DNA of 64,000 bases from positions 62,001 through 126,000 of the forward strand of contig JAKVPA010000002.1 of the NCBI GenBank assembly GCA_022482495.1, given 5' to 3'. The stretch comes from Sphaerochaeta sp. Lineage in GTDB: Bacteria; Spirochaetota; Spirochaetia; Sphaerochaetales; Sphaerochaetaceae. The notes beneath the pieces were generated by a model that made no database searches, was not told where the DNA came from, and worked only from the letters and a program-made list of their open reading frames with translations. A program made the translations under genes and the position numbers. The number at the start of each line of letters is the position of its first letter. Position 1 is the first letter of the stretch. Shown piece by piece: positions 1 to 64,000 of this stretch.

Positions 1-192
1 CATCACCAATTCGTCAATATCGCCACACAGCTTTCCGATGCCATCGGCATCCGTCAGGTTGCGGGAGAACAGAATCACATTGGCGATCTTCCACCGAGCC
101 ACCGTCTCCCGGAACGGGTCATCCATTTCCAATCCAGGGAATCCGGTGACCAGCCGCTGTCCTGTCTGCCATACGATCGATTCACTGTGCAT
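1..192 (-). CDS. nagZ: beta-N-acetylhexosaminidase, GH3 family, N-terminal part (truncated by window edge)
   Basis: Only the first 64 codons lie in the window. The reading frame opens with an ATG at 192-190 inside the last codons of the upstream gene (11-base overlap) and stays open to base 1. The peptide contains the stretch VTGFPGL near residue 15 and NVILFSRNL near residue 40, typical of the start of the GH3 barrel in NagZ-type enzymes. These remove terminal GlcNAc from muropeptides or chitooligosaccharides. There is no signal peptide, so a cytoplasmic role is likely. The adjacent NamZ-type muramidase and MurR-type regulator support a role in cell-wall recycling. Assignment rests on a short N-terminus and context only. 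Confidence 0.7.
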   Translation of the reverse strand, partial: MHSESIVWQTGQRLVTGFPGLEMDDPFRETVARWKIANVILFSRNLTDADGIGKLCGDIDELVM

Positions 193-1324
193 ACAACCTT
201 CCTTTCTCCACCATTTCGGCAAAGCGCCTGCCCTCTTCATCCCATCGGGCCACCACCGTCGAACAATCATGGAACACCTCATCGGCATCCCTCTTCCCCA
301 TCAACCGCTCAAGCGGACGAGGAACCCCCTCGGCACGGGGAGGCAATACGGAGAACTCCTCATGCCGTTTTGCAATCCACGCCAATGCCAACAGCGCCGC
401 CTTGACGGGATTGGCCGCTTTCAGATCAACCGGAACGACAAACACCCCATTGCATGTCTCGTTTTGAAACTTGCCGGAATCCGGACGGAACAGACGAGGG
501 ACGAACCGGAGACCGGGGAGATCGGCGTCATTCAGATACGCAGCGAGCCCATCGGCATCCAGATACGGAGAACCGAACAGCTGGAACGGGGTGGAGGTTC
601 CTCGTCCTTCGGAAAGGTTGGTTCCTTCCAGAAGACAGAACCCTGCATAACAGAATGCCGAAGCGAACGATCCAATGGCGGGACTGGTGGGGATCCAGTT
701 CCGTCCCGTCTGTGGCCAGAGCATCCCGCTTCTCCACCCCTGCATCCGAATGACGGTGAGCTCTGCAGGATGGGGTTGCTTTTCGTTGTACCAACGGGCC
801 AGCTCCCCTGCCGTCATGCCGTAGCGGACGGGAAGCGCGTCCGGTCCGACGAAACTCCAGTCCGATGGATCAAGCGGGGCGCCGTAGACCATGCCCCCCA
901 ACGGGTTGGGACGATCCAGCACCATGACGGGAAGGTCCAGCCGGGAAGCATCCCGAAGCACCCCTTTCAACGTGGCGATGTACGTGTAGAACCGAAGTCC
1001 GAGATCCTGGATGTCGTACAGCAGCACGTCCACATGCTGCCGGATGTCCGGATCCAGATGGGTGTTCTCTCCGTGATACAGACTGTAGACCGGAAGTCCG
1101 GATACAGGATCAACCGCATCGCCCACCTGCACCCCTGCCCCGGATTCCCCCCGCACGCCGTGTTCCGGTCCGAACAGCGCCGTCAACGTGCAATGGCGGG
1201 AAATGAAGGCGATGTCATCTTGGTACGAACCGGTGACGGATGCCGGGCTACAGACCAACCCCACCCGCTTTCCGGATACCAACGGCACCCAATCCTCGGT
1301 GCGGTCCACTCCCAGGCGGATCAT
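182..1324 (-). CDS. namZ: exo-beta-N-acetylmuramidase NamZ (DUF1343)
   Basis: The 380-residue product belongs to the DUF1343 family, whose characterised member NamZ releases MurNAc from the non-reducing end of peptidoglycan fragments. Visible family motifs are FGPEHGVRG (about residues 51-59), YDIQDLGLRFYTY, DRPNPLGG and EGTNLSEGRGTSTPF. The ATG at 1324 is chosen because it overlaps the stop of the upstream regulator as ATGA; the longer frame to 1363 lies inside that gene. No signal peptide is seen, unlike secreted NamZ proteins, so it probably acts on imported or cytoplasmic fragments together with the NagZ-like enzyme that follows. Transcription likely starts upstream of the regulator. Confidence 0.88.
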   Translation of the reverse strand: MIRLGVDRTEDWVPLVSGKRVGLVCSPASVTGSYQDDIAFISRHCTLTALFGPEHGVRGESGAGVQVGDAVDPVSGLPVYSLYHGENTHLDPDIRQHVDVLLYDIQDLGLRFYTYIATLKGVLRDASRLDLPVMVLDRPNPLGGMVYGAPLDPSDWSFVGPDALPVRYGMTAGELARWYNEKQPHPAELTVIRMQGWRSGMLWPQTGRNWIPTSPAIGSFASAFCYAGFCLLEGTNLSEGRGTSTPFQLFGSPYLDADGLAAYLNDADLPGLRFVPRLFRPDSGKFQNETCNGVFVVPVDLKAANPVKAALLALAWIAKRHEEFSVLPPRAEGVPRPLERLMGKRDADEVFHDCSTVVARWDEEGRRFAEMVEKGRLYAQ

Positions 1325-2184
1325 GTCGTGCCGCCTTTGGCGTCCCGCCCCAATGACAGCCAAGTACGAGAGATCAAATCCAATGAGTTTTTCCTTCGGG
1401 CGATCAACGAGGCGTACAGGATGTCCACGACAACCAGTTGGTTCAGCCGGGACAGGGTCGCACCCTGCCGGTACAACGTTTCGCTGTCCGGCACTTCCAG
1501 GCGGATGTCAGCAAGGGAGGAAACCGGATTGGTCCCCACCCGGGTGACGGAGACCAACGTGGCGTGATGATCCTTGGCCAGAGATGCCACCCGTTTCATC
1601 GATCCGGTGTTTCCGGAATAGGAGAACACCACGCAGACATCCCCCTTGGAGAGCGTGGACGCGCATACCTGCTGGACATCCGAATCACTCTGGTACATCG
1701 AGGAAATCCCCAAGCGGATCAGTTTCTGCTGGAAATCCGCCCCGACCAGACCGGATGCGCCGACGCCGGTGATCAAAATGTGGTTGGCCCCATCCAATGC
1801 CAACGTGGCATCCTCCACCGCTTTGGTATCCAGCACATCTTCCAGAAGCTCGACGTTCCGGCAGACCGCCCCGATCACCGACGAGGTGATCATCCGGGAA
1901 TCCTTCATCTGTTTGGGATCGAGGAGCAAAGGACCTTCCTTGCGCTTCTGGGACGAAAAGACCACTTTGGCGATATCCATCCTCAGGTCGGCATACCCGG
2001 AAAGGCCGATTCGTTTGCACAGCCGGGTGATGGCCGCCGTGGAACTGCCGGCGGATGCGGCCAGCGCGGTGATGGTCTGGTCCACCACACGCTCCGGGTC
2101 AGCGAGGATCGCCATGGCGACTTTCGCCTCCGAAGGGCTGAGTTCCCGTTGCAACTGCTTGATTCTGGTCAGACTTCCTTCCAT
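1321..2184 (-). CDS. murR: RpiR/MurR-family transcriptional regulator (HTH + SIS)
   Basis: The product has an N-terminal HTH_6 domain (about residues 1-75) and a C-terminal SIS sugar-phosphate-binding domain (about 110-250, with LITGVGASGLVG and VVFSYSGNTGSM). RpiR proteins sense phosphorylated sugars; MurR senses MurNAc-6-phosphate. The position, upstream of and overlapping namZ-nagZ and divergent from a BadF-type sugar kinase, points to control of amino-sugar recycling. I place the start at the ATG at 2184 because a clear promoter (TTTACA at 2215-2220, 17 bases, TATGCT at 2192-2197) ends 8 bases upstream, predicting a leaderless mRNA. An ATG at 2196 in the same frame would lie upstream of the predicted transcript. 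Confidence 0.85.
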   Translation of the reverse strand: MEGSLTRIKQLQRELSPSEAKVAMAILADPERVVDQTITALAASAGSSTAAITRLCKRIGLSGYADLRMDIAKVVFSSQKRKEGPLLLDPKQMKDSRMITSSVIGAVCRNVELLEDVLDTKAVEDATLALDGANHILITGVGASGLVGADFQQKLIRLGISSMYQSDSDVQQVCASTLSKGDVCVVFSYSGNTGSMKRVASLAKDHHATLVSVTRVGTNPVSSLADIRLEVPDSETLYRQGATLSRLNQLVVVDILYASLIARRKNSLDLISRTWLSLGRDAKGGTT

Positions 2185-2191
2185 GCTCCCC

Positions 2192-2275
2192 AGCATACGG
2201 TACTTTCCCGTTTCTGTAAATTATTATCGCCACACCGTAATAATTATTATCATCGCCACAGATCCATGCTATGAT
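2192..2275. promoter_or_regulatory. divergent promoter region with palindromic operator candidate
   Basis: Two face-to-face promoters occupy this gap. For the regulator: TTTACA (2215-2220, minus) and TATGCT (2192-2197, minus). For the kinase: TTATCA (2247-2252) and TATGAT (2270-2275). A perfect 12-base palindrome TAATAATTATTA sits at 2238-2249 and overlaps the kinase -35. AATTATTATCGCCACA (2219-2234) is repeated with a 3-base insertion at 2242-2260. This is the obvious place for the RpiR regulator to bind and control both directions. Confidence 0.65.
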
Positions 2276-2281
2276 GAGCCC

Positions 2282-3199
2282 ATGAACCACTACATCGCCA
2301 TGGATGGCGGAGGAACAACCTGCCGGTTGCTCCTGGGAACGGATGACGCCATCCTCCACCATGCACAAGGAGAATCCAGCAATCCGTACGGCGTCGGATG
2401 GGAGTCCGCCATCCGGCATGTACAGTCATTGATCACCGATTCCTTGGAAGCGACGGGACGGGATGCCAAACAGGTCACCGCCCTGGTGCTTGGTTCGGCA
2501 GGTATGGGTAAACCGGCCGACCAGATCCGTTTTGCTTCCGCCATCGCACCTCTTCTGCCCAATGCCCGCATCAAGGTGTGCGGAGACCAAGAGATCTTTC
2601 TGGTCGGAGGATTGGGAGGCCTCAGCGGCATCGCCGTGATCGCAGGCACGGGATCGATCGCCTGCGGCCGCAACGAACAGGGGAGCGTCGTTCGCGCAGG
2701 CGGGTTCGGATGGCGGCTTGGCGATGAAGGATCGGCGTTCTGGATGGCAAAGGAAGCAATCCGCAGAACCCTGGCGGCCTCAGAGAACCGGGACATCCCC
2801 TCGACGCTGGAAGGCGCCATCCTCTCTTTCTTCCATCTGGAGAACCTGCAGGACGCCATCTATTTCGTCAATGACCCCACCGTGGAAAAAGCCACCATCG
2901 CATCGTTCGCTCCATTCATCACCAAGGCGGCCCAGCATGGCGACGAGTTGGCGTTGGACATCGAACAGCAGGGAGCCAAGGCGCTTGTCTCCCTGGTGCT
3001 CTCCATCGCCAGTCGGCTTTCCGCGCCGTTTTCCAAAGCGGTGGTCTGCGGGGGAGGCTCGTTCGCCCATGATCCCCTGCTGGACAAGCTGTTTCTCTCG
3101 GAGATGCGCCATCAATTGCCGTCGTACACCGTATCGTTCACCCCGGTCCATTCCGCGCTGGAAGGAGCCATGATGCTGGCCCGCTCGGAGGAATCATGA
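2282..3199 (+). CDS. BadF/BadG/BcrA/BcrD-family sugar kinase (GlcNAc/MurNAc kinase-like)
   Basis: The 305-residue protein starts MDGGGTTCRLLLG after a short lead, the phosphate-1 loop of the ASKHA fold. It contains IAGTGSIACG (phosphate 2, about residues 120-130) and VVCGGGSFAHDP near residue 260. BadF-type members include N-acetylglucosamine kinase and the MurNAc/GlcNAc kinase MurK. Divergence from a MurR-type regulator and muramidase genes makes an amino-sugar substrate likely, but GlcNAc and MurNAc cannot be told apart by eye. The ATG at 2282 lies 7 bases after the -10 TATGAT, so the mRNA is probably leaderless. It overlaps pth by ATGA. A much longer upstream open frame is antisense to murR and is not used. 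Confidence 0.85.
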   Translation: MNHYIAMDGGGTTCRLLLGTDDAILHHAQGESSNPYGVGWESAIRHVQSLITDSLEATGRDAKQVTALVLGSAGMGKPADQIRFASAIAPLLPNARIKVCGDQEIFLVGGLGGLSGIAVIAGTGSIACGRNEQGSVVRAGGFGWRLGDEGSAFWMAKEAIRRTLAASENRDIPSTLEGAILSFFHLENLQDAIYFVNDPTVEKATIASFAPFITKAAQHGDELALDIEQQGAKALVSLVLSIASRLSAPFSKAVVCGGGSFAHDPLLDKLFLSEMRHQLPSYTVSFTPVHSALEGAMMLARSEES

Positions 3200-3720
3200 A
3201 CCTGATCGTCTTTCTGGGAAATCCCGGCAAGGAGTATGCCAGAACCCGGCACAACGTCGGTTTCCGCCTTGCCGACGTGTTGTTTCCCGACGCCTCCTGG
3301 CAGAAGAAATTCCATGGGCTGTACGCCCAGGAAGCGGGACAACGGCTCCTCAAACCCCAGACCTACATGAACATCAGCGGACAATCCGTGGCGGAGGCAT
3401 ACGCGTTCTTTCATCTGCACAGCCAGGAGGTCGTCGTCGTACATGACGACCTGGAGCTTCCCTTCGGGACGGCAAAACTCCAGTTGGGGGGAGGTCTGCA
3501 AGGACACAACGGGCTGCGGTCCATCAAAACCGATATTGGCTCCGACCAGTTCCTCCGCATCCGCATCGGCATCGGACGCCCCCCGCATGGCAACGCCGCA
3601 TCCTATGTGCTTGCTCCATTCACGCCGGACGAGGAGATTGGCCTATCCCTGTTGCTTCCCCGCCTCCGCCCATGGCTGGAGCGTCCCCAAGACCAGCCAC
3701 AGGCAATCTCGTTGGAATAA
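3196..3720 (+). CDS. pth: peptidyl-tRNA hydrolase
   Basis: This 174-residue protein is a standard bacterial Pth, which recycles peptidyl-tRNAs released from stalled ribosomes. Visible family features are the N-terminal FLGNPGKEYARTRHNVGF (catalytic His near residue 20), KPQTYMNISG near residue 55, HDDLELPFG near residue 83, and GGGLQGHNGLRSI near residue 98. The length is slightly short of the usual 185-190 residues but all core motifs are present. It overlaps the kinase gene by 4 bases and is probably cotranscribed with it. The next gene has its own promoter in the gap that follows. Confidence 0.96.
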   Translation: MNLIVFLGNPGKEYARTRHNVGFRLADVLFPDASWQKKFHGLYAQEAGQRLLKPQTYMNISGQSVAEAYAFFHLHSQEVVVVHDDLELPFGTAKLQLGGGLQGHNGLRSIKTDIGSDQFLRIRIGIGRPPHGNAASYVLAPFTPDEEIGLSLLLPRLRPWLERPQDQPQAISLE

Positions 3721-3735
3721 ATTCCATTCTCAAAC

Positions 3736-3765
3736 TTGCGTGTTGCGACAAACCAATGGTATACT
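3736..3765 (+). promoter_or_regulatory. promoter of the GH13 gene
   Basis: TTGCGT at 3736-3741, an 18-base spacer and TATACT at 3760-3765. It is followed by a GGGGAGG ribosome-binding site at 3776-3782. Confidence 0.6.
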
Positions 3766-3788
3766 TTTCGCCACAGGGGAGGCGCTTC

Positions 3789-6700
3789 TTGAACAAACAT
3801 GACATGAGGATTTCGGTTCGCACCCGGAGCGAACTGCATTGCGACGTCCCGGTTTTCATCGCTTCCGATACAGGAAACCTCAATGACCTCTGCAAAGAAG
3901 CCAATGACCTCACCTTCCAGTACAACAACCTGGTCACACAAAAAGGAAAATCAGACTATCTGTCCCCCTCGGCATTGAACATGGCGGCCGTTCTGCACCT
4001 GATGTACCAGACGGTGCTCAGCTCGTTTCTCCGCACCACCCACCCGGTCTTTTTCTCCCGGATGGCTACCGTCCTGAAGGACAACGCGGCGAGCCGGTTC
4101 GCCCTGACGTTCTACATCAAGGAATTCCCCTCTCCGCTTCTGGAACAACACCAACCCTCCCGGCAGGAACTCCTGGAAGAGTCGCTCCGGGGCTTTTTCA
4201 TCCACCAGGTGATGGCGGACAACCCGGCGTTCGTTTCCGCGGCGAAGCCGTTCATCAGCCCGGATGGCGTCGTGTTTCCTCCGGAAGCCACGGCATTCCG
4301 TACGCTGATGCTGACCTCTTCCCGTGAGGCGGGCATGGTCAGCTCGGGCCATCGGGAAGATTTGTTCACGTTCCTTACCGAACCGGCAAGACGCCATCCC
4401 GACTCGCTTGCGGACCAGATATCCTTCATCCTGGAGCAATGGGCTGACTTTCTTCCCGAACCCCTGAAACTGCTGTTGCTCCGCGCGCTCTCCTTCGACA
4501 AGGAAGAACACCGCCCACGCTTCGGAGGCACCGGAGGGGGCAAACCAGAGACCATCGTCCCCGACTACAGCAGGCTGGACAGCGACTACGAGAATTTCAC
4601 CGATGACCGGGATTGGATGCCCAACGTGGTGATGATCGCCAAAAGCACGCTGGTGTGGCTTGACCAGCTGTCCAAGCAGTACGGACAGCCCATCATCCAT
4701 CTGGATCAGATACCCGACCATGAACTGGACCTGCTTCGGGAGCGGGGCATCACGGCGCTGTGGTTGATCGGCCTTTGGGAGCGTTCGGACGCCAGCAAGG
4801 AGATCAAGATCCGATGCGGAAACCCGGATGCCGAAGCGTCGGCCTATTCCCTGAAGGATTATGAGATCTCCGCATCCCTGGGTGGCTGGCCGGCGGTGGA
4901 GAATCTTCGCTCACGATGCAATGCCCGCGGCATCCGGCTTGCCAGCGACATGGTGCCCAACCATACCGGCATCGACAGCAAATGGGTGTTCGAGCATCCG
5001 GAATACTTCATCCAGCAGGACTATCCCCCGTTCCCATCGTACACGTACAACGGTCCCAACCTTTCCCACAATCCGGATGTGGAGATCAAACTGGAAGACC
5101 ACTACTACAACCGCAGCGACGCCGCGGTGACCTTCATGCGCCGGGACAACCGTACAGGAAGAACGACGTACATCTTCCATGGCAACGACGGCACTTCGAT
5201 GCCCTGGAACGACACGGCACAGCTTGATTTCCTCAATCCACAGACCAGAGAGGCGGTGTTTCAGGAGATCCGCCACGTCGCCCAGAACTTCCCGATCATC
5301 CGTTTCGACGCGGCGATGACGTTGGCGAAAAAACACATCCGCAGACTGTGGTATCCCCAGCTGGGATGCGGCGGAGACATCGCAGGCCGCTCGGGCGCAA
5401 GCATGAGCGACGCCGAATTCAACGCCCGCATGCCCCAGGAATTCTGGCGTGAGGTGGTGGACCGGATGGCGAAGGAACTGCCGGATACGCTGCTCCTTGC
5501 CGAAGCGTTCTGGATGATGGAAGGATACTTCGTCCGGACGCTGGGCATGCATCGGGTGTACAACAGCGCCTTCATGAACATGCTGAAGAACCAGGAGAAC
5601 AAGAAGTACCGGGATACGATCAAGAAGACCCTGGCATTCGAGCCGGAGATCCTGAAACGGTTCGTCAACTTCATGAACAACCCGGATGAGGAGACGGCCA
5701 TCGCACAGTTCGGCGACGGGGACAAGTACTTCGGCGTCTTCACGCTGCTGGCCACCATGCCGGGCCTGCCGATGATCGGCCACGGCCAGATCGAGGGATA
5801 CCGGGAAAAGTACGGCATGGAATACAAACGGGCCTACTGGGACGAGCATCCCAACCAAGCTTTGATCGCCGAACACTACCGGAGGATCTTCCCGTTGCTA
5901 CGCAAACGGTACCTGTACAGCGGAATCGACTATTTCCAATTGTTTGACCTGGTCAACGGGTACGGCAACGTGGAGGAATCGGCGTACTGCTATGTCAACG
6001 GAAACGCCAAGGAACGTTCCCTGGTGGTGTACAACAACCAGTACCAGGGTGTGGAAGGGACCATCCGGACCAGCGTACCCAAACTGATCAAGGGAGAAGA
6101 ACGGCACACCGCCACCGTCACCATCGCAGAGGCGTTGCAACTGGGCGCACGTGATGACCGGTACACCATCTTCTGCCGCTTCCCCTCCGGCCTGTACTAC
6201 CTGGAACCGTCCCGGCAGATCGTCGACCACGGAGTTTCCTTCCATCTGGCCGGATACGAGACGATGGTGTACACCGACATCCACCAGGTGACCGATACGG
6301 ACGGCACCTATGCGGAACTGTACCGCACGCTGGCGGGAAAAGGGGTGCGGAACATCGCCGAAGAGATCCGGCTTCTCAGGCTTCGGCCGATCTTCCAAGC
6401 CTGCGAAGCGCTGGGCAAGGCTCCGTTCTTCTCTTTGTGGAACGAATTGATCGCCGGTGGGGATCCGGAGAAGCTGTCCAGGAAACTTACCTTGCTGCTT
6501 GCCGAGTGTGACGCGGAACTTGCCAAAGCGTTCCAGACCATCAACCCGGCAACCAAAGCGTTCCTTCCGGAATTCCAAGGCAAACGGGACCCCATCGTCC
6601 TCCAGAAGGGACTGGCCCGGTTCCTTGGTTTGTTCACCCCAACAGAAGACAATGGATTCTTCCTCCATGGAGCGCAGACGATGCAGGAAATGCCCGTGGT

Positions 6701-7151
6701 GGTTGCCACAGCCCTGTTTCTGGAGCCGTTCGTCGCCAAAGACGCCACGGTAATGGACGCGATGAAAGTTTCCGATACGCTGTTGTGCCACCGGTTCTTC
6801 CAGGAATCGCTGCAAGGCTCTGATGAAACGGAAGCGCGGCGCATTTGCCATCTGGGCGCGATTTTGCTGCAGAGCGGATTCCAAGGAAAGGAAGAAACGG
6901 ATCCGGTATCTTTCCTCACCCACCTGTTGGAAGACGCCAGTGTATGGGAATACACCGGTTGTAACGAGTACCAGGGAGTCACCTGGTATAAGAAAGAATC
7001 GATGCAGGAGTGCATTTTCATGAGTGCCGCATCGCTCTTGTGGCACGCTCGGAAACTGAGCGGATTCCAACGAACATTGATGAATGCGGAGGAACGGGCA
7101 GGGTATCGGCTGGATGGGTTGTTGCGGATACAGGATATCCCTGTTCATTGA
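3789..7151 (+). CDS. very large GH13 alpha-amylase-family glycosidase
   Basis: The product is about 1120 residues. A GH13 barrel occupies roughly residues 260-720, with DMVPNH (387-392), IIRFDAAMT with the nucleophile Asp near 507, LLLAEAFW with the acid/base Glu near 572, and FMNNPDEET with the third acid near Asp 633. The usual His of the NHD motif is replaced (NPD). About 260 residues precede the barrel and about 400 follow, neither recognised. No signal peptide is visible, so glycogen or maltodextrin metabolism in the cytoplasm is likely; hydrolase versus transferase activity is unknown. I prefer TTG at 3789 as start because GGGGAGG lies 6 bases upstream; the first ATG (3804) is 21 bases from it. 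Confidence 0.85.
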   Translation: MNKHDMRISVRTRSELHCDVPVFIASDTGNLNDLCKEANDLTFQYNNLVTQKGKSDYLSPSALNMAAVLHLMYQTVLSSFLRTTHPVFFSRMATVLKDNAASRFALTFYIKEFPSPLLEQHQPSRQELLEESLRGFFIHQVMADNPAFVSAAKPFISPDGVVFPPEATAFRTLMLTSSREAGMVSSGHREDLFTFLTEPARRHPDSLADQISFILEQWADFLPEPLKLLLLRALSFDKEEHRPRFGGTGGGKPETIVPDYSRLDSDYENFTDDRDWMPNVVMIAKSTLVWLDQLSKQYGQPIIHLDQIPDHELDLLRERGITALWLIGLWERSDASKEIKIRCGNPDAEASAYSLKDYEISASLGGWPAVENLRSRCNARGIRLASDMVPNHTGIDSKWVFEHPEYFIQQDYPPFPSYTYNGPNLSHNPDVEIKLEDHYYNRSDAAVTFMRRDNRTGRTTYIFHGNDGTSMPWNDTAQLDFLNPQTREAVFQEIRHVAQNFPIIRFDAAMTLAKKHIRRLWYPQLGCGGDIAGRSGASMSDAEFNARMPQEFWREVVDRMAKELPDTLLLAEAFWMMEGYFVRTLGMHRVYNSAFMNMLKNQENKKYRDTIKKTLAFEPEILKRFVNFMNNPDEETAIAQFGDGDKYFGVFTLLATMPGLPMIGHGQIEGYREKYGMEYKRAYWDEHPNQALIAEHYRRIFPLLRKRYLYSGIDYFQLFDLVNGYGNVEESAYCYVNGNAKERSLVVYNNQYQGVEGTIRTSVPKLIKGEERHTATVTIAEALQLGARDDRYTIFCRFPSGLYYLEPSRQIVDHGVSFHLAGYETMVYTDIHQVTDTDGTYAELYRTLAGKGVRNIAEEIRLLRLRPIFQACEALGKAPFFSLWNELIAGGDPEKLSRKLTLLLAECDAELAKAFQTINPATKAFLPEFQGKRDPIVLQKGLARFLGLFTPTEDNGFFLHGAQTMQEMPVVVATALFLEPFVAKDATVMDAMKVSDTLLCHRFFQESLQGSDETEARRICHLGAILLQSGFQGKEETDPVSFLTHLLEDASVWEYTGCNEYQGVTWYKKESMQECIFMSAASLLWHARKLSGFQRTLMNAEERAGYRLDGLLRIQDIPVH

Positions 7152-7176
7152 CTCACCTCGCCGTATAAGCTACTCT
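7148..7176 (+). promoter_or_regulatory. promoter of the SDF transporter gene
   Basis: TTGACT (7148-7153), 17 bases, TACTCT (7171-7176). The -35 overlaps the stop codon of the GH13 gene, and the start codon is 8 bases after the -10, predicting a leaderless transcript. Confidence 0.6.
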
Positions 7177-7183
7177 AGGTGCT

Positions 7184-8413
7184 ATGAAAACTTGGGTGAA
7201 TTATCTTGCGGCTGCGTTGATGGCGCTGGTTGCTACCCTCACGGTAGGGCAAAGCCCTCGGTTCGCGACCATCATGACGGACATCACCATCGTCTATGGG
7301 CAGGTTGGTTTGTGCATCCTGTTCCTGTTGATCCTGTGTTCCTTCACCAGCGGAATCGCCTCCCTTCGCAAAGACGCCCAGCTGAAAACAGCGTTCTGGT
7401 CCTCCATTCTTTGGGCGGTGGTCACCACGGTGATCGTCGCTCTGGTCGCCGCGGGCGTGTTTCTGTTGCTTCCCACCAAGTTTCCCGCCACCAGCACCAC
7501 CGGAAGCGATTCCTCGCTTCTTTCCTCCTTTCCCTTCGGCACCTTCATGCAACGTTTTCTGACGTTCCGCCTGACCGGTTCGCTGGACACTTTGCTGTTG
7601 CCGCTTCTGATTGTCTGTTTTGTGATCGGATATTTCCTCAAGCCGAATGTTGAGGTGATCCGTCCCGCCTACGTGGTGACCAACAGCTTCAGCGAGCTGA
7701 TGTTCCGGCTTTCCCGGGCGTTCACCACTACCAGCTGGCTGTTGGTGTTCTTCGCGTCCGCATCGTTTTTCTCCGGCATATGGAATGAGGGTTCCCTGTT
7801 TGTCGCCTCCCGGTTCCTGGAGATGCTGCTTGCCGGATGCGCGGCGGTGGTGCTGGTGATCCTGCCGTTGCTGTTCGCCATCTTCACCAAGTTCAAAGTC
7901 AATCCGTACCAGATGATTTACCGGAGCATCGCTTCCCTGGCCATCGGTCTGTTCACCGGCGACATTCTGCTTTCCCAGGTGATCGGACAACCCATCACCC
8001 GCCATAACCTGGGATGCCAGAAACGGGTCAGCGCCACGGCATTACCGTTCTTCGCGTTGATCGCTCGTGGTGGATCGGCCATGCTGGGTGCCATCAGCGC
8101 CATGGCGCTGGTGTACAGCGCGACCAACGCCGTCCCCCAGTGGAACGTATTGCTGTTCATCGCACTTGCCGCTGCCGCGGCGAGTTTCTGCTCGTCGCTG
8201 GGCTTTGGTTCGGAAACGTTGCTGGTCACCGTGCTCGCCCTCAGAATGCTGGGCATCAACCTGTACGGGGCGGAAGTGACGCTCCTTGCGTTCCTCCCGT
8301 TGATCAACGGACTGGGGGTCATGCTGGATAATCTGATCGCCAATATGGGTGCAGCGTACCTCTGCCAGCATATGAACGTCAGGATCAACAACCCATACCG
8401 GTACATCCTGTAG
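7184..8413 (+). CDS. dicarboxylate/amino acid:cation symporter (SDF family), divergent
   Basis: The 409-residue protein is hydrophobic throughout, with about eight membrane segments and two re-entrant-like regions. RGGSAMLGAISAMALVYS (about residues 293-310) resembles the serine-rich hairpin of SDF/DAACS carriers. FLPLINGLGVMLDNLIANMGAAYLC near the C-terminus corresponds to the conserved TM8 region, where the family binds substrate through Asp and Asn. These carriers import glutamate, aspartate or C4-dicarboxylates with Na+ or H+. The first helices are less typical, so the substrate cannot be assigned. Two small membrane protein genes follow within 6 bases and are probably cotranscribed. Confidence 0.75.
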   Translation: MKTWVNYLAAALMALVATLTVGQSPRFATIMTDITIVYGQVGLCILFLLILCSFTSGIASLRKDAQLKTAFWSSILWAVVTTVIVALVAAGVFLLLPTKFPATSTTGSDSSLLSSFPFGTFMQRFLTFRLTGSLDTLLLPLLIVCFVIGYFLKPNVEVIRPAYVVTNSFSELMFRLSRAFTTTSWLLVFFASASFFSGIWNEGSLFVASRFLEMLLAGCAAVVLVILPLLFAIFTKFKVNPYQMIYRSIASLAIGLFTGDILLSQVIGQPITRHNLGCQKRVSATALPFFALIARGGSAMLGAISAMALVYSATNAVPQWNVLLFIALAAAAASFCSSLGFGSETLLVTVLALRMLGINLYGAEVTLLAFLPLINGLGVMLDNLIANMGAAYLCQHMNVRINNPYRYIL

Positions 8414-8419
8414 CGCATC

Positions 8420-8653
8420 ATGGGAAAAGGTTTTTTTCGTTATACCACACTGGTCATCCAAGGATTGATCACCATCGCCATCACGATGCTGACCGTCTGG
8501 ACGTCCGTCAGGATCACGGGTACCGGAGAAGCGGCGTATCTGGCCACCTGGCGTATGGGCATGCTGTGCCTGCATGCGTTGGCAACCTTCATCGCAGCCC
8601 TTTTGATCATCCATTTCACCAAAACAGGCCACCGGTCCCGGATGTCCAGGTGA
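8420..8653 (+). CDS. small two-helix membrane protein, unknown
   Basis: A 77-residue protein starting 6 bases after the transporter stop. It has two hydrophobic segments (about residues 10-30 and 43-64) with charged ends (MGKGFFR at the N-terminus, KTGHRSRMSR at the C-terminus). I do not recognise a family. Its stop codon overlaps the next start (TGATG), so the two are likely translated together. The compact arrangement with the transporter suggests a membrane accessory, but no function can be claimed. Confidence 0.55.
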   Translation: MGKGFFRYTTLVIQGLITIAITMLTVWTSVRITGTGEAAYLATWRMGMLCLHALATFIAALLIIHFTKTGHRSRMSR

Positions 8654-9195
8654 TGCCGCTGCTGTTTCTTGCCTTCACGCTGAAGGATATGGAAGTGGTG
8701 TTCGTCAGTTTCCGGGTCACCCACCTGTTCGCGCCGATGCTGGGAGTTGTCGCGAAGGTGTTCCAGGTTTCCTTCCTTCTGAGCACGTTCCTTGTCTTGG
8801 AGTGCAGCATCTTCCAGGCAGAGGTCAACACCCGAAAGATGTCCCAGTACATTTTGATCGCCCTTGCCTGTTCGTTGTATTTTGGGCTCACCGTTCCCAT
8901 CTCGTATGCCAGTGACGCGTATCTCCGTGCCGCATACATCACCAGCGGCATGCTCCGTCTGTTCATGTACATCTTCGGGGGTATCAGCATCGTATCCCTG
9001 GTGGCCAACCTGCTCAAGGAAACCCCCAGCAGAAACACCATCATCAAGTCGATCGGATTCACGCTGATCATCATCGCGCACACGTTGCAGGCAGGCATGC
9101 TGGGACCCGTCGCCCGTTTCTTCATCCTGTGGATTCACATCTTCGGCCTGATCATCCTGGTGCTGGTCGCCCGGTCAAACCGCATTTGGGGGTAA
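8653..9195 (+). CDS. multi-span membrane protein, unknown
   Basis: The 180-residue product starts MPLLFLAFTLKDMEVVFVSFRVTHLFAPMLG and has about five or six hydrophobic segments without recognisable catalytic residues. The start is the ATG at 8653, overlapping the previous stop by one base; an upstream extension in the same frame would run antisense to a sensible spacing and has no ribosome-binding site. A rho-independent terminator follows at 9231. It probably forms a three-gene unit with the SDF transporter. No family recognised. Confidence 0.6.
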   Translation: MPLLFLAFTLKDMEVVFVSFRVTHLFAPMLGVVAKVFQVSFLLSTFLVLECSIFQAEVNTRKMSQYILIALACSLYFGLTVPISYASDAYLRAAYITSGMLRLFMYIFGGISIVSLVANLLKETPSRNTIIKSIGFTLIIIAHTLQAGMLGPVARFFILWIHIFGLIILVLVARSNRIWG

Positions 9196-9230
9196 CCCCT
9201 AATCACCAGGTTTCCTGGTGTTCATATATA

Positions 9231-9260
9231 GAGGGCCGCCGTAAGGCGGCTCTCCCTTTG
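9231..9260 (+). terminator. rho-independent terminator
   Basis: A 10-bp stem (9231-9240 with 9245-9254) around a GTAA loop, followed by CCCTTTG. It ends the transporter operon. Confidence 0.7.
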
Positions 9261-9261
9261 T

Positions 9262-9292
9262 ACAAAACAGGGGCCGTGTTCCGCGGCCCCTG
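9262..9292 (-). terminator. rho-independent terminator of the lgt-pepP-gpmI operon
   Basis: CAGGGGCC (9268-9275) pairs with GGCCCCTG (9285-9292). On the minus strand the stem is followed by TTTTGT. Confidence 0.75.
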
Positions 9293-9309
9293 TCTCGTTT
9301 CCATCCCCG

Positions 9310-10957
9310 TCACTTCAACGCAATGATGCTCTTGTCGTAATCGGATGGCGGCACGAAGCCGAGCAGTTCCATGCAGGTCGCCGCGATGGACGAGATGCCA
9401 AGTCCGCTGTTCAGCGTGGTGTCGTACTCGCCGTGATACGAAGGATCGTACAGGATGCACGGCACCGGATTGAGCGAATGGCTGGTCTTCGGTTTGGGTT
9501 CCCCGTTTTCCTTGTATGCCACCGATCCATCCTTCTTGTGCTCGTACATGTCATCGGCGTTACCATGGTCGGCGGTGATCAACAACACGCCACCGGCTTT
9601 CTCCACCGCATCCTTGATCCGTCCGATCTGCAGGTCCAGCGCTTCCATGGAGCAGACCACCGCCTCATACACCCCGGTGTGCCCGACCATATCCCCGTTG
9701 GGGAAGTTCATCTTGATGAAATCCCATTTCCCGCTTCCGATCTCCTGGATCACCCGGTCGGCGATCTCGGCGCACTTCATCCATGGCCGTTGCTCGAACG
9801 GGACGATGTCCGACGGAATCTCGACGTATTGTTCCAGCTTCTCGTCAAAGTACCCGCTGCGGTTTCCGTTGAAGAAATAGGTGATGTGCCCGAACTTCTG
9901 CGTCTCGCTGATGGAGAACTGTTTCACTCCGCTGGCACACAGGTACTCGGCAAGCGTCCGGTCGATGGACGGAGGACTGACCAAGTACTGGTGAGGCACG
10001 TGCAGGTCTCCAGTCGTACTCCATCATGCCGGCGTACTCCACCTTGGGATGCCGTTTGCGGTCGAATTCCTTCAGTTCCGGCGCCTCGAACGCCTTGGTG
10101 ATCTCCAGCGCGCGGTCGCCGCGGAAGTTGAACAGGATCACACTGTCACCGTCGTTGATCGTCCCGACCGGCTTGCCATCTTTGGCGATGACAAACGGAG
10201 GAAGATCCTGGTCGATGGCATGCGTCTCCTCGCGGAGCGTCACGATGGCGTCGTGGGCGTTGTCAAACATCCGCCCCTCTCCCAGCACATGGGTGTACCA
10301 TCCTTTCTTCACCATGTCCCAGTTGGCGTTGTACCGATCCATCGTGATGACCATCCGTCCGCCGCCACTGGCGATCTGGGCATCAAAGCCATCGGTGGAA
10401 AGCCCTTTCAGCCAAGAGGTGAAGGGATCGAAATAATCCAACGCGGAAAGCTCACCGACATCACGTCCGTCGAGAAGCGCGTGCACCCGCACCCGCTTCA
10501 CCCCTTCCGCCTTGGCCTGGAGGATCATCGCCTTCAGGTGGTTGATGTGGGAATGGACGTTGCCATCGGAAAGCAGACCGATGAAGTGAAGCGTCCCATG
10601 GTCCTGCTTGACGTTCTCCACCAGTTTCTTCCATATGGAACCCTGGAACATTGACTTGCTGTCAATGGCGTTCTGCACCAGCTTGGCGCCCTGGGAAAAG
10701 ACACGTCCGCACCCCATGGCGTTGTGCCCGACTTCACTGTTGCCCATATCGGCGTCGGAAGGAAGCCCGACGGCCGTTCCATGAGCCTTCAGCAACGTAT
10801 ACGGACACTCTTTCTTCAATGCGTCCAGATGGGTGGTCAACGCGGCCGCCACCGCGTCCCCTTCCTTGTATTTGCCAATTCCCACTCCGTCCATGATCAA
10901 CAGGACAACCGGACCCTTGCGGGAAAGCTTCCCCGACTTCCGTAATGCCTCAACCAT
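9310..10957 (-). CDS. gpmI: 2,3-bisphosphoglycerate-independent phosphoglycerate mutase, interrupted by a frameshift
   Basis: The enzyme interconverts 3- and 2-phosphoglycerate using two metal ions and a phosphoserine. The N-terminal part has LLIMDGVG, DADMGNSEVGHNAMG with the nucleophile Ser 74, ALLDGRDVG and NFRGDRA; the C-terminal part has FPNGDMVGHTG and TADHGNADDM. These lie in different frames. Removing one base at about 10012 (GACTGGA to GACGGA on the coding strand) joins them as EYDGDLHVPHQYLV, giving about 548 residues. The length and motifs resemble plant and trypanosomatid iPGM more than the usual 510-residue bacterial form. The start at 10957 has AGGAG 8 bases upstream and overlaps pepP. 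An indel in the assembly is the simplest explanation. Confidence 0.9.
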
Positions 10958-12743
10958 TGTTTGCTTCTCCTTTCTCGATCGGTTTCGTCGCATCTTTCAG
11001 ATAGGCCAGACTCTGGAGATCGACCAGATCCTTCAGGGAGGCGTACACCCGGGCGTGGTAGGCGTTGATCTGCCGGATCTCGGCGTCAGTCAGCATGCTG
11101 ACATCAATCAACGCGCGTTCATACGGACAGAGCGTCAATGTCTCAAACTGATAGAACGGGCCAAACTCCGTCGTTTCCCCTGCCTGGCAGGCGATCAAAT
11201 TCTCGATGCGGATGCCGTGCCGGCCTTCCTTGTAGATGCCCGGCTCATCGCTGGTCACCATCCCCACTTCCATGGGAACCTGCACCGGCCGGTGGCTGAT
11301 GTTCTGCGGACCCTCGTGGACGTTCAGGCGGAACCCGACCCCATGGCCCGTCCCATGGTAGAACGTCATGCCGTACTGCCACATGAACTGCTTGGCCAGA
11401 ATATCCAGCTGGTATCCGCACGTCCCCTTGGGGAACTTTGCCGCAGCCAACGCAAGATGTCCTTTCAGTACCACCGTGTAGTCACGGATCTCTTCCGGCG
11501 TCGCCGTACCAAACAAAATGGTCCGCGTCACGTCAGTCATGCCGAAGGTGTACATCCCACCGGTATCCAGCACGACCAGCCCACTGCCGGTGATCGTCTT
11601 GTGGATCTCCTTCGTCGCGCTGTAGTGGCACATGGCGCCGTTTTCGCTGAAGCCGGCGATCGGGCCGAACGACTCACCCAGGCAATCCTTGGCGCGAAGC
11701 CGCTGGGCACGGAGCATCTCCGTCAGCTGATACTCGTCGTAGTTGGGATGCTGGCGATCCAGCGAGGCAAGGAAGTTGACCAGCGCGACGCCATCCAACA
11801 GATGGCTCTTGCGCATTCCTTCCATCTCGACATCGTTCTTGCGCGCCTTCATGTCGGTGGTGAAGTCCCGTCCGAAGATCACCTTGGCTTTGCCAATGGC
11901 GCCGGCCATCAACATGTTGGTCCGCTCCGGGTTGAGGTACACCACATCCCTGGCATGGACCAGGTGCTTGATGGTGGAAGCGGCATTCTCGTAGGGAAGC
12001 ACCTCCATATCCTTGGTGACCTCGGCAAGCAGATCTGCGGAGAAGCGGGCCGGATCGGTGAACAGCCACGCCTTCTCTTTTCCCAACAGCAGGTAGGAAA
12101 GGAACACCGGATTGTAGGCGATGTCATCACCCCGCAGGTTGGTCACCCAGGCGATGTCATCCAACGCGGAGATCAACGTGAACCCACATCCAAGCTCTTC
12201 CATCTTCTCCCGCACCTGGGCGAATTTCTCGCTGCGGGAATATCCTGCGATCTCCTTGGACAGCTGGATCACCTTGGAATCAGGGACGGCGGGACGATCC
12301 GTCCAGATGGCATCCAACAGGTCGTCCATCGGCATCAGCACGATGCCTTTCGGTCCAAACGTATCCAGCATCTCCCCGCGGGTCTTCAGGGACAACGTGG
12401 CGTGGTCGATGCCGACGCTCTGGCCCTTATGCAGATTGGCGCGGACCCACTCCATCGGGGAGGGGGTGTTCTCCGTATCCAGCTTCATCAACCGGAAACA
12501 GCTCCCCTCGATCTGCTGGGCGCCCTGGATGAAGTACCGGGAATCCACCCACAAAAGCGCTTCCTTGCGGGTGATCACCACCGTTCCGGCGCTGCCGGTG
12601 AACCCGGAGATCCAGGCGCGGGTGCGCCACCGGGGGCACACATACTCACTCTGATGGGGATCGGTGCCGTTGATGTACCAGCAATCGACCCCTGTTTTCT
12701 TCATCAAGGCACGCAGAGCCTTGACCTTTTGATCAACCGTCAT
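10950..12743 (-). CDS. pepP: Xaa-Pro aminopeptidase (aminopeptidase P, M24B)
   Basis: This 597-residue protein has the three-domain layout of APP1-type enzymes: two creatinase-like N-terminal domains (about 1-320) and a pita-bread catalytic domain. Metal ligands are visible: VLDTGGMY (Asp), MTDVTRT (Asp), GTGHGVGF (His), SDEPGIY (Glu) and GIRIENL (Glu). It removes N-terminal residues preceding proline from peptides, probably in the cytoplasm since no signal peptide is present. Its ATG overlaps the lgt stop by 4 bases and its stop overlaps the gpmI start, so it is the middle gene of a tightly coupled operon. Confidence 0.93.
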   Translation of the reverse strand: MTVDQKVKALRALMKKTGVDCWYINGTDPHQSEYVCPRWRTRAWISGFTGSAGTVVITRKEALLWVDSRYFIQGAQQIEGSCFRLMKLDTENTPSPMEWVRANLHKGQSVGIDHATLSLKTRGEMLDTFGPKGIVLMPMDDLLDAIWTDRPAVPDSKVIQLSKEIAGYSRSEKFAQVREKMEELGCGFTLISALDDIAWVTNLRGDDIAYNPVFLSYLLLGKEKAWLFTDPARFSADLLAEVTKDMEVLPYENAASTIKHLVHARDVVYLNPERTNMLMAGAIGKAKVIFGRDFTTDMKARKNDVEMEGMRKSHLLDGVALVNFLASLDRQHPNYDEYQLTEMLRAQRLRAKDCLGESFGPIAGFSENGAMCHYSATKEIHKTITGSGLVVLDTGGMYTFGMTDVTRTILFGTATPEEIRDYTVVLKGHLALAAAKFPKGTCGYQLDILAKQFMWQYGMTFYHGTGHGVGFRLNVHEGPQNISHRPVQVPMEVGMVTSDEPGIYKEGRHGIRIENLIACQAGETTEFGPFYQFETLTLCPYERALIDVSMLTDAEIRQINAYHARVYASLKDLVDLQSLAYLKDATKPIEKGEANNG

Positions 12744-13681
12744 GATGACTCCTTCTTCCGTATGACCAGCAACAGCACCCCGCCGACGATCATCAGGAAA
12801 CAGAGGATCTGTCCCAGCGAGATGTTCAGGAAGGACTGGAACAGGGCGATGTTGTCACTCCCCGGCCCTCCCTTGATGAGATAGCCAAGGTTTGCGTCCG
12901 GAGCACGGAAATACTCCAGGATGAAGCGGATGGCTCCATATCCGATCAAATACCAACCGAACACGAATCCGGATGGGTGACGCTTCTTGTTCGGCCGGAT
13001 GACGAACCACAGGAACAAAAACAGCACGACCCCCTCAAACAGTGCCTCGTACAACTGGGACGGGTGCCGGGGAAGGTTCAGGGACGCCACGCCCTCATAC
13101 GGCATCCCCACCTTTTGGGCGACGTCCCTGACCCATTGGTAGTTGGTGGAGAAGTGCGGAGCCTCGGGGAACACCATCCCCCACGGCTGGGTGCAGACCC
13201 GTCCGTACAGTTCTCCGTTGATGAAGTTGCCCAGCCGACCGAACGTATAGCCAAGCGGGATGCCGGCGCACAGCGTATCGGCGCAGGCGAAGAACGATTT
13301 CTTCCGTTTGCGGGAGAACCAGACGGCCCCGAGAATGGCGCCGATCACCCCACCGTGGTAGCTCATCCCGGCAAGCCCGGTGAACTGTCCGTTCTGGAAC
13401 GGCCAGAAGATCAACCACGGGTGGATCCAGTAGTACCACGTCCCCTCATAGATCAGCTGGGAAAACAGGCGGGCGCCCAACAACAGGCAGAGGATGCACC
13501 TGAGGAACAGATCATCCACGTCATCCCGGGTAAGATCGACCTCGCCTTTCTTCACCTGCACCATGGTAAGCCCATAGGCGATGGCGAACGCGACGACATA
13601 CATCAAGCCATACCATCGGAATGGCAGCGACGGAATGATTTCCATGCGCACCCAGCTGGGGAATTGGACATACAGGACCAT
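12740..13681 (-). CDS. lgt: prolipoprotein diacylglyceryl transferase
   Basis: The 313-residue membrane enzyme attaches diacylglycerol to the lipobox cysteine of prolipoproteins. Seven or so membrane segments are visible, with the family motifs FRWYGLMYV (about residues 20-28), YHGGVIGA near 115, GRLGNFINGELYG near 155 and RHPSQLYEAL near 210. The start is the ATG at 13681: it gives the usual FPSW lead and lies 7 bases from the -10 of a good promoter (TTGACC, 17 bases, TACACT), so the mRNA is probably leaderless. A longer frame upstream runs antisense to ctpA and is rejected. First gene of the lgt-pepP-gpmI operon. Confidence 0.95.
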   Translation of the reverse strand: MVLYVQFPSWVRMEIIPSLPFRWYGLMYVVAFAIAYGLTMVQVKKGEVDLTRDDVDDLFLRCILCLLLGARLFSQLIYEGTWYYWIHPWLIFWPFQNGQFTGLAGMSYHGGVIGAILGAVWFSRKRKKSFFACADTLCAGIPLGYTFGRLGNFINGELYGRVCTQPWGMVFPEAPHFSTNYQWVRDVAQKVGMPYEGVASLNLPRHPSQLYEALFEGVVLFLFLWFVIRPNKKRHPSGFVFGWYLIGYGAIRFILEYFRAPDANLGYLIKGGPGSDNIALFQSFLNISLGQILCFLMIVGGVLLLVIRKKESS

Positions 13682-13687
13682 GGCCAA

Positions 13688-13716
13688 AGTGTATGTGTAT
13701 CCAAATGCAGGGTCAA
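13688..13716 (-). promoter_or_regulatory. promoter of lgt
   Basis: Minus strand TTGACC (13711-13716), 17 bases, TACACT (13688-13693). The lgt ATG begins 7 bases after the -10. Confidence 0.7.
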
Positions 13717-13752
13717 GAGCGGTTTCAGCTAGCTTCAATTCTGTTTTGGAAT

Positions 13753-13758
13753 TATACT
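13753..13758 (+). promoter_or_regulatory. -10 element of ctpA
   Basis: TATACT ends 8 bases before the ctpA ATG. No convincing -35 is seen at 17 bases. A TGGAGA directly before the ATG is too close for normal ribosome binding. Confidence 0.45.
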
Positions 13759-13765
13759 TGGAGAT

Positions 13766-15196
13766 ATGAAAAAAGCACACGTGATGTTTTTCCTTATACT
13801 GATGCTGGTATTCACCCCGCTGTTCTGCGAGGGAATGCCGGAATATACATGGTTGCAAAACCAGGCGAAATCCGTCCAGGCCCCCCAGCAGATGGATCAG
13901 ATTTCGCAGGATATGTCTTCTCTGACTTCCCTGTACCGCTATGTGGACGCCATCTACTACAAGGATGTCGACAAAACTGCCGTCAAGGAAGCGATGGCCG
14001 AGGCAATGCTGGAGGCGTTGGGGGACAAATACTCGTTCTACGTACCCGCCAAAGAAGCGGAGAACTACTCCGAGGAAAGCACCGGCAAGTACGGTGGCAT
14101 CGGGGTATACCTGGTCAAACAGAACCCCACCAACATCGATCCCAATGATCCCAGCACCTACATGATCACCATCGAGTCCCCGTTCCGCGGAGCCCCCGCC
14201 GAGCGCGCGGGACTGCGCAGCGGCGATATGATCGGAGCCATCGATGGAGAGAAAGTCGACTCGATGACCAGCACCGAGGCCTCCAAGAAACTTCGGGGGA
14301 CTCCGGGCACCACCGTCAAACTGACCGTCTACCGGGACGGAACGTCGTTTGACGTGACGCTGACCCGGGAACTGGTCAACACCCCGGTGATCGAGCACAC
14401 CATGCTGGATGGCGGCATCGGCTACATCAGCATCAGCCAGTACACCTCGGACACCAGCACCCAGTTGCTCAACGCCCTCTCAGACTTGAAAACCAAAGGA
14501 CTGAAATCCTTGATCATCGACCTGAGGAACAACGGAGGCGGAGAGGTGGACGCGGCGATGAAGAGCGCAAACGCCTTCCTTCCCCGTGGCAGCGTCATCG
14601 TCACGATGGAAGGCCGCAAGGGCACCAACAGCTCCCAGCGGTACACCGCCTCGGGCAACACCCAGGTTCCCCAGGACATGCCGATCGTCCTGTTGGTCAA
14701 CGGTGGCTCGGCCTCTTCTTCGGAAATCTTCGCTGCGGCGCTTCGTGACAACCACCGCGCCACGTTGATCGGTACCAAGACGTTCGGCAAAGGGATTTTC
14801 CAGTCCGTTTTCGCCTACGGTGACGGCTATGTCCAGCTTACCACCGGCAGGTACTACACCCCCAGCGGGGAAAGCATCCATGAGAAGGGCATCCAGCCGG
14901 ATATCGAAGTGGAGGATTTCACCGTCCCGAAAGACCAGATCGAAGCGTACAGCGCGTTGCTCAAGGATGAGGCCGCGTCAAAATTCGTCAACGACAATCC
15001 GGACTTCACCGAAGCGAACATCCAGAAGTTCATCACCCAGCAGAAAGAGACAGGCATCGACGAGATGGTCCTGCGGATTCTGGTCAGGAACGCCTACTAC
15101 ACCAAGACGATGAAGTACGAGGACATCCCCATCGTGGACACCCAGTACGATCCGCCGCTGGTGCGGGCCATCCAATTCCTCACCACGGGAGAATGA
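13766..15196 (+). CDS. ctpA: carboxyl-terminal processing protease (S41)
   Basis: The 476-residue protein has an N-terminal hydrophobic segment (residues 6-20) that could be a signal peptide. A PDZ domain follows (about 110-190, RAGLRSGDMIGAIDG), then the S41 protease core. The catalytic Ser lies in NGGSASSSEIFA (about residue 315) and the Lys in TKTFGKGIFQS (about 340). CtpA/Prc enzymes trim or degrade periplasmic and lipoprotein substrates. LRNNGGGEVDAA is the conserved strand before the active site. rsmE follows after 1 base, so the genes are cotranscribed. Confidence 0.93.
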   Translation: MKKAHVMFFLILMLVFTPLFCEGMPEYTWLQNQAKSVQAPQQMDQISQDMSSLTSLYRYVDAIYYKDVDKTAVKEAMAEAMLEALGDKYSFYVPAKEAENYSEESTGKYGGIGVYLVKQNPTNIDPNDPSTYMITIESPFRGAPAERAGLRSGDMIGAIDGEKVDSMTSTEASKKLRGTPGTTVKLTVYRDGTSFDVTLTRELVNTPVIEHTMLDGGIGYISISQYTSDTSTQLLNALSDLKTKGLKSLIIDLRNNGGGEVDAAMKSANAFLPRGSVIVTMEGRKGTNSSQRYTASGNTQVPQDMPIVLLVNGGSASSSEIFAAALRDNHRATLIGTKTFGKGIFQSVFAYGDGYVQLTTGRYYTPSGESIHEKGIQPDIEVEDFTVPKDQIEAYSALLKDEAASKFVNDNPDFTEANIQKFITQQKETGIDEMVLRILVRNAYYTKTMKYEDIPIVDTQYDPPLVRAIQFLTTGE

Positions 15197-15197
15197 C

Positions 15198-15989
15198 ATG
15201 CGCCAGTACCTTCTTCCCCCGTCGTTCCGGGGAGAGGCCCTGCTGAAACTTTCGGAAAAAGAAGCGAAGTACCTGGAACGGGTGCTTCGCTTCCCAGTGG
15301 GCCATCAATTCTCCGGCATTGACCGATCCGGCCAGGTGTGGGACCTCACCCTGCTTCCCGGCTCCCAGCTTGCATGCAAGCGAGCTGAGGACGGTACGCC
15401 CCAGGCCACCAGCGACACGCTTCCTTCCTTCCGGGGGCCATTTCCCCCCATCCACCTGTACCAATGCCTGTGCAAAGGGAAAAAGGACGAGACGATCCTC
15501 CGCATGGCGGCGGAAGCCGGCGTCACCAAGATAACCTTCGTCCAGAGCCGTTTCTGTACGGTGGATCTCTCCGACAAGGGTGGCAAGGCGATCCAAGCCC
15601 GGAACCTGCGCCTGGAGGCCATCATCAAGGAAGCGATCCAGCAAAGCGGATCCCCCGTCCCCACCCAGCTTTCTCCGGACATCCTGACCATCGAAGAGGT
15701 CGCCACGCACGCGACCGGGGTCAAACTGTACTTCCATCAGAGTCAACGGGACCAGGAAACGCTTCCCCACCTCCTTTCCACCGCGAAAGCGGATGAAGAG
15801 ATATCCCTGATCATAGGCAGCGAGGGAGGCCTGAGTGAAGAGGAGTGTGATCTCCTTTCCCACTCCGGTTTCCATCCTGTTCTCTTGAAAACCAATATTC
15901 TCCGGGCGGAAACCGCCGCCATCTATGCCATCGCCGCCTGTCAGGTCATCCTGACGGAGCACATCACCACCTCTGGAGGTACCGTATGA
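15198..15989 (+). CDS. rsmE: 16S rRNA (uracil-1498-N3)-methyltransferase
   Basis: The 263-residue protein matches the RsmE family: a PUA-like N-terminal domain (about 1-75, with KYLERVLRFPVG) and a SPOUT methyltransferase domain with the trefoil-knot motifs IIGSEGGLSEEE (about 205-216) and VLLKTNILRAETAA (about 230-243). It methylates N3 of U1498 in 16S rRNA with S-adenosylmethionine. It overlaps prsW by 4 bases (ATGA). Confidence 0.95.
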   Translation: MRQYLLPPSFRGEALLKLSEKEAKYLERVLRFPVGHQFSGIDRSGQVWDLTLLPGSQLACKRAEDGTPQATSDTLPSFRGPFPPIHLYQCLCKGKKDETILRMAAEAGVTKITFVQSRFCTVDLSDKGGKAIQARNLRLEAIIKEAIQQSGSPVPTQLSPDILTIEEVATHATGVKLYFHQSQRDQETLPHLLSTAKADEEISLIIGSEGGLSEEECDLLSHSGFHPVLLKTNILRAETAAIYAIAACQVILTEHITTSGGTV

Positions 15990-16711
15990 TCATCCTCACC
16001 CAAGCGGCCCGTATCGTCATTCTGATCTACCTGCTGGCCGCGTTGCTCCCTGGTTACTTTATTCTCCGCTACATCTACTCCAAAGACACCATCGAGAAGG
16101 AAGATCCACGCCTGTTGGGTTCCCTGCTCCTGCAGGGAGTCTGGGCCGCCCTGTGCTCCATCGTCCTTGAAAGCATCGGGGAACTGGCCCTCGACCTCTC
16201 CTTGTCCAAAAACAGCCCCGCCTACGTCTTGGTGCTGGCGTTCCTGGTCGTCGCCGTGGTGGAGGAAGGCACCAAATTCTTCTTCCTGAAACGGAGGACG
16301 TGGAACATCCCTGACTTCAACTACACGTTTGACGCCATCGTCTACGCCGTATTCGTCTCCATGGGGTTCGCCATGTTCGAGAACGTCAAGTACGTGTTCG
16401 GCTACGGCCTGGGCGTCGCCCTTCCCCGGGCGTTCCTTGCCGTCCCCGGCCACATGGGATTCGCCGTGTTCATGGGATACTTCTACGGAAAAGCCAAGGT
16501 GGCGGAAAGCAACGGGCAACAGGGGAAGAAGCGGGCCAATCTGATCGCCGCCTACCTGTCCGCCGTACTGCTTCACGGCATCTACGACTCCACGGCGATG
16601 ATGGAGAGCCCCAAGGCGACGGTGGTCTACCTGCTGTTCGTCGCCGTTCTGTTCTTCACCGTCTACCGGATGATCAAACGGGAATCGGCGGAAGACCGCA
16701 GGATATCCTGA
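15986..16711 (+). CDS. PrsW-family intramembrane protease
   Basis: A 241-residue polytopic protein with about seven to eight membrane helices. The family hallmarks are present: VVEEGTKF (about residue 90, paired Glu), FENVKYVFGYG (about 130), PGHMGFAVFMGYFYG (about 155) and LHGIYDST (about 193). Bacillus PrsW performs site-1 cleavage of the anti-sigma factor RsiW, but most members have unknown substrates and no anti-sigma gene is seen here. It follows rsmE with an ATGA overlap, and an enhancer-binding-type AAA+ gene lies 77 bases downstream with its own leader. Confidence 0.85.
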   Translation: MIILTQAARIVILIYLLAALLPGYFILRYIYSKDTIEKEDPRLLGSLLLQGVWAALCSIVLESIGELALDLSLSKNSPAYVLVLAFLVVAVVEEGTKFFFLKRRTWNIPDFNYTFDAIVYAVFVSMGFAMFENVKYVFGYGLGVALPRAFLAVPGHMGFAVFMGYFYGKAKVAESNGQQGKKRANLIAAYLSAVLLHGIYDSTAMMESPKATVVYLLFVAVLFFTVYRMIKRESAEDRRIS

Positions 16712-16721
16712 AATCTTTTAC

Positions 16722-16782
16722 ACGATAGTATCGTTCGTTTTGTCTTTTCCTTGTCCCCATGCTACCGGGAGGACAAGGGGGG
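16722..16782 (+). promoter_or_regulatory. inverted repeat and Shine-Dalgarno-overlapping hairpin upstream of the AAA+ gene
   Basis: ACGATAGTATCGT (16722-16734) is a 13-base inverted repeat that could be an operator. CCTTGTCC (16749-16756) pairs with GGACAAGG (16771-16778). The 3' arm runs into the G-rich ribosome-binding site (16776-16782) of the ATG at 16789, so the hairpin may limit translation. No clear sigma-54 -24/-12 element is seen. Confidence 0.5.
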
Positions 16783-16788
16783 ACAATC

Positions 16789-17895
16789 ATGGATTTCATC
16801 GCCGTGTTATCCGGCAACTGGCACCACACCGCAGCGCTGAAGGCATTGGTGACCTCGCATCCGGTGTACGGAGCGACCCAGGCGGAAGAACTCTTTCGGA
16901 TCTTCACCTCGGAACGGGGCTCACCTCTGGTCATCCTCGACACGCCGCTGGGGTCCAAAGGCATCGCCTCGCTCCGATCCCGTTGCCCCGCTTCGTCCGT
17001 TGTGGTGACCACCTCGCTTCCCGAAATGGCCAGGGAAGACGAAACACTCCGGTACATTCCGTGGAAAACGCTCAACACCCCGGAGACCATCACAGAGCTT
17101 CTTGGTCCTCCGCGCTCCAAATCCCCCCTCCATGTGTTGGTCGGAAAGAGTCCTGTGATGGAGAAGGTCAGACAGGAGATCGCCATCGCCGCGCGGTCCA
17201 ATCTTCCCGTCCACCTGTACGGGGAAACCGGCACCGGCAAGGAAATCGCCGCCCATCTGATCCACCAGACGCTCCATCCGGACGGCCCGGACATGGTGAT
17301 CGCCAATTGCTCCGACCTCTCCGACACGTTGGCCCGGTGCAAACTGTTTGGAACCCGCAAAGGCGCCTTCACCGACGCCAAGGAGGACACCATGGGTTTG
17401 GTGGAAATGGCCAATGGCTCCACGTTGTTCCTGGATGAACTGGAAGATCTTTGCCCAACCACCCAATCCCTGCTTCTCCGACTCCTGGAACACGGAACAT
17501 ACCAGCGGGTCGGGGAATCGGTGACCCGACACGCACGATTCCATCTGCTGACCGCATCCAACGTCCCGCTTTCCACCCTGCGGATGACCGGCAGGCTCCG
17601 TTCCGACTTGTTCTACCGCCTGTGCGGCTATCCGGTGAAAATGCCGCCGCTGCGAAGTCACAAGGAGGACATCCCGCTCCTTGTCTCCCACTTTCTCCAA
17701 AACCTGGGGGAACCAAGACCCGTCACGGAGGAAAGCCTTGGGCGCCTGGAATCCCTGTACTGGCAGGGAAATGTCCGGGAACTGTTCTCCGTACTGAAAC
17801 AAGCCATCGCGCGAAGCGTCGGGAAACAGGCGATTTCGATTGAACCAGAGATTCTGGAAGCTGACGAACAGCCCCTGCTTCCGTTTCCTTGGTAG
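16789..17895 (+). CDS. sigma-54 enhancer-binding-type AAA+ protein lacking a DNA-binding domain
   Basis: The 368-residue protein has a degenerate receiver-like N-terminus (about 1-115) and a central AAA+ domain. Walker A is GETGTGKE (145-152), Walker B is TLFLDELED (near 220), the arginine-finger region is GRLRSDLFYRL, and WQGNVREL lies near 330. The loop that normally reads GAFTGA and contacts sigma-54 reads GAFTDA (192-197), with Asp replacing the second Gly. The protein ends after the AAA+ lid with no Fis-type HTH, so it would have to act from solution or through a partner. The ATG at 16789 is preferred over 16759 because of the G-rich site just upstream. Its target is unknown. Confidence 0.8.
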   Translation: MDFIAVLSGNWHHTAALKALVTSHPVYGATQAEELFRIFTSERGSPLVILDTPLGSKGIASLRSRCPASSVVVTTSLPEMAREDETLRYIPWKTLNTPETITELLGPPRSKSPLHVLVGKSPVMEKVRQEIAIAARSNLPVHLYGETGTGKEIAAHLIHQTLHPDGPDMVIANCSDLSDTLARCKLFGTRKGAFTDAKEDTMGLVEMANGSTLFLDELEDLCPTTQSLLLRLLEHGTYQRVGESVTRHARFHLLTASNVPLSTLRMTGRLRSDLFYRLCGYPVKMPPLRSHKEDIPLLVSHFLQNLGEPRPVTEESLGRLESLYWQGNVRELFSVLKQAIARSVGKQAISIEPEILEADEQPLLPFPW

Positions 17896-18304
17896 GTGGA
17901 AGAAGGAGGAAGCGGAAGGAAAACTTTTGACAGGACGCAAGAAGTGGAGGGTAAACAGAAAACACAGCACAAATTAACCTCTCCACCGGTGTGATTCCAG
18001 CCGGTGGATAACCGGTGGACAACTCACTTCTTCCATCAAGGGAATTTGTGTTATTTTAATCACAAACCCAATTAAATCTTATATAAAAATTACGGTAAAA
18101 AACAAACGTTAAGTGGATTGTAATTATTTCTATTATATAGAGATAACAAATATTAAAAAAGTGTTGGGGAAAATGTTTCAGCCCCTGGCACTTCGCACAT
18201 CTCACATGCTTCTCCAAGCCGGTATATGACCGGTGGATAACTTGTGGACAACATGCGGAATTCCTGGTGGATACGCACTGGGGAACTCATGTATCGGTAG
18301 GGAT
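17896..18304. other. intergenic DnaA-box cluster with AT-rich core, between convergent genes
   Basis: This 409-base gap lies between two gene 3' ends, so it needs no promoter. It carries CCGGTGGATAA (18001-18011) directly abutted by CCGGTGGACAA (18012-18022). A second abutted pair follows, CCGGTGGATAA (18230-18240) and CTTGTGGACAA (18241-18251). Further copies are TCCACCGGT (about 17982-17990, reverse) and CCTGGTGGATA (18263-18273). Between the pairs, about 18040-18170 is strongly AT-rich. The same 11-mer CCGGTGGATAA occurs at 42535 upstream of dnaA. The layout resembles an origin or a DnaA titration/reactivation site. No gene is visible. Confidence 0.7.
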
Positions 18305-19594
18305 TTACCGGGTCACCTCGATGTCCAGCCCCAACGCGAAGAGTTTCTGTTGGAGGTTTTCGTAACCTCGTTCAATCTGATAGATGTTGTCGATACGGGT
18401 CGTTCCCTCGGCGCACACGCCGGCGATGACCAGCGCCATGCCGGCCCGGACATCAGGGCTGCTCACGTTGGCGCCGTGCAGCTGGGAAGGTCCGGAGACC
18501 ACGGCGCGATGGGGATCGCAGAGGATGATGTCCGCTCCCATGCGGATCAACCAATCGACGAAGTACATCCGGGACTCGAACATCTTCTCATGGACCAAAA
18601 TCATGCCGGTCATCTGGGTGGCGCAGACGGTGATGATGGATAGAAGATCGGCGGGGAACCCAGGCCACGGCGCGTCATCAATCTTCGCCGTATGACCGCC
18701 GACCTCCTTGCGGAGTATCCGCTTCTGCGCCTGGGGAACCAGAATGGAGGAAGGCCCGTCGACGGTGAAGTCAATGCCGATCCGCTGGAACCCCAGCCGG
18801 ATCATCCTGAGCTCTGCGGGGTTTACCCGCTTCAGCAGGATCTCCCCACCACTCGCACCGGCAAGCCCGATGAACGAACCGGCTTCCATGTAGTCGAACC
18901 CCAGGGTGAACTCACACCCGGACAGCTGTTTCTGCCCATCGATCCTCAGCACGTTGCTGCCGATCCCCTGGATGGGGCAGCCCATCAATTGAAGCATGGA
19001 GCAGAGGTCCTCCACATGCGGCTCGCTTGCCGCGTTGCGGATCACCGTCGTTCCCTGTGCCAGGGAAGCGGCCATGATGATGTTCTCCGTCGCCGTGACG
19101 GAGGTTTCGTCCAGAAAGACATCGGAGCCGACCAGCCGGTCTCCTTTCAGCCGCAGGGAAAGCGTCCCATCCTCCAGGACGGAACAGTCGGAGCCCAACG
19201 CGGTGAATCCCAGGAAATGGGTGTCCAGCCGGCGCAGTCCGATGACGTCCCCTCCGGGAGGGGGAAGCAGGACGCTTCCGTTGGTGGCGAGCAGGGGCCC
19301 GGCGAACAGGATGGAACCGCGTACGGCGTCAACCAGATCCGGTTGCAGACGACCTTCACGGTTTCCGCTTGTGATCACGACGGTATGGGGGTCGGTCTTC
19401 ACCACGGAAGAACCGATCTGCGAAAGGATGCGGAGCATCACCTGCACATCCTCGATCTGGGGGACGTTGTGCAGGATCACCTGCTGATCAGTCAGCAACG
19501 TCGCGGCGAGGCATGCCAACGCGGCATTCTTGTTGCCGCTGATCGTCACTTCTCCGCATGCCGGCTTGCCGCCGAAGATGGTATAGGAGCCCAT
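18305..19594 (-). CDS. murA: UDP-N-acetylglucosamine 1-carboxyvinyltransferase
   Basis: The 429-residue protein catalyses the first committed step of peptidoglycan synthesis, transferring enolpyruvate from PEP to UDP-GlcNAc. Family motifs include ISGNKNAAL (about 18-26), VRGSILFAGPLL (91-102), TATENIIMAASLAQGTT and AGMALVIAGVCAEGTT near the C-terminus. At the active-site loop the usual PGGC reads PGGD, with Asp 116 in place of the catalytic Cys. This change is known from fosfomycin-insensitive MurA of Mycobacterium, Chlamydia and Borrelia. The start at 19594 has GGAGGG just upstream; a longer frame is antisense to the pfkB gene. It is divergent from that kinase gene. Confidence 0.96.
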   Translation of the reverse strand: MGSYTIFGGKPACGEVTISGNKNAALACLAATLLTDQQVILHNVPQIEDVQVMLRILSQIGSSVVKTDPHTVVITSGNREGRLQPDLVDAVRGSILFAGPLLATNGSVLLPPPGGDVIGLRRLDTHFLGFTALGSDCSVLEDGTLSLRLKGDRLVGSDVFLDETSVTATENIIMAASLAQGTTVIRNAASEPHVEDLCSMLQLMGCPIQGIGSNVLRIDGQKQLSGCEFTLGFDYMEAGSFIGLAGASGGEILLKRVNPAELRMIRLGFQRIGIDFTVDGPSSILVPQAQKRILRKEVGGHTAKIDDAPWPGFPADLLSIITVCATQMTGMILVHEKMFESRMYFVDWLIRMGADIILCDPHRAVVSGPSQLHGANVSSPDVRAGMALVIAGVCAEGTTRIDNIYQIERGYENLQQKLFALGLDIEVTR

Positions 19595-19609
19595 GTTCCC
19601 TCCACCCCC

Positions 19610-19675
19610 ACTGTACTGTGGTGTTCCCTCTCCTGCAAGATGATTCTTGCCCCCATTGGCAAAAGGGACTATCAT
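19610..19675. promoter_or_regulatory. divergent promoters of murA and the PfkB kinase gene
   Basis: For murA (minus): TTGCAG (19633-19638), 17 bases, TACAGT (19610-19615). For the kinase (plus): TTGCCC (19647-19652), 17 bases, TATCAT (19670-19675). The kinase spacer holds the inverted repeat TTGCC/GGCAA. The GTG start follows 7 bases after TATCAT. Confidence 0.65.
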
Positions 19676-19681
19676 TGCCGT

Positions 19682-20701
19682 GTGAAACACCAAGACGCGC
19701 CCAGAGTTTACGGCATCGGCAACCCGTTGATCGACATCATTGTCAGTGTCGATGAACAGGACCTCACCGACCTGGGGATCCACAAGGGAACGATGACGCT
19801 GGTGGACCAGGCGCGCCACACCGAACTGCTTTCCTTCGCAAAGACCAAACATCCCGCCTATTCCTGCGGCGGTTCCTGCCCCAACACCATCATCACGCTG
19901 GCGTCCTTGGGCGTGCATGCCACGTTGGCCGGCAAGGTGGGGACGGATGAGAACGGGAAGATCTACAGCGACCGTCTGGATGCGCTGGGACTGGGCAACG
20001 AACTGGCCCGGACGGACCGGCAGCCGACCGGTTCCACGGTGATTCTCGTCACCCCGGATTCCGAACGGAGCATGAACACGTTCCTTGGCGCCAACCGGCT
20101 TTACGCCCGAACGGACATCATCCCGGAAACGGTGAAGGACGCCGACTTCTTCCATTTCACCGGCTACATGTGGGATACGCAGAGCCAGCAGGACGCCATC
20201 ATGCGCGCCCTCTCCCTGGCGAAAGAAAGCAAGACGACGGTGACGTTCGACATCGCGGACCCGTTTGCCGTCGGCCGCTACCGGGAGCAGTTCCTCGATC
20301 TGATCACCCACTGGTGCGACATCGTCTTCGCCAACAGCGAGGAAGCGCGGATCCTGTTCGACAACTACGATCCCTACGAATGCTGCCGGTCCATGGGAAA
20401 ACTGTGCCGGACGGCCATCGTGAAGAACGGCAAGAAAGGTTCGTTCGTCTGCCATGAAGGCCAGATATTCCATATTCCGGCAAAAACGTCCGCCCCGGTG
20501 GTGGATACAACAGGGGCCGGGGACACCTACGCCGCCGGTTACATCTATGGACTGTGCACCCACCACAGCGTGGAGGAGTCCGGGATGATCGCCTCGATCC
20601 TTGCAGGGGAGATCATCGGCCAGTACGGCGCCCAGTTCTCCGCGGAAAAAGCACGTTCCCTGCGGGAGGAACTGGAAAGCGGCGGTTGGAAGAACCGCTG
20701 A
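19682..20701 (+). CDS. PfkB-family carbohydrate/adenosine-type kinase
   Basis: The 339-residue product is a ribokinase-fold kinase. It has YGIGNPLIDIIV at the N-terminus, SCGGSCPNTI (about 58-67), GKVGTDENG (about 80) and the C-terminal PfkB signature DTTGAGDTYAAGY (about 282-294) with the catalytic Asp. The opening and spacing resemble adenosine kinase-like members, but ribose, fructose or nucleoside substrates cannot be separated by eye. The start is GTG at 19682, in frame and 7 bases after the -10, so the mRNA is probably leaderless. A long upstream frame antisense to murA is not used. Confidence 0.85.
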   Translation: MKHQDAPRVYGIGNPLIDIIVSVDEQDLTDLGIHKGTMTLVDQARHTELLSFAKTKHPAYSCGGSCPNTIITLASLGVHATLAGKVGTDENGKIYSDRLDALGLGNELARTDRQPTGSTVILVTPDSERSMNTFLGANRLYARTDIIPETVKDADFFHFTGYMWDTQSQQDAIMRALSLAKESKTTVTFDIADPFAVGRYREQFLDLITHWCDIVFANSEEARILFDNYDPYECCRSMGKLCRTAIVKNGKKGSFVCHEGQIFHIPAKTSAPVVDTTGAGDTYAAGYIYGLCTHHSVEESGMIASILAGEIIGQYGAQFSAEKARSLREELESGGWKNR

Positions 20702-20764
20702 CAACAAAACCGTTCCAAGCCATGGTATTTTCTTGATATCTCCCTAGCTTCCAAGGCTTTTTCC

Positions 20765-20793
20765 TTGCGTTCACCCATGTTCGGTCGTAGCAT
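20765..20793 (+). promoter_or_regulatory. promoter of the iron-type ABC operon
   Basis: TTGCGT (20765-20770), 17 bases, TAGCAT (20788-20793). The leader of about 27 bases contains AAAGGAG before the ATG at 20827. Confidence 0.6.
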
Positions 20794-20826
20794 GAAGGTA
20801 GCGTAGCAAACCAAAAGGAGATTTCG

Positions 20827-21915
20827 ATGAAAAAAACATTGGTTGTTTTGATGATGATCGCCCTGTGCGTGCCCCTGTTCGCCCAAGGCAAACAGGAAAC
20901 ACCTGCCCCCACCCAGCAGGAAACTCCCGCACCGGCGCCTGCCGTAGCGGCACCCGCCCAGGCGACGACCACCGGTGGATCAGTCAACGCGTACACCACT
21001 CTGGAGGAACCGTTGGCCGCCAAGCTGTTCCAAGAATTTGAAGCGGAGACCGGCATCCACGTGAACTTCGTCCGTCTTGCCGGTGGAGAATGCGTCGCCC
21101 GTCTGGAAGCAGAGAAAGAGAATCCGCAGGCATCCATCTGGGTCGGCGGCGTCGGCCTTGACCACATCACCGCCAAGAGCAAAGGGCTCACCACCCCGTA
21201 CGTCAGCCGGTATGCCAGCAAAACCCCGGACACCTTCAAGGACCCGGAGCATTACTACATCGGCCTGTACGTCGGACCGCTTACGTTCGTCACCAACCTG
21301 GATCGCGCCAAGGAACTCGGCCTTGACGTCCCCAAGTCCTGGGCCGACCTGCTCAAGCCCCAGTACAAAGGCTACATCCGGATGGCCAACCCCAATTCCA
21401 GCGGCACCGCCTACAACGTGCTGACCACCATTCTTGACGTGTACGGCACGGAAGACAAGATGATCGCCTACATGAAGGAACTGGACAAGAACATCGACCA
21501 GTACACCAAGAGCGGATCCGCTCCTGGCAAGAGCGTCGCCACCGGAGAGATCCCCATCGCCATCGGGTACGCCCATGACCAGGTCAAGCTGAAAGCGGCC
21601 GGCGCCAACATCGTCATCACCGCCCCCAGCGAAGGTACTGGATATGAGCTGGCATCCATGTCGCTGGTCAAAGGCGGCAAGGACTCCGTCAACGCCAAGA
21701 AACTGTATGACTGGATCCTTTCCAGCCCGGTCGCCCAGAAGACGTTCACCGAATGGTACGTCGTCCTGGTGGCTGATGGCGCGTTGAAGCACCCCGATGC
21801 ACTGTCCATCAACGACATCAAGGTCGTCAACGAAGACATGGCATGGGATGGAGACGCCGTCAACAAGACCCGTTTGCTGGATCGTTGGAACAATGAGATC
21901 GGCAGCAAGCGCTGA
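20827..21915 (+). CDS. ABC transporter substrate-binding protein (Fe3+-type, family 1)
   Basis: The 362-residue protein has a signal peptide (residues 1-19, cleavage near LFAQG) and a Pro/Ala/Thr/Gln-rich linker (about 22-50). An extracellular solute-binding domain follows (VNAYTTLEEPLAAKLFQEFEAETG onwards, IGLYVGPLTFVTN near 140, ANPNSSGTAYNV near 190). This is the fold of ferric-binding proteins and of phosphonate and putrescine binders. The partner permease and ATPase follow directly. No lipobox is evident, so anchoring would be unusual for a spirochaete. Fe3+ is the most common ligand of the family, but it is not proven here. Confidence 0.85.
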   Translation: MKKTLVVLMMIALCVPLFAQGKQETPAPTQQETPAPAPAVAAPAQATTTGGSVNAYTTLEEPLAAKLFQEFEAETGIHVNFVRLAGGECVARLEAEKENPQASIWVGGVGLDHITAKSKGLTTPYVSRYASKTPDTFKDPEHYYIGLYVGPLTFVTNLDRAKELGLDVPKSWADLLKPQYKGYIRMANPNSSGTAYNVLTTILDVYGTEDKMIAYMKELDKNIDQYTKSGSAPGKSVATGEIPIAIGYAHDQVKLKAAGANIVITAPSEGTGYELASMSLVKGGKDSVNAKKLYDWILSSPVAQKTFTEWYVVLVADGALKHPDALSINDIKVVNEDMAWDGDAVNKTRLLDRWNNEIGSKR

Positions 21916-21934
21916 CGTGATCGTATCACAACAC

Positions 21935-21964
21935 GCATCCCTATAGGGAAACCTGTAGGGATGC
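21935..21964 (+). repeat. perfect hairpin with GAAA tetraloop between the binding-protein and permease genes
   Basis: GCATCCCTA (21935-21943) pairs with TAGGGATGC (21956-21964). After a T-G wobble, AGG pairs with CCT around a GAAA loop (21948-21951), giving a 13-bp stem. There is no T-run, so it is more likely an mRNA-stabilising or translation-spacing element than a terminator. It swallows the ATG at 21961, which supports a permease start at 21979. Confidence 0.75.
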
Positions 21965-21978
21965 ATTGGATAGGTGGA

Positions 21979-24213
21979 ATGTTTACCAAAAAACGTATCA
22001 TCCAGTTTCTTCTCGCCGTAGGTGTATTCCTTGCTGTGGACCTTTGGATGTACCACAACCTGACCAGCAGTTTCCGCTCGTACATCGACAAACGGAATTT
22101 CAATGAGGTCGAGTTGTTCGCCCAAACGGCTCCAGATGATCCCGCGCAGGTGGAATCCTGGCTGTCCGGTGTGGGGGACGTGATCAACGGCTCCCGGGCG
22201 TATTATTTCCAGTTCAACGAGGAGACCGGCGCGTTCGATCCCATCTCAGGTTCCCCGCTCGTCGTGGCGCTGTACACCAAGAATCAGACGCAGAAAGAAT
22301 TCCAAAAGGCGTTCGAAAGCGCTTATTACCTGGAGCCGATGCGTTTCTCCCGACCGTTCATCGTCGATTACACGCTGGATCCGGACAACGACAACAAGAC
22401 CAAGGAAGAAGCCCAGCTGTTCGCCGTCCCGGTGACGGACAGCACCGGATACCAAGCCGCCGGCGCCATTTTGATGGTCGTCCCCACCGCCTCTGCCGTG
22501 GAGTATGAGAATCTGCTGAAGACGTTGTTCACCACCGTCTTCCTGCTGTTCTTCGCCATCATGTTCGTCCTGCTTTTCACTCGTGACCCATTGACCGGGT
22601 TTTTGGTGCTGGGACTGTTCGCCATCGTGCTGGTGTTCATCGCCTACCCGCTTCTGGAAGCGATACGCCTTTCGTTCGTCAAGGATGGCCATTTCAGTCT
22701 GGCGACCTGGAAGAAATGCCTCAGTCCGAACTACCTTGTCGCGCTGTGGGGCTCACTCCGCCTGGGCGTGCTGACCGCCACGTTCAGCGTGCTGGTCGGC
22801 TACCTGTTCGCCTTCCTGGTGGAACGGACCGGCATCAAGCACAAGAAGCTGATGACCACCCTGGCCACCATGCCGGTCATCTCCCCTCCGTTCTCTCTTT
22901 CGCTGTCCATCATTCTGCTGTTCGGCAACAATGGGTTGATCAGCAAACAGCTGCTCCACCTGAACTCCTCCATCTATGGTCTGAAGGGTCTGACCATCGT
23001 GGAGGTCATCGGCATGTTCCCCATCGCGTTCATGACGATCAGCGGAGTGCTCAGGCAGATCGACAGTACGGTGGAGGACGCATCCTTGGATCTCTCCGCC
23101 ACCCGTTGGCAGACGTTCCGGTACGTCACGCTCCCCCTCTCCGGACCGGGAATCGTATCGGCGTGGCTTCTGGTGTTCACCAACAGCCTGGCTGACTTCG
23201 CCAACCCGCTGCTCCTCTCCGGTGACTACCGGGTCCTCTCCACCGAAGCGTACACCATGGTCACGGGAAGCACCTCCGACCTGGGAGGCGGCGCGGCGCT
23301 GTCGTTCCTGCTGCTGCTCCCCACCCTGACGGCCTTCCTGGTCCAGCGGGCCTGGGTTGCCAAGAAGAGCTACGTCACCGTCACCGGCAAACCCTCGACC
23401 AATCTGACCGAACTGACCAACAAGCCGACCCGAACGACACTTGCCATCATCGCCTGGGTGTTTTTGGCGTTCATCGTCGCCTTGTATCTGACCATCGTCG
23501 CCGGATGCTTTGTGAAGAACTGGGGCATCGACTACAGCTTCACGCTGGCCAACTGGCCGGAAGCGATCCAGCGCGGCTGGACCAGCATCCGGGATACGCT
23601 GACGCTGGCAGCCATCGCCACGCCGATCGCCGGCATTCTTGCCATGATGAGCGCCATGCTGATCGTCCGTAAGAAGTTTCCCGGCAAACGGTTCCTGGAA
23701 GGCTTGATCATGACGCCGTACGCCATTCCCGGCACGTTGATCGGCATCTCGTACATCCTGGCGTTCAACAAACCCCCGATCCTCCTGGTGGGAACGGGCG
23801 CCATCATTGTGATCAACTACATCATCCGGGAACTGCCCGTCGGTGTGGAGAACGGCATCACCGCCCTCCATCAGATCGACCCGGCCATTGAAGAGAGCGC
23901 CGCGGACCTTGGCGCGGACACCACGACGGTGTTCCGCACCATTGTGCTGCCTCTGGTACGTCCGGCGTTCCTCTCCAGCATGTCCTACACCTTCGTTCGT
24001 TCGATGACGGCCGTTTCGGCCATCATCTTCTTGATCAGCGCGCGATGGAACCATCTGACCGTCCTGATCTTCAATTTCTCGGAGAATCTCAGGTTTGGTC
24101 TGGCCAGCGTGCTGTCCACCATTCTGATCTTCATCGTCCTGGGTGTATGGGCGTTGATGCAGAAGCTGGTCAAGGATGACCAACTCACCCAGAAGACCAT
24201 CTCCGCACGGTAA
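21979..24213 (+). CDS. fused two-domain ABC permease with an N-terminal extracytoplasmic domain
   Basis: The 744-residue protein carries two MetI-like permease halves. The EAA loops are EDASLDLSATRWQTFRYV (about 365) and EESAADLGADTTTVFRTI (about 635). This is the usual fused FbpB/SfuB arrangement. Unusually it begins with an extra module: a membrane helix (about 6-24), about 150 residues of soluble sequence, then a second helix (about 178-200). This layout resembles extracytoplasmic sensor domains. The start is taken at 21979 because the earlier ATG (21961) is buried in the hairpin. It probably forms the channel for the upstream binding protein and downstream ATPase. Confidence 0.85.
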   Translation: MFTKKRIIQFLLAVGVFLAVDLWMYHNLTSSFRSYIDKRNFNEVELFAQTAPDDPAQVESWLSGVGDVINGSRAYYFQFNEETGAFDPISGSPLVVALYTKNQTQKEFQKAFESAYYLEPMRFSRPFIVDYTLDPDNDNKTKEEAQLFAVPVTDSTGYQAAGAILMVVPTASAVEYENLLKTLFTTVFLLFFAIMFVLLFTRDPLTGFLVLGLFAIVLVFIAYPLLEAIRLSFVKDGHFSLATWKKCLSPNYLVALWGSLRLGVLTATFSVLVGYLFAFLVERTGIKHKKLMTTLATMPVISPPFSLSLSIILLFGNNGLISKQLLHLNSSIYGLKGLTIVEVIGMFPIAFMTISGVLRQIDSTVEDASLDLSATRWQTFRYVTLPLSGPGIVSAWLLVFTNSLADFANPLLLSGDYRVLSTEAYTMVTGSTSDLGGGAALSFLLLLPTLTAFLVQRAWVAKKSYVTVTGKPSTNLTELTNKPTRTTLAIIAWVFLAFIVALYLTIVAGCFVKNWGIDYSFTLANWPEAIQRGWTSIRDTLTLAAIATPIAGILAMMSAMLIVRKKFPGKRFLEGLIMTPYAIPGTLIGISYILAFNKPPILLVGTGAIIVINYIIRELPVGVENGITALHQIDPAIEESAADLGADTTTVFRTIVLPLVRPAFLSSMSYTFVRSMTAVSAIIFLISARWNHLTVLIFNFSENLRFGLASVLSTILIFIVLGVWALMQKLVKDDQLTQKTISAR

Positions 24214-24225
24214 AGGAAGCAACGT

Positions 24226-25326
24226 ATGGAAAAGAAACGCGTATCGGTCACCCTGGAACACGTCACCAAGCGATTCAAAGACCTGAAAGGCGGCAGCGAA
24301 GTGGTTGCCGTCAAGGATGCCAACATCGTCATCCAGCCGGGAGAACTGGTCACTCTGCTCGGGCCGTCCGGCTGTGGGAAAACCACCACGCTCCGGATGA
24401 TCGGAGGGTTTGAGCTCCCCACCGAAGGAAAGATCTTCATCGGCGACCAGGATGTCACCATGCTGCCTCCCAACAAACGGGACACGGCGACGATGTTCCA
24501 GAGCTACGGCCTGTTCCCCCACATGACGGTCTTCGACAACGTCGCCTACGGCCTGAAACTGCGCAAGACTCCGGAAGAGGAGATCAAGAGCCGGGTTGAA
24601 GAAATGCTGGAGATGGTAGGACTCGGGGGATACGGAAGCAGAGCGCCTTCCAAGCTGTCCGGTGGACAGCAGCAACGGGTCGCCCTTGCCCGCTCGTTGA
24701 TCGTCACCCCATCCGTCCTGCTGCTGGACGAACCGCTGTCCAACCTGGACGCGCTGCTCCGTGAGCAGATGCGGGTGGAGATCCGCAGGATCCAGAAACA
24801 ACTGGGCATCACCGCCATCTATGTCACCCATGACCGGATTGAGGCGATGAGCCTTTCCGACCGGGTCGTCGTGATGAAAGCCGGCGTCATCCGGCAGATC
24901 GGCACGCCATCGGAAATCTACGAGAAACCCCTCAACCGGTTCATCGCCGGTTTCGTCGGCAAAGTGACCTTCTTCCCCGTCACCGTCCTGGGCCATGACG
25001 GCCAGGCATGGTCGGTACGCCTTGGCGGCAAACAGGTGACGGTCATCAGCGCCGGAGAGAACGTCAAGGTGGGAGACGAAGCGGTGTTGATGGCCCGTCC
25101 GGAATCCCTCCGGTTGACCGACCCCCACACAGGGAACATCGAGGCGACGGTGAAGATGAATGTCTACTTGGGCAACACGCTGGAGTGCTACCTCCACACC
25201 GACTTCGGCGAAGTGCTGGTCCAGGTGGACGACCCCCACTCCAAACGGATCTACCAGGAAGGGGAAGCCTGTTCCATCGATTTCAGTCCTGACCGGGTGC
25301 GTCTGCTCAACGCAGATCCCCAGTAG
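24226..25326 (+). CDS. ABC transporter ATPase (Fe3+/spermidine type)
   Basis: The 366-residue ATPase has Walker A GPSGCGKTTT (about 46-55), the signature LSGGQQQRVALARSL (about 143), Walker B VLLLDEPLSNLDALL, an H-loop VTHDR (Arg in place of the more common Gln) and a C-terminal TOBE-like domain (about 275-360). This is the PotA/FbpC class. It energises uptake by the preceding permease. The gene starts 12 bases after the permease stop with an AGGAAG site, so it belongs to the same operon. Confidence 0.93.
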   Translation: MEKKRVSVTLEHVTKRFKDLKGGSEVVAVKDANIVIQPGELVTLLGPSGCGKTTTLRMIGGFELPTEGKIFIGDQDVTMLPPNKRDTATMFQSYGLFPHMTVFDNVAYGLKLRKTPEEEIKSRVEEMLEMVGLGGYGSRAPSKLSGGQQQRVALARSLIVTPSVLLLDEPLSNLDALLREQMRVEIRRIQKQLGITAIYVTHDRIEAMSLSDRVVVMKAGVIRQIGTPSEIYEKPLNRFIAGFVGKVTFFPVTVLGHDGQAWSVRLGGKQVTVISAGENVKVGDEAVLMARPESLRLTDPHTGNIEATVKMNVYLGNTLECYLHTDFGEVLVQVDDPHSKRIYQEGEACSIDFSPDRVRLLNADPQ

Positions 25327-25385
25327 GCGCATGGTTTGCCAAACCGAAAGAAACATGCCATCATACAGGTATCCAAGGAGGCCAT

Positions 25386-25934
25386 ATGGTTCTTACCATC
25401 ATCATCGTCATCGTCGTACTGCTTCTGCTGTACGGTGTAAGTATATACAACAAGCTGATCCGTTACCGAAACCAGAGTGAAGAGGCTGCCGCAGCCATCG
25501 ACGCCCATCTGAAGCAACGGTACGACCTGGTTCCCAATCTGGTGGAGACGGTCAAAGGATACGCCACCCATGAGAAGGAAACCTTCTCCGCCGTCATCGC
25601 GGCACGCAACGCGGCGATGGGCGCCAAGACCATGGAGGAGAAAGACCAGGCCAACCAGCAGTTCTCCTCAACCCTGAAGAGTCTCTTCGCCGTCGCCGAA
25701 GCGTATCCCGAACTGAAAGCCAACGCCAACTTCATGGATCTGCAGAAGCAACTGCAGAAGATCGAGGGGGACCTGCTGGAAGCGCGCAAGTACTACAACG
25801 CGGTGATCAAGCACCTGAACACGATGATCGAGGTATTCCCTTCCAATATCATCGCTTCGATGGCTCATTTCACCAAGTTCCCATATCTTTCCATCGAGGA
25901 AGAAGCGAAACAGAACGTCAAAGTGTCGTTCTGA
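25386..25934 (+). CDS. lemA: LemA family protein
   Basis: The 182-residue protein has one N-terminal membrane helix (about residues 3-20) followed by a four-helix bundle with the family stretches YNKLIRYRNQSEEAAAAIDAHLKQR split around residues 21-45, DLVPNLVETVKGYA, and EGDLLEARKYYNAVIKHLN. The conserved tail FPSNIIASMAHF is present. LemA proteins have no defined biochemical role. The TPM-domain or peptidase partner often found next to lemA is absent here. A strong AAGGAGG site precedes the ATG. Its stop is 1 base from the stop of convergent fumC, with no terminator between. Confidence 0.93.
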   Translation: MVLTIIIVIVVLLLLYGVSIYNKLIRYRNQSEEAAAAIDAHLKQRYDLVPNLVETVKGYATHEKETFSAVIAARNAAMGAKTMEEKDQANQQFSSTLKSLFAVAEAYPELKANANFMDLQKQLQKIEGDLLEARKYYNAVIKHLNTMIEVFPSNIIASMAHFTKFPYLSIEEEAKQNVKVSF

Positions 25935-25935
25935 A

Positions 25936-27312
25936 TCAGACCATCGCCTCCGGCCTGAACACCCGGTCGAAGGCATCCGCCGTCAGGAACCCCAATCGGA
26001 CGCACGCCTCTTTCAGACTGATATGCTCCCGATAGGCAAGCTGTGCCGTCTTGGCGGCGTTCTCGTATCCGATGTACGGATTCAGCGCGGTGACCAGCAT
26101 CAATGAGCCGTACAGGTTGTCGTGCATCTTCTGCCTGTCCGCCGTGATGCCGCTGACGCACCGTGCATCAAACGAGCGGATCACATCGGACAGGAGACGG
26201 ACGGACTGCAGGAAGTTGTACGCCAGCACCGGCATGAATACGTTCAGCTCGAAGTTCCCTTGGCTTGCCGCGAACGAGATGGCGGCGTCATTGCCCATCA
26301 CCTGCACGGAGACCATGGTGACCGCCTCGCACTGGGTGGGATTGACCTTCCCCGGCATGATGGACGAGCCCGGTTCGTTCTCCGGAATATGGATCTCCCC
26401 CAGTCCGTTGCGCGGTCCGCTGGCAAGCCAGCGCACGTCGTTGGCGATCTTCATCAGGTCACAGGCAAGCGCCTTGACCACCCCATGGGCCGAGACCAAC
26501 TCATCCTTGCTGGTCAGCGCGTGGAATTTGTTGGCAGCGGTGACAAACCGCTTGCCCGTCAAAGCGCTGACCTGCTGGGCGACCAGCACGTCAAACCCTT
26601 TGGGGGCGTTCAGTCCGGTGCCCACCGCCGTGCCCCCCAGCGCCAGCTGGGAGAGGGATGGCAGCAATGCTGCAAGCATCTTCGCATCCTGTTCCAACGA
26701 AGCGCGCCACCCGCTGATCTCCTGGGCGAACGTGATGGGGGTTGCGTCCTGCAGATGGGTCCGCCCGCTTTTCACCACATCTTGGTTTTCCTGTTCCAGA
26801 CGCCGCATCGTCGCCACCAACGCATGGAGAGCGGGCAACAGATTGTCCTGGATGGCAAGAACGGCGCTGATGTGCATCGCCGTGGGGAACGTATCGTTGG
26901 AGGATTGGCTCATGTTGACGTCATCGTTGGGATGGAGGAGCTTCGACCCGACGATCGCATTGCCCCGATTGGCGATCACCTCGTTGACGTTCATGTTGGA
27001 CTGGGTTCCGCTGCCCGTCTGCCAGACGACAAGCGGGAACTGGTCATCCAGTTTTCCCTGGAGGATTTCGTCGCAGACCGCGCTGATGACGCTGATCTTC
27101 TCTTCCGTCATCCGCTGGGGTACCAATTGGCGGTTTGCCTGGGCGGCGGCCTTCTTCAGGAAAGCGAACGCCCTGATGATCTCCCCAGGCATCGTCTCAT
27201 GCCCCACGCCAATGGGAAAGTTTTCCTTGCTCCGCTCCGTCTGGGCTCCCCAGTACACGTCTTTGGGAACCTTCACCTCACCCATCGAGTCATGTTCGAT
27301 CCGGTATTCCAT
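25936..27312 (-). CDS. fumC: fumarate hydratase class II
   Basis: The 458-residue protein is a class II fumarase (fumarate to malate), of the aspartase/fumarase superfamily. The signature GSSIMPGKVNPTQCEA (about 313) is intact. Other family motifs include QTGSGTQSNMNVNEV (about 95-109), NDDVNMSQSSNDTFPTA (about 130) and GRTHLQDATPI (about 182). The start at 27312 has GGAGGAT upstream and a promoter on the minus strand (ATGACA, 17 bases, TACAGT). It is divergent from the DUF362 gene. Aspartase is the main alternative, but the overall spacing fits FumC. Confidence 0.93.
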   Translation of the reverse strand: MEYRIEHDSMGEVKVPKDVYWGAQTERSKENFPIGVGHETMPGEIIRAFAFLKKAAAQANRQLVPQRMTEEKISVISAVCDEILQGKLDDQFPLVVWQTGSGTQSNMNVNEVIANRGNAIVGSKLLHPNDDVNMSQSSNDTFPTAMHISAVLAIQDNLLPALHALVATMRRLEQENQDVVKSGRTHLQDATPITFAQEISGWRASLEQDAKMLAALLPSLSQLALGGTAVGTGLNAPKGFDVLVAQQVSALTGKRFVTAANKFHALTSKDELVSAHGVVKALACDLMKIANDVRWLASGPRNGLGEIHIPENEPGSSIMPGKVNPTQCEAVTMVSVQVMGNDAAISFAASQGNFELNVFMPVLAYNFLQSVRLLSDVIRSFDARCVSGITADRQKMHDNLYGSLMLVTALNPYIGYENAAKTAQLAYREHISLKEACVRLGFLTADAFDRVFRPEAMV

Positions 27313-27330
27313 GGCATCCTCCGCCCTCTG

Positions 27331-27387
27331 ACTGTACCATTGCTCCGGATTCTTGTCATTGCCCAGAACGCCGTTTGTTTTTATACT
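27331..27387. promoter_or_regulatory. overlapping divergent promoters of fumC and the DUF362 gene
   Basis: fumC (minus): ATGACA (27354-27359) and TACAGT (27331-27336), spacer 17. DUF362 (plus): TTGCCC (27359-27364) and TATACT (27382-27387), spacer 17. The two -35 elements share a base, so simultaneous use is unlikely. The DUF362 ATG is 8 bases from its -10. Confidence 0.65.
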
Positions 27388-27394
27388 ACGGGCC

Positions 27395-28474
27395 ATGCAG
27401 GAAGATGAGATCACCATGATCTATGGAGACGACCCGAAGCAGATGACCGACACGCTGCTTGGAGCCATCCATGTGGAACGGCTGATACCCGATCAGGGAA
27501 TGCGGGTGATTCTCAAACCCAACCTGGTTGTCCCGGCCACCGCCGATGGCGGAGCGACGACCCATCCCGAGATCGTCGTCTCTTTGATCGAATACCTCCA
27601 GGCCCATGGATTCTCCAACCTTTTGATCGCCGAAAGCGCCTGGGTCGGCGCGCGTACCGACGAAGGGTTTGACGTCAACGGCTACCGGGAGATCAGCAGG
27701 AAGTACCAGGTTCCACTGCTGGATGTCAAACAGGACGCCTACCAGACGGTGCAAAGCCAGGGCATCACCATGCAAATCAGCAAAACGGTGATGGAACCTT
27801 CGTTCCTGATCAGTCTTCCCGTGCTGAAAGGCCACTGCCAGACGCGGATGACCTGTGCGTTGAAGAACATGAAAGGATGCCTTTCCGACCGGAGCAAACG
27901 GATGTTCCATTCCCTCGGCCTGATGAAGCCGATCGCTGCGCTCAACGCAGCCCGTCATGCCGACCTGGTCATCGTGGACAGCATCTGCGGAGACCTGGAT
28001 TTTGAGGAAGGAGGAAACCCCGTGCAGACCGGACGGATGTTCGCAGCCCGGGACAGCGTGCTGTGCGACGCCTTCGGCGCATCGCTTCTGGGCTTCTCCG
28101 TCAGTGACATCCCGTACATCAAACTGGCGGAAGCGTATGGGGTTGGTTCCGCAGATCTTTCCCGCCTCCATCTTACCGAACTGAACCATCCAAAGACGGA
28201 GATCACCGCCCGACCCAGCGGGGCCGTCGCGCCTCTGGCCCGCCACACCTGCCCGAAGGACGCCTGCTCCGCCTGTTACGGAAATTTGATCCATGCCCTG
28301 AAGCGCATGGATGAAGATGGAAAAGATCTTCCCGATGCAGTATGCATCGGACAAGGATACCGGGGCGTCACCGATTCCGGGAAAACCGGAGTCGGCTCCT
28401 GTACCCGGGGATTGGGGAAATCGCTTCCCGGCTGTCCTCCGACGGCAAAGGCGATGGTGGATTTCCTCTCATGA
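27395..28474 (+). CDS. DUF362 domain protein
   Basis: The 359-residue protein matches DUF362: VILKPNLVVPA (about 37-47), GATTHPEIV, LLIAESAW, FLISLPVLKGHCQTRMTCALKNMKG around residues 135-165, and DLVIVDSICG. The C-terminus carries clustered cysteines (TCPKDACSACYG, GSCTRG, PGCPP), possibly for an iron-sulfur cluster, as in ferredoxin-fused members. The family's function is unknown. The start is the ATG at 27395, 8 bases after the -10 (leaderless). It overlaps the next gene by ATGA. Confidence 0.85.
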   Translation: MQEDEITMIYGDDPKQMTDTLLGAIHVERLIPDQGMRVILKPNLVVPATADGGATTHPEIVVSLIEYLQAHGFSNLLIAESAWVGARTDEGFDVNGYREISRKYQVPLLDVKQDAYQTVQSQGITMQISKTVMEPSFLISLPVLKGHCQTRMTCALKNMKGCLSDRSKRMFHSLGLMKPIAALNAARHADLVIVDSICGDLDFEEGGNPVQTGRMFAARDSVLCDAFGASLLGFSVSDIPYIKLAEAYGVGSADLSRLHLTELNHPKTEITARPSGAVAPLARHTCPKDACSACYGNLIHALKRMDEDGKDLPDAVCIGQGYRGVTDSGKTGVGSCTRGLGKSLPGCPPTAKAMVDFLS

Positions 28475-29142
28475 AACAGAGCGTGCAGATGTCCGAGGCC
28501 TTCTCCACGGCAATCTTCCTGACCCTCTCCGGAGGATTCCAGGACGCCTACACCTATCTGACCCGGAACAAGGTGTTCGCCAACGCCCAGACGGGCAACA
28601 TCGTGCTGTTTTCCCAAAACATTGTCGAAGGGAACTGGAGTACGGCCCTCCGGTACATCATCCCGCTCTGCTCGTTCATTCTGGGCGTCTACATCGCAGA
28701 ATCCCTGCGCCATCACTTCCAAGAGATGAAACGAATCCATTGGCGGCAACTGGTGTTGCTCCTAGAGATCGTCATCCTGTTCTCCGTAGGGTTCCTTTCC
28801 CAGGAGTACAACGCCCTGGCAAACGCACTGGTCTCCTTCGTCTGCGCCATGCAGGTACAGACGTTCCGGAAGGTCAAAGGCAACGCCTATGCCACCACGA
28901 TGTGCATCGGGAACCTCCGTAGCGGCACGGACAAGCTGTATGCCTATCATCGGACCAAGGATAAGGCGGAACTGGCCTCCGCTGGTCAGTACTTCGCCAT
29001 CATCGGGCTGTTCGCCCTCGGCGCCGGCCTGGGAGGCAAAATGACCGACCTGTTCCACGAGCAGGCCATCTGGATCTCCTGCATTCTGCTGTTCGTCAGC
29101 TTCCTGATGATGTTCGCCAAGACGGAAGCGGAGCAGCATTAA
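28471..29142 (+). CDS. DUF1275 (YoaK-type) membrane protein
   Basis: The 223-residue protein shows about six membrane segments and the family features LTLSGGFQDAYTYL (about 17-30), ANAQTGNIVLFS (about 38-49) and TTMCIGNLRSGTD (about 145). DUF1275/YoaK proteins are uncharacterised membrane proteins. The ATG overlaps the stop of the DUF362 gene. Its stop overlaps the stop of the convergent PLP-enzyme gene: both TAA codons share the TTAA at 29139-29142. Confidence 0.88.
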   Translation: MKQSVQMSEAFSTAIFLTLSGGFQDAYTYLTRNKVFANAQTGNIVLFSQNIVEGNWSTALRYIIPLCSFILGVYIAESLRHHFQEMKRIHWRQLVLLLEIVILFSVGFLSQEYNALANALVSFVCAMQVQTFRKVKGNAYATTMCIGNLRSGTDKLYAYHRTKDKAELASAGQYFAIIGLFALGAGLGGKMTDLFHEQAIWISCILLFVSFLMMFAKTEAEQH

Positions 29143-30311
29143 CCATTCATCCCGTCCAACGCCTGGGCAAGGTCCTGGATGAGAAGTTCTTTCGTTTCGA
29201 TGCCGATGTGGACCCGCACCAGACCGATGCGGTCCTCAGGCACCTTGTCATCAGGGAACTTCACGCCGGCAGGGAAGACCAGCGACTCATATCCACCCCA
29301 GCTCACCGCCCGTTTGAACAACTTCAGGCGATTGGTGAATCGCTTCACCTGCTGGATATCCTTCGTCTTCAGACGGAATGAGAACAGACCGCTGCCACCC
29401 CGCATCTGGGTTTTGGCAAGCTCATACTGGGGGAAGGAAGGCAACAGCGGATACAGCACGCTCTCCACGGCGGGATGCCCTTCCAGGAAGGTCGCGACCG
29501 CCAGCGCGTTCTCATAGTGTACCGGCATCCGGATGGCCAGCGTCCTGAGATTCCGCATGATCAACCACGCCTGGAAGGGATCGGGAGTTGGTCCCAGAGG
29601 AGAAAACTCCGTCTTGAACAGGTGGGAGATGTCCTGGTCCGTCCCGCAGATCACGCCGGAAACGATGTCGGAATTGCCTCCGATGTACTTGGAACAGCTG
29701 TGGACCACCATATCGATGCCATCGTCGATGGGATTCTGGAAGAACGGGGTCGCCCAGGTGTTGTCGATCACCGTCTTGATGTGGTGCCGATGGGCGATGT
29801 CCGCCACTTCCTTCAGGTTCTGCAGCTTGAAGGTGAACGTCGTCGGGCTTTCCAGATAGATCAGTCGGGTGTTGGGCTGGATGGCCCGTTCAAATTCCTC
29901 GCTGTCACGTCCGTCGACGAACGTACAGGTCACTCCGAACCGTTTCAGCCAGGTGTTGATGAACCAACGGTTCCAGTCATAGGCGTCCTTGACGCAAATG
30001 ATATGGTCATTTCCCTGCAGGCATGAGAGGATGGCGCAGGTGGCTGCCGCGCAGCCGCTGGTGACCAGTTTTGCCCGCTCGGCGTGCTCCAACGCGGCGA
30101 TCTTCTCCTCGCAGAGATTCACCGTCGGGTTGTTGCCCCTGCTGTACAGATAGTGGGTTGGTTCATCGGCCAACGCATCCTGGAACTTCTCATAGGAAGG
30201 AAAACAGAAGATTGATGTCTGGAAAATGGGAGGGCTGACCGCTCCGAACGGAAGATCGTCCTCTCCTTGATGCAACAGAATCTCGGTGATATCCGTCTGT
30301 GGATTGTTCAT
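29139..30311 (-). CDS. Cys/Met-metabolism PLP enzyme (cystathionine/methionine gamma-lyase or synthase type)
   Basis: The 390-residue fold-type-I PLP enzyme has SRGNNPTV (about 57-64), VTSGCAAATCAIL (about 82), DNTWATPFFQNP (about 182) and the Schiff-base Lys in VVHSCSKYIGGNSD (about 205). Members include cystathionine gamma-synthase, beta- and gamma-lyases, methionine gamma-lyase and O-acetylhomoserine sulfhydrylase; which one cannot be decided by eye. The ATG at 30311 has GGGGAGG upstream. A palindrome just upstream overlaps the likely -10, so a repressor is likely. The neighbouring mgl operon is not functionally related. Confidence 0.85.
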   Translation of the reverse strand: MNNPQTDITEILLHQGEDDLPFGAVSPPIFQTSIFCFPSYEKFQDALADEPTHYLYSRGNNPTVNLCEEKIAALEHAERAKLVTSGCAAATCAILSCLQGNDHIICVKDAYDWNRWFINTWLKRFGVTCTFVDGRDSEEFERAIQPNTRLIYLESPTTFTFKLQNLKEVADIAHRHHIKTVIDNTWATPFFQNPIDDGIDMVVHSCSKYIGGNSDIVSGVICGTDQDISHLFKTEFSPLGPTPDPFQAWLIMRNLRTLAIRMPVHYENALAVATFLEGHPAVESVLYPLLPSFPQYELAKTQMRGGSGLFSFRLKTKDIQQVKRFTNRLKLFKRAVSWGGYESLVFPAGVKFPDDKVPEDRIGLVRVHIGIETKELLIQDLAQALDGMNG

Positions 30312-30333
30312 GGCGTGCCTCCCCGGCAGCGCC

Positions 30334-30357
30334 ATCATATCACCAACCCATGGTGAT
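30334..30357 (-). promoter_or_regulatory. operator candidate upstream of the PLP-enzyme gene
   Basis: ATCACCA (30339-30345) and TGGTGAT (30351-30357) form a 7+5+7 inverted repeat. The minus-strand -10 candidate TATGAT (30334-30339) abuts it, so a bound protein would block transcription. Confidence 0.5.
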
Positions 30358-30374
30358 TCCTACCGGAAAGAGAC

Positions 30375-30402
30375 AAGGAAACCGGGTCTCCCCGGTTTCC
30401 TT
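30375..30402 (-). terminator. terminator of the mglBAC operon
   Basis: A perfect 12-bp stem (30375-30386 with 30391-30402) with a 4-base loop, 13 bases past the mglC stop. Confidence 0.8.
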
Positions 30403-30414
30403 GGATTCGTTTCC

Positions 30415-32127
30415 TTATTTCCTCTTCAGATACTTCACTGAATCCAGCGCGACCGCCGCGATGATGATGAAGCCTTTGAACACGAACTGCAGGTTGGTGT
30501 CGATGCCAAGGAACGTCAGGCAGTAGGTAAGGCTGGTGAAGATGATCACACCGATCACCGCGCCGCCGATCTTTCCGATACCACCATTGAATGAGATGCC
30601 GCCGACCACACAGGCCGCGATGGCGTCAAGCTCGAATCCCTGTCCCGTTCCGGCGCTGGCGTTGGCCCGGAAGGCTTCCAGGAACGCTCCGCATCCGTAG
30701 AAGACGCCCGCCATGATGAACACCCCCATCGTCACACGGAAGACGCTGATGCCGCTGACGGCCGCCGCCTCTCCGTTGCCTCCGACGGCGTACATGTTCT
30801 TGCCGAACACCGTCTTGTTCCAGATGAACCAGGCGATGATACAGGCGATGATCGCCGGGATGATCAACTTGGGGAACGTGATCAACGAACCATTGCTCAT
30901 CTGGCCGATGATCCACCGTCCGCCAATCTTGTCCTTGATGGACGAATCGATCGAACCGACCGGCGTTCCGCTGGTTCCGAAGAACAACAGACCGTAGATG
31001 ATCAACTGGGTGGCCAGCGTCGAGATGAACGGGTGGATCTTCAGTTTTGCGCTGAAGAACCCGGCGAAAGCGCTGAACGCCACACAGAGGACGATGGAGA
31101 AGAACAGTGACATGGCGACACGGAGCCCCATCGGAAGTCCGGTGAAATCCCACGGACCTTTGTTGAAGAAGGTGACGATGTTCGTACCCGGGTGGAGGAT
31201 CAGGCCGGTGATGACCGATCCCATGGCGACCATACGTCCGACGGAAAGGTCGGTACCGGCAAGCAAAATCAAACCTGCGACACCCAACGCGTAGAACATA
31301 CGGGTGGAGGACTGCTCAAGAATCGTCAGGATGTTGGGAAGCGAGAACAGGTTCCCGTACCCCTTCATCGGGGCGATGATGATACAGACGATGAAGAAGA
31401 CCAGAATGGCCAGATACAACCCATTGTCCAACAGAAACTTCTGCATCTTGAAGTTCTGGGCGTACGCCTTGCGCTTCAGCATCTGGTCTTCGTGGTAGTT
31501 GGTTTTCCCGTTGCGCAACGCGCGGTTCTTCTGCACCCGGTCGACACTCGCCTGGTACATGTTCGCCTTGGCCCGGTCAATATGCGATCCTGCGCGGCTT
31601 CTGGCATCGTACATCGAAGAGCGGATCTCATACTTCGCCGTGGCGAGATCTTCCTTCAGGTCTTTCTTGGATTGGGGATCCGTCTTTCCCTGGTAATCCG
31701 CCTGGATCTTTTCCATGCGTTTCTGTCCGTCTTCCTTGATCTTGGACAGTTGGGCGGCCAGATCCGCCTTGATCTTCTGGATGTTCGCCTTTTCCTCGGC
31801 AGCCACCGCCTCTTCGTACCGTTTTCCCACGTCATTGGTATAGGCGACCGCTTCCCTGGTGAGCTGTGATATTTCGGTACGATGGCTCGCTGCGACCTGT
31901 TTCGCCGTGGCGATCTCCCCACGGAGCTTTGCAATATCCTGCTCCCGGGTCGCCTTGTCCAGCATCTTGTTCCGCCGCAGAAAGGAAATCTGTTCCCGAA
32001 CTTCGGTGATCTTGTTGACGCCTTCCGCGCGGAGCGACGTGAGCCGCGCAAGGTATTCGGCTATTTTTTCATCTTCATCCACCGAAACGACTGTCTGTTT
32101 TTCCTTGATTTCTTCGTTGTTCGCCAT
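30415..32127 (-). CDS. mglC: galactose/methylgalactoside ABC permease MglC with a long N-terminal coiled coil
   Basis: The C-terminal 340 residues are a typical BPD_transp_2 permease (VAGLILLAGTDLSVGRMVAMGS, HPFISTLATQLI, VAACVVGG-like AACVVGGISFNGG). The first 230 residues are not part of the standard protein. They are highly charged and rich in Lys, Glu, Ala and Gln, with long stretches of predicted helix (about 20-205) ending in a basic segment before the first membrane helix (about 236-252). This looks like a cytoplasmic coiled coil. The ATG at 32127 is preferred (GAGGGG 6 bases upstream) over the ATG at 32139 that overlaps the mglA stop. Confidence 0.88.
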   Translation of the reverse strand: MANNEEIKEKQTVVSVDEDEKIAEYLARLTSLRAEGVNKITEVREQISFLRRNKMLDKATREQDIAKLRGEIATAKQVAASHRTEISQLTREAVAYTNDVGKRYEEAVAAEEKANIQKIKADLAAQLSKIKEDGQKRMEKIQADYQGKTDPQSKKDLKEDLATAKYEIRSSMYDARSRAGSHIDRAKANMYQASVDRVQKNRALRNGKTNYHEDQMLKRKAYAQNFKMQKFLLDNGLYLAILVFFIVCIIIAPMKGYGNLFSLPNILTILEQSSTRMFYALGVAGLILLAGTDLSVGRMVAMGSVITGLILHPGTNIVTFFNKGPWDFTGLPMGLRVAMSLFFSIVLCVAFSAFAGFFSAKLKIHPFISTLATQLIIYGLLFFGTSGTPVGSIDSSIKDKIGGRWIIGQMSNGSLITFPKLIIPAIIACIIAWFIWNKTVFGKNMYAVGGNGEAAAVSGISVFRVTMGVFIMAGVFYGCGAFLEAFRANASAGTGQGFELDAIAACVVGGISFNGGIGKIGGAVIGVIIFTSLTYCLTFLGIDTNLQFVFKGFIIIAAVALDSVKYLKRK

Positions 32128-32138
32128 ATTTCCCCTCA

Positions 32139-33632
32139 TTACAGATACTTGGCAGAGAGCCGAAGCAACTCTTCCTGGTTTGTTTCCTTGGTATTCACGA
32201 TGCCGGCCAACCGATGGTTGGACATCACGGCGATCCTGTTGGTGATCCCCAGAATCTCCGGCATCTCACTGGAGACCACGATGACCGTCTTTCCTTCCTT
32301 GGCCATCTGGATGATCAACTGGTAGATCTCATACTTCGCGCCGACATCAATGCCACGGGTGGGCTCGTCCATCAAAAAGATGTCCGGCTCCCGTTCCATC
32401 CACTTGCCGATGATCACCTTCTGCTGGTTTCCGCCGGAGAGGGAGGTGATCAACTCCTCAGTGGAGACACACTTGGTGTTCATCCGCTTCACTTCCCGGT
32501 TGGCCGCATCGGCAAGCTTCTTGTTGGACAGGATGCTGAAGCTCTTGTACCGCTCCAGGTTGGTGATCGTCGTATTGAATTCAATGGTTCCCTTGCCGAA
32601 CATCCCGTTGAGCTTGCGCTCCTCGGTGATCAGGGCAAAGTTGTAGTCCATCGCTTGTTTGCTGTTGAAGAAATGCAGTTTCTTTCCATCCAGGATGACT
32701 TCCCCGGATGCCAGGGTCCGAATGCCGAACAGTGATTCCAACAGTTCGCTGCGCCCCGCGCCGACAAGTCCGTACAACCCGAAGATCTCCCCTTTTCGGA
32801 CGGTAAAGGAGATATGCTCCAGAATCGGGTCATACTTGGTGGTCAGGTCATGCACCTCGAAATACGGCCTTCCCGGCTGGTTGTCCACATCGGGGAACCG
32901 TTTGTCCAGGGAACGGCCGACCATGGCGCTGATCAACTCGTTCATGTTGGTGTCCTTGACGGCCTTCTTCATGATCATCTTGCCATCACGAAGCACCGCC
33001 ACATCGTCGCAGATCTGGAACACCTCATCCATCTTGTGGGAAATGTAGACGAACGAGACGCCTTTCTTGCGCAGGCTGTCCACGATGGAGAACAGTTTCT
33101 TCACTTCCCGTTCCGTCAACGAAGAGGTCGGCTCGTCCAGAACGATCAGCTTGGCGTTGTACGAGACCGCTTTGGCGATCTCCACCATCTGACGCTGGGA
33201 AACGGACATCTGGCGCATCACCATCTTGGGGTTGACGTTCATCTTCAGCGAGGCGAACAGATTGGTGGCCACCTTGAACATCTTCGCCTCATCCACCACG
33301 CCATAGTGCGTCGGATAACGGCCGAGGAACAGGTTGTCCACCACCGTCCGATCCAGGCACTGGTTCAATTCCTGATGCACCATGGCGACACCGTTTTCCA
33401 AAGCTTCCTTCGGATTCTTGAAATCCACCAGCTTCCCATCCAGCAGAATCTGCCCTTCATCCTTGCTGTAGATGCCGAACAAACACTTCATCATGGTGGA
33501 TTTTCCGGCACCGTTCTCACCCATCAGCCCGCAGACCGTTCCCCTGCGCACTGAAAGCGAGATGCCGTCCAGAACCTTGTTCTTTGCGAATGCTTTCGAC
33601 AAGTTCCTTATCTCAAGCACATTATCGTCCAT
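32139..33632 (-). CDS. mglA: galactose/methylgalactoside ABC ATPase MglA
   Basis: The 497-residue protein has two ATPase halves, as in all sugar-type (CUT2) ATPases. Half 1: Walker A GENGAGKST, signature-like MSVSQRQMVEIAKAV, Walker B LIVLDEPTSSL. Half 2: degenerate Walker A GLVGAGRSE, signature SLSGGNQQKVIIGKWM, Walker B IFLMDEPTRGIDVG. The start at 33632 (AAGGGG upstream) removes an unsupported 25-residue lead. It energises import of the sugar bound by MglB. An intercistronic hairpin separates it from mglB. Confidence 0.95.
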   Translation of the reverse strand: MDDNVLEIRNLSKAFAKNKVLDGISLSVRRGTVCGLMGENGAGKSTMMKCLFGIYSKDEGQILLDGKLVDFKNPKEALENGVAMVHQELNQCLDRTVVDNLFLGRYPTHYGVVDEAKMFKVATNLFASLKMNVNPKMVMRQMSVSQRQMVEIAKAVSYNAKLIVLDEPTSSLTEREVKKLFSIVDSLRKKGVSFVYISHKMDEVFQICDDVAVLRDGKMIMKKAVKDTNMNELISAMVGRSLDKRFPDVDNQPGRPYFEVHDLTTKYDPILEHISFTVRKGEIFGLYGLVGAGRSELLESLFGIRTLASGEVILDGKKLHFFNSKQAMDYNFALITEERKLNGMFGKGTIEFNTTITNLERYKSFSILSNKKLADAANREVKRMNTKCVSTEELITSLSGGNQQKVIIGKWMEREPDIFLMDEPTRGIDVGAKYEIYQLIIQMAKEGKTVIVVSSEMPEILGITNRIAVMSNHRLAGIVNTKETNQEELLRLSAKYL

Positions 33633-33667
33633 ATGCACCCCTTTTCCATCCCAACAGAAATGAAGAA

Positions 33668-33692
33668 AAGCATGCGGGGACACCGCATGCTT
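33668..33692 (-). repeat. intercistronic hairpin between mglB and mglA
   Basis: AAGCATGCGG (33668-33677) pairs with CCGCATGCTT (33683-33692) around a 5-base loop. There is no T-run. It probably stabilises the mglB message or partly terminates, giving more binding protein than ATPase. Confidence 0.7.
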
Positions 33693-33710
33693 CCCTTCGC
33701 ATAACACACC

Positions 33711-34990
<1,280 letters not shown>

Positions 34991-35281
34991 ATGAAAACGT
35001 ATCAACAGAGATGAAGTTTTCGTGTGAGAAGCACGAAGTGAACAAAAAATCACAATTTTGTGTTAGATGAGGTTCACGAACCACGATGATTTTGAAAAGA
35101 GATCGCCTTCTCCATGGATTAACTTGTATGCAAGTTTACTAAATATTTGCAGAACAAAACGGTTCTTGTTCTCTTCTCTGGACAAAGGACGCTCTCTGTG
35201 ATGTTTTTACCCACTACGCTTGATATTGTGGAAGTAAATATGCATCTATTTGCATACAAGACAAAACTTTGCAAAGATGTC
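34991..35281. promoter_or_regulatory. intergenic region with several inverted repeats between mglB and metK promoters
   Basis: No gene is seen here. Inverted repeats include TTCGTG/CACGAA (about 35019-35037), GGTTC-AC-GAACC (35071-35082) and AACTTG-TATG-CAAGTT (35121-35136). The 11-mer CTTGTATGCAA (35123-35133) recurs in inverted orientation at 35250-35260. They are candidate sites for the regulator of mgl or an upstream element of metK. The region is AT-rich compared with its flanks. Confidence 0.5.
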
Positions 35282-35310
35282 TTGCTTCTTTTTTCGTTTG
35301 TGATTATAGT
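35282..35310 (+). promoter_or_regulatory. metK promoter
   Basis: TTGCTT (35282-35287), 17 bases, TATAGT (35305-35310). Transcription should begin near 35317. Confidence 0.75.
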
Positions 35311-35317
35311 AGGTGTC

Positions 35318-35382
35318 ACTGACGTTGATTTGCCTCCCGGCTTGCAGACGTCACTAAAGAAACTGGCTAAAAGGGGAGAGAC
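35318..35382 (+). ncRNA. SAM-II-type riboswitch aptamer in the metK leader
   Basis: P1 is TGACGT (35320-35325) with ACGTCA (35348-35353). It encloses TGATTT (35326-35331), a C-rich loop and TTGCAG (35342-35347), followed downstream by GCTAAAAGG (35366-35374). These conserved blocks, in this order and spacing, match my memory of the SAM-II (SAM_alpha) consensus. The loop CTCCC (35334-35338) can pair with GGGAG (35374-35378), forming the expected H-type pseudoknot. An alternative stem, 35371-35382 with 35395-35406, would act as antiterminator. It precedes S-adenosylmethionine synthetase, the expected target of SAM feedback. Confidence 0.87.
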
Positions 35383-35401
35383 TCACAGCTTCTTGTCTAC
35401 C

Positions 35402-35432
35402 CCCTTCCTGGTTTCTAAAGGAAGGGCTTTTT
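35402..35432 (+). terminator. regulated terminator overlapping the metK ribosome-binding site
   Basis: CCCTTCC (35402-35408) pairs with GGAAGGG (35420-35426), followed by CTTTTT ending at the metK ATG. The 3' arm is also the only Shine-Dalgarno (GGAAGG), so the structure could block both elongation and initiation. Its 5' arm is shared with the antiterminator. Confidence 0.8.
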
Positions 35433-36581
35433 ATGTTAGAGAAAGGATACCATGTATTCACTTCGGAATCGGTAAGCGAGGGACATCCCGACAAGGTCTG
35501 TGACCAGATCGCGGATGCCATCCTGGATGCGTGCCTCAGGGAAGACAAGCACTCCCACGTGGCATGCGAAGTGTTCGCCACCACCAACACCGTGGTGGTC
35601 GGTGGGGAGATCACCACCAAAGCGACGCTGGACGTGGATGCCATCGTGCGCTCCGTCGTCGCAGGCATCGGCTACACCGAGCCGCACTGCGGCTTTGACG
35701 CCGAATCCCTCACCGTGCTCAATCTGATCAAAAAGCAGAGCCCGGACATCGCCATGGGGGTCAACTCGGACACCTCGAAGAGCCATCGCCAAGGTGCCGG
35801 TGACCAGGGAATGATGTTCGGTTTCGCCTGTGACGAGACACCGGAACTGATGCCCGCTCCGATCATGTACGCCCATGCCCTGCTTCGCAAGGCGACGGAA
35901 CTGCGCAAGAGCGGCAAGGCTCCGTTCCTCCGCCCTGACTCCAAGAGCCAGGTTTCCGTCATCTACAAGGATGGGATGCCGGTGGGGATCGATACGGTGG
36001 TCATCAGCCATCAGACGACGCCGGATGCCACCGAACAGCAGATCCACGACTTCATGCTGAATGAGGTGATCAAACCGGTGCTCGGCCACAATGACCTGAT
36101 CACCAAGGATACCAAGTTCTACATCAACCCGACGGGTCGGTTCGTCATCGGCGGGCCTGCAGGAGATACCGGCGTGACGGGACGGAAGATCATCGTCGAT
36201 ACGTACGGCGGCATGGGACGCCACGGTGGCGGAGCCTTCAGCGGCAAGGATCCCTCCAAGGTGGACCGCAGCGCGGCCTACATGGCACGTTACGTGGCAA
36301 AGAACCTGGTGGCAAACCACCTGTGCAAGAAGTGTGAGGTGCAGTTCAGCTACGCCATCGGCGTGCCTGATCCCATCTCCATCTTCGTCGATTCGTTCGG
36401 CACCGGTGTGGTGGAGGACAGCAAGCTCGAGGAGATCGTACGCTCCAACTTCGACCTGTCGCCCAGCGGCATCATCGAGACGCTGGATCTGCTCCGGCCG
36501 ATCTACCAGGCCAACGACAACTACGGTCATTTCGGTCGTGCGGGCGTTCCCTGGGAACAGATTGTTACATTAAAGAAATAA
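35433..36581 (+). CDS. metK: S-adenosylmethionine synthetase
   Basis: The 382-residue protein makes S-adenosylmethionine from methionine and ATP. Visible are [18 protein letters not shown] at the N-terminus (catalytic His and metal-binding Asp), [19 protein letters not shown] (about 121-132), the P-loop-like [19 protein letters not shown] (about 264) and FGRAGVPWE near the end. Full length for the family. Expression is predicted to be shut off by SAM through the leader RNA. Terminators follow within 60 bases. Confidence 0.98.
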
Positions 36582-36598
36582 CCCAATCAAACGGAAAT

Positions 36599-36620
36599 CC
36601 TCCGCCTTTCGACGGAGGGT
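36599..36620 (+). terminator. terminator of metK
   Basis: CCTCCG (36599-36604) pairs with CGGAGG (36613-36618), followed by GTTT. It is weak and backed up by the next hairpin. Confidence 0.6.
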
Positions 36621-36630
36621 TTCAGAGGGT

Positions 36631-36664
36631 AAAAAAAGCGCCTTCCGAACGGGAGGCGCTTTTT
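36631..36664. terminator. bidirectional terminator between metK and jag
   Basis: AAAAAGCGCCT (36633-36643) pairs with AGGCGCTTTTT (36654-36664). T-runs occur on both strands, serving convergent metK and the rpmH-rnpA-yidC-jag operon. Confidence 0.85.
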
Positions 36665-36684
36665 GTCACGATGGCTTGTTACGG

Positions 36685-37406
36685 TTAATTTTGTTTCAAT
36701 GTGATGCGAATCTGCTTGTACAGGCCGTCACCTTCGCTCTTGGTATCCACGCCGTAGTCGTTCAGCGCGGTGTGCACCAGGCGGCGTTCGAACGGATTCA
36801 TCGGTTCAAGCAACACGCTGCGACCGGACCGCTTGACCTGGTCGGCGCTCTTCAGCGCCATGCGGATCAACTGCTCCTCGTGGCGGGTGCGGTAGTTCTC
36901 GCTGTCGACGATCACCTTCAGGTCGTTGTCCGTCTTTCCGGCGAACACATTGGCGACCAGCTGGATTGCATCCAGGTTCTTCCCTTTGCGTCCGATGATG
37001 ATCGAACTGTACTCACTGTCGATGTTCAGCCCAAGTTTGCGTTCCTTGCGGTAGGCGACATTGACCGTGGCGGGATAGCCCCATCTTCTCCAGGATCCCG
37101 GTGACGAACGCCACTGATGCTGTTCTCCAGATCGGGATTGGGTGACTGCTCGAGATCCGGGCCATCCTCGTCCGTCGCGGGAAGCACCCGTTTGGCAACC
37201 TTTCCCATCGGGGTGATGTCATCAGGCAGTGGCGCGATGTTGTCGTCGTCAAAATGGATGCGGATCTTTACGCTGCTCTTTTTGAACAATCCGCCGCGGG
37301 TATTTTCCACAACCTCCACATCAAAGTCCTCACGCTCGATGTGCAGTTCGTCAATGGCCTTCGCGATCGCTTCCTGTTCGGTTTTTCCTTCAAATTCTTT
37401 GACCAT
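36685..37406 (-). CDS. jag: RNA-binding protein Jag/KhpB, interrupted by two frameshifts
   Basis: The N-terminal Jag domain (FEGKTEQEAIAKAIDEL) lies in one frame. The KH domain start (VAFVTGILEKMG) is in a second frame. The rest (PATVNVAYRKERKLGLNI, IIIGRKGKNLDAIQLV, then the R3H-type DLKVIVDSENYRTRHEEQL) is in a third. Two single-base insertions would restore one frame of about 240 residues: an extra A near 37115 and an extra G in the G4 run at 37079-37082. KhpB binds RNA with KhpA and influences cell-wall synthesis and division. Last gene of the rpmH operon, as in many bacteria. The homopolymer site suggests assembly error. Confidence 0.85.
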
Positions 37407-37416
37407 AACGGCCTCC

Positions 37417-39222
37417 TCATTTGGTGTTCTTGTTCTTGCCAGGGAACTGCTTGCCCTTCACGACAGCCTTGGCGCGGTCTTTTTCGGCCTGTTTCTTGTT
37501 GGTGATCATCTGCTGGACGATGGATATGACGTTCATCACGGACCAGTACAGCATCAAGCCGGAAGGAGAATTGTACAACCAGAAGAAGAAGATCAACGGC
37601 ATGCCGTAGGTCATGAACTTCATCATGCCCTGCTGTTGCCCGCTCGTCTGGGTATTCTGGGTGATTTTCATCGAATAAATCATGCTGATCGTGTACAGGA
37701 TCGGCAGGATATGCAGCTGGTTGCCCAACAAAGGAATATTGAAGCTGAAGACAAACACCACATCAGGCTGGGAGAGATCGGGGATCCATCCGGGAATGAA
37801 CATTGCTCCGCGCAGCTCGAAGTGCTTGTTGAGCAGTCCGAAGAACGCGATCAGGATGGGGAACTGGATCAACATCGGCAGACAGCCGCCCATTGGGTTG
37901 ATCTTCTCCTTCTTGTACAGTTCGGCCATCAGCTCGTTCTGTTTCTGCGGATTGTCCGGATACCGGTCCTTGATGGCCTGCATCTGCGGACCAAGCTCGC
38001 TCATTTTCGCCGTGCTGCGCATGCTGGCCTTGGTCAACGGATACAGGATCAACTTCAACAGGAACGTCACCAGAATGATGCCGATGCCGTAGTTGGGGAT
38101 GATCTTGTAGAAGATGTTCAGGATCCACATCAGGAAGCTTTCCAGCCAGCCGAGGGCCGTCGAGCTGTCCAGCGCCATCTCCAGATTCAGGCCGGAGACT
38201 CCGAAACTGTTGTCCTGGGCGTTGTTGTAGATCGTCATGTTCTTCTTCAGCTGCGGTCCGATGTAGAAGCGGAACGTATCTGAGGTGTGGGCGCTCTTCA
38301 CCGCAGGGCGGGTCAGGTAGATCGAGCTGGTCAGCGCGATCCCCTCTTCCGTATCGGGAAGCTGGCTGAGGGAGAGCGTGTAGTGGGTGGCGTCAGGAAT
38401 GGCGATGGCGGAGAAGTATTTGCCCGTCAAGGCGACCCAGCTGATCGTCGCGTCGGAGGTGTACCGTCCGTTCTTCAAGCTTATCTGGGTCTTTTTCTTC
38501 GAACCATCCTTCTTCAGATAGAAATGACGGTATTCGTACTGGTCCTGGGGCATCTTCTCGAAGGCAGGTCCCAACTGGGGTTCAAAGGCCAGCGTATAGG
38601 CGTTGTTCTCATAGGAAAGCGGAATCGCCTTGTTGACGCTGTTGTCGACGGCCACGTTCACCTCAAACAGGTAGTCGTCCTTGCCGAACGTGTACGTCTT
38701 GGTGATGGTGAAGGGATCTTCGTTGCCGTTGATGGAGAACGTCTGGGTGAAGATCACCTTGTTCCCGTCGATGGTGTGGTTGAAGACGGCGTCGATCGGA
38801 TTGGTCTTGTCGTCTCCGGCGTACATCAGGAAGGCGTTTTTTCCGCTCTCCCCTTTGAACAGCAGTTCCACCGGGTCCCCGTTTGTGGTGTGTTTGTTCA
38901 GCTTGATGGAGGAGACGGACGCCCCTTTGGGATCGAACGTGATGGTGAACACCTCATTGGAGAAGGTGAACGGCGTTGCGTCGGCATTCTTGTCGTCCAC
39001 CGGAAGGAATGATCCCTTGGCATCAGAACCATAGGCGAGATTGCTTGGCACCACCACCGTCTGGGAAGCGGAAAGCGCCGCATCATCGGTGGTTGGGGAG
39101 GTTTCTTCCACGCTTTCCGTAGCTGTGGCAGGCTGGGCCGGATAGAACATCGTCTGGATCGTCATGCCGACGGTAATGACGATCACGGACAGAATGACCG
39201 CAATGATGGTGTTTTTTTCCAT
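37417..39222 (-). CDS. yidC: membrane protein insertase YidC
   Basis: The 601-residue protein has the long Gram-negative-type layout: an N-terminal anchor helix (about 6-25), a large periplasmic domain (about 30-340) and a C-terminal 60KD_IMP core. The core shows YGIGIILVTFLLKLILYPLT, ELGPQMQAIKDRYPDNPQKQNELMAELYKKEKINP (split here only for description, about 415-450), GGCLPMLIQFPI and the final hydrophobic pairs, with a basic tail (KGKQFPGKNKNTK). It inserts membrane proteins with or without SecYEG. It lies between rnpA and jag; the small yidD gene often found here is absent. Confidence 0.96.
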   Translation of the reverse strand: MEKNTIIAVILSVIVITVGMTIQTMFYPAQPATATESVEETSPTTDDAALSASQTVVVPSNLAYGSDAKGSFLPVDDKNADATPFTFSNEVFTITFDPKGASVSSIKLNKHTTNGDPVELLFKGESGKNAFLMYAGDDKTNPIDAVFNHTIDGNKVIFTQTFSINGNEDPFTITKTYTFGKDDYLFEVNVAVDNSVNKAIPLSYENNAYTLAFEPQLGPAFEKMPQDQYEYRHFYLKKDGSKKKTQISLKNGRYTSDATISWVALTGKYFSAIAIPDATHYTLSLSQLPDTEEGIALTSSIYLTRPAVKSAHTSDTFRFYIGPQLKKNMTIYNNAQDNSFGVSGLNLEMALDSSTALGWLESFLMWILNIFYKIIPNYGIGIILVTFLLKLILYPLTKASMRSTAKMSELGPQMQAIKDRYPDNPQKQNELMAELYKKEKINPMGGCLPMLIQFPILIAFFGLLNKHFELRGAMFIPGWIPDLSQPDVVFVFSFNIPLLGNQLHILPILYTISMIYSMKITQNTQTSGQQQGMMKFMTYGMPLIFFFWLYNSPSGLMLYWSVMNVISIVQQMITNKKQAEKDRAKAVVKGKQFPGKNKNTK

Positions 39223-39287
39223 ATCTTCTCCTGGTAGAACAGTCGTTGGGATGTCTCAGGAATGATACGGCATGGTACGGGTATTGG

Positions 39288-39656
39288 TTAGGAGAGTGAT
39301 GACGTGCCGGATGGCGTGGTGACCCCTGCTTTTTCGCAAAGGTGCAACAACTGCTGTGTCAACATGGTGAAGTCGTAGGCATTTCCTGGATAAACCACAA
39401 AAGCAAAATCGTACCCAGAGACCAACCTTTCCTTAGAAGTCCGCCAGAATTCCTTGATTTGTCTTCGGATCTTGTTCCGTTGCACCGCGTTGCCGTAGTG
39501 CCGTACCGGAATCACGATAATCCTCGACCAGCCAAGGTCATTCTTTCCCACAATCAGTCTGATGCCTTTGCAAGAAGTGGCTTTCCCCTGTTTGAAAATT
39601 CGGTCAATCTCTGGACGATTACGGACAATCTCACTCTTAGTAAGGCTTTTTCTCAT
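39288..39656 (-). CDS. rnpA: ribonuclease P protein component
   Basis: The 122-residue basic protein starts [13 protein letters not shown] and contains the RNase P signature region [18 protein letters not shown] (about 53-70). It assists the catalytic RNA in maturing tRNA 5' ends. The ATG at 39656 lies inside the last codons of rpmH, so the two genes overlap by 20 bases in different frames. The longer frame to 39746 would run through rpmH and is rejected. Confidence 0.95.
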
Positions 39657-39804
39657 CGCTGGCAGTAAGCTTGTATCTGCCCGCAGCCCTTCTTCTGGCA
39701 AGGACGGCGCGACCGCCTTTGGTTGCCATGCGGGCGCGGAACCCAAACTTCCTCGTCCTTCTCATCTTGCTCGGCTGATACGTTCTTTTCCCTTTGTAAC
39801 TCAT
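39637..39804 (-). CDS. rpmH: 50S ribosomal protein L34
   Basis: This gene was read directly from the sequence. It encodes 55 residues: [20 protein letters not shown], then the L34 core [19 protein letters not shown] and a tail ending TASDEKKPY. That is slightly longer than the usual 44-47 residues. TTGGAG precedes the ATG by 7 bases. The stop lies 20 bases inside rnpA. L34 is an early-assembling large-subunit protein, and the rpmH-rnpA order is widely conserved near the origin. Confidence 0.97.
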
Positions 39805-39824
39805 ATTGCAACTCCAAATTTCAT

Positions 39825-39856
39825 CGCATACTGTATGCGCGGATTTTCACACACAA
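39825..39856 (-). promoter_or_regulatory. rpmH promoter with palindrome over the -10
   Basis: Minus strand TTGTGT (39851-39856), 17 bases, CAGTAT (39828-39833). A 15-base palindrome, CGCATAC-T-GTATGCG (39825-39839), covers the weak -10. Confidence 0.45.
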
Positions 39857-39880
39857 AAAACGGGGACAGTATCCCCCCGT
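39854..39880 (-). terminator. terminator of the dnaN-recF-dciA operon
   Basis: On the minus strand ACGGGG pairs with CCCCGT (arms 39875-39880 and 39860-39865), followed by a run of T (39854-39859). Confidence 0.8.
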
Positions 39881-39930
39881 GAGACATAAACTATAGTGAG
39901 AGACCCCCGTTACGTCAAGCATTCCGGCGA

Positions 39931-40227
39931 TCAAGAGAGCAGAAGAATTTTCCGGATTCCCAGTGATGGATACTCCTTTCGTACTTTGGAGATGATTTTG
40001 CCCTGTTGCATGGAGAACAACTGGCTCCATGCCGGATGGTCGGCCCGGACGACCAACGTATCCCCTTTGATCTCCTTCAGCGTGATGTGTCCGACAAACT
40101 TCTCCCCGATGATCTCATCCCAATGGGAGATCATCTGGTAGCGCTTGTCGCTGTCCGTATCGATGTTCAGCGAACCCATCACCTTTTTCACCAGGAGCTG
40201 CGCATCGATGAATTCCTTGTCATCCAC
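39931..40227 (-). CDS. dciA: DciA-like DUF721 protein
   Basis: The 98-residue protein has the DUF721 core: W-DEIIGEKFVGHI (about 36-49), GDTLVVRADHPAWSQLFS and KIISKVRKEYP. DciA proteins load or operate the replicative helicase in bacteria lacking DnaC or DnaI. Position after recF next to the origin fits. The start is GTG at 40227, overlapping the recF stop (GTGGATGA), with GGGAGG upstream. Confidence 0.85.
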   Translation of the reverse strand: MDDKEFIDAQLLVKKVMGSLNIDTDSDKRYQMISHWDEIIGEKFVGHITLKEIKGDTLVVRADHPAWSQLFSMQQGKIISKVRKEYPSLGIRKILLLS

Positions 40228-41308
40228 GAGCTTGGAACCTCCCGTCCTTCACATCATACACCAGCGTTTCCTGGGAAGGAACCTCGGAGAAGTACCGTTC
40301 CTCAGGAAGAAACGTGAAAAACGCCTGGTCATACCCGTCGATCATCTGGAGAAACCGGTTGCGTTTCTCCAGATCCAGCTCAAGCAACACGTCATCCACC
40401 AGAATGACCGGTTTCCGTCCCGTCTTCATGGTGAAGAACCGCATTTGGGCGATCCGGAACAGCAACGATGCCAGCCGGAGTTGCCCGGTGGAACCGATGT
40501 CGGAGAACGGACGCTGCCCGCAGAGGACGATGAACCGGTCGCGGTGAATGCCACTGGATGTGGTTTCCAACGCATAGTCTCGCTCCCTGGTCTGCCGCAA
40601 CGCCTGGATGACGGCTTCGGGGTTGTCACATTCCTTCCAAGAGGGACGATAGACGATGGTGATGTCCTGGTCTGTTCCGCTTACCTGACGATACAGCGAG
40701 GGAAATATCCGGTTGAACTCCTCAACCGCCTGGATTCTCCGTTTTTGGATGGAGAGTCCGTAGCCGGCGAGCTGCTGGTCATATACGGAAAGCAGCCCTT
40801 CCTGACGATCCTTCACCGCCTGGTTCCGTTGCCGGAGCACCCGGCGGTAGCGGCGCAGGTCATCGAAGAACAGCGGATCGTACAGACTCATCGTCTGGTC
40901 GAAGAACTTGCGCCGTTGTTCCGGTTCTCCGTTGACGAACCAGATGTCATCGTGGCTGAACACGATGCAGGGAATGGTATAGATCAACTCCTTCCGGTCA
41001 GTGATGACCCGCTCATCCAGCGTGATGGTCCGTTTGGCGTCCTTGTACACCAGGCTCATCATCCGGTTTTGGCCGTCATCATCCAGAAACGTCCCACAGA
41101 GGCGGAATCCTTCCGTGCCGTGCTGGATCATATCCTTGATGTCGGCTGTCCGGAACGAAGAGCCGTAACAGAGCGTGTAGATTGCTTCCAGAAAGTTGGT
41201 TTTCCCTTGTCCGTTCTCCCCAACGAGCAATACCTGCCGGGAACCGACAGGTATCGTCTCTGCAATGAGATTTCTGAATTGTGCCGTCTGGATGGAAGAA
41301 AAACGCAT
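40220..41308 (-). CDS. recF: DNA replication and repair protein RecF
   Basis: The 362-residue SMC-like ATPase has TAQFRNLIAETI, Walker A LVGENGQGKTNFLEAIYTL (about 28-46), GSTGQLRLASLLFRIAQM (signature region, about 283) and Walker B PVILVDDVLLELD (about 312). RecF helps load RecA at gaps. Its ATG overlaps the dnaN stop (ATGA) and its stop overlaps the dciA start, giving a tight dnaN-recF-dciA operon. Confidence 0.95.
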   Translation of the reverse strand: MRFSSIQTAQFRNLIAETIPVGSRQVLLVGENGQGKTNFLEAIYTLCYGSSFRTADIKDMIQHGTEGFRLCGTFLDDDGQNRMMSLVYKDAKRTITLDERVITDRKELIYTIPCIVFSHDDIWFVNGEPEQRRKFFDQTMSLYDPLFFDDLRRYRRVLRQRNQAVKDRQEGLLSVYDQQLAGYGLSIQKRRIQAVEEFNRIFPSLYRQVSGTDQDITIVYRPSWKECDNPEAVIQALRQTRERDYALETTSSGIHRDRFIVLCGQRPFSDIGSTGQLRLASLLFRIAQMRFFTMKTGRKPVILVDDVLLELDLEKRNRFLQMIDGYDQAFFTFLPEERYFSEVPSQETLVYDVKDGRFQARG

Positions 41309-42423
41309 CAGCTGTTCGGCTGCATCGGCATGACCAGGTGGAAGTAGTCATGCTCTCCTTCCGGACAGAGGGTGATCGCACGTGACGGGGTGGTGAAGTT
41401 CAACGTGAACTTCTCGCCTTCCATCACCTTCAGCGGTGCCAGGATGTACTGGTAGTTCAGGCTGATGGTGCAGGTCTCCCCCTCGTATTCGCAGGGAATC
41501 TTCTCGCTTGCCGCCCCCAGTTCGTTTTCTTCGCTGTACAACGTCAACTCATCTTTGGAAATCTGCAGGTACAGCTTGCATACCTTGCTCTCGATGGCGA
41601 CGGATACACGTTTGATGGCATCCACCATCTCCTTGACTGGAGATCAGGCAGTGGGAAGTCTGGTTCTGGGGGACGACTCTTCGGTAATCAGGATACTGGC
41701 CTTTGATCAACGTCGAGTAGAAGAAACGATTCCCTATTTTGGCGAAGATCACGTTTTCCTTGATGCACAGATCAAACGTTCCTTCCCAGTGGAAAGTTTT
41801 TTCAGTTCGGTAAAGAACTTCGTCGGAATAATAATCGGTTTGAACTCTGGAATCTGTTCGCTGAACTTGCGTTCCACAATGCTCAGCCTGCGGCCGTCTG
41901 TTGCGATCAGATTCAATCCGGCCGCTGTTTTTTCCAGATACAGTCCACAGAGGTAATGGCGGGTTTCATCCGTACTGACGGAGAACAGCGTCTGGTCCGC
42001 CATTCCGATGAACGGTTTCTGTCCCAATGTGAAGAACGGAACCTCTCCCGGATTCTCCATCATGGGGAATTCAGCGCCATCGATGACCCTGAGGGTTGAT
42101 TTGAACTTGATGCTTCCACCTTGTGGGGTGATGGTCAGCTGGCGATCCTGCGTCTCAAACAGGATATCCGCATCAGAGGGAAGCAACCGGAGAATTTCCA
42201 GAAATTTCTCTCCGTATACCGTCGTACTGCCTTCCTCTTCCGTTTGTGCCGGAATCTGGGTGGTGAAGCCGGTGGCGTTGTCCGTTGCTTTGATGAGCAG
42301 CGTGTTGTTTTTCGCCTCGAGATAAATGTTGCTCAGGATGGAAAGCGAGCTTCTTTGCTGGGTGAAGTCCATTGAGAAGACGATTTCCGTGAGGATATCT
42401 TGTTGTTTGCAGTAGAATTTCAT
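41308..42423 (-). CDS. dnaN: DNA polymerase III beta sliding clamp, interrupted by frameshifts
   Basis: Three clamp domains are recognisable: MKFYCKQQDILTEI at the N-terminus, ATDGRRLSIVERKF in the middle, and YQYILAPLKVMEGEKFTLNF with HDYFHLVMPMQ at the C-terminus. The frame changes near 41765-41772: the coding strand reads TCTGTGCATC, where TCTGCATC would give LICIKENVIF. It changes again near 41643, where an extra A or G interrupts LIS-VKEMVDAI. The segment between (IFAKIGNRFFYSTLIKGQYP) is clearly beta clamp. The whole would be about 371 residues. The gene is essential, so the breaks are most likely assembly errors. Confidence 0.93.
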
Positions 42424-42631
42424 GCCTTACTCCGATTAGGTCTCTTTATTTTAATTCATCATAATCATAATACCACAAAAAACGGTGGATTTCTACGCAA
42501 TTCATTGTACACTTGTCCGTTACGCGTTGCACAACCGGTGGATAAAAAAGTGGATAACCCGGAATTCATCCACCGGACTTTTCAGTTGTCCACCTCAATC
42601 CACCGGCTATCAAGGGGAAATCCACCGGTTG
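42424..42631. other. probable oriC (dnaA-dnaN intergenic region)
   Basis: The region has an AT-rich stretch (about 42440-42480) next to seven DnaA-box-like sites. They are CGGTGGATT (42483), CCGGTGGATAA (42535-42545), AGTGGATAA (42549-42557), ATCCACCGG (42568-42576), TTGTCCACC (42586-42594), AATCCACCGG (42597-42606) and AATCCACCGGTT (about 42619-42630). Two point one way and four the other. Location beside dnaA, recF and gyrB is the classical origin context. Confidence 0.8.
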
Positions 42632-44023
42632 TTAATGTTGCTCCATGATTTCCTTTTTTAGTTTTGCAACGATGTTCCGCATGTCCGGATTAACGTTGCA
42701 CAGCGACTGGATCCGGTCATAGGCGTGCATGATGGTGGTATGGTCCCGTCCGCCGAATTCCGAACCGATTTCCGTGAAGGAATAGGTGGTCAGCTCTTTT
42801 GCCAGGTACATGGCGATCTGCCGGGGCTGAACCAGCGATTTGTTCTTCTTTTTGCTCTTCATGTCACTGGTGTTGACGTTGAAATAGGTGCATACCACCT
42901 TGTTGATCGCCTGGATGGAGATGCCCTGTTCCTTTTCCTGGGGTTTGAAGAACGGCATAGTGGACAACAGCTCTTTCGCCTTCTCCATCGTCAGTTCCTG
43001 GCCAAGCAGTTCGCTGTAGGAGATCAGCTTGGTAAGGGAGGCTTCCAGATCCCGGACGTTGGAGCGGACGTTTTGGGCAATATAGTCAATGATGTCCGCA
43101 TCGACCTGTTTGTTCTGCATTTTGCACTTGTTTCTGAGGATTGCGACCCTCGTTTCGTAGGCTGGTGGTTGGAGATCCACGTTCAAGCCACGCTCAAAAC
43201 GGTTGGTCAGACGGTCCATGACACCCTTCAGTTCGTTGATCGGACGATCGCAGGTGAAGACGATCTGCTTCTTCGCCTCGTACAGTTCGTTGAAGGTGTG
43301 GAACAGCTCTTCCTGCGTCTGGGTCTTCTGCTGGATGAACTGGATATCATCCATCAGAAGGACGTCCACCTTGCGGAACTTGTTCTTGAACTGCTGGGCT
43401 TTGCCGCTGCCTGCCGAGCCGATGGATTCGATGAATTCATTGGTGAACGCCTCTGCGGTGATGTACTGCACCTTCAGGTCTTTCTGGTGTTCCAGGATGT
43501 AGTTGCCGATGGCGTTGATCAAATGGGTTTTCCCTAGTCCTACTCCGCCGTAGATCAGGCAGGGGTTGTAGCTGATGCCCGGGTTCTTTGCGATGGCCAG
43601 GGACGCGTTCAGGGCGTAGATGCAGTTGTCACCGCTGACGAAGTTGGAAAACTGGTAGTCCGAGTTGATGTTGGCCGCCCTGCGGGCTTTCTCAAGACGT
43701 TCGTCATCGCTGGGAGCCTCCACGGCGCGTGCCGAGGATGAGGGATGCGCGGCTTGTTCCGTCTCCTTGCTGATGATGAACTGGATGGCGATGTCCTCCC
43801 CGCAGAGGCTGTGCATCGATGCGGTGATGTCATCGGAAAACAGTTTGGTCACGTTGTCATATACGAACTGGCTGGGTACAGCCAGAACAAGCTTTCCGGG
43901 AAGGGACTGGACATAGCTGATCCTGCTGAACCACGTGTTGTACAGGAATTCCTGGGTGGTTTTTTTCAGCGCGATGCAGGTCTCTTTCCAAAACGGAAGG
44001 TAATCGATTTTGTCGTTGCTCAT
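42632..44023 (-). CDS. dnaA: chromosomal replication initiator protein DnaA
   Basis: The 463-residue protein has domain I (about 1-85, FLYNTWFSRI), a short linker and an AAA+ domain: FSNFVSGDNCIYALNAS, Walker A YGGVGLGKTHLINAIGN (about 157), Walker B VDVLLMDDIQFI and sensor II. The domain IV helix-turn-helix ends in the DnaA signature IGSEFGGRDHTTIMHAYDRI (about 428). The start is the ATG at 44023, because the -10 TAGAAT ends 9 bases upstream; the in-frame TTG at 44029 would be at or before the transcription start. It binds the box clusters described here. Confidence 0.97.
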   Translation of the reverse strand: MSNDKIDYLPFWKETCIALKKTTQEFLYNTWFSRISYVQSLPGKLVLAVPSQFVYDNVTKLFSDDITASMHSLCGEDIAIQFIISKETEQAAHPSSSARAVEAPSDDERLEKARRAANINSDYQFSNFVSGDNCIYALNASLAIAKNPGISYNPCLIYGGVGLGKTHLINAIGNYILEHQKDLKVQYITAEAFTNEFIESIGSAGSGKAQQFKNKFRKVDVLLMDDIQFIQQKTQTQEELFHTFNELYEAKKQIVFTCDRPINELKGVMDRLTNRFERGLNVDLQPPAYETRVAILRNKCKMQNKQVDADIIDYIAQNVRSNVRDLEASLTKLISYSELLGQELTMEKAKELLSTMPFFKPQEKEQGISIQAINKVVCTYFNVNTSDMKSKKKNKSLVQPRQIAMYLAKELTTYSFTEIGSEFGGRDHTTIMHAYDRIQSLCNVNPDMRNIVAKLKKEIMEQH

Positions 44024-44031
44024 AGCCAACT

Positions 44032-44060
44032 ATTCTACATTTGTCACGGTGAGAGTGCAA
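44032..44060 (-). promoter_or_regulatory. dnaA promoter
   Basis: Minus strand TTGCAC (44055-44060), 17 bases, TAGAAT (44032-44037). The ATG begins 9 bases after the -10. Confidence 0.65.
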
Positions 44061-44143
44061 GCAAGTTTCAACCCCTTTTCTGGAAACTCGATAACTTATT
44101 TTATTATAATAAGATAAAAATAGAGTAAAAAACCCTCTGTGGC

Positions 44144-44173
44144 TTGCAAGACCCCACCGTTTTTGGGTATACT
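44144..44173 (+). promoter_or_regulatory. gyrB promoter
   Basis: TTGCAA (44144-44149), 18 bases, TATACT (44168-44173). A leader of about 45 bases contains AAGGAA before the ATG at 44225. A palindrome TTATTATAATAA lies upstream at 44101-44112. Confidence 0.65.
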
Positions 44174-44224
44174 TAACGATGCAAGAGTACGGTCTTTTGC
44201 ACTACAAAACAAGGAATTAATTGA

Positions 44225-46291
<2,067 letters not shown>

Positions 46292-46306
46292 GGAAAGGAT
46301 AAAATC

Positions 46307-48817
46307 GTGGACGAACCTATCAAAGAAAACATCATCATCGCCGACGTATCCAAGGAGATGCGCACCTCGTATCTGAACTATGCCATGAGTGTCATCGTGG
46401 CCCGTGCGCTCCCTGACGTCCGCGACGGACTGAAACCGGTGCATCGCCGCATCCTGTACGACATGTACGAGATGGGGTTGCGTTCCACCGGTGGAAACAA
46501 AAAGAGCGCGCGTGTCGTAGGTGACGTTCTGGGAAAATACCATCCCCATGGGGATGCTTCGGTGTACGACGCACTGGTGCGTCTGGCACAGGACTTCTCT
46601 CTCCGCTACCCGGCCATCACGCCACAAGGAAACTTCGGTTCCATCGATGGCGATCCTCCGGCAGCCATGCGGTATACGGAATGCCGTATGAGCCGCATCG
46701 GCGAGAGCATGCTGGATGACATCCAGAAGGAAACGGTGGACTTCGGCCCGAACTACGATGACTCCCTGAAAGAGCCGTTGGTGCTTCCCGCCGCGTTCCC
46801 GTTCCTGTTGGCCAACGGTTCTTCCGGCATCGCTGTCGGTATGGCGACCAACATGCCTCCCCACAACCTGCAGGAGATCTGCGACGCCATCTGCGCGACG
46901 ATTGAGAACCCGAACATCACCCTGGATGAGCTGATGCACTCCATCAAAGGGCCGGATTTCCCCACGGGAGCCATCATTTGCGGTGTTCAGGGCATCAAGG
47001 ACGCTTTCTCCACCGGTCACGGGAAGATCGTCATCCGCAGCCGCTATGAAATTGAGACGCACGAGCACGGGCACGACGACATCGTGTTCACCGAACTCCC
47101 CTATCAGGTCAACAAAGCCGACCTGGTCAAGAAGATTGATGACCTGCGTAAGGACGGCGTCATCCCGTCCATCGCCGCGGTGCGTGATGAGTCGGACCGC
47201 AAAGGCATCCGGGTCGTCGTCGAGCTGAAGAGCGGAGCCGCTCCGCGGGTTACGCTGAACCAGTTGTTCCTCCGCACCCAGCTGCAGAGCAACTTCAACG
47301 TGAACAACCTGGCGCTGGTCGATGGCAGGCCGGTCACCCTCTCCCTCCGGCAGATGCTGGGATGCTACATCAAGCATCGTGAGGAAGTGGTCACCCGTCG
47401 GACCCGTTTCGACCTTCGCAAGGCGCAGGAACGCGCCCACATCCTGGAAGGCCTGAAGAAAGGGCTGGAGAACATCGACCTGGTGGTGAAGATCATCAAG
47501 GAGTCCCAGGACAATGACGCCGCCTGCCAGCATTTGATCGCCCAGCTGGGCATCGATATGATTCAGGCCCAGGCGATCATCGACATGAAGCTTGGACGTC
47601 TTTCCCATCTGGAGACGGACAAGATCATGGCGGAACTGGCCGACCTGGAACAGAAGATCGCCTACTACAAGGATATCCTCTCCGATGAGAAGAAGATTCT
47701 CGGCGTGGTGGAGAGTGAGACGCGGGCGCTTCCCGCCCAGCTCGCCCCCCGTGACCGCCGCAGAACGGAGATACTCCCGCAGGAGATCGGGGACGCCAAG
47801 GACGAGGACTTCATCAAGAAAGAGGATGTGGTCGTTTTGATCAGCAACAAAGGATTCGCCAAGCGGATCCCGGCGGAAGAATACCGCGCCCAGGCTCGCG
47901 CCGGAAAAGGAACGCGGACTGCCAAGCTGCAGGACGAGGATTTCGTCGAGCACATGTTCGTCGCTTCCAGCCACGACTATGTGCTGTACGTGACCAATCT
48001 GGGCAAAGCGTACTACACCAAGGTGTACGAGATTCCTGAAGCGGGCAAATACGCCAAAGGCACCAGCATCAAGAACTTCCTGCAGATGGAAGGTGGGGAG
48101 AAGATCACCACCATCATTACGTTCTCCGAGTTCAGCGATGATGTCTATCTGATGATGGCCACCAAACATGGCGTGGTGAAGAAGGTCACGTTGTCCAACT
48201 TCGTCAACGCCAAGACCCGTGGCATTCGTGGCATCATCCTGGATGAAGGTGATGAGTTGTTGCAGACAGAGTTCGTATCGGCTGGCGACCAGGTGATGTT
48301 GATCACTCGTGGTGGGATCGGGTTGCGGTTCTCCGCCGATGAGGTACGCGCCATGGGCAGGGCGACGCACGGTGTGCGTGGCATCCGCCTCAGTGAAGGG
48401 GACGAAGTCGCCGGACTGCTCAAGGTCGATCCTTCCAAACGTATCCTGATGCTGACGGAAAACGGCCAGGGCAAACAGGTCGCCTATGACAACTTCATGT
48501 GCCACGGACGTGGAACGCATGGCCAGAAGATCTATCGCCTTGGCGACAAAGCGAACTTCATTGTCGGAGCGCTGTCCGTCAACGAAGAGAACGATGTCGT
48601 CTGCGTGACGATGCTTGGCCAGACGGTGCGTGTGCATGTCCGGGACATCTCCATCCAAGGCAGGAACGCCGCAGGCGTCAAAGTGGTCACGATGAAATTA
48701 GCCAAGGACCACGTTGTCGCCATCGCGGAAACCGCTCTGGACGAGGATGAGGAGACGGAAGTACCGGAACAGCCGGCAGAAACACCTCAGCCAGCAGAAA
48801 CGGATCCTGAAGCATAA
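46307..48817 (+). CDS. gyrA: DNA gyrase subunit A
   Basis: The 836-residue protein starts at GTG 46307 with AGGAAAGG upstream. The catalytic Tyr lies in AAMRYTECR (about Tyr 123). The quinolone-determining region reads [10 protein letters not shown], with Ala 84 at the position equal to E. coli Ser 83. The C-terminal beta-pinwheel carries a GyrA-box-like GKGTRTAK (about 532), favouring gyrase over topoisomerase IV. The acidic, Pro/Glu-rich tail (about 800-836) is typical of regulatory C-tails. A strong terminator follows. Confidence 0.97.
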
Positions 48818-48844
48818 ATAGATAACATCTGTTTACTGTTTTGC

Positions 48845-48878
48845 GGGGTTGCCGATTGCTTGGCAACCCCTCTTTTTT
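48845..48878 (+). terminator. gyrA terminator
   Basis: GGGGTTGCC (48845-48853) pairs with GGCAACCCC (48862-48870), followed by TCTTTTTT. Confidence 0.9.
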
Positions 48879-48950
48879 ACCCCAAAAAGGCTCAGAAAAA
48901 CATCAAAATTTTCACACGATTTTGTATTGTTTAATAGAAACATCTCCTTA

Positions 48951-48986
48951 AAAACCTGCATTTGGCGCGCTGAAATGCAGGTTTTT
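48951..48986 (+). terminator. second hairpin-T-run element
   Basis: AACCTGCATTT (48953-48963) pairs with AAATGCAGGTT (48973-48983), followed by TTT. The A-run on the other side makes it usable in both directions. It lies about 80 bases beyond the gyrA terminator, with a possible promoter-like TTTTCA/TAATAG pair between, so it may end a very short RNA. Confidence 0.6.
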
Positions 48987-49215
48987 GGCAAAAGAAATAA
49001 TCCTTGAGAAACAACCCTGCAAAACCAACCAGGAGAAGAAAAGACAGAAACACGCACCCTTTGCGTACGACCAATGCCAATGATCTGAACAGGTGCTATG
49101 GTGAAGAAACAAAAAGAAGAAAAGGAAAACCTTGGGGTTGATCTTGCACGAGAATGAAGTATGCAAGAGCAATGGAGAACGGATAGCGATGATAGGTGAA
49201 GTATTCTTCTTTTGC

Positions 49216-49533
49216 AGTTTCCCGTGAAACCTGCATCAAGACACCCAAAAGGAGAAAGGCGGCGGGATGTCTGCCTTTTTGATCAGGGTGAAGGTTTCTT
49301 TGTTTGTTGTGTTGGAGGGAATGGGGCGTGATGTTTCACGTGAAACACGTTGGAGGCATAAGAAAACGTATGTAAAGGGTAGGTACTCGCAGGAGTGATG
49401 ATGATAGTTCCGTACAATCGGAAAGGATATAGGACCGTTTCACGTGAAACGCAGCGTACACGCTCTGAGCTTGGATGGTGTATGAGGTTTCACGTGAAAC
49501 AAAAAAACGTTCCACGATGTTTCACGTGGAACG
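49216..49533. other. parS centromere cluster in the gyrA-nfu intergenic region
   Basis: The gap 48818-49561 has no convincing gene. It contains TGTTTCACGTGAAACA (49332-49347), a perfect match to the bacterial parS consensus, plus CGTTTCACGTGAAACG (49436-49451), GGTTTCACGTGAAACA (49486-49501), TGTTTCACGTGGAACG (49518-49533) and a degenerate copy AGTTTCCCGTGAAACC (49216-49231). parA and parB lie just downstream. The stretch 49085-49270 is purine-rich without other structure that I can name. Confidence 0.92.
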
Positions 49534-49561
49534 TTCCTGAACTTGTAAGGGGCAAGATCAC

Positions 49562-49813
49562 TTACATGTCAAATGTATTATCAATGACAATTCCCTTGTC
49601 GACGGTGTTGCGGAGGTACCGCTCAACACCACTCTTCAAGGTCATTTCGCTCATTGGACAACCTGCGCAGGCCCCGATCAGGCGAACCTGTACGTTTTTG
49701 CCATCCATTTTTATGAACTCGATATCGCCTCCGTCATTCTGGAGTGACGGTCTGATCGCTTCAATCGCCTCTTTGACTTTCTGCTCAAGGGCAGAGACTT
49801 TTTGTTCGTCCAT
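49562..49813 (-). CDS. nfu: NifU-like iron-sulfur scaffold/carrier (Nfu domain)
   Basis: The 83-residue protein is a single NifU C-terminal domain: IRPSLQNDGGDIEFI (about 20-34) and the CxxC motif GACAGCPMSEMTLKSGVE (about 46-63) that binds a 4Fe-4S cluster for delivery to client proteins. The ATG at 49813 has AGGAAG upstream; a longer frame to 49885 is unsupported. It is divergent from parA. No isc or suf genes are nearby. Confidence 0.9.
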   Translation of the reverse strand: MDEQKVSALEQKVKEAIEAIRPSLQNDGGDIEFIKMDGKNVQVRLIGACAGCPMSEMTLKSGVERYLRNTVDKGIVIDNTFDM

Positions 49814-49878
49814 GTCTTCCTCCGACACTAGCAATGTACTATAGGGAAGACGAAGGGTCAAGGTTGCGGGGAAATCCG

Positions 49879-49907
49879 GTGACATTTCCCGGGGAATCCC
49901 CTATGAT
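49879..49907 (+). promoter_or_regulatory. parA promoter
   Basis: GTGACA (49879-49884), 17 bases, TATGAT (49902-49907). The ATG at 49915 is 8 bases after the -10. The spacer contains the palindromic TTCCCGGGGAA. Confidence 0.65.
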
Positions 49908-49914
49908 AGAATCT

Positions 49915-50694
49915 ATGAAAGCAACGAAAGCGATATTCCTGAATCAGAAAGGTGGCGTCGGAAAGACAACCACCGCAGTGAATCTTGGCTCGGCGTTGGC
50001 AAAAAAGGGGTTTCGGGTTTTGTTGGTTGATTTGGATGCCCAAGGAAACCTGACCAGCTCCGTGTCTGCGGATCCACGTTTGCCGGGAACGTATGAAGTG
50101 TTGGCGGAAGAAGCAAATGCTGTGGATGTCTGCCAACGGACACCGGTGAACAATCTGTTCGTCATGGCAAGCAACATCAACATGGCTGGCCTGAATGTCG
50201 AACTGGTGAACCAGGAAGAACGGGAATTCTTCATGAAGCGGACGTTTACCGGGCTTGATGACCAGTATGATTACATCTTTGTCGACTGTCCTCCTTCGTT
50301 GGGATTGGTGACGGTGAATGCCATGGCCTGGACGGAGTATGTGATCATCCCGATGCAGTGCGAGTATTTCGCCATGGAAGGGCTCAACCTGTTGATGCGG
50401 ACCATCACCAACGTGAAGAAAGCGGTAAATCCTTCCATCAAAATCCTGGGGATCGTCTTCACAATGTACAACAAGCGGCAACGTCTTGCCAATGATGTGA
50501 TTGAGGATGTCTCTTCTTTCTTCAGTGACCTCGTGTTCAAGACGATCATTCCGCGAAATGTACGCCTGTCTGAAGCCCCATCCCATGGACTTCCGGTAAA
50601 TGCCTATGATGCAAGCAGTTCAGGATCAAAGGCATATGATGCTCTCGCAGAGGAGGTGATGAAACGTGTCGCTCAAGCAAATGAACACGCCTAA
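49915..50694 (+). CDS. parA: chromosome partitioning ATPase ParA/Soj
   Basis: The 259-residue protein has the deviant Walker A NQKGGVGKTTTAVNLG (about 8-23), DLDAQGNLTSS (about 40), Walker B YDYIFVDCPPSLGLVT (about 118) and the C-terminal IPRNVRLSEAPSHG (about 215). It segregates origins by interacting with ParB bound to parS. I use the ATG at 49915 because the promoter places the transcription start there; the ATG at 49903 lies within the -10. It is coupled to parB. Confidence 0.95.
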   Translation: MKATKAIFLNQKGGVGKTTTAVNLGSALAKKGFRVLLVDLDAQGNLTSSVSADPRLPGTYEVLAEEANAVDVCQRTPVNNLFVMASNINMAGLNVELVNQEEREFFMKRTFTGLDDQYDYIFVDCPPSLGLVTVNAMAWTEYVIIPMQCEYFAMEGLNLLMRTITNVKKAVNPSIKILGIVFTMYNKRQRLANDVIEDVSSFFSDLVFKTIIPRNVRLSEAPSHGLPVNAYDASSSGSKAYDALAEEVMKRVAQANEHA

Positions 50695-51622
50695 GAAGCA
50701 TGGATTAGGGAAAGGAATTGAAAGCCTGTTGGATGATTACAGCTTCAATGCCGCGGTCGAAACGACGATAGGCGCTCCTGTGAAGGAAGCAGAACCGGAA
50801 GGGGAAAGGATCATCCAAGTTCCCGTTGCGCAGATCCGTCCCAATCCCAACCAACCGAGAAAAACATTTGATGAAGCTGCATTGAAGGACTTGGCTCTGT
50901 CCATCAAGAATCAAGGGGTGATCAGTCCGATCATCGTGGAGAAGATTTCTGAGACGGAATATTCCATCGTTGCGGGTGAACGGCGATACCGCGCGGCAAA
51001 GATCGCCGGGCTTACCACCGTACCGGTATTGGTGAAAACCTTATCGGATATCCAGCGGATGGAAGTATCGTTGATCGAGAACATCCAACGGCAAAACCTC
51101 AATCCTTTGGAAGAAGCAAAAGCGTATGCCTATCTGCTGAACGAAGCGGGCATCACCCAGGAAGAGCTTTCCCGGAGGGTGGGAAAGGATCGTACCACCA
51201 TCACGAACAGTCTCAGGTTGCTGCAATTGCCAGCCAACATGCAGGCTGACCTCTTGGCGGGGAAATTCAGCGCGGGACAGGCGCGGGCGATTCTTTCTGT
51301 GGTGAACCCCGCAGATCGTGACATCCTGTACCATACCGTACTGGAGAAAGAACTTTCCGTACGGGCGACGGAGCAGCTTGCCGCGGAGTTCAACAAAGGC
51401 AAGCGGGTCGCCTATCAGAAAAAGAAACGGGTCTCCAAGAGCCTGGCGAAATCCCCTGATGTCATTTCGGTGGAAGACAAGTTTCTCCACATAGTTGGCA
51501 CACGAGTTGAAGTACAGGGTTCGCTGGAGCGGGGGAAGATTGAGATACCGTACACCAGTTCAGAGGAATTGGAGCGGATCTATCAACTGTTCAAGCCGGA
51601 CGACGAATTGTTCGACGTATAA
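50666..51622 (+). CDS. parB: chromosome partitioning protein ParB/Spo0J
   Basis: The 318-residue protein has GLGKGIESLL at the N-terminus, the CTPase/ParB core QIRPNPNQPRKTFDE (about 57-71), GERRYRAAK (about 104-112, GxRRxxA motif), SLIENIQRQNLNPLEEA and the HTH LSRRVGKDRTTITNSLRLL (about 170). It binds the parS sites and spreads as a CTP-dependent clamp. The start is GTG at 50666; AGGAGGTGA (50651-50659), a perfect Shine-Dalgarno inside the parA coding end, lies 6 bases upstream. Confidence 0.96.
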   Translation: MSLKQMNTPKKHGLGKGIESLLDDYSFNAAVETTIGAPVKEAEPEGERIIQVPVAQIRPNPNQPRKTFDEAALKDLALSIKNQGVISPIIVEKISETEYSIVAGERRYRAAKIAGLTTVPVLVKTLSDIQRMEVSLIENIQRQNLNPLEEAKAYAYLLNEAGITQEELSRRVGKDRTTITNSLRLLQLPANMQADLLAGKFSAGQARAILSVVNPADRDILYHTVLEKELSVRATEQLAAEFNKGKRVAYQKKKRVSKSLAKSPDVISVEDKFLHIVGTRVEVQGSLERGKIEIPYTSSEELERIYQLFKPDDELFDV

Positions 51623-51631
51623 GGAGTTAGT

Positions 51632-52579
51632 ATGGATACCACACAGCTTGCAGATGGCCTGTATGCCATCATGCATACCGATAAGGGGGACATTACCCTG
51701 GCACTTGAATACCGGAAAGTCCCGATGACCGTCGCAAATTTCGTCGGACTCGCCGAAGGTTCGTTGAACCTGAGGAATCCCGGCAAGCCGTTTTATGACG
51801 GTCTGACGTTTCACCGGGTGATTAAGGATTTCATGATCCAAGGTGGATGCCCCATCGGCAACGGTACCGGTGGACCGGGATATACGTTCCCGGATGAGTT
51901 TGACATTTCGTTGAAGCACGACCGTCCCGGCATCCTTTCCATGGCCAATGCCGGTCCCCGGACCAACGGAAGCCAGTTCTTCATCACCCACGTCCCCACA
52001 CCATGGCTGGATGGCAAGCACGCCATCTTCGGTCATGTGGTGGAAGGACAGGATGTGGTGAACGCCATCGCCCAGGGGGACAAAATCCAAAAGGTGGACG
52101 TGATCCGAGTGGGAGAAGACGCAAAGAAATTTGTGGTTTCACGTGAAACCTTTGGAAAACTGCTCCAGGAAAAGGAAGCAGAAGACGTAAAGAAGGAAGC
52201 GGAGGAACAGGCGAAGATCAATGGGGAGATCAAGAACCGCTGGCCGGAAGCGGTTACCACCAAATCCGGACTGCGCTACGTGGTGGTAAAACCGGGTGAC
52301 GGGAAAAAGCATCCCAAATGGGGACAGGCGGTCACCGTACATTACACCGGTTCGTTGATGAACGGAAAGATCTTTGACAGTTCCGTAAATCGTGGCCCGG
52401 TGACCTTCACCATCGGGGAGGTGATTGAAGGTTGGAATGAAGGATTGCAGTTGATGAGCAAAGGCGAGAAGGTGACGATGATCATCCCGCCGGAACTCGG
52501 CTACGGAACCCAAGGGTATCCTGGTGTGATTCCACCCAATTCCTATTTGGTGTTTGATGTTGAGCTGATAAGTTTCTAA
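51632..52579 (+). CDS. cyclophilin-FKBP fusion peptidyl-prolyl isomerase (dual-family immunophilin)
   Basis: The 315-residue protein joins two unrelated prolyl isomerase domains. Residues 1-165 are a cyclophilin ([42 protein letters not shown] split around 105-135). Residues about 215-315 are an FKBP ([47 protein letters not shown] around 260-290, VFDVELISF). A charged helical linker rich in Lys and Glu (about 170-210) connects them. No signal peptide is seen, so it is likely a cytosolic folding helper. This architecture has been described as CFBP in Treponema and Flavobacterium. A parS site lies in the linker codons. Confidence 0.93.
52135..52150. other. parS site inside the immunophilin coding region
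   Basis: GGTTTCACGTGAAACC is a perfect 16-base palindrome with the parS core. It encodes part of V-V-S-R-E-T at the start of the linker (codons 168-173). Confidence 0.85.
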
Positions 52580-52604
52580 TTACTTGTATATAAAGGAGAT
52601 ATAC

Positions 52605-53966
52605 GTGAAAGGAAAAGCAATCCAATATGTTTGCAGCCAATGCGGGCATGTGGAGACCAAATGGCTGGGACGCTGCCCGGAGTGCGGCGGCTGGAACACC
52701 TTCGAGGAAGAAGCGGTGACCACTTCGGCGGACATGACCAAAAGCGTCGTGCTCTCCGATGGCGGAAAAGCGGTTCCCTTGAAGGATGTCCAGGTGGAAC
52801 CCGGCTATCGCTTTTCCACCGGTATCTCCGAGCTTGACCGTGTGCTGGGCGGTGGGGTGATGAAAGGTTCCTCCGTGTTGATCGGAGGAGAACCAGGCAT
52901 CGGTAAATCCACCCTGATGCTCCAGATGGCCTCCCTGTGCATCAGGGACCGCAGCATCCTGTATGTATCCGGTGAGGAGTCACCCGGCCAGGTGAAGCTT
53001 CGTGGAGAGCGCCTGGGGCTTGATGTGGACCGGATTTCCATCTTCTGTGACACACGGGTGGAAGCCATCAGCGAGGTGTTGGAAGAGACCAAACCTCAGA
53101 TGGTGATCATCGATTCCCTGCAGACGTTGGTCTCCGCCGAGGTCCCTTCACCGGCGGGTTCGGTCAACCAGATTCGGGCAACCAGTACGGCGTTGGTAGG
53201 CATGACCAAGCGGCTCGGCATCTCGCTGTTTTTGATCGGGCACATCACCAAGGAAGGCATTCTTGCCGGTCCGAAGGTGATCGAGCACCTGGTGGATACC
53301 GTGCTTTCGTTCGAACAGAGCGGATCGGGAGTGAGGATCATCCGGGCGCTGAAGAACCGCTTCGGTTCGGTGGATGAGTTGGGGATCTTCACCATGGGGG
53401 AGAAAGGGCTGGAACCGGTTAGGGATCCTTCGTTGTTTTTCATCAGCCAACGGGCGGGCAACGTGACGCCTCCGGGCATCGCCTACACTGCCGTCACCGA
53501 AGGGAGCCGAACGTTCATCGTGGAGATCCAGGCGCTGACCGTCTCGACGAAGAGCGGGTACAGCAGGGTCTATTCGGACCGCATTGATTCGGCCCGGGTG
53601 CTGCGGGTCAGCGCAATCCTGGAGCGCCATGCAGGCTTGGCGTTGGGGGAGCAGGACATCTACGTGAATGTCGGAGGCGGGGTGAAGCTCAACGAAGTGG
53701 CCATCGAGCTGCCGCTGGCCCTGGCCTTGTGGTCGGCGTACCGCGGGGTGGCGCTACCGGGTCGGCTCGTGTCCTTCGGGGAGCTTTCCCTGGCGGGGGA
53801 AGTCCGGCCTGTCGGATTCTCCGACAAACGGATCAAGGCGGCGGTGGAGATGGGCTTTACCCGCCTGATGGTCCCCAAAGGGACAAAATCAGGAAAACTT
53901 ACCAATGTGTCCATCGTGGAGACCATCAAGGAAGCGATCGCCTGCTCTGTCTTGATAATTCATTGA
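52605..53966 (+). CDS. radA: DNA repair protein RadA/Sms
   Basis: The 453-residue protein has an N-terminal C4 zinc finger (CSQCGHVETKWLGRCPECGGW, first and last cysteines near residues 9 and 27), a RecA-like ATPase with Walker A GEPGIGKST (about 94), VSGEESPGQVKLRGERL and the RadA-specific KNRFG (about 250), and a Lon-like C-terminal domain (VNVGGGVKLNE, AEVR-like LAGEVRPV). RadA drives branch migration of recombination intermediates. The start is GTG at 52605 with AAGGAG 6 bases upstream; an upstream ATG in the intergenic region is rejected. Confidence 0.95.
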   Translation: MKGKAIQYVCSQCGHVETKWLGRCPECGGWNTFEEEAVTTSADMTKSVVLSDGGKAVPLKDVQVEPGYRFSTGISELDRVLGGGVMKGSSVLIGGEPGIGKSTLMLQMASLCIRDRSILYVSGEESPGQVKLRGERLGLDVDRISIFCDTRVEAISEVLEETKPQMVIIDSLQTLVSAEVPSPAGSVNQIRATSTALVGMTKRLGISLFLIGHITKEGILAGPKVIEHLVDTVLSFEQSGSGVRIIRALKNRFGSVDELGIFTMGEKGLEPVRDPSLFFISQRAGNVTPPGIAYTAVTEGSRTFIVEIQALTVSTKSGYSRVYSDRIDSARVLRVSAILERHAGLALGEQDIYVNVGGGVKLNEVAIELPLALALWSAYRGVALPGRLVSFGELSLAGEVRPVGFSDKRIKAAVEMGFTRLMVPKGTKSGKLTNVSIVETIKEAIACSVLIIH

Positions 53967-54009
53967 GAAAGAAGGACTTCTACTTTGTTAGGATTCCTTT
54001 GTAATCTAT

Positions 54010-55206
54010 CTAGGCCAACAGTTTGATCAACATGGGGAATCCGACGAACGTCCCGATGGTGCTGCCGATGGAACTCAGCAGGAATACCCAGAGGGCGTGC
54101 AGGATCCGGTTGGAATACCATTTGCGGAAGTGGGTGGCGTCCTCGTTGAGATCCTCGAAATCCTTCACTTTTGGCTTACGGAATTCCGCTTCCAGAATGC
54201 CGCTGATGATCCCCACTCCGATGGTCGGGTTCAGGCTGGTGAACGGGCGCGGCGGCCATGCTGCACAGGATGTTCAGCGGATGGGCCCAGGCGAGCAGGG
54301 AGAAGACTCCGGTAAAGATGGCGTTGACTTCCACCCAGTACAGGAACATCTGCACCCCTTTGTCCCAACCTGCGTTGACGAATCCCATGACGATCATCGC
54401 GATGATCGCCGCCGGGATGATGAAGCCGATGACCTTGCCCCACTTTGAGGAAGGCGGGACGGTGGTGATGTCGGACAGGTCGGAGCTCTGTCCGTGCTCG
54501 TCCAGCGCCTTGAGGTTCTTGATGATCCCTTCCTGATGACCTGCGCCGATGACGGCCACGATGTGGTTGCCTTGGCTCTGGTAGATGCGGGTGGCAAGGT
54601 ACCGGTCACGTTCGTCGATCAACACGCTTTTCACCTGGGGGAGTTCCTTGGCCATCTCCTGCATCATCGTCTGCATGGTGTCTCCCTGCTTGAGCTTCTC
54701 CAGTTCCTCCGGGAGAGACCTCTTCCTTGCTGAACACCGGCTCCGAGGAGGGATGCCATCAACTTGGCCTTGTTCCAGGGGGAGGAAAGCCTCCATGCGC
54801 GTTTGAAGGTGATCTGGATCTCCCGGTCGCAGAGGGTGAACGGAATGTTTTTCTCTTCGGCGATTTCAGCGGCGGAAAGAATCTCTTCGCCCGGGGCGCT
54901 GCCCGTCTCGTCCCCCATCCGTTTCTGATAACCGGCAAGGGCCATGTTGGCCAGCATCAAAAAACCTCGGTGTTCCTTGAATACCTTGCGGATATCGGTG
55001 TTTGACCAGTCCTGCTGCTCCGTCTTGCTTTTGTATCTGCCTTCATCCAGCTCCAGACAGATGCGGTCGGGCTGTTCCTGCTCGATCACCTGGCGGACTT
55101 CATCAACGCTTTCTTTTGAGACATGGGCCGTCCCCACCAGCGTGATGATCCTTCCATTGCTGAAGGTGATCCTGCGGGTTGTGCCACCGAGTTTTTCATC
55201 AATCAT
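54010..55206 (-). CDS. TraB/PrgY family membrane protein, interrupted by three frameshifts
   Basis: The N-terminal part shows the family start ITLVGTAHVSKESVDEV (about 20-36) and ELDEGRYKSK. The middle part (LPQVKSVLIDERDRYLATRI, VAVIGAGHQEGI) and the C-terminal membrane helices with APFTSLNPTIGVG follow in other frames. Three single-base insertions explain all the shifts. They are an extra C in GAGCCGGTG (near 54742), an extra C in CTCCCGGAG (near 54716) and an extra C in GCGCCCGTTC (near 54246). The restored protein is about 397 residues. TraB/PrgY proteins reduce peptide pheromone activity in enterococci; the role elsewhere is unknown. The promoter predicts a leaderless start. Confidence 0.85.
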
Positions 55207-55214
55207 ACGTATCG

Positions 55215-55243
55215 ATGATACGGAACTTCTTGGGGCTTGGCAA
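55215..55243 (-). promoter_or_regulatory. traB-family gene promoter
   Basis: Minus strand TTGCCA (55238-55243), 17 bases, TATCAT (55215-55220). The ATG begins 9 bases after the -10. Confidence 0.6.
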
Positions 55244-55252
55244 GGAGAAACC

Positions 55253-55669
55253 CTACGAGCGCCACAATGCCTGTACGGAAATGACCAGAGCGTTTTCTTT
55301 GATCAGACGGAGGTAAACCGGGTTGAGGGATCCTGAGGCCACATAGACGGACAGATTCCCTTCAATGCTCATCTCATCCGGCGTTTCCGGGAACTGGACG
55401 ATCTGGTAGTCTCCTGGCGTGATGGCCCAGTCATGGGCCCGTTCCTTGTCCGGGCGCATCTGCCTGTACGGAACGAAGCTCTTCGTCATCCGGTGGATTC
55501 TGAACCCGCAGTCGATCGGTTGGAGGGAATGATCCAGCACCAGGCATGCTTCCGATCCGGTTTCCTTGCTGTCCAGGAAATCCAGGACGGCAAGGTACGC
55601 CTTGGGAAGGTCGTGTTCTGAGAGCTGGATCCGGATATATGGAATTTGTTGGTACAAATGGAGTATCAT
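55253..55669 (-). CDS. conserved-looking protein of unknown function
   Basis: The 138-residue soluble protein starts MILHLYQQIPYIRIQLSEHD and contains EACLVLDHSLQPIDCGFRI, FVPYRQMRPDKERAHDWA and the tail SLNPVYLRLIKENALVISVQ. I recognise no family. There is no signal peptide or membrane helix. GGAGG abuts the ATG too closely for standard initiation, so the start is uncertain. The start region is the imperfect palindrome GGAGTATCATACCTCC (55659-55674), shared with the divergent metallopeptidase gene. Confidence 0.55.
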   Translation of the reverse strand: MILHLYQQIPYIRIQLSEHDLPKAYLAVLDFLDSKETGSEACLVLDHSLQPIDCGFRIHRMTKSFVPYRQMRPDKERAHDWAITPGDYQIVQFPETPDEMSIEGNLSVYVASGSLNPVYLRLIKENALVISVQALWRS

Positions 55670-56356
55670 ACCTCCAAGATAATGAAAACGTCAGGCACCG
55701 TACAGTCGATCCCCTATACCATCTTTTACCGTCGGGGGGTCCGGATGATCACCTTGCGGATTTCTCCGCAGGGAAGCGTCCATGTATGCGCGCCTTACCA
55801 CGCGTCCAAACGGGAAATTGAGAATCTGATCATCCGCAACAAGGGGAAACTGTTGGAACGGATGCCTGAGCCTCGGGACTGGGAGGAAGGGGAGACGCTG
55901 GTCTTTCACGGCAGGGAGATGCGTCTCTCCGTCCAGCCGTGGCGGACCCATGCGGTTGAGCATGGGGATGAGCTCATCGCTGGTGGCGGTTCTTCCACGG
56001 AGGTACGCGGCCAGGTGAAGGAACTTTACCGTATGGATGTAGCCCGCAGGGTCCGGCCGTTGGTCTCTTCGTGGTGTTCCTCCCTTGGCGTGCGGGTAGG
56101 AAGCATCACCATCCGGGACACCCACCGGGTCTGGGCGAGCTGTACCCGGGCGGGAAACCTCAATTTCTCCCTGCGGTGCGCCGGCTTGGATGATGACGAC
56201 CTGTCCTATCTGGTGTTGCATGAGCTGGCCCACCGGGTCCATTTCAACCATGGGCCGTTGTTCCACGCGTACCTTGACGCCCATATGCCTGGTTGGAAAA
56301 CCAGGGAACAGCACCTCAGGGTGATGCAGCCCTGCTGCGACGTTTTTGGAGGATGA
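55658..56356 (+). CDS. YgjP-like zinc metallopeptidase (M48/DUF45)
   Basis: The 232-residue protein has the YgjP layout: an N-terminal beta region (VQSIPYTIFYRRGVRMITLRI, split near 20-45), IRNKGKLLERM, and the zinc motif VLHELAHRVHFNHGPLFH (about 192-209), with HELAH and a third His 10 residues on. WASCTRAGNLNFS is the conserved pre-motif. Substrates of YgjP proteins are unknown. Starts at 55658 or 55682 are both possible; the region overlaps the divergent gene. It is followed within 1 base by the radical SAM gene and probably cotranscribed. Confidence 0.8.
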   Translation: MEYHTSKIMKTSGTVQSIPYTIFYRRGVRMITLRISPQGSVHVCAPYHASKREIENLIIRNKGKLLERMPEPRDWEEGETLVFHGREMRLSVQPWRTHAVEHGDELIAGGGSSTEVRGQVKELYRMDVARRVRPLVSSWCSSLGVRVGSITIRDTHRVWASCTRAGNLNFSLRCAGLDDDDLSYLVLHELAHRVHFNHGPLFHAYLDAHMPGWKTREQHLRVMQPCCDVFGG

Positions 56357-56357
56357 C

Positions 56358-58349
56358 ATGTCATTTTCCGTCCTGATCGTCCGTCTCTCTTCGTTCGGGG
56401 ATGTGGTGAAATCCACGCCCCATCAGTTCCTGTATGGAGAATGTGTCCGGGTGTTGCCTGACGAGGCGATTGATTTCGCCTTTCTTCCTCCTCCTTCCCA
56501 GCGGAAGGAAGGAGCGGCCCTCCATGGCATGCGGACCGGCAGGGACGCCAAGGATTTCGACCTGTGGCTGGTCTCCAACAGCTATGCCGTGGAGTTGATC
56601 AATCTCCCCTACCTGCTCCATCTCGCCGGTATCCCGATGCGTGGAGGCCAACGGGACGCTTCCGCCCCTCTTGTGGTCATGGGCGGGTCCAACGCCATGG
56701 CCAGCCAGGCCATCCTGTACGGACCGGATGAGGCGATGGTCGACGCCCTGTACTTCGGGGAAGGGGAATACAACGTCACCTCTCTGGTCAAGGCGCTCTC
56801 GGAGGTTCCCCGGCCACAACGGAGGGAGACGCTTTCTGCGCTGCAGCGATCCATGGTCGGGCTGAAGGTGTTCGGAACGGGAGAAGCTCCGGTGCGCAAG
56901 GCAATCTTCGCCGACACGTCCCACGAGGTGCTTGCCAACGCGAAGCAGTACCTGTTCGACAGTGACCAGGCGACTACGGCCAGGTTGCAGATCACCTATG
57001 GCTGTCCGTTCTTCTGCACCTTCTGCTTCGAAGGATGGGAGCGCAAGCCGTACCGCGAGGTGCCGGTTGATCAGATCATCGGCGCGGCGAAGAAACTGAA
57101 ACGGGAGACCGGCGCCGATACGCTGGAGATCACGGCGTTCAACTTCAACACCCACAGCGAGGTGGTCCGGATCTTCACCGAGCTGGACAAGCTGTTTTTC
57201 CGGGTGAACTTCATGAGCCAGCGGGCTGACATCCTGGCGGCGAACCCGTCGTTGCTTGACTTTGAGATCGCCGCGGACAAGCGGCAGTACACCATCGGGG
57301 TGGAAGGGATCAGCGAACGGATGCGGCGGTACTACCACAAGAACCTCAGCCGAGAAGTGTTGCTCTCCGCCCTGACATTGCTGTTGTCCCGGCAGATCCG
57401 GGAGGTGAAGCTGTTCTTCATTCTCTCCGGACTGGAGACGGAGGATGATTTCCGGGATTTCCGTGGCCTGTTGAAGAGCATCGAGACCATCAAGGCGAAG
57501 GGAAACCGGGGCATCAGGGTATTGTTCTCCTTCGGGCTGTTGGTGCGCATGCCGTTCACTCCGCTGATGTTCGAGCGGTTGCTCCTCACCCCCGCCCAGT
57601 GGGATCCGGTGGTCGCTTCGGCGCGGGAGGCCGTCCAGTCGGCCGGGTATGAGTTCCGTCTGACCTATCCGTACGAGGAGTACTTCCTCTCCCAGTCCCT
57701 GGTGATGACCAGCCAGTACCTCGCGCCGGTCCTGGAGGAGATGGGGCGTCGCGCCATGGTATACGACGGTTCGCTTCCCAGTGGCGTATGGGAGTTCTTC
57801 TCCTCCCGTGTGCAGGTGGACGCATCGAAGAAGAATCTGGATTATCCGTTCGCCTTCCCGTTTCTCCAGCAGAACCTCCCGGTGTTGTACCAACGGTTCG
57901 TCGCGGCCAAGGAAGGGGATGAGCTGAAGAGTTGCATGGGGGATACCTGCAAGGCGTGCGGCGCGTGCAATGATGCCCAACGCCGGTTCCTGACAGGGCA
58001 TCGGATCACCATGCCTGTCATGCGGGACATCCAGGAGATCGGACAGATCCGCACGGAGAAAGCCCAGGCGAAACCGGTGTATGTACTGGTCTCCCTTCCC
58101 AAGGAATACGCGGGCTCTCATCCGGAGAGCATTGCTGCGGCGGTGATGCGGGATTTGTGCAGCCGGATGCCTGATGGCGTGGAACAGGTGATGACCGTCC
58201 GGGACGTGTTGTTCGGCAGTGACCGGTACCAGGGGATGTGCCCGTGGTGGGGGGACGACCTGTTCGCCGTATTCCCGTTCTCCAATGCCCGGTACGGATC
58301 GCTTGTTGCTGGCCTGGAACAGGCCGGCTACCAGGTGTTCACCTCCTGA
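56358..58349 (+). CDS. B12-binding-type radical SAM protein
   Basis: The 663-residue protein has a Rossmann-like N-terminus (about 1-190, with LVVMGGSNAMA, FGEGEYNVTSLVKAL) and a radical SAM core with YGCPFFCTFCFEGW (Cys about 216, 220 and 223). EITAFNFNTHSEVV and the TIM-barrel repeats follow. A cysteine cluster near residues 530-545 (CMGDTCKACGACN) may bind zinc or a second FeS cluster. It resembles TIGR03960-type proteins of unknown reaction. The ATG at 56358 has GGAGG 5 bases upstream. The coding region may continue past 58349 after a one-base insertion (see next feature). Confidence 0.82.
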   Translation: MSFSVLIVRLSSFGDVVKSTPHQFLYGECVRVLPDEAIDFAFLPPPSQRKEGAALHGMRTGRDAKDFDLWLVSNSYAVELINLPYLLHLAGIPMRGGQRDASAPLVVMGGSNAMASQAILYGPDEAMVDALYFGEGEYNVTSLVKALSEVPRPQRRETLSALQRSMVGLKVFGTGEAPVRKAIFADTSHEVLANAKQYLFDSDQATTARLQITYGCPFFCTFCFEGWERKPYREVPVDQIIGAAKKLKRETGADTLEITAFNFNTHSEVVRIFTELDKLFFRVNFMSQRADILAANPSLLDFEIAADKRQYTIGVEGISERMRRYYHKNLSREVLLSALTLLLSRQIREVKLFFILSGLETEDDFRDFRGLLKSIETIKAKGNRGIRVLFSFGLLVRMPFTPLMFERLLLTPAQWDPVVASAREAVQSAGYEFRLTYPYEEYFLSQSLVMTSQYLAPVLEEMGRRAMVYDGSLPSGVWEFFSSRVQVDASKKNLDYPFAFPFLQQNLPVLYQRFVAAKEGDELKSCMGDTCKACGACNDAQRRFLTGHRITMPVMRDIQEIGQIRTEKAQAKPVYVLVSLPKEYAGSHPESIAAAVMRDLCSRMPDGVEQVMTVRDVLFGSDRYQGMCPWWGDDLFAVFPFSNARYGSLVAGLEQAGYQVFTS

Positions 58350-58632
58350 ACCAGAGCTCAGTGTTTCCGCGGCCATCACCGGGGAGAACCTGGAGAAAGC
58401 GGCGCAGAAGCTGCTTTTGGACAATCACATCAATTTTGTACGGATACGTCATGAAACGTGCACAGAGTTGCAGATACCACCCAAACTCCTCCGCAAACAC
58501 GTCGTTGATGTGTGTAAAATTCAGAATGATGTGCTATATTTGCAGGGAGGAACGAAATTACAGTTCAGCTCGTTGAGACAGGGATCGTACATCGCCCGGA
58601 TGTCTCTCGAGTGGAAAGGAGTTACACGTTGA
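58350..58632 (+). pseudogene. out-of-frame continuation of the radical SAM gene
   Basis: A +1 frame reads SEPELSVSAAITGENLEKAA and on through LLLDNHINFVRIRHETCTEL, LQIPPKLLRKHVVDV and LYLQGGTKLQFSSLR to a TGA at 58630. No start codon with a ribosome-binding site precedes it. Dropping one T in TCCTGAACC (58345-58353) fuses it to the radical SAM protein (about 757 residues). Its stop overlaps the TTG start of the next gene, which supports it being translated. The fold is not recognised. Confidence 0.6.
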
Positions 58633-59846
58633 AACCTGATGTATTGGCAAAGGATGTCTATCGGGTATCCGCGAAAGTCGGAAGCAGGGATCTGTTCGAA
58701 GGCATCTGGCCGATCCCCGATGGCGTCATGCTGAATTCGTATGTCTTGAAAGGGAGCGAGAAGACCGTGCTGGTGGATCTCGTCAAGGATTGGGATGGCG
58801 CCTGTGATGCCATTGAGGCGCAGATGAAGGAGCTTTCCCTGACCGTGGCGGACATTGATGTCCTGGTGATCAACCACATGGAGCCGGACCATACCGGCAG
58901 TTTGGCGTCGTTTGTACGCAAGAATCCCAAGGTGGAGATTTTCTGTTCAGACAAGTCCGTTCCGTTGATCAAGGCGTTCTATGGAGTGACGGAGAACGTC
59001 CATGCGGTGAAGGATGGAGAGACGCTGGATATCGGAGGGAAGACGCTGAAGTTCTTCCTCACTCCGAACATCCACTGGCCGGAGACGATGATGACGCTGG
59101 ATGAGGAGGATGGCATCCTGTTCAGTTGCGACGCCTTCGGCGCCTATGGCCAGTATGATCATTGTTTCCATGACCAGCTTGGAGAGGACGAACAGGCTCA
59201 GCTCAACCATGAGATGGAGCGGTACTACGCCAACATCATCTCGTCGTTCAGTCCGTTCGTCATCCGTGGCATCACCAAAGTGGTGCAGGCGGCTCCCGGC
59301 ATCCGTGTGGTCGGCCCCAGCCATGGCGTGGTGTGGCGTGACGACCACTGCCAGGTGATCGACACCTATCTTCGTCTTGCCAAGTATGCGGCCGGTCCCC
59401 GGGAGAAGGAGATCACGCTGGTCTGGGCAAGCATGTACGGCAACACCCAGGCGTTGGTGGACACCATCGTCAAGGCGGTGGAGAGCGAAGGGGTGAAGCT
59501 GAACATATTCCAGGTGCCCCAGACCCACGCGTCGTTCGTGTTGGAGAAAGCGTGGCGGTCCGAAGGCTTGATCTTCGGCATGCCCACCTACGAATACAAG
59601 ATGTTCCCGCCGATGTACGCCATCCTTGACGTGCTGGACCGCAGCCATGTCACCGGAAGGAAGATCATGCGCTTCGGTTCGTTCGGCTGGTCCGGCGGCG
59701 CCCAGAAGCAGTTCGACGAGTTCGTCACGTCAATGAAACTGGAGTGCTGCGGAACGGTGGAGTATCAAGGATATCCCACCGAAGCGGACAAGAAGAAAGC
59801 GTACGATATGGCCAAGCAGTTGGCACATATGATCGCCATCGGCTGA
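58629..59846 (+). CDS. flavodiiron protein (FprA/NorV type)
   Basis: The 405-residue protein has a metallo-beta-lactamase-like diiron domain (INHMEPDHTGSLASF about 80-94, with the H-x-E-x-D-H ligands; later HWPETMM, DAFGAYG and SHGVVW) and a C-terminal flavodoxin domain (VWASMYGNTQALVDTI about 263). Flavodiiron proteins reduce O2 to water or NO to N2O in anaerobes, so this is probably an oxygen defence enzyme. There is no rubredoxin domain. I choose TTG at 58629 (AAGGAG upstream, TTGA overlap with the previous stop) over the ATG at 58611, which precedes the ribosome-binding site. Confidence 0.92.
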   Translation: MKPDVLAKDVYRVSAKVGSRDLFEGIWPIPDGVMLNSYVLKGSEKTVLVDLVKDWDGACDAIEAQMKELSLTVADIDVLVINHMEPDHTGSLASFVRKNPKVEIFCSDKSVPLIKAFYGVTENVHAVKDGETLDIGGKTLKFFLTPNIHWPETMMTLDEEDGILFSCDAFGAYGQYDHCFHDQLGEDEQAQLNHEMERYYANIISSFSPFVIRGITKVVQAAPGIRVVGPSHGVVWRDDHCQVIDTYLRLAKYAAGPREKEITLVWASMYGNTQALVDTIVKAVESEGVKLNIFQVPQTHASFVLEKAWRSEGLIFGMPTYEYKMFPPMYAILDVLDRSHVTGRKIMRFGSFGWSGGAQKQFDEFVTSMKLECCGTVEYQGYPTEADKKKAYDMAKQLAHMIAIG

Positions 59847-59850
59847 GAAA

Positions 59851-60582
59851 TCATATCCTGCAGGCGTTGATGAAGGCGGAAAACAGCACAAGCATGTCGT
59901 TTGAGGCCATCATCATCGCTTCGGGATGCCATTGGACGGCCAACAGGAACGGTCCTTCGTTCCCCTGTACCGCTTCCACGGCGCCATCCGTCGCCCGGGC
60001 CGCAATGGTCAGGGATGGGGCGATGTCCTTTACGATCTGGTGGTGCAGGCTGTTCACCGAAAGTGTTTCCTGATGAAAGATTTCCCAGAGGAGGGAATCC
60101 TGTTCCACCTTTACCTGGTGGAACGGCTTCGTCGCGTCCTTGAGGTGGTCATGCTGCAGGGCGTTGGGGGAGAAGCGGGAGACATCCTGGTACAACGTGC
60201 CGCCCAACGCGACGTTGACCAGCTGGATGCCTTTGCAGATTCCCAGAATGGGTTTTCCCATGGTTCTTGCCTGATGGAACAAGGCGATCAGCATCCGGTC
60301 CTGCTGAAGATCGGTTTCGCCGCACAGCGGATCCTTCTCCTCGCCGTACAGCGATGGGTCGATGTCATTTCCGCCCTGCAGCAGAAGGCCGTCCACCACG
60401 GACAGCTCCCGCCGGATGACTTCCTCGTCGTCGGTGGGAGGCAGCATGACCGGCACACCGCCAGAGCGCGCCACCGAAGTGGTGTACGCCTGGCTGGTGA
60501 AGATCCGTTGCCATGCGTGGAACGGACTTGAAGAAGGGGTGTCTGACGACACCCCCGCAATCCCGATGACCGGTCTTCTCAT
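59851..60582 (-). CDS. class I glutamine amidotransferase-like (PuuD-type gamma-glutamyl hydrolase)
   Basis: The 243-residue protein has the peptidase C26 arrangement: VVDGLLLQGGNDIDPSLYGE (about 63-82), the nucleophile Cys in ILGICKGIQLVNVALGG (about 112-128) and the His/Glu pair in AVQWHPEA (about 216). Members hydrolyse gamma-glutamyl bonds, as in gamma-glutamyl-GABA hydrolase. Its ATG overlaps the pepD stop (ATGA), so it closes the nagA-pepD operon. It may process gamma-linked peptides, including wall fragments; this is inference from context. Confidence 0.88.
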   Translation of the reverse strand: MRRPVIGIAGVSSDTPSSSPFHAWQRIFTSQAYTTSVARSGGVPVMLPPTDDEEVIRRELSVVDGLLLQGGNDIDPSLYGEEKDPLCGETDLQQDRMLIALFHQARTMGKPILGICKGIQLVNVALGGTLYQDVSRFSPNALQHDHLKDATKPFHQVKVEQDSLLWEIFHQETLSVNSLHHQIVKDIAPSLTIAARATDGAVEAVQGNEGPFLLAVQWHPEAMMMASNDMLVLFSAFINACRI

Positions 60583-62030
60583 TGGATGATGGACAACAGG
60601 TGCTTGAGGAAGCCGTCACACCGCTCCGACGAGGAGATGGACAGATGCTCGTCCACCGAATGGATGTCACGCATCTGTGGTCCGAACGAAACGCTGTCCA
60701 TGCCTTTGACCGTGTCGTTGATCAGTCCGCATTCCAAACCGGCGTGGATGGCGGTGACCTTCATCTCCTTGCCGGTGTACTCGTGGTACGCCTGGGCGCA
60801 GAAATGGGCCAGCGGAGAATCCGGGTTGGGGAGCCATGCCGGATACGCTCCGGTGTAGGTCACCTTCATGCCTCCGGACAGGAGCGCCTCTCCGCAGAGC
60901 TCCGCCACCAGATCCCGCCGCGAGATGACGGAAGAGCGGTGGCTGGTGACCACCTTGAATTGTTTTCCGTCCGTCGAGACGATGGCCAGGTTGCTGCTGG
61001 TCTCCACGATGCCTTTCAACTCCTCGCTGGTCTCGTAGGCGTACACGCCGTGCGGGGCGAGGAACAGGGAGCGGATGAACTGTTTGGACGTCTTGGTCGA
61101 CGCGGCGGCGCGGGGCCGTTCGGTCTTCTCCAACGTGAGCTTGATGCTCGGGTCGTTGTTCCGGTACTCCGTCTTCAGGGCTTCCTGCAGGTTGGCCATG
61201 TTCTCGGTGAGCGACTTCTCCTCTTCTTCCGGTACGGCGAAGCCGACCTCGCAGGAAGAGGGGATGACGTTGCGCTTGGTGCCACCCTGGATGGAGAAGA
61301 TCATCAGGTGCTTCTGCTGGACGAGCAGGCGGGCCGCAAGCTTGATGGCGTTGGCCCGCTGCTTGTGGATCTCTCCGCCGCTGTGGCCGCCCAACAGACC
61401 GCTGACATCCAGCCGGTAGGCGTTCCAGTCCAACGGAATGGTCTCCATGTTGCAGTCCAGCGTTCCTTCCACCTCTTTGCCACCGGCGCAGCCGATGTAC
61501 AGGATTCCTTCATCCTCGCTGTCCAGGTTGAGCAGTTTCCTGCTGCGGATGTCTTTTTCCTTGATGCCGAAGGCGCCGTTCATGCCGGTCTCCTCGCTGA
61601 TGGTGAAGATCGCTTCCAGCGGGCCGTGCTGCACCGAGGGATCGGACAGGACGTCCAGCGCGATGGCGATGGCGATGCCGTCATCACCTCCCAGCGAAGT
61701 GTCCTTGGCGCAGAGCCAGTCTCCGTCCACCATCACGTCGATGGGATCCTTGGTGAAGTCGTGGGTGCTTCCCGGACGTTTGACGCACACCATGTCCATG
61801 TGTCCCTGCAGGGCCACCGGACTGTGGTGTTCGTATCCTTTCGTCGCGTCCTTGCGGATGATGACGTTGCCCGTCTCATCGGCGAACGCCTGCAGTCCGT
61901 GCTCCTTCGCCCAGGAGAGCAGCCAACGCCGGACTCCTTCCTCATTTCCGCTTTCCCGGGGGATCTGCTCCAGTTCCAGGAAATACTTCCACAGATTCTT
62001 CTGTTTCAATTGCTCAATGGTTGTTTGCAT
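60579..62030 (-). CDS. pepD: aminoacyl-histidine dipeptidase (PepD, M20)
   Basis: The 483-residue protein is a PepD-type M20 metallopeptidase: QIPRESGNEEGVRRWL (about 24-39), the metal-binding LQGHMDMVCVK (about 75-85), TSLGGDDGIAIAIAL (about 112), the general base Glu pair in ISEETGMNGAFG (about 145) and LNLDSEDEG (about 168). It hydrolyses Xaa-His and other dipeptides in the cytosol. The ATG at 62030 has a TTGAGG site 7 bases upstream, just after the nagA stop. Confidence 0.93.
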   Translation of the reverse strand: MQTTIEQLKQKNLWKYFLELEQIPRESGNEEGVRRWLLSWAKEHGLQAFADETGNVIIRKDATKGYEHHSPVALQGHMDMVCVKRPGSTHDFTKDPIDVMVDGDWLCAKDTSLGGDDGIAIAIALDVLSDPSVQHGPLEAIFTISEETGMNGAFGIKEKDIRSRKLLNLDSEDEGILYIGCAGGKEVEGTLDCNMETIPLDWNAYRLDVSGLLGGHSGGEIHKQRANAIKLAARLLVQQKHLMIFSIQGGTKRNVIPSSCEVGFAVPEEEEKSLTENMANLQEALKTEYRNNDPSIKLTLEKTERPRAAASTKTSKQFIRSLFLAPHGVYAYETSEELKGIVETSSNLAIVSTDGKQFKVVTSHRSSVISRRDLVAELCGEALLSGGMKVTYTGAYPAWLPNPDSPLAHFCAQAYHEYTGKEMKVTAIHAGLECGLINDTVKGMDSVSFGPQMRDIHSVDEHLSISSSERCDGFLKHLLSIIQ

Positions 62031-62038
62031 GTGGTACC

Positions 62039-63223
62039 TCAATCAAATCGATCACGGATCAGAGTCCCGTTGACGAACAGGCCTTTCAGTTGGAACGCCT
62101 TGTCCAGGACGGTCACGTCCGCCGTGTAGTCGGGGATCAACATCCCCATGTTGTGAAAACTGTAGATGCGCGCCGGATTGGTGGAGGTCATCTGGACGGC
62201 GTTGGAAAGCGGGATCCCCCAGCTGACCACGTTCTTCACCGCTTTCTGCAGCGTCAACGCAGAGCCGAGGAACAATGTCGGGTCTTTCTCACTGACCCAG
62301 ACGCCTTGGTCGGAAAGCTCCGCGCGGATGCCGTTTGCGAAGAACGGACCCGCTTTCTGTTTGGTCGGCTTGAGGGAGTCGGTGACCATGACGATGTTGG
62401 AGACCGGCTTCTCCCGAAGCAGCAGCTTGACCAGTTCGGGGTGGACGTGCACGCCGTCACAGATGATCTCGCACTGCATCTCCTCGTGGATCAGGACGGT
62501 GCCGACGCATCCCGGGTTGCGGTGGTGCAACGGGCTCATGGCGTTGTAGAAGTGGGTGGTGTGCAGGATGCCGCACTGGATGCCTTCCATCATGTTCTCG
62601 TAGGTGGCGTCGGTGTGTCCTGCCAGCAGAACGATGTTCTCCCGACGGGCAAGCAATGCCAGTTCACGCATATTCTTCAGTTCTGGGGCTACCGTCATGC
62701 AGACGACGTGTCCCTGACCCGCTTTGACCAGTTGCTCGAACAGGTCGGTGTCCACCGCGTGGACTCCTTCGGGGTTCTGCGCGTTGATCCGCTTGGGGCT
62801 GATGAACGGGCCTTCCAGGTTGATGCCCATGATCTTGGCCCCTTTCTCGTGGCCCATCGCCTTGACGATGGCCTGTTCGGCCTTCATCATGTCCTCCGGC
62901 AGGTTGGTGTAGACGGTGGGCAGGAAGGCGCTGACGCCGTAGTCGGCAAGCCGTTCGCTCATTCCAAGGATCGAGTCGGGGGAGCAGTCCTCCGTCCCGT
63001 ATCCTCCGATGCCATGGATGTGGCTGTCGATCATCCCCGGGATGATGTAGGCATTCTGCACATCAATACGGAGTGTATTCTCCGGGAACTGTTTCTGCTC
63101 CAACCGATTCATGTTGAAGATGTCTCCGATCAGTCCGTTTTCATCTATATAGAGCGCGCAGTTGTCAAGCTCCGCGAAGCCGGTGACGATGGTGCCATTG
63201 GTAAGTACGGTAGGTGTACCCAT
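62039..63223 (-). CDS. nagA: N-acetylglucosamine-6-phosphate deacetylase
   Basis: The 394-residue amidohydrolase has IIPGMIDSHIHGIGGYGTED (about 60-79), INLEGPFISPKRINAQNPEG (about 131, metal-binding Glu), LAGHTDATYENMMEG (His about 191), THFYNAMSPLHHRNPG (His about 212), ICDGVHVHPELV and MVTDSLKP with the catalytic Asp (about 270). It makes glucosamine-6-phosphate from GlcNAc-6-phosphate. It links to the kinase, NagZ-like and NamZ genes at the other end of the window. The ATG at 63223 has GGAGGAAT upstream; the ATG at 63244 is rejected. Confidence 0.95.
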   Translation of the reverse strand: MGTPTVLTNGTIVTGFAELDNCALYIDENGLIGDIFNMNRLEQKQFPENTLRIDVQNAYIIPGMIDSHIHGIGGYGTEDCSPDSILGMSERLADYGVSAFLPTVYTNLPEDMMKAEQAIVKAMGHEKGAKIMGINLEGPFISPKRINAQNPEGVHAVDTDLFEQLVKAGQGHVVCMTVAPELKNMRELALLARRENIVLLAGHTDATYENMMEGIQCGILHTTHFYNAMSPLHHRNPGCVGTVLIHEEMQCEIICDGVHVHPELVKLLLREKPVSNIVMVTDSLKPTKQKAGPFFANGIRAELSDQGVWVSEKDPTLFLGSALTLQKAVKNVVSWGIPLSNAVQMTSTNPARIYSFHNMGMLIPDYTADVTVLDKAFQLKGLFVNGTLIRDRFD

Positions 63224-63258
63224 GGTATTCCTCCTCATATCCAAAAAATCTCACCCGT

Positions 63259-63287
63259 AGCGTACCACACCAAAGGGCAAGGTGCAA
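63259..63287 (-). promoter_or_regulatory. nagA promoter
   Basis: Minus strand TTGCAC (63282-63287), 17 bases, TACGCT (63259-63264). It drives nagA-pepD-amidotransferase. Confidence 0.6.
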
Positions 63288-63289
63288 TC

Positions 63290-64000
63290 TCATGCGGTCT
63301 GGGACAGGTCATTCAGCCATTTGCCGCTCTTCACCCGGAAGAATCCGACGAGGCCTTTGGCCACTTCCTCAAGGCTGACCAACAGGTACACCCACCAGAT
63401 GGGCCAGGCAAAGAACACGGAACCCAGGAACGCCATCGGAATGCCGATCAACCAGACGGCGGACAGTTCGTTCAGCATGGAGAAGCGGGTGTCGCCGCCC
63501 GAGCGGAGGATGCCGACGATCAACGTGGTGTCGTAGCTGCGCAGCGGAAAGACCGCCGATGAGACGTACAGGCAGTACCGGGCCGCCTGGGCGACGGCGC
63601 CGTCCACATTGAACATGCCGACGAACAGCGGGGCGCAGAGCGCCTGCAAGCCGCCCATCACCGCTCCGGCGAGTACGGCGATCAGAGAGAAACGACGGCA
63701 GTACACCCTTGCTTCGTCGTACATCTTCTCCCCGATCTTCTGTCCGATCATCACCAGGGCGCTGGAGGCGACGCCGAACATCACGGTGAAGAACATGTTG
63801 GAGACCGATTCGTTGACGTTCACCGCGGCGATGGTATCCATTCCCAGACGGGAATACGCCACCTTGTAGGTGGACATGCCTAGGGCCCAGAAGAATTCGT
63901 TGCAGATCACCGGAATGCAGGTGGGGATCACCTTGGACAGGAATGTACGGGAGAAGCGGAACGCCTCGGCGCTTTGGATGGCGCAGGGGCTTTTGTCCGG
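63290..64000 (-). CDS. MATE-family efflux transporter, C-terminal part (truncated by window edge)
   Basis: The frame stays open from the stop at 63290 to the window end (about 236 residues) and reads through the GTG at 63931, so the 5' end lies outside. It shows about six membrane helices and family-like stretches ECF-ALGMSTYKVAYSRLG, FFTVMFGVASSALVMIGQKIGE (about 60-81), GILRSGGDTRFSMLNELSAVW and the loop SLEEVAKG. MATE proteins export drugs or metabolites with Na+ or H+. The gene ends 44 bases before the nagA -35 region and may read towards it. Confidence 0.82.
   Translation of the reverse strand, partial: PDKSPCAIQSAEAFRFSRTFLSKVIPTCIPVICNEFFWALGMSTYKVAYSRLGMDTIAAVNVNESVSNMFFTVMFGVASSALVMIGQKIGEKMYDEARVYCRRFSLIAVLAGAVMGGLQALCAPLFVGMFNVDGAVAQAARYCLYVSSAVFPLRSYDTTLIVGILRSGGDTRFSMLNELSAVWLIGIPMAFLGSVFFAWPIWWVYLLVSLEEVAKGLVGFFRVKSGKWLNDLSQTA

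Follow-up and report, generated by a model that had tools for sequence, protein, structure and literature searches.

Next to murA, the 64-kb window (the whole stretch of DNA analysed, 64,000 nucleotides) carries a non-coding element of about 250 bp in which two tandem pairs of DnaA boxes flank an AT-rich core. Its box anatomy is unique in the genome, its spacing and core motifs are conserved, it lies close to oriC, and the main origin is located elsewhere. We judge the chances about even that this element is a dedicated, conserved DnaA control locus and not an origin, of the datA or DnaA-box-cluster kind, which would restrain initiation through a looped DnaA complex. No description of such a locus in spirochaetes was found in open-licence papers.

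The murA-side gap and its DnaA-box pairs

The gap at 17896-18304 is bounded by two 3' ends, that of a sigma-54 activator gene on the plus strand and that of murA on the minus strand, and the coordinates of both genes (Table 1) bore out the earlier note in describing it as convergent. The open reading frame at 18305-20707 comprises murA together with sequence upstream of it, probably a shadow reading of a sugar-kinase-like gene encoded on the opposite strand. The closest named matches of murA come from spirochaete MAGs, among them the rumen Spirochaetaceae RUG023 (78%) and a Sphaerochaeta sp. MAG (66%), and from these relatives we take the genome to belong to Sphaerochaetaceae.

The two pairs of abutted 11-mers which that note had placed around an AT-rich stretch of about 130 bases were recovered on the plus strand as CCGGTGGATAA followed by CCGGTGGACAA at 18001-18022, and CCGGTGGATAA followed by CTTGTGGACAA at 18230-18251. 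Read on the minus strand, the same positions give TTGTCCACCGGTTATCCACCGG (18001-18022) and TTGTCCACAAGTTATCCACCGG (18230-18251), which are two head-to-tail DnaA-box pairs with a pitch of 11 bp. In the direction of murA, the stop codon is followed by 53 bp, pair 1, 207 bp with the AT-rich centre, and pair 2. The distance between the pairs is 229 bp from start to start, and the four boxes occupy 249 bp, 24 kb from dnaA.

Table 1. Positions in the window of the element, its flanking genes and the dnaA region.
Feature	Position	Strand	Remarks
Sigma-54-dependent activator	16759-17895	+	3' end is the gap boundary
DnaA-box pair 2, TTGTCCACCGG TTATCCACCGG	18001-18022	-	9-mers 18014-18022, 18003-18011
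AT-rich core	18041-18170		77% AT
Core motif B, TTATATAAG	18078-18086	-	intact; 165 bp from start of pair 1 (165-168 bp in most relatives)
Core motif A position	18125-18148	-	degenerate in the window: TGTTATCTCTATATAATAGAAATA
DnaA-box pair 1 (murA-proximal), TTGTCCACAAG TTATCCACCGG	18230-18251	-	9-mers 18243-18251, 18232-18240
Extra DnaA-box-like 9-mer, GTATCCACC	18266-18274	-	23 bp 5' of pair 1, same strand
murA (UDP-GlcNAc 1-carboxyvinyltransferase)	18305-19594	-	TIGR01072 above cut-off; element 3' of murA
dnaA-dnaN gap	42424-42631	-	six box-like sequences and an AT-rich stretch with 3-bp-periodic (degenerate trio-like) sequence
dnaA	42632-44029	-	

Throughout the 64 kb, windows of 130 bp with at least 77% AT start only at about 18025-18050, and the least stable 100 bp of the whole window begins at 18057, inside the core. 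The second least stable 100 bp (44031-44130) is found just upstream of dnaA, in the divergent dnaA-gyrB region, and also weakly matches the profile of the element's AT-rich core. Alignment of Sphaerochaetaceae sequences from pair 1 gave for motif A the consensus TGTCAAyTtaTT...TATAAAAgAA, 103-106 bp from pair 1; the other two genomes of the genus match the core less well. A scan of the relatives' cores for the IHF consensus yielded a mean best mismatch of 1.19 versus 1.50 in block shuffles (p 0.005), a weak signal whose positions differ, and the best match in the window's core has 2 mismatches. One gene of the HU/IHF family was found in the genome.

The arrangement of the boxes is rare. Tandem TTRTCCACM-NN-TTRTCCACM was observed twice in the window and never in 300 dinucleotide-model sequences of the same length. 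Far from being widespread on the chromosome, the 11-mer TTATCCACCGG has three copies in the 2.25-Mb genome, two of them in the element and the third in the dnaA-dnaN gap (42535-42545), where the earlier note had reported an identical copy. The tandem pair, with at most one mismatch, occurs twice genome-wide, both times in the murA-side gap. Lone degenerate boxes are frequent (148 TTRTCCACM sites vs 90 for the reversed control), so that the rarity belongs to the arrangement and not to the single box; among the matches listed (100 of the 148 sites genome-wide) there was no equal cluster elsewhere.

A chance cluster was thus ruled out by the dinucleotide-model simulation and by the genome-wide counts of the 11-mer and the tandem pair. 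An RNA element was also discarded, since the window yielded neither an Rfam family at gathering score nor a tRNA. That promoters do not explain the AT content, as had been proposed, held as well: the gap is flanked here by two 3' ends, and among relatives the element persists next to differing far neighbours, so a promoter region was rejected. No plasmid relatives of the locus were found.

Conservation of the element among spirochaetes

Conservation of the gap in relatives, a check suggested beforehand, was borne out by the box pairs, spacing and core motifs, which are kept across Sphaerochaetaceae. The same anatomy was present 3' of murA in two genomes of the same genus and in most other Sphaerochaetaceae whose murA locus was read, with both pairs head-to-tail on murA's strand. 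The pair-to-pair distance is 211-233 bp in Sphaerochaetaceae and 204-233 bp beside murA across spirochaete relatives. A profile built from 24 relatives, with the window's genus excluded, recovered the locus with E=3.9e-19, and a core-only profile of the same leave-genus-out design, from which the boxes had been removed, still matched 18219-18069 (E=2.4e-8). Many Sphaerochaetaceae MAGs lack the exact pattern, owing to box divergence, loss or assembly gaps.

The difference between spacings of 223 bp and of 229-233 bp sits mainly between motif B and pair 2, which are separated by about 55 bp in the former class and 63-65 bp in the latter, so that the two differ by close to a helical turn. Spacings cluster near 204, 212, 222 and 231 bp and are non-uniform compared with random values of 204-234 bp (32 approximate lineages, ancestry uncorrected). 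This clustering is suggestive of helical phasing.

Pair 1 starts about 24-83 bp after the murA stop codon in nearly all Sphaerochaetaceae, two exceptions having 117 and 250 bp, and in the window the element lies between convergent 3' ends. This position just past murA would suit a transcription boundary, at which DnaA blocks read-through from murA or from the convergent neighbour, or regulates that neighbour; DnaA boxes as transcription roadblocks are discussed in PMC10950094. Such a role leaves unexplained both the set spacing of two pairs more than 200 bp apart and the core motifs, and the element is retained while the downstream neighbour varies. We therefore regard it as improbable.

The murA locus is on dnaA's strand, on the dnaN side and 8.5-29 kb away, in 25 of 25 genomes that carry both genes on one contig; the count scores the murA locus, and the element itself was checked in all but a few. 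An oriented, single-copy, origin-proximal and conserved site could also serve DnaA-dependent anchoring or segregation, so as to position the origin region while leaving DnaA activity itself unaffected. We give that role very little credence.

In Sphaerochaeta and close relatives, and in the two same-genus genomes (L010, L011, L033, L034 and L035), an additional inverted DnaA box was observed 107-108 bp beyond pair 2.

Beyond the family, 297 Spirochaetia genomes were scanned for two GTTATCCAC boxes on the same strand, separated by 195-225 bp; 53 matched, and the reversed control gave 0. In a subset of 118 genomes, gaps of 195-225 bp were found in 25 genomes, compared with 6 for 226-256 bp and 8 for 164-194 bp. 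Many matches outside Sphaerochaetaceae also adjoin murA (families f3, f4, f17 and f26). Homology at this distance rests on the box layout and on partial murA synteny, because the core-only profile finds no matches outside Sphaerochaetaceae.

Other matches have different neighbours. In family f24, probably Treponema, the arrangement lies between an O6-methylguanine methyltransferase gene and dciA (L193, L194 and L196), with other copies beside STAS and polyprenyl-synthase genes; in complete genomes of this family the look-alike is about 140-860 kb from dnaA, positions being compared by hand. In L159, L169, L201 and L202, from several families, its neighbour is not murA but an OmpR-type (Trans_reg_C) regulator gene, whose 3' end it directly adjoins. 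The two boxes of L174 (G104, family f12) are directly upstream of dnaA, so that this match may be part of oriC or of dnaA autoregulation rather than a murA-side element.

For spirochaetes at large, we rate a shade below an even chance the reading that this is an ancient, sequence-defined initiator-control locus, an independent counterpart of datA, in which helically phased DnaA-pair sites around a bendable core, kept on the murA side in several families, would form a loop complex that times replication.

Position of the main origin

Cumulative GC skew, which had been put forward as a means of locating the replication start, reached its minimum in the window at 37.5 kb; the element is at 18.1 kb and the dnaA-dnaN gap at 42.5 kb. 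In four genomes (the window's and three complete relatives) the minimum was no more than about 6 kb from dnaA, a long way from the element. The dnaA-dnaN gap is probably oriC, judging from its sequence, and holds clustered boxes in nearly all relatives examined.

DnaA-trios, as defined for the bacterial basal unwinding system (PMC8287927), form runs of 3-9 strict units in the relatives' dnaA-dnaN gaps; the strict scan covered 300 bp, and the run of G039 lies beyond that limit and is visible in the gap sequence. No box-adjacent run comparable to these was found in the element. The trios of the window's own oriC are degenerate and score 2 in the strict scan, so that the trio contrast between element and oriC rests on the relatives. 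The possibility that the element is the functional, main origin, one of those raised by the earlier note, was thus rejected on the GC-skew minimum near dnaA together with the box array of the dnaA-dnaN gap and the trio arrays that this gap has in relatives.

Two further observations were made in this region. The window's dnaN (41308-42423, minus strand) is interrupted: its frame breaks and returns at about 41628-41755, with internal stops between, which is probably a sequence error or recent damage to an essential gene. In another genome (G034:C291:3424-3674) the dnaA-dnaN array is very dense: some 250 bp hold about eight tandem DnaA-box pairs.

That the element contains the window's least stable DNA is also in keeping with an unwinding site, and this weighs against the control-locus reading. 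The element might then be an additional or reserve origin, or else belong to a split oriC as its remote partner; DnaA bound to the pairs would open the core or, by looping, reach the dnaA-dnaN boxes and help to open them. No other DNA in the window is as AT-rich or as unstable as its core, tandem boxes flank this core as in oriC, and in Sphaerochaetaceae it is oriC-proximal. Set against these features are the skew minimum, away from the element in all four genomes, the lack by the pairs of a trio array like those of the relatives, and the similar box arrangement that family f24 carries so far from dnaA. On balance we consider this reading unlikely.

In the bipartite oriC of B. subtilis and Helicobacter pylori the two halves are about one gene apart. 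Here, too, the origin side of the chromosome has two DnaA-box regions, of which one has trios; the element differs in its 8.5-29 kb from dnaA and in having no trio array. Half of a split origin, also proposed earlier, survives only within the minor rival just described, since that distance is far beyond those of known bipartite origins and the f24 look-alike is farther still.

A possible DnaA control locus compared with known systems

With the main origin placed near dnaA, we return to the element as a control locus. We infer that DnaA binds the pairs, two molecules to each, which at an 11-bp pitch would lie roughly on one helix face. The AT-rich, bendable core would be folded, probably by a protein of the HU/IHF family, and DnaA on both pairs would meet by closing a loop some 20-22 helical turns long; it is the constrained spacing together with the bendable core that argues for this contact. 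The complex might hold DnaA or inactivate it by ATP hydrolysis, soon after the replication fork leaves oriC and doubles the locus, and the outcome would be negative, with re-initiation restrained. Parallels would be datA in E. coli and the DnaA-box clusters of Bacillus subtilis.

To our knowledge, most of what is understood in detail about dedicated chromosomal sites for tuning DnaA activity comes from E. coli (datA, DARS), with a looser picture for B. subtilis. If the proposal is true, a conserved site of set architecture in spirochaetes would mean that such control arose or persisted far beyond those lineages, and the element offers a short, single-copy target for asking whether the control of DnaA by a locus is a general principle. 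Caution is also advisable with origins called from DnaA boxes and AT content alone, given that the most origin-like composition of this window is not at the origin.

DARS1 and DARS2 are, like the element, non-coding DnaA-box loci with conserved box spacing, and are defined by the head-to-head DnaA boxes I and II (PMC10380432). A DARS-like locus would reactivate bound DnaA by exchange of ADP for ATP and so promote initiation; the compact cluster with its conserved spacing would fit, as would the third, inverted box that Sphaerochaeta and its close relatives carry about 107 bp beyond pair 2. This third box is absent from the window, and the defining head-to-head pair is missing, the boxes conserved throughout the family being head-to-tail on murA's strand. 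Box orientation rules against DARS identity, and we hold a reactivating role to be a slim prospect. Of the datA- or DARS-like locus envisaged by the earlier note, the DARS half is therefore disfavoured, and the datA half is the best fit.

The B. subtilis clusters resemble the element in being DnaA-box clusters outside oriC, and their joint removal leads to early initiation (PMC5295017). B. subtilis has six such clusters, and the effect is strong only once all six are gone; the element is a single locus, set in its two-pair anatomy and with a conserved core.

For datA, which is near oriC, boxes on either side of an IHF bend site at a set spacing are needed, and the IHF bend is postulated to bring DnaA on the flanking boxes together in a loop, upon which ATP is hydrolysed (PMC10380432, PMC4585315). 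datA has boxes 2, 3, 7 and 4 in place of two tandem pairs 204-233 bp apart, and the element of the window's genome has no clear IHF consensus. Both loci are non-coding, near oriC and downstream of a transcription unit, and their sizes are similar (187 bp for minimal datA, about 250 bp for the element). In the element, boxes flank the core at constrained spacing, and the AT-rich core and its motifs suggest a putative bend site, for which the IHF-consensus evidence is weak. This datA-type layout, along with the missing head-to-head boxes, favours a negative-acting locus of the datA or DnaA-box-cluster kind.
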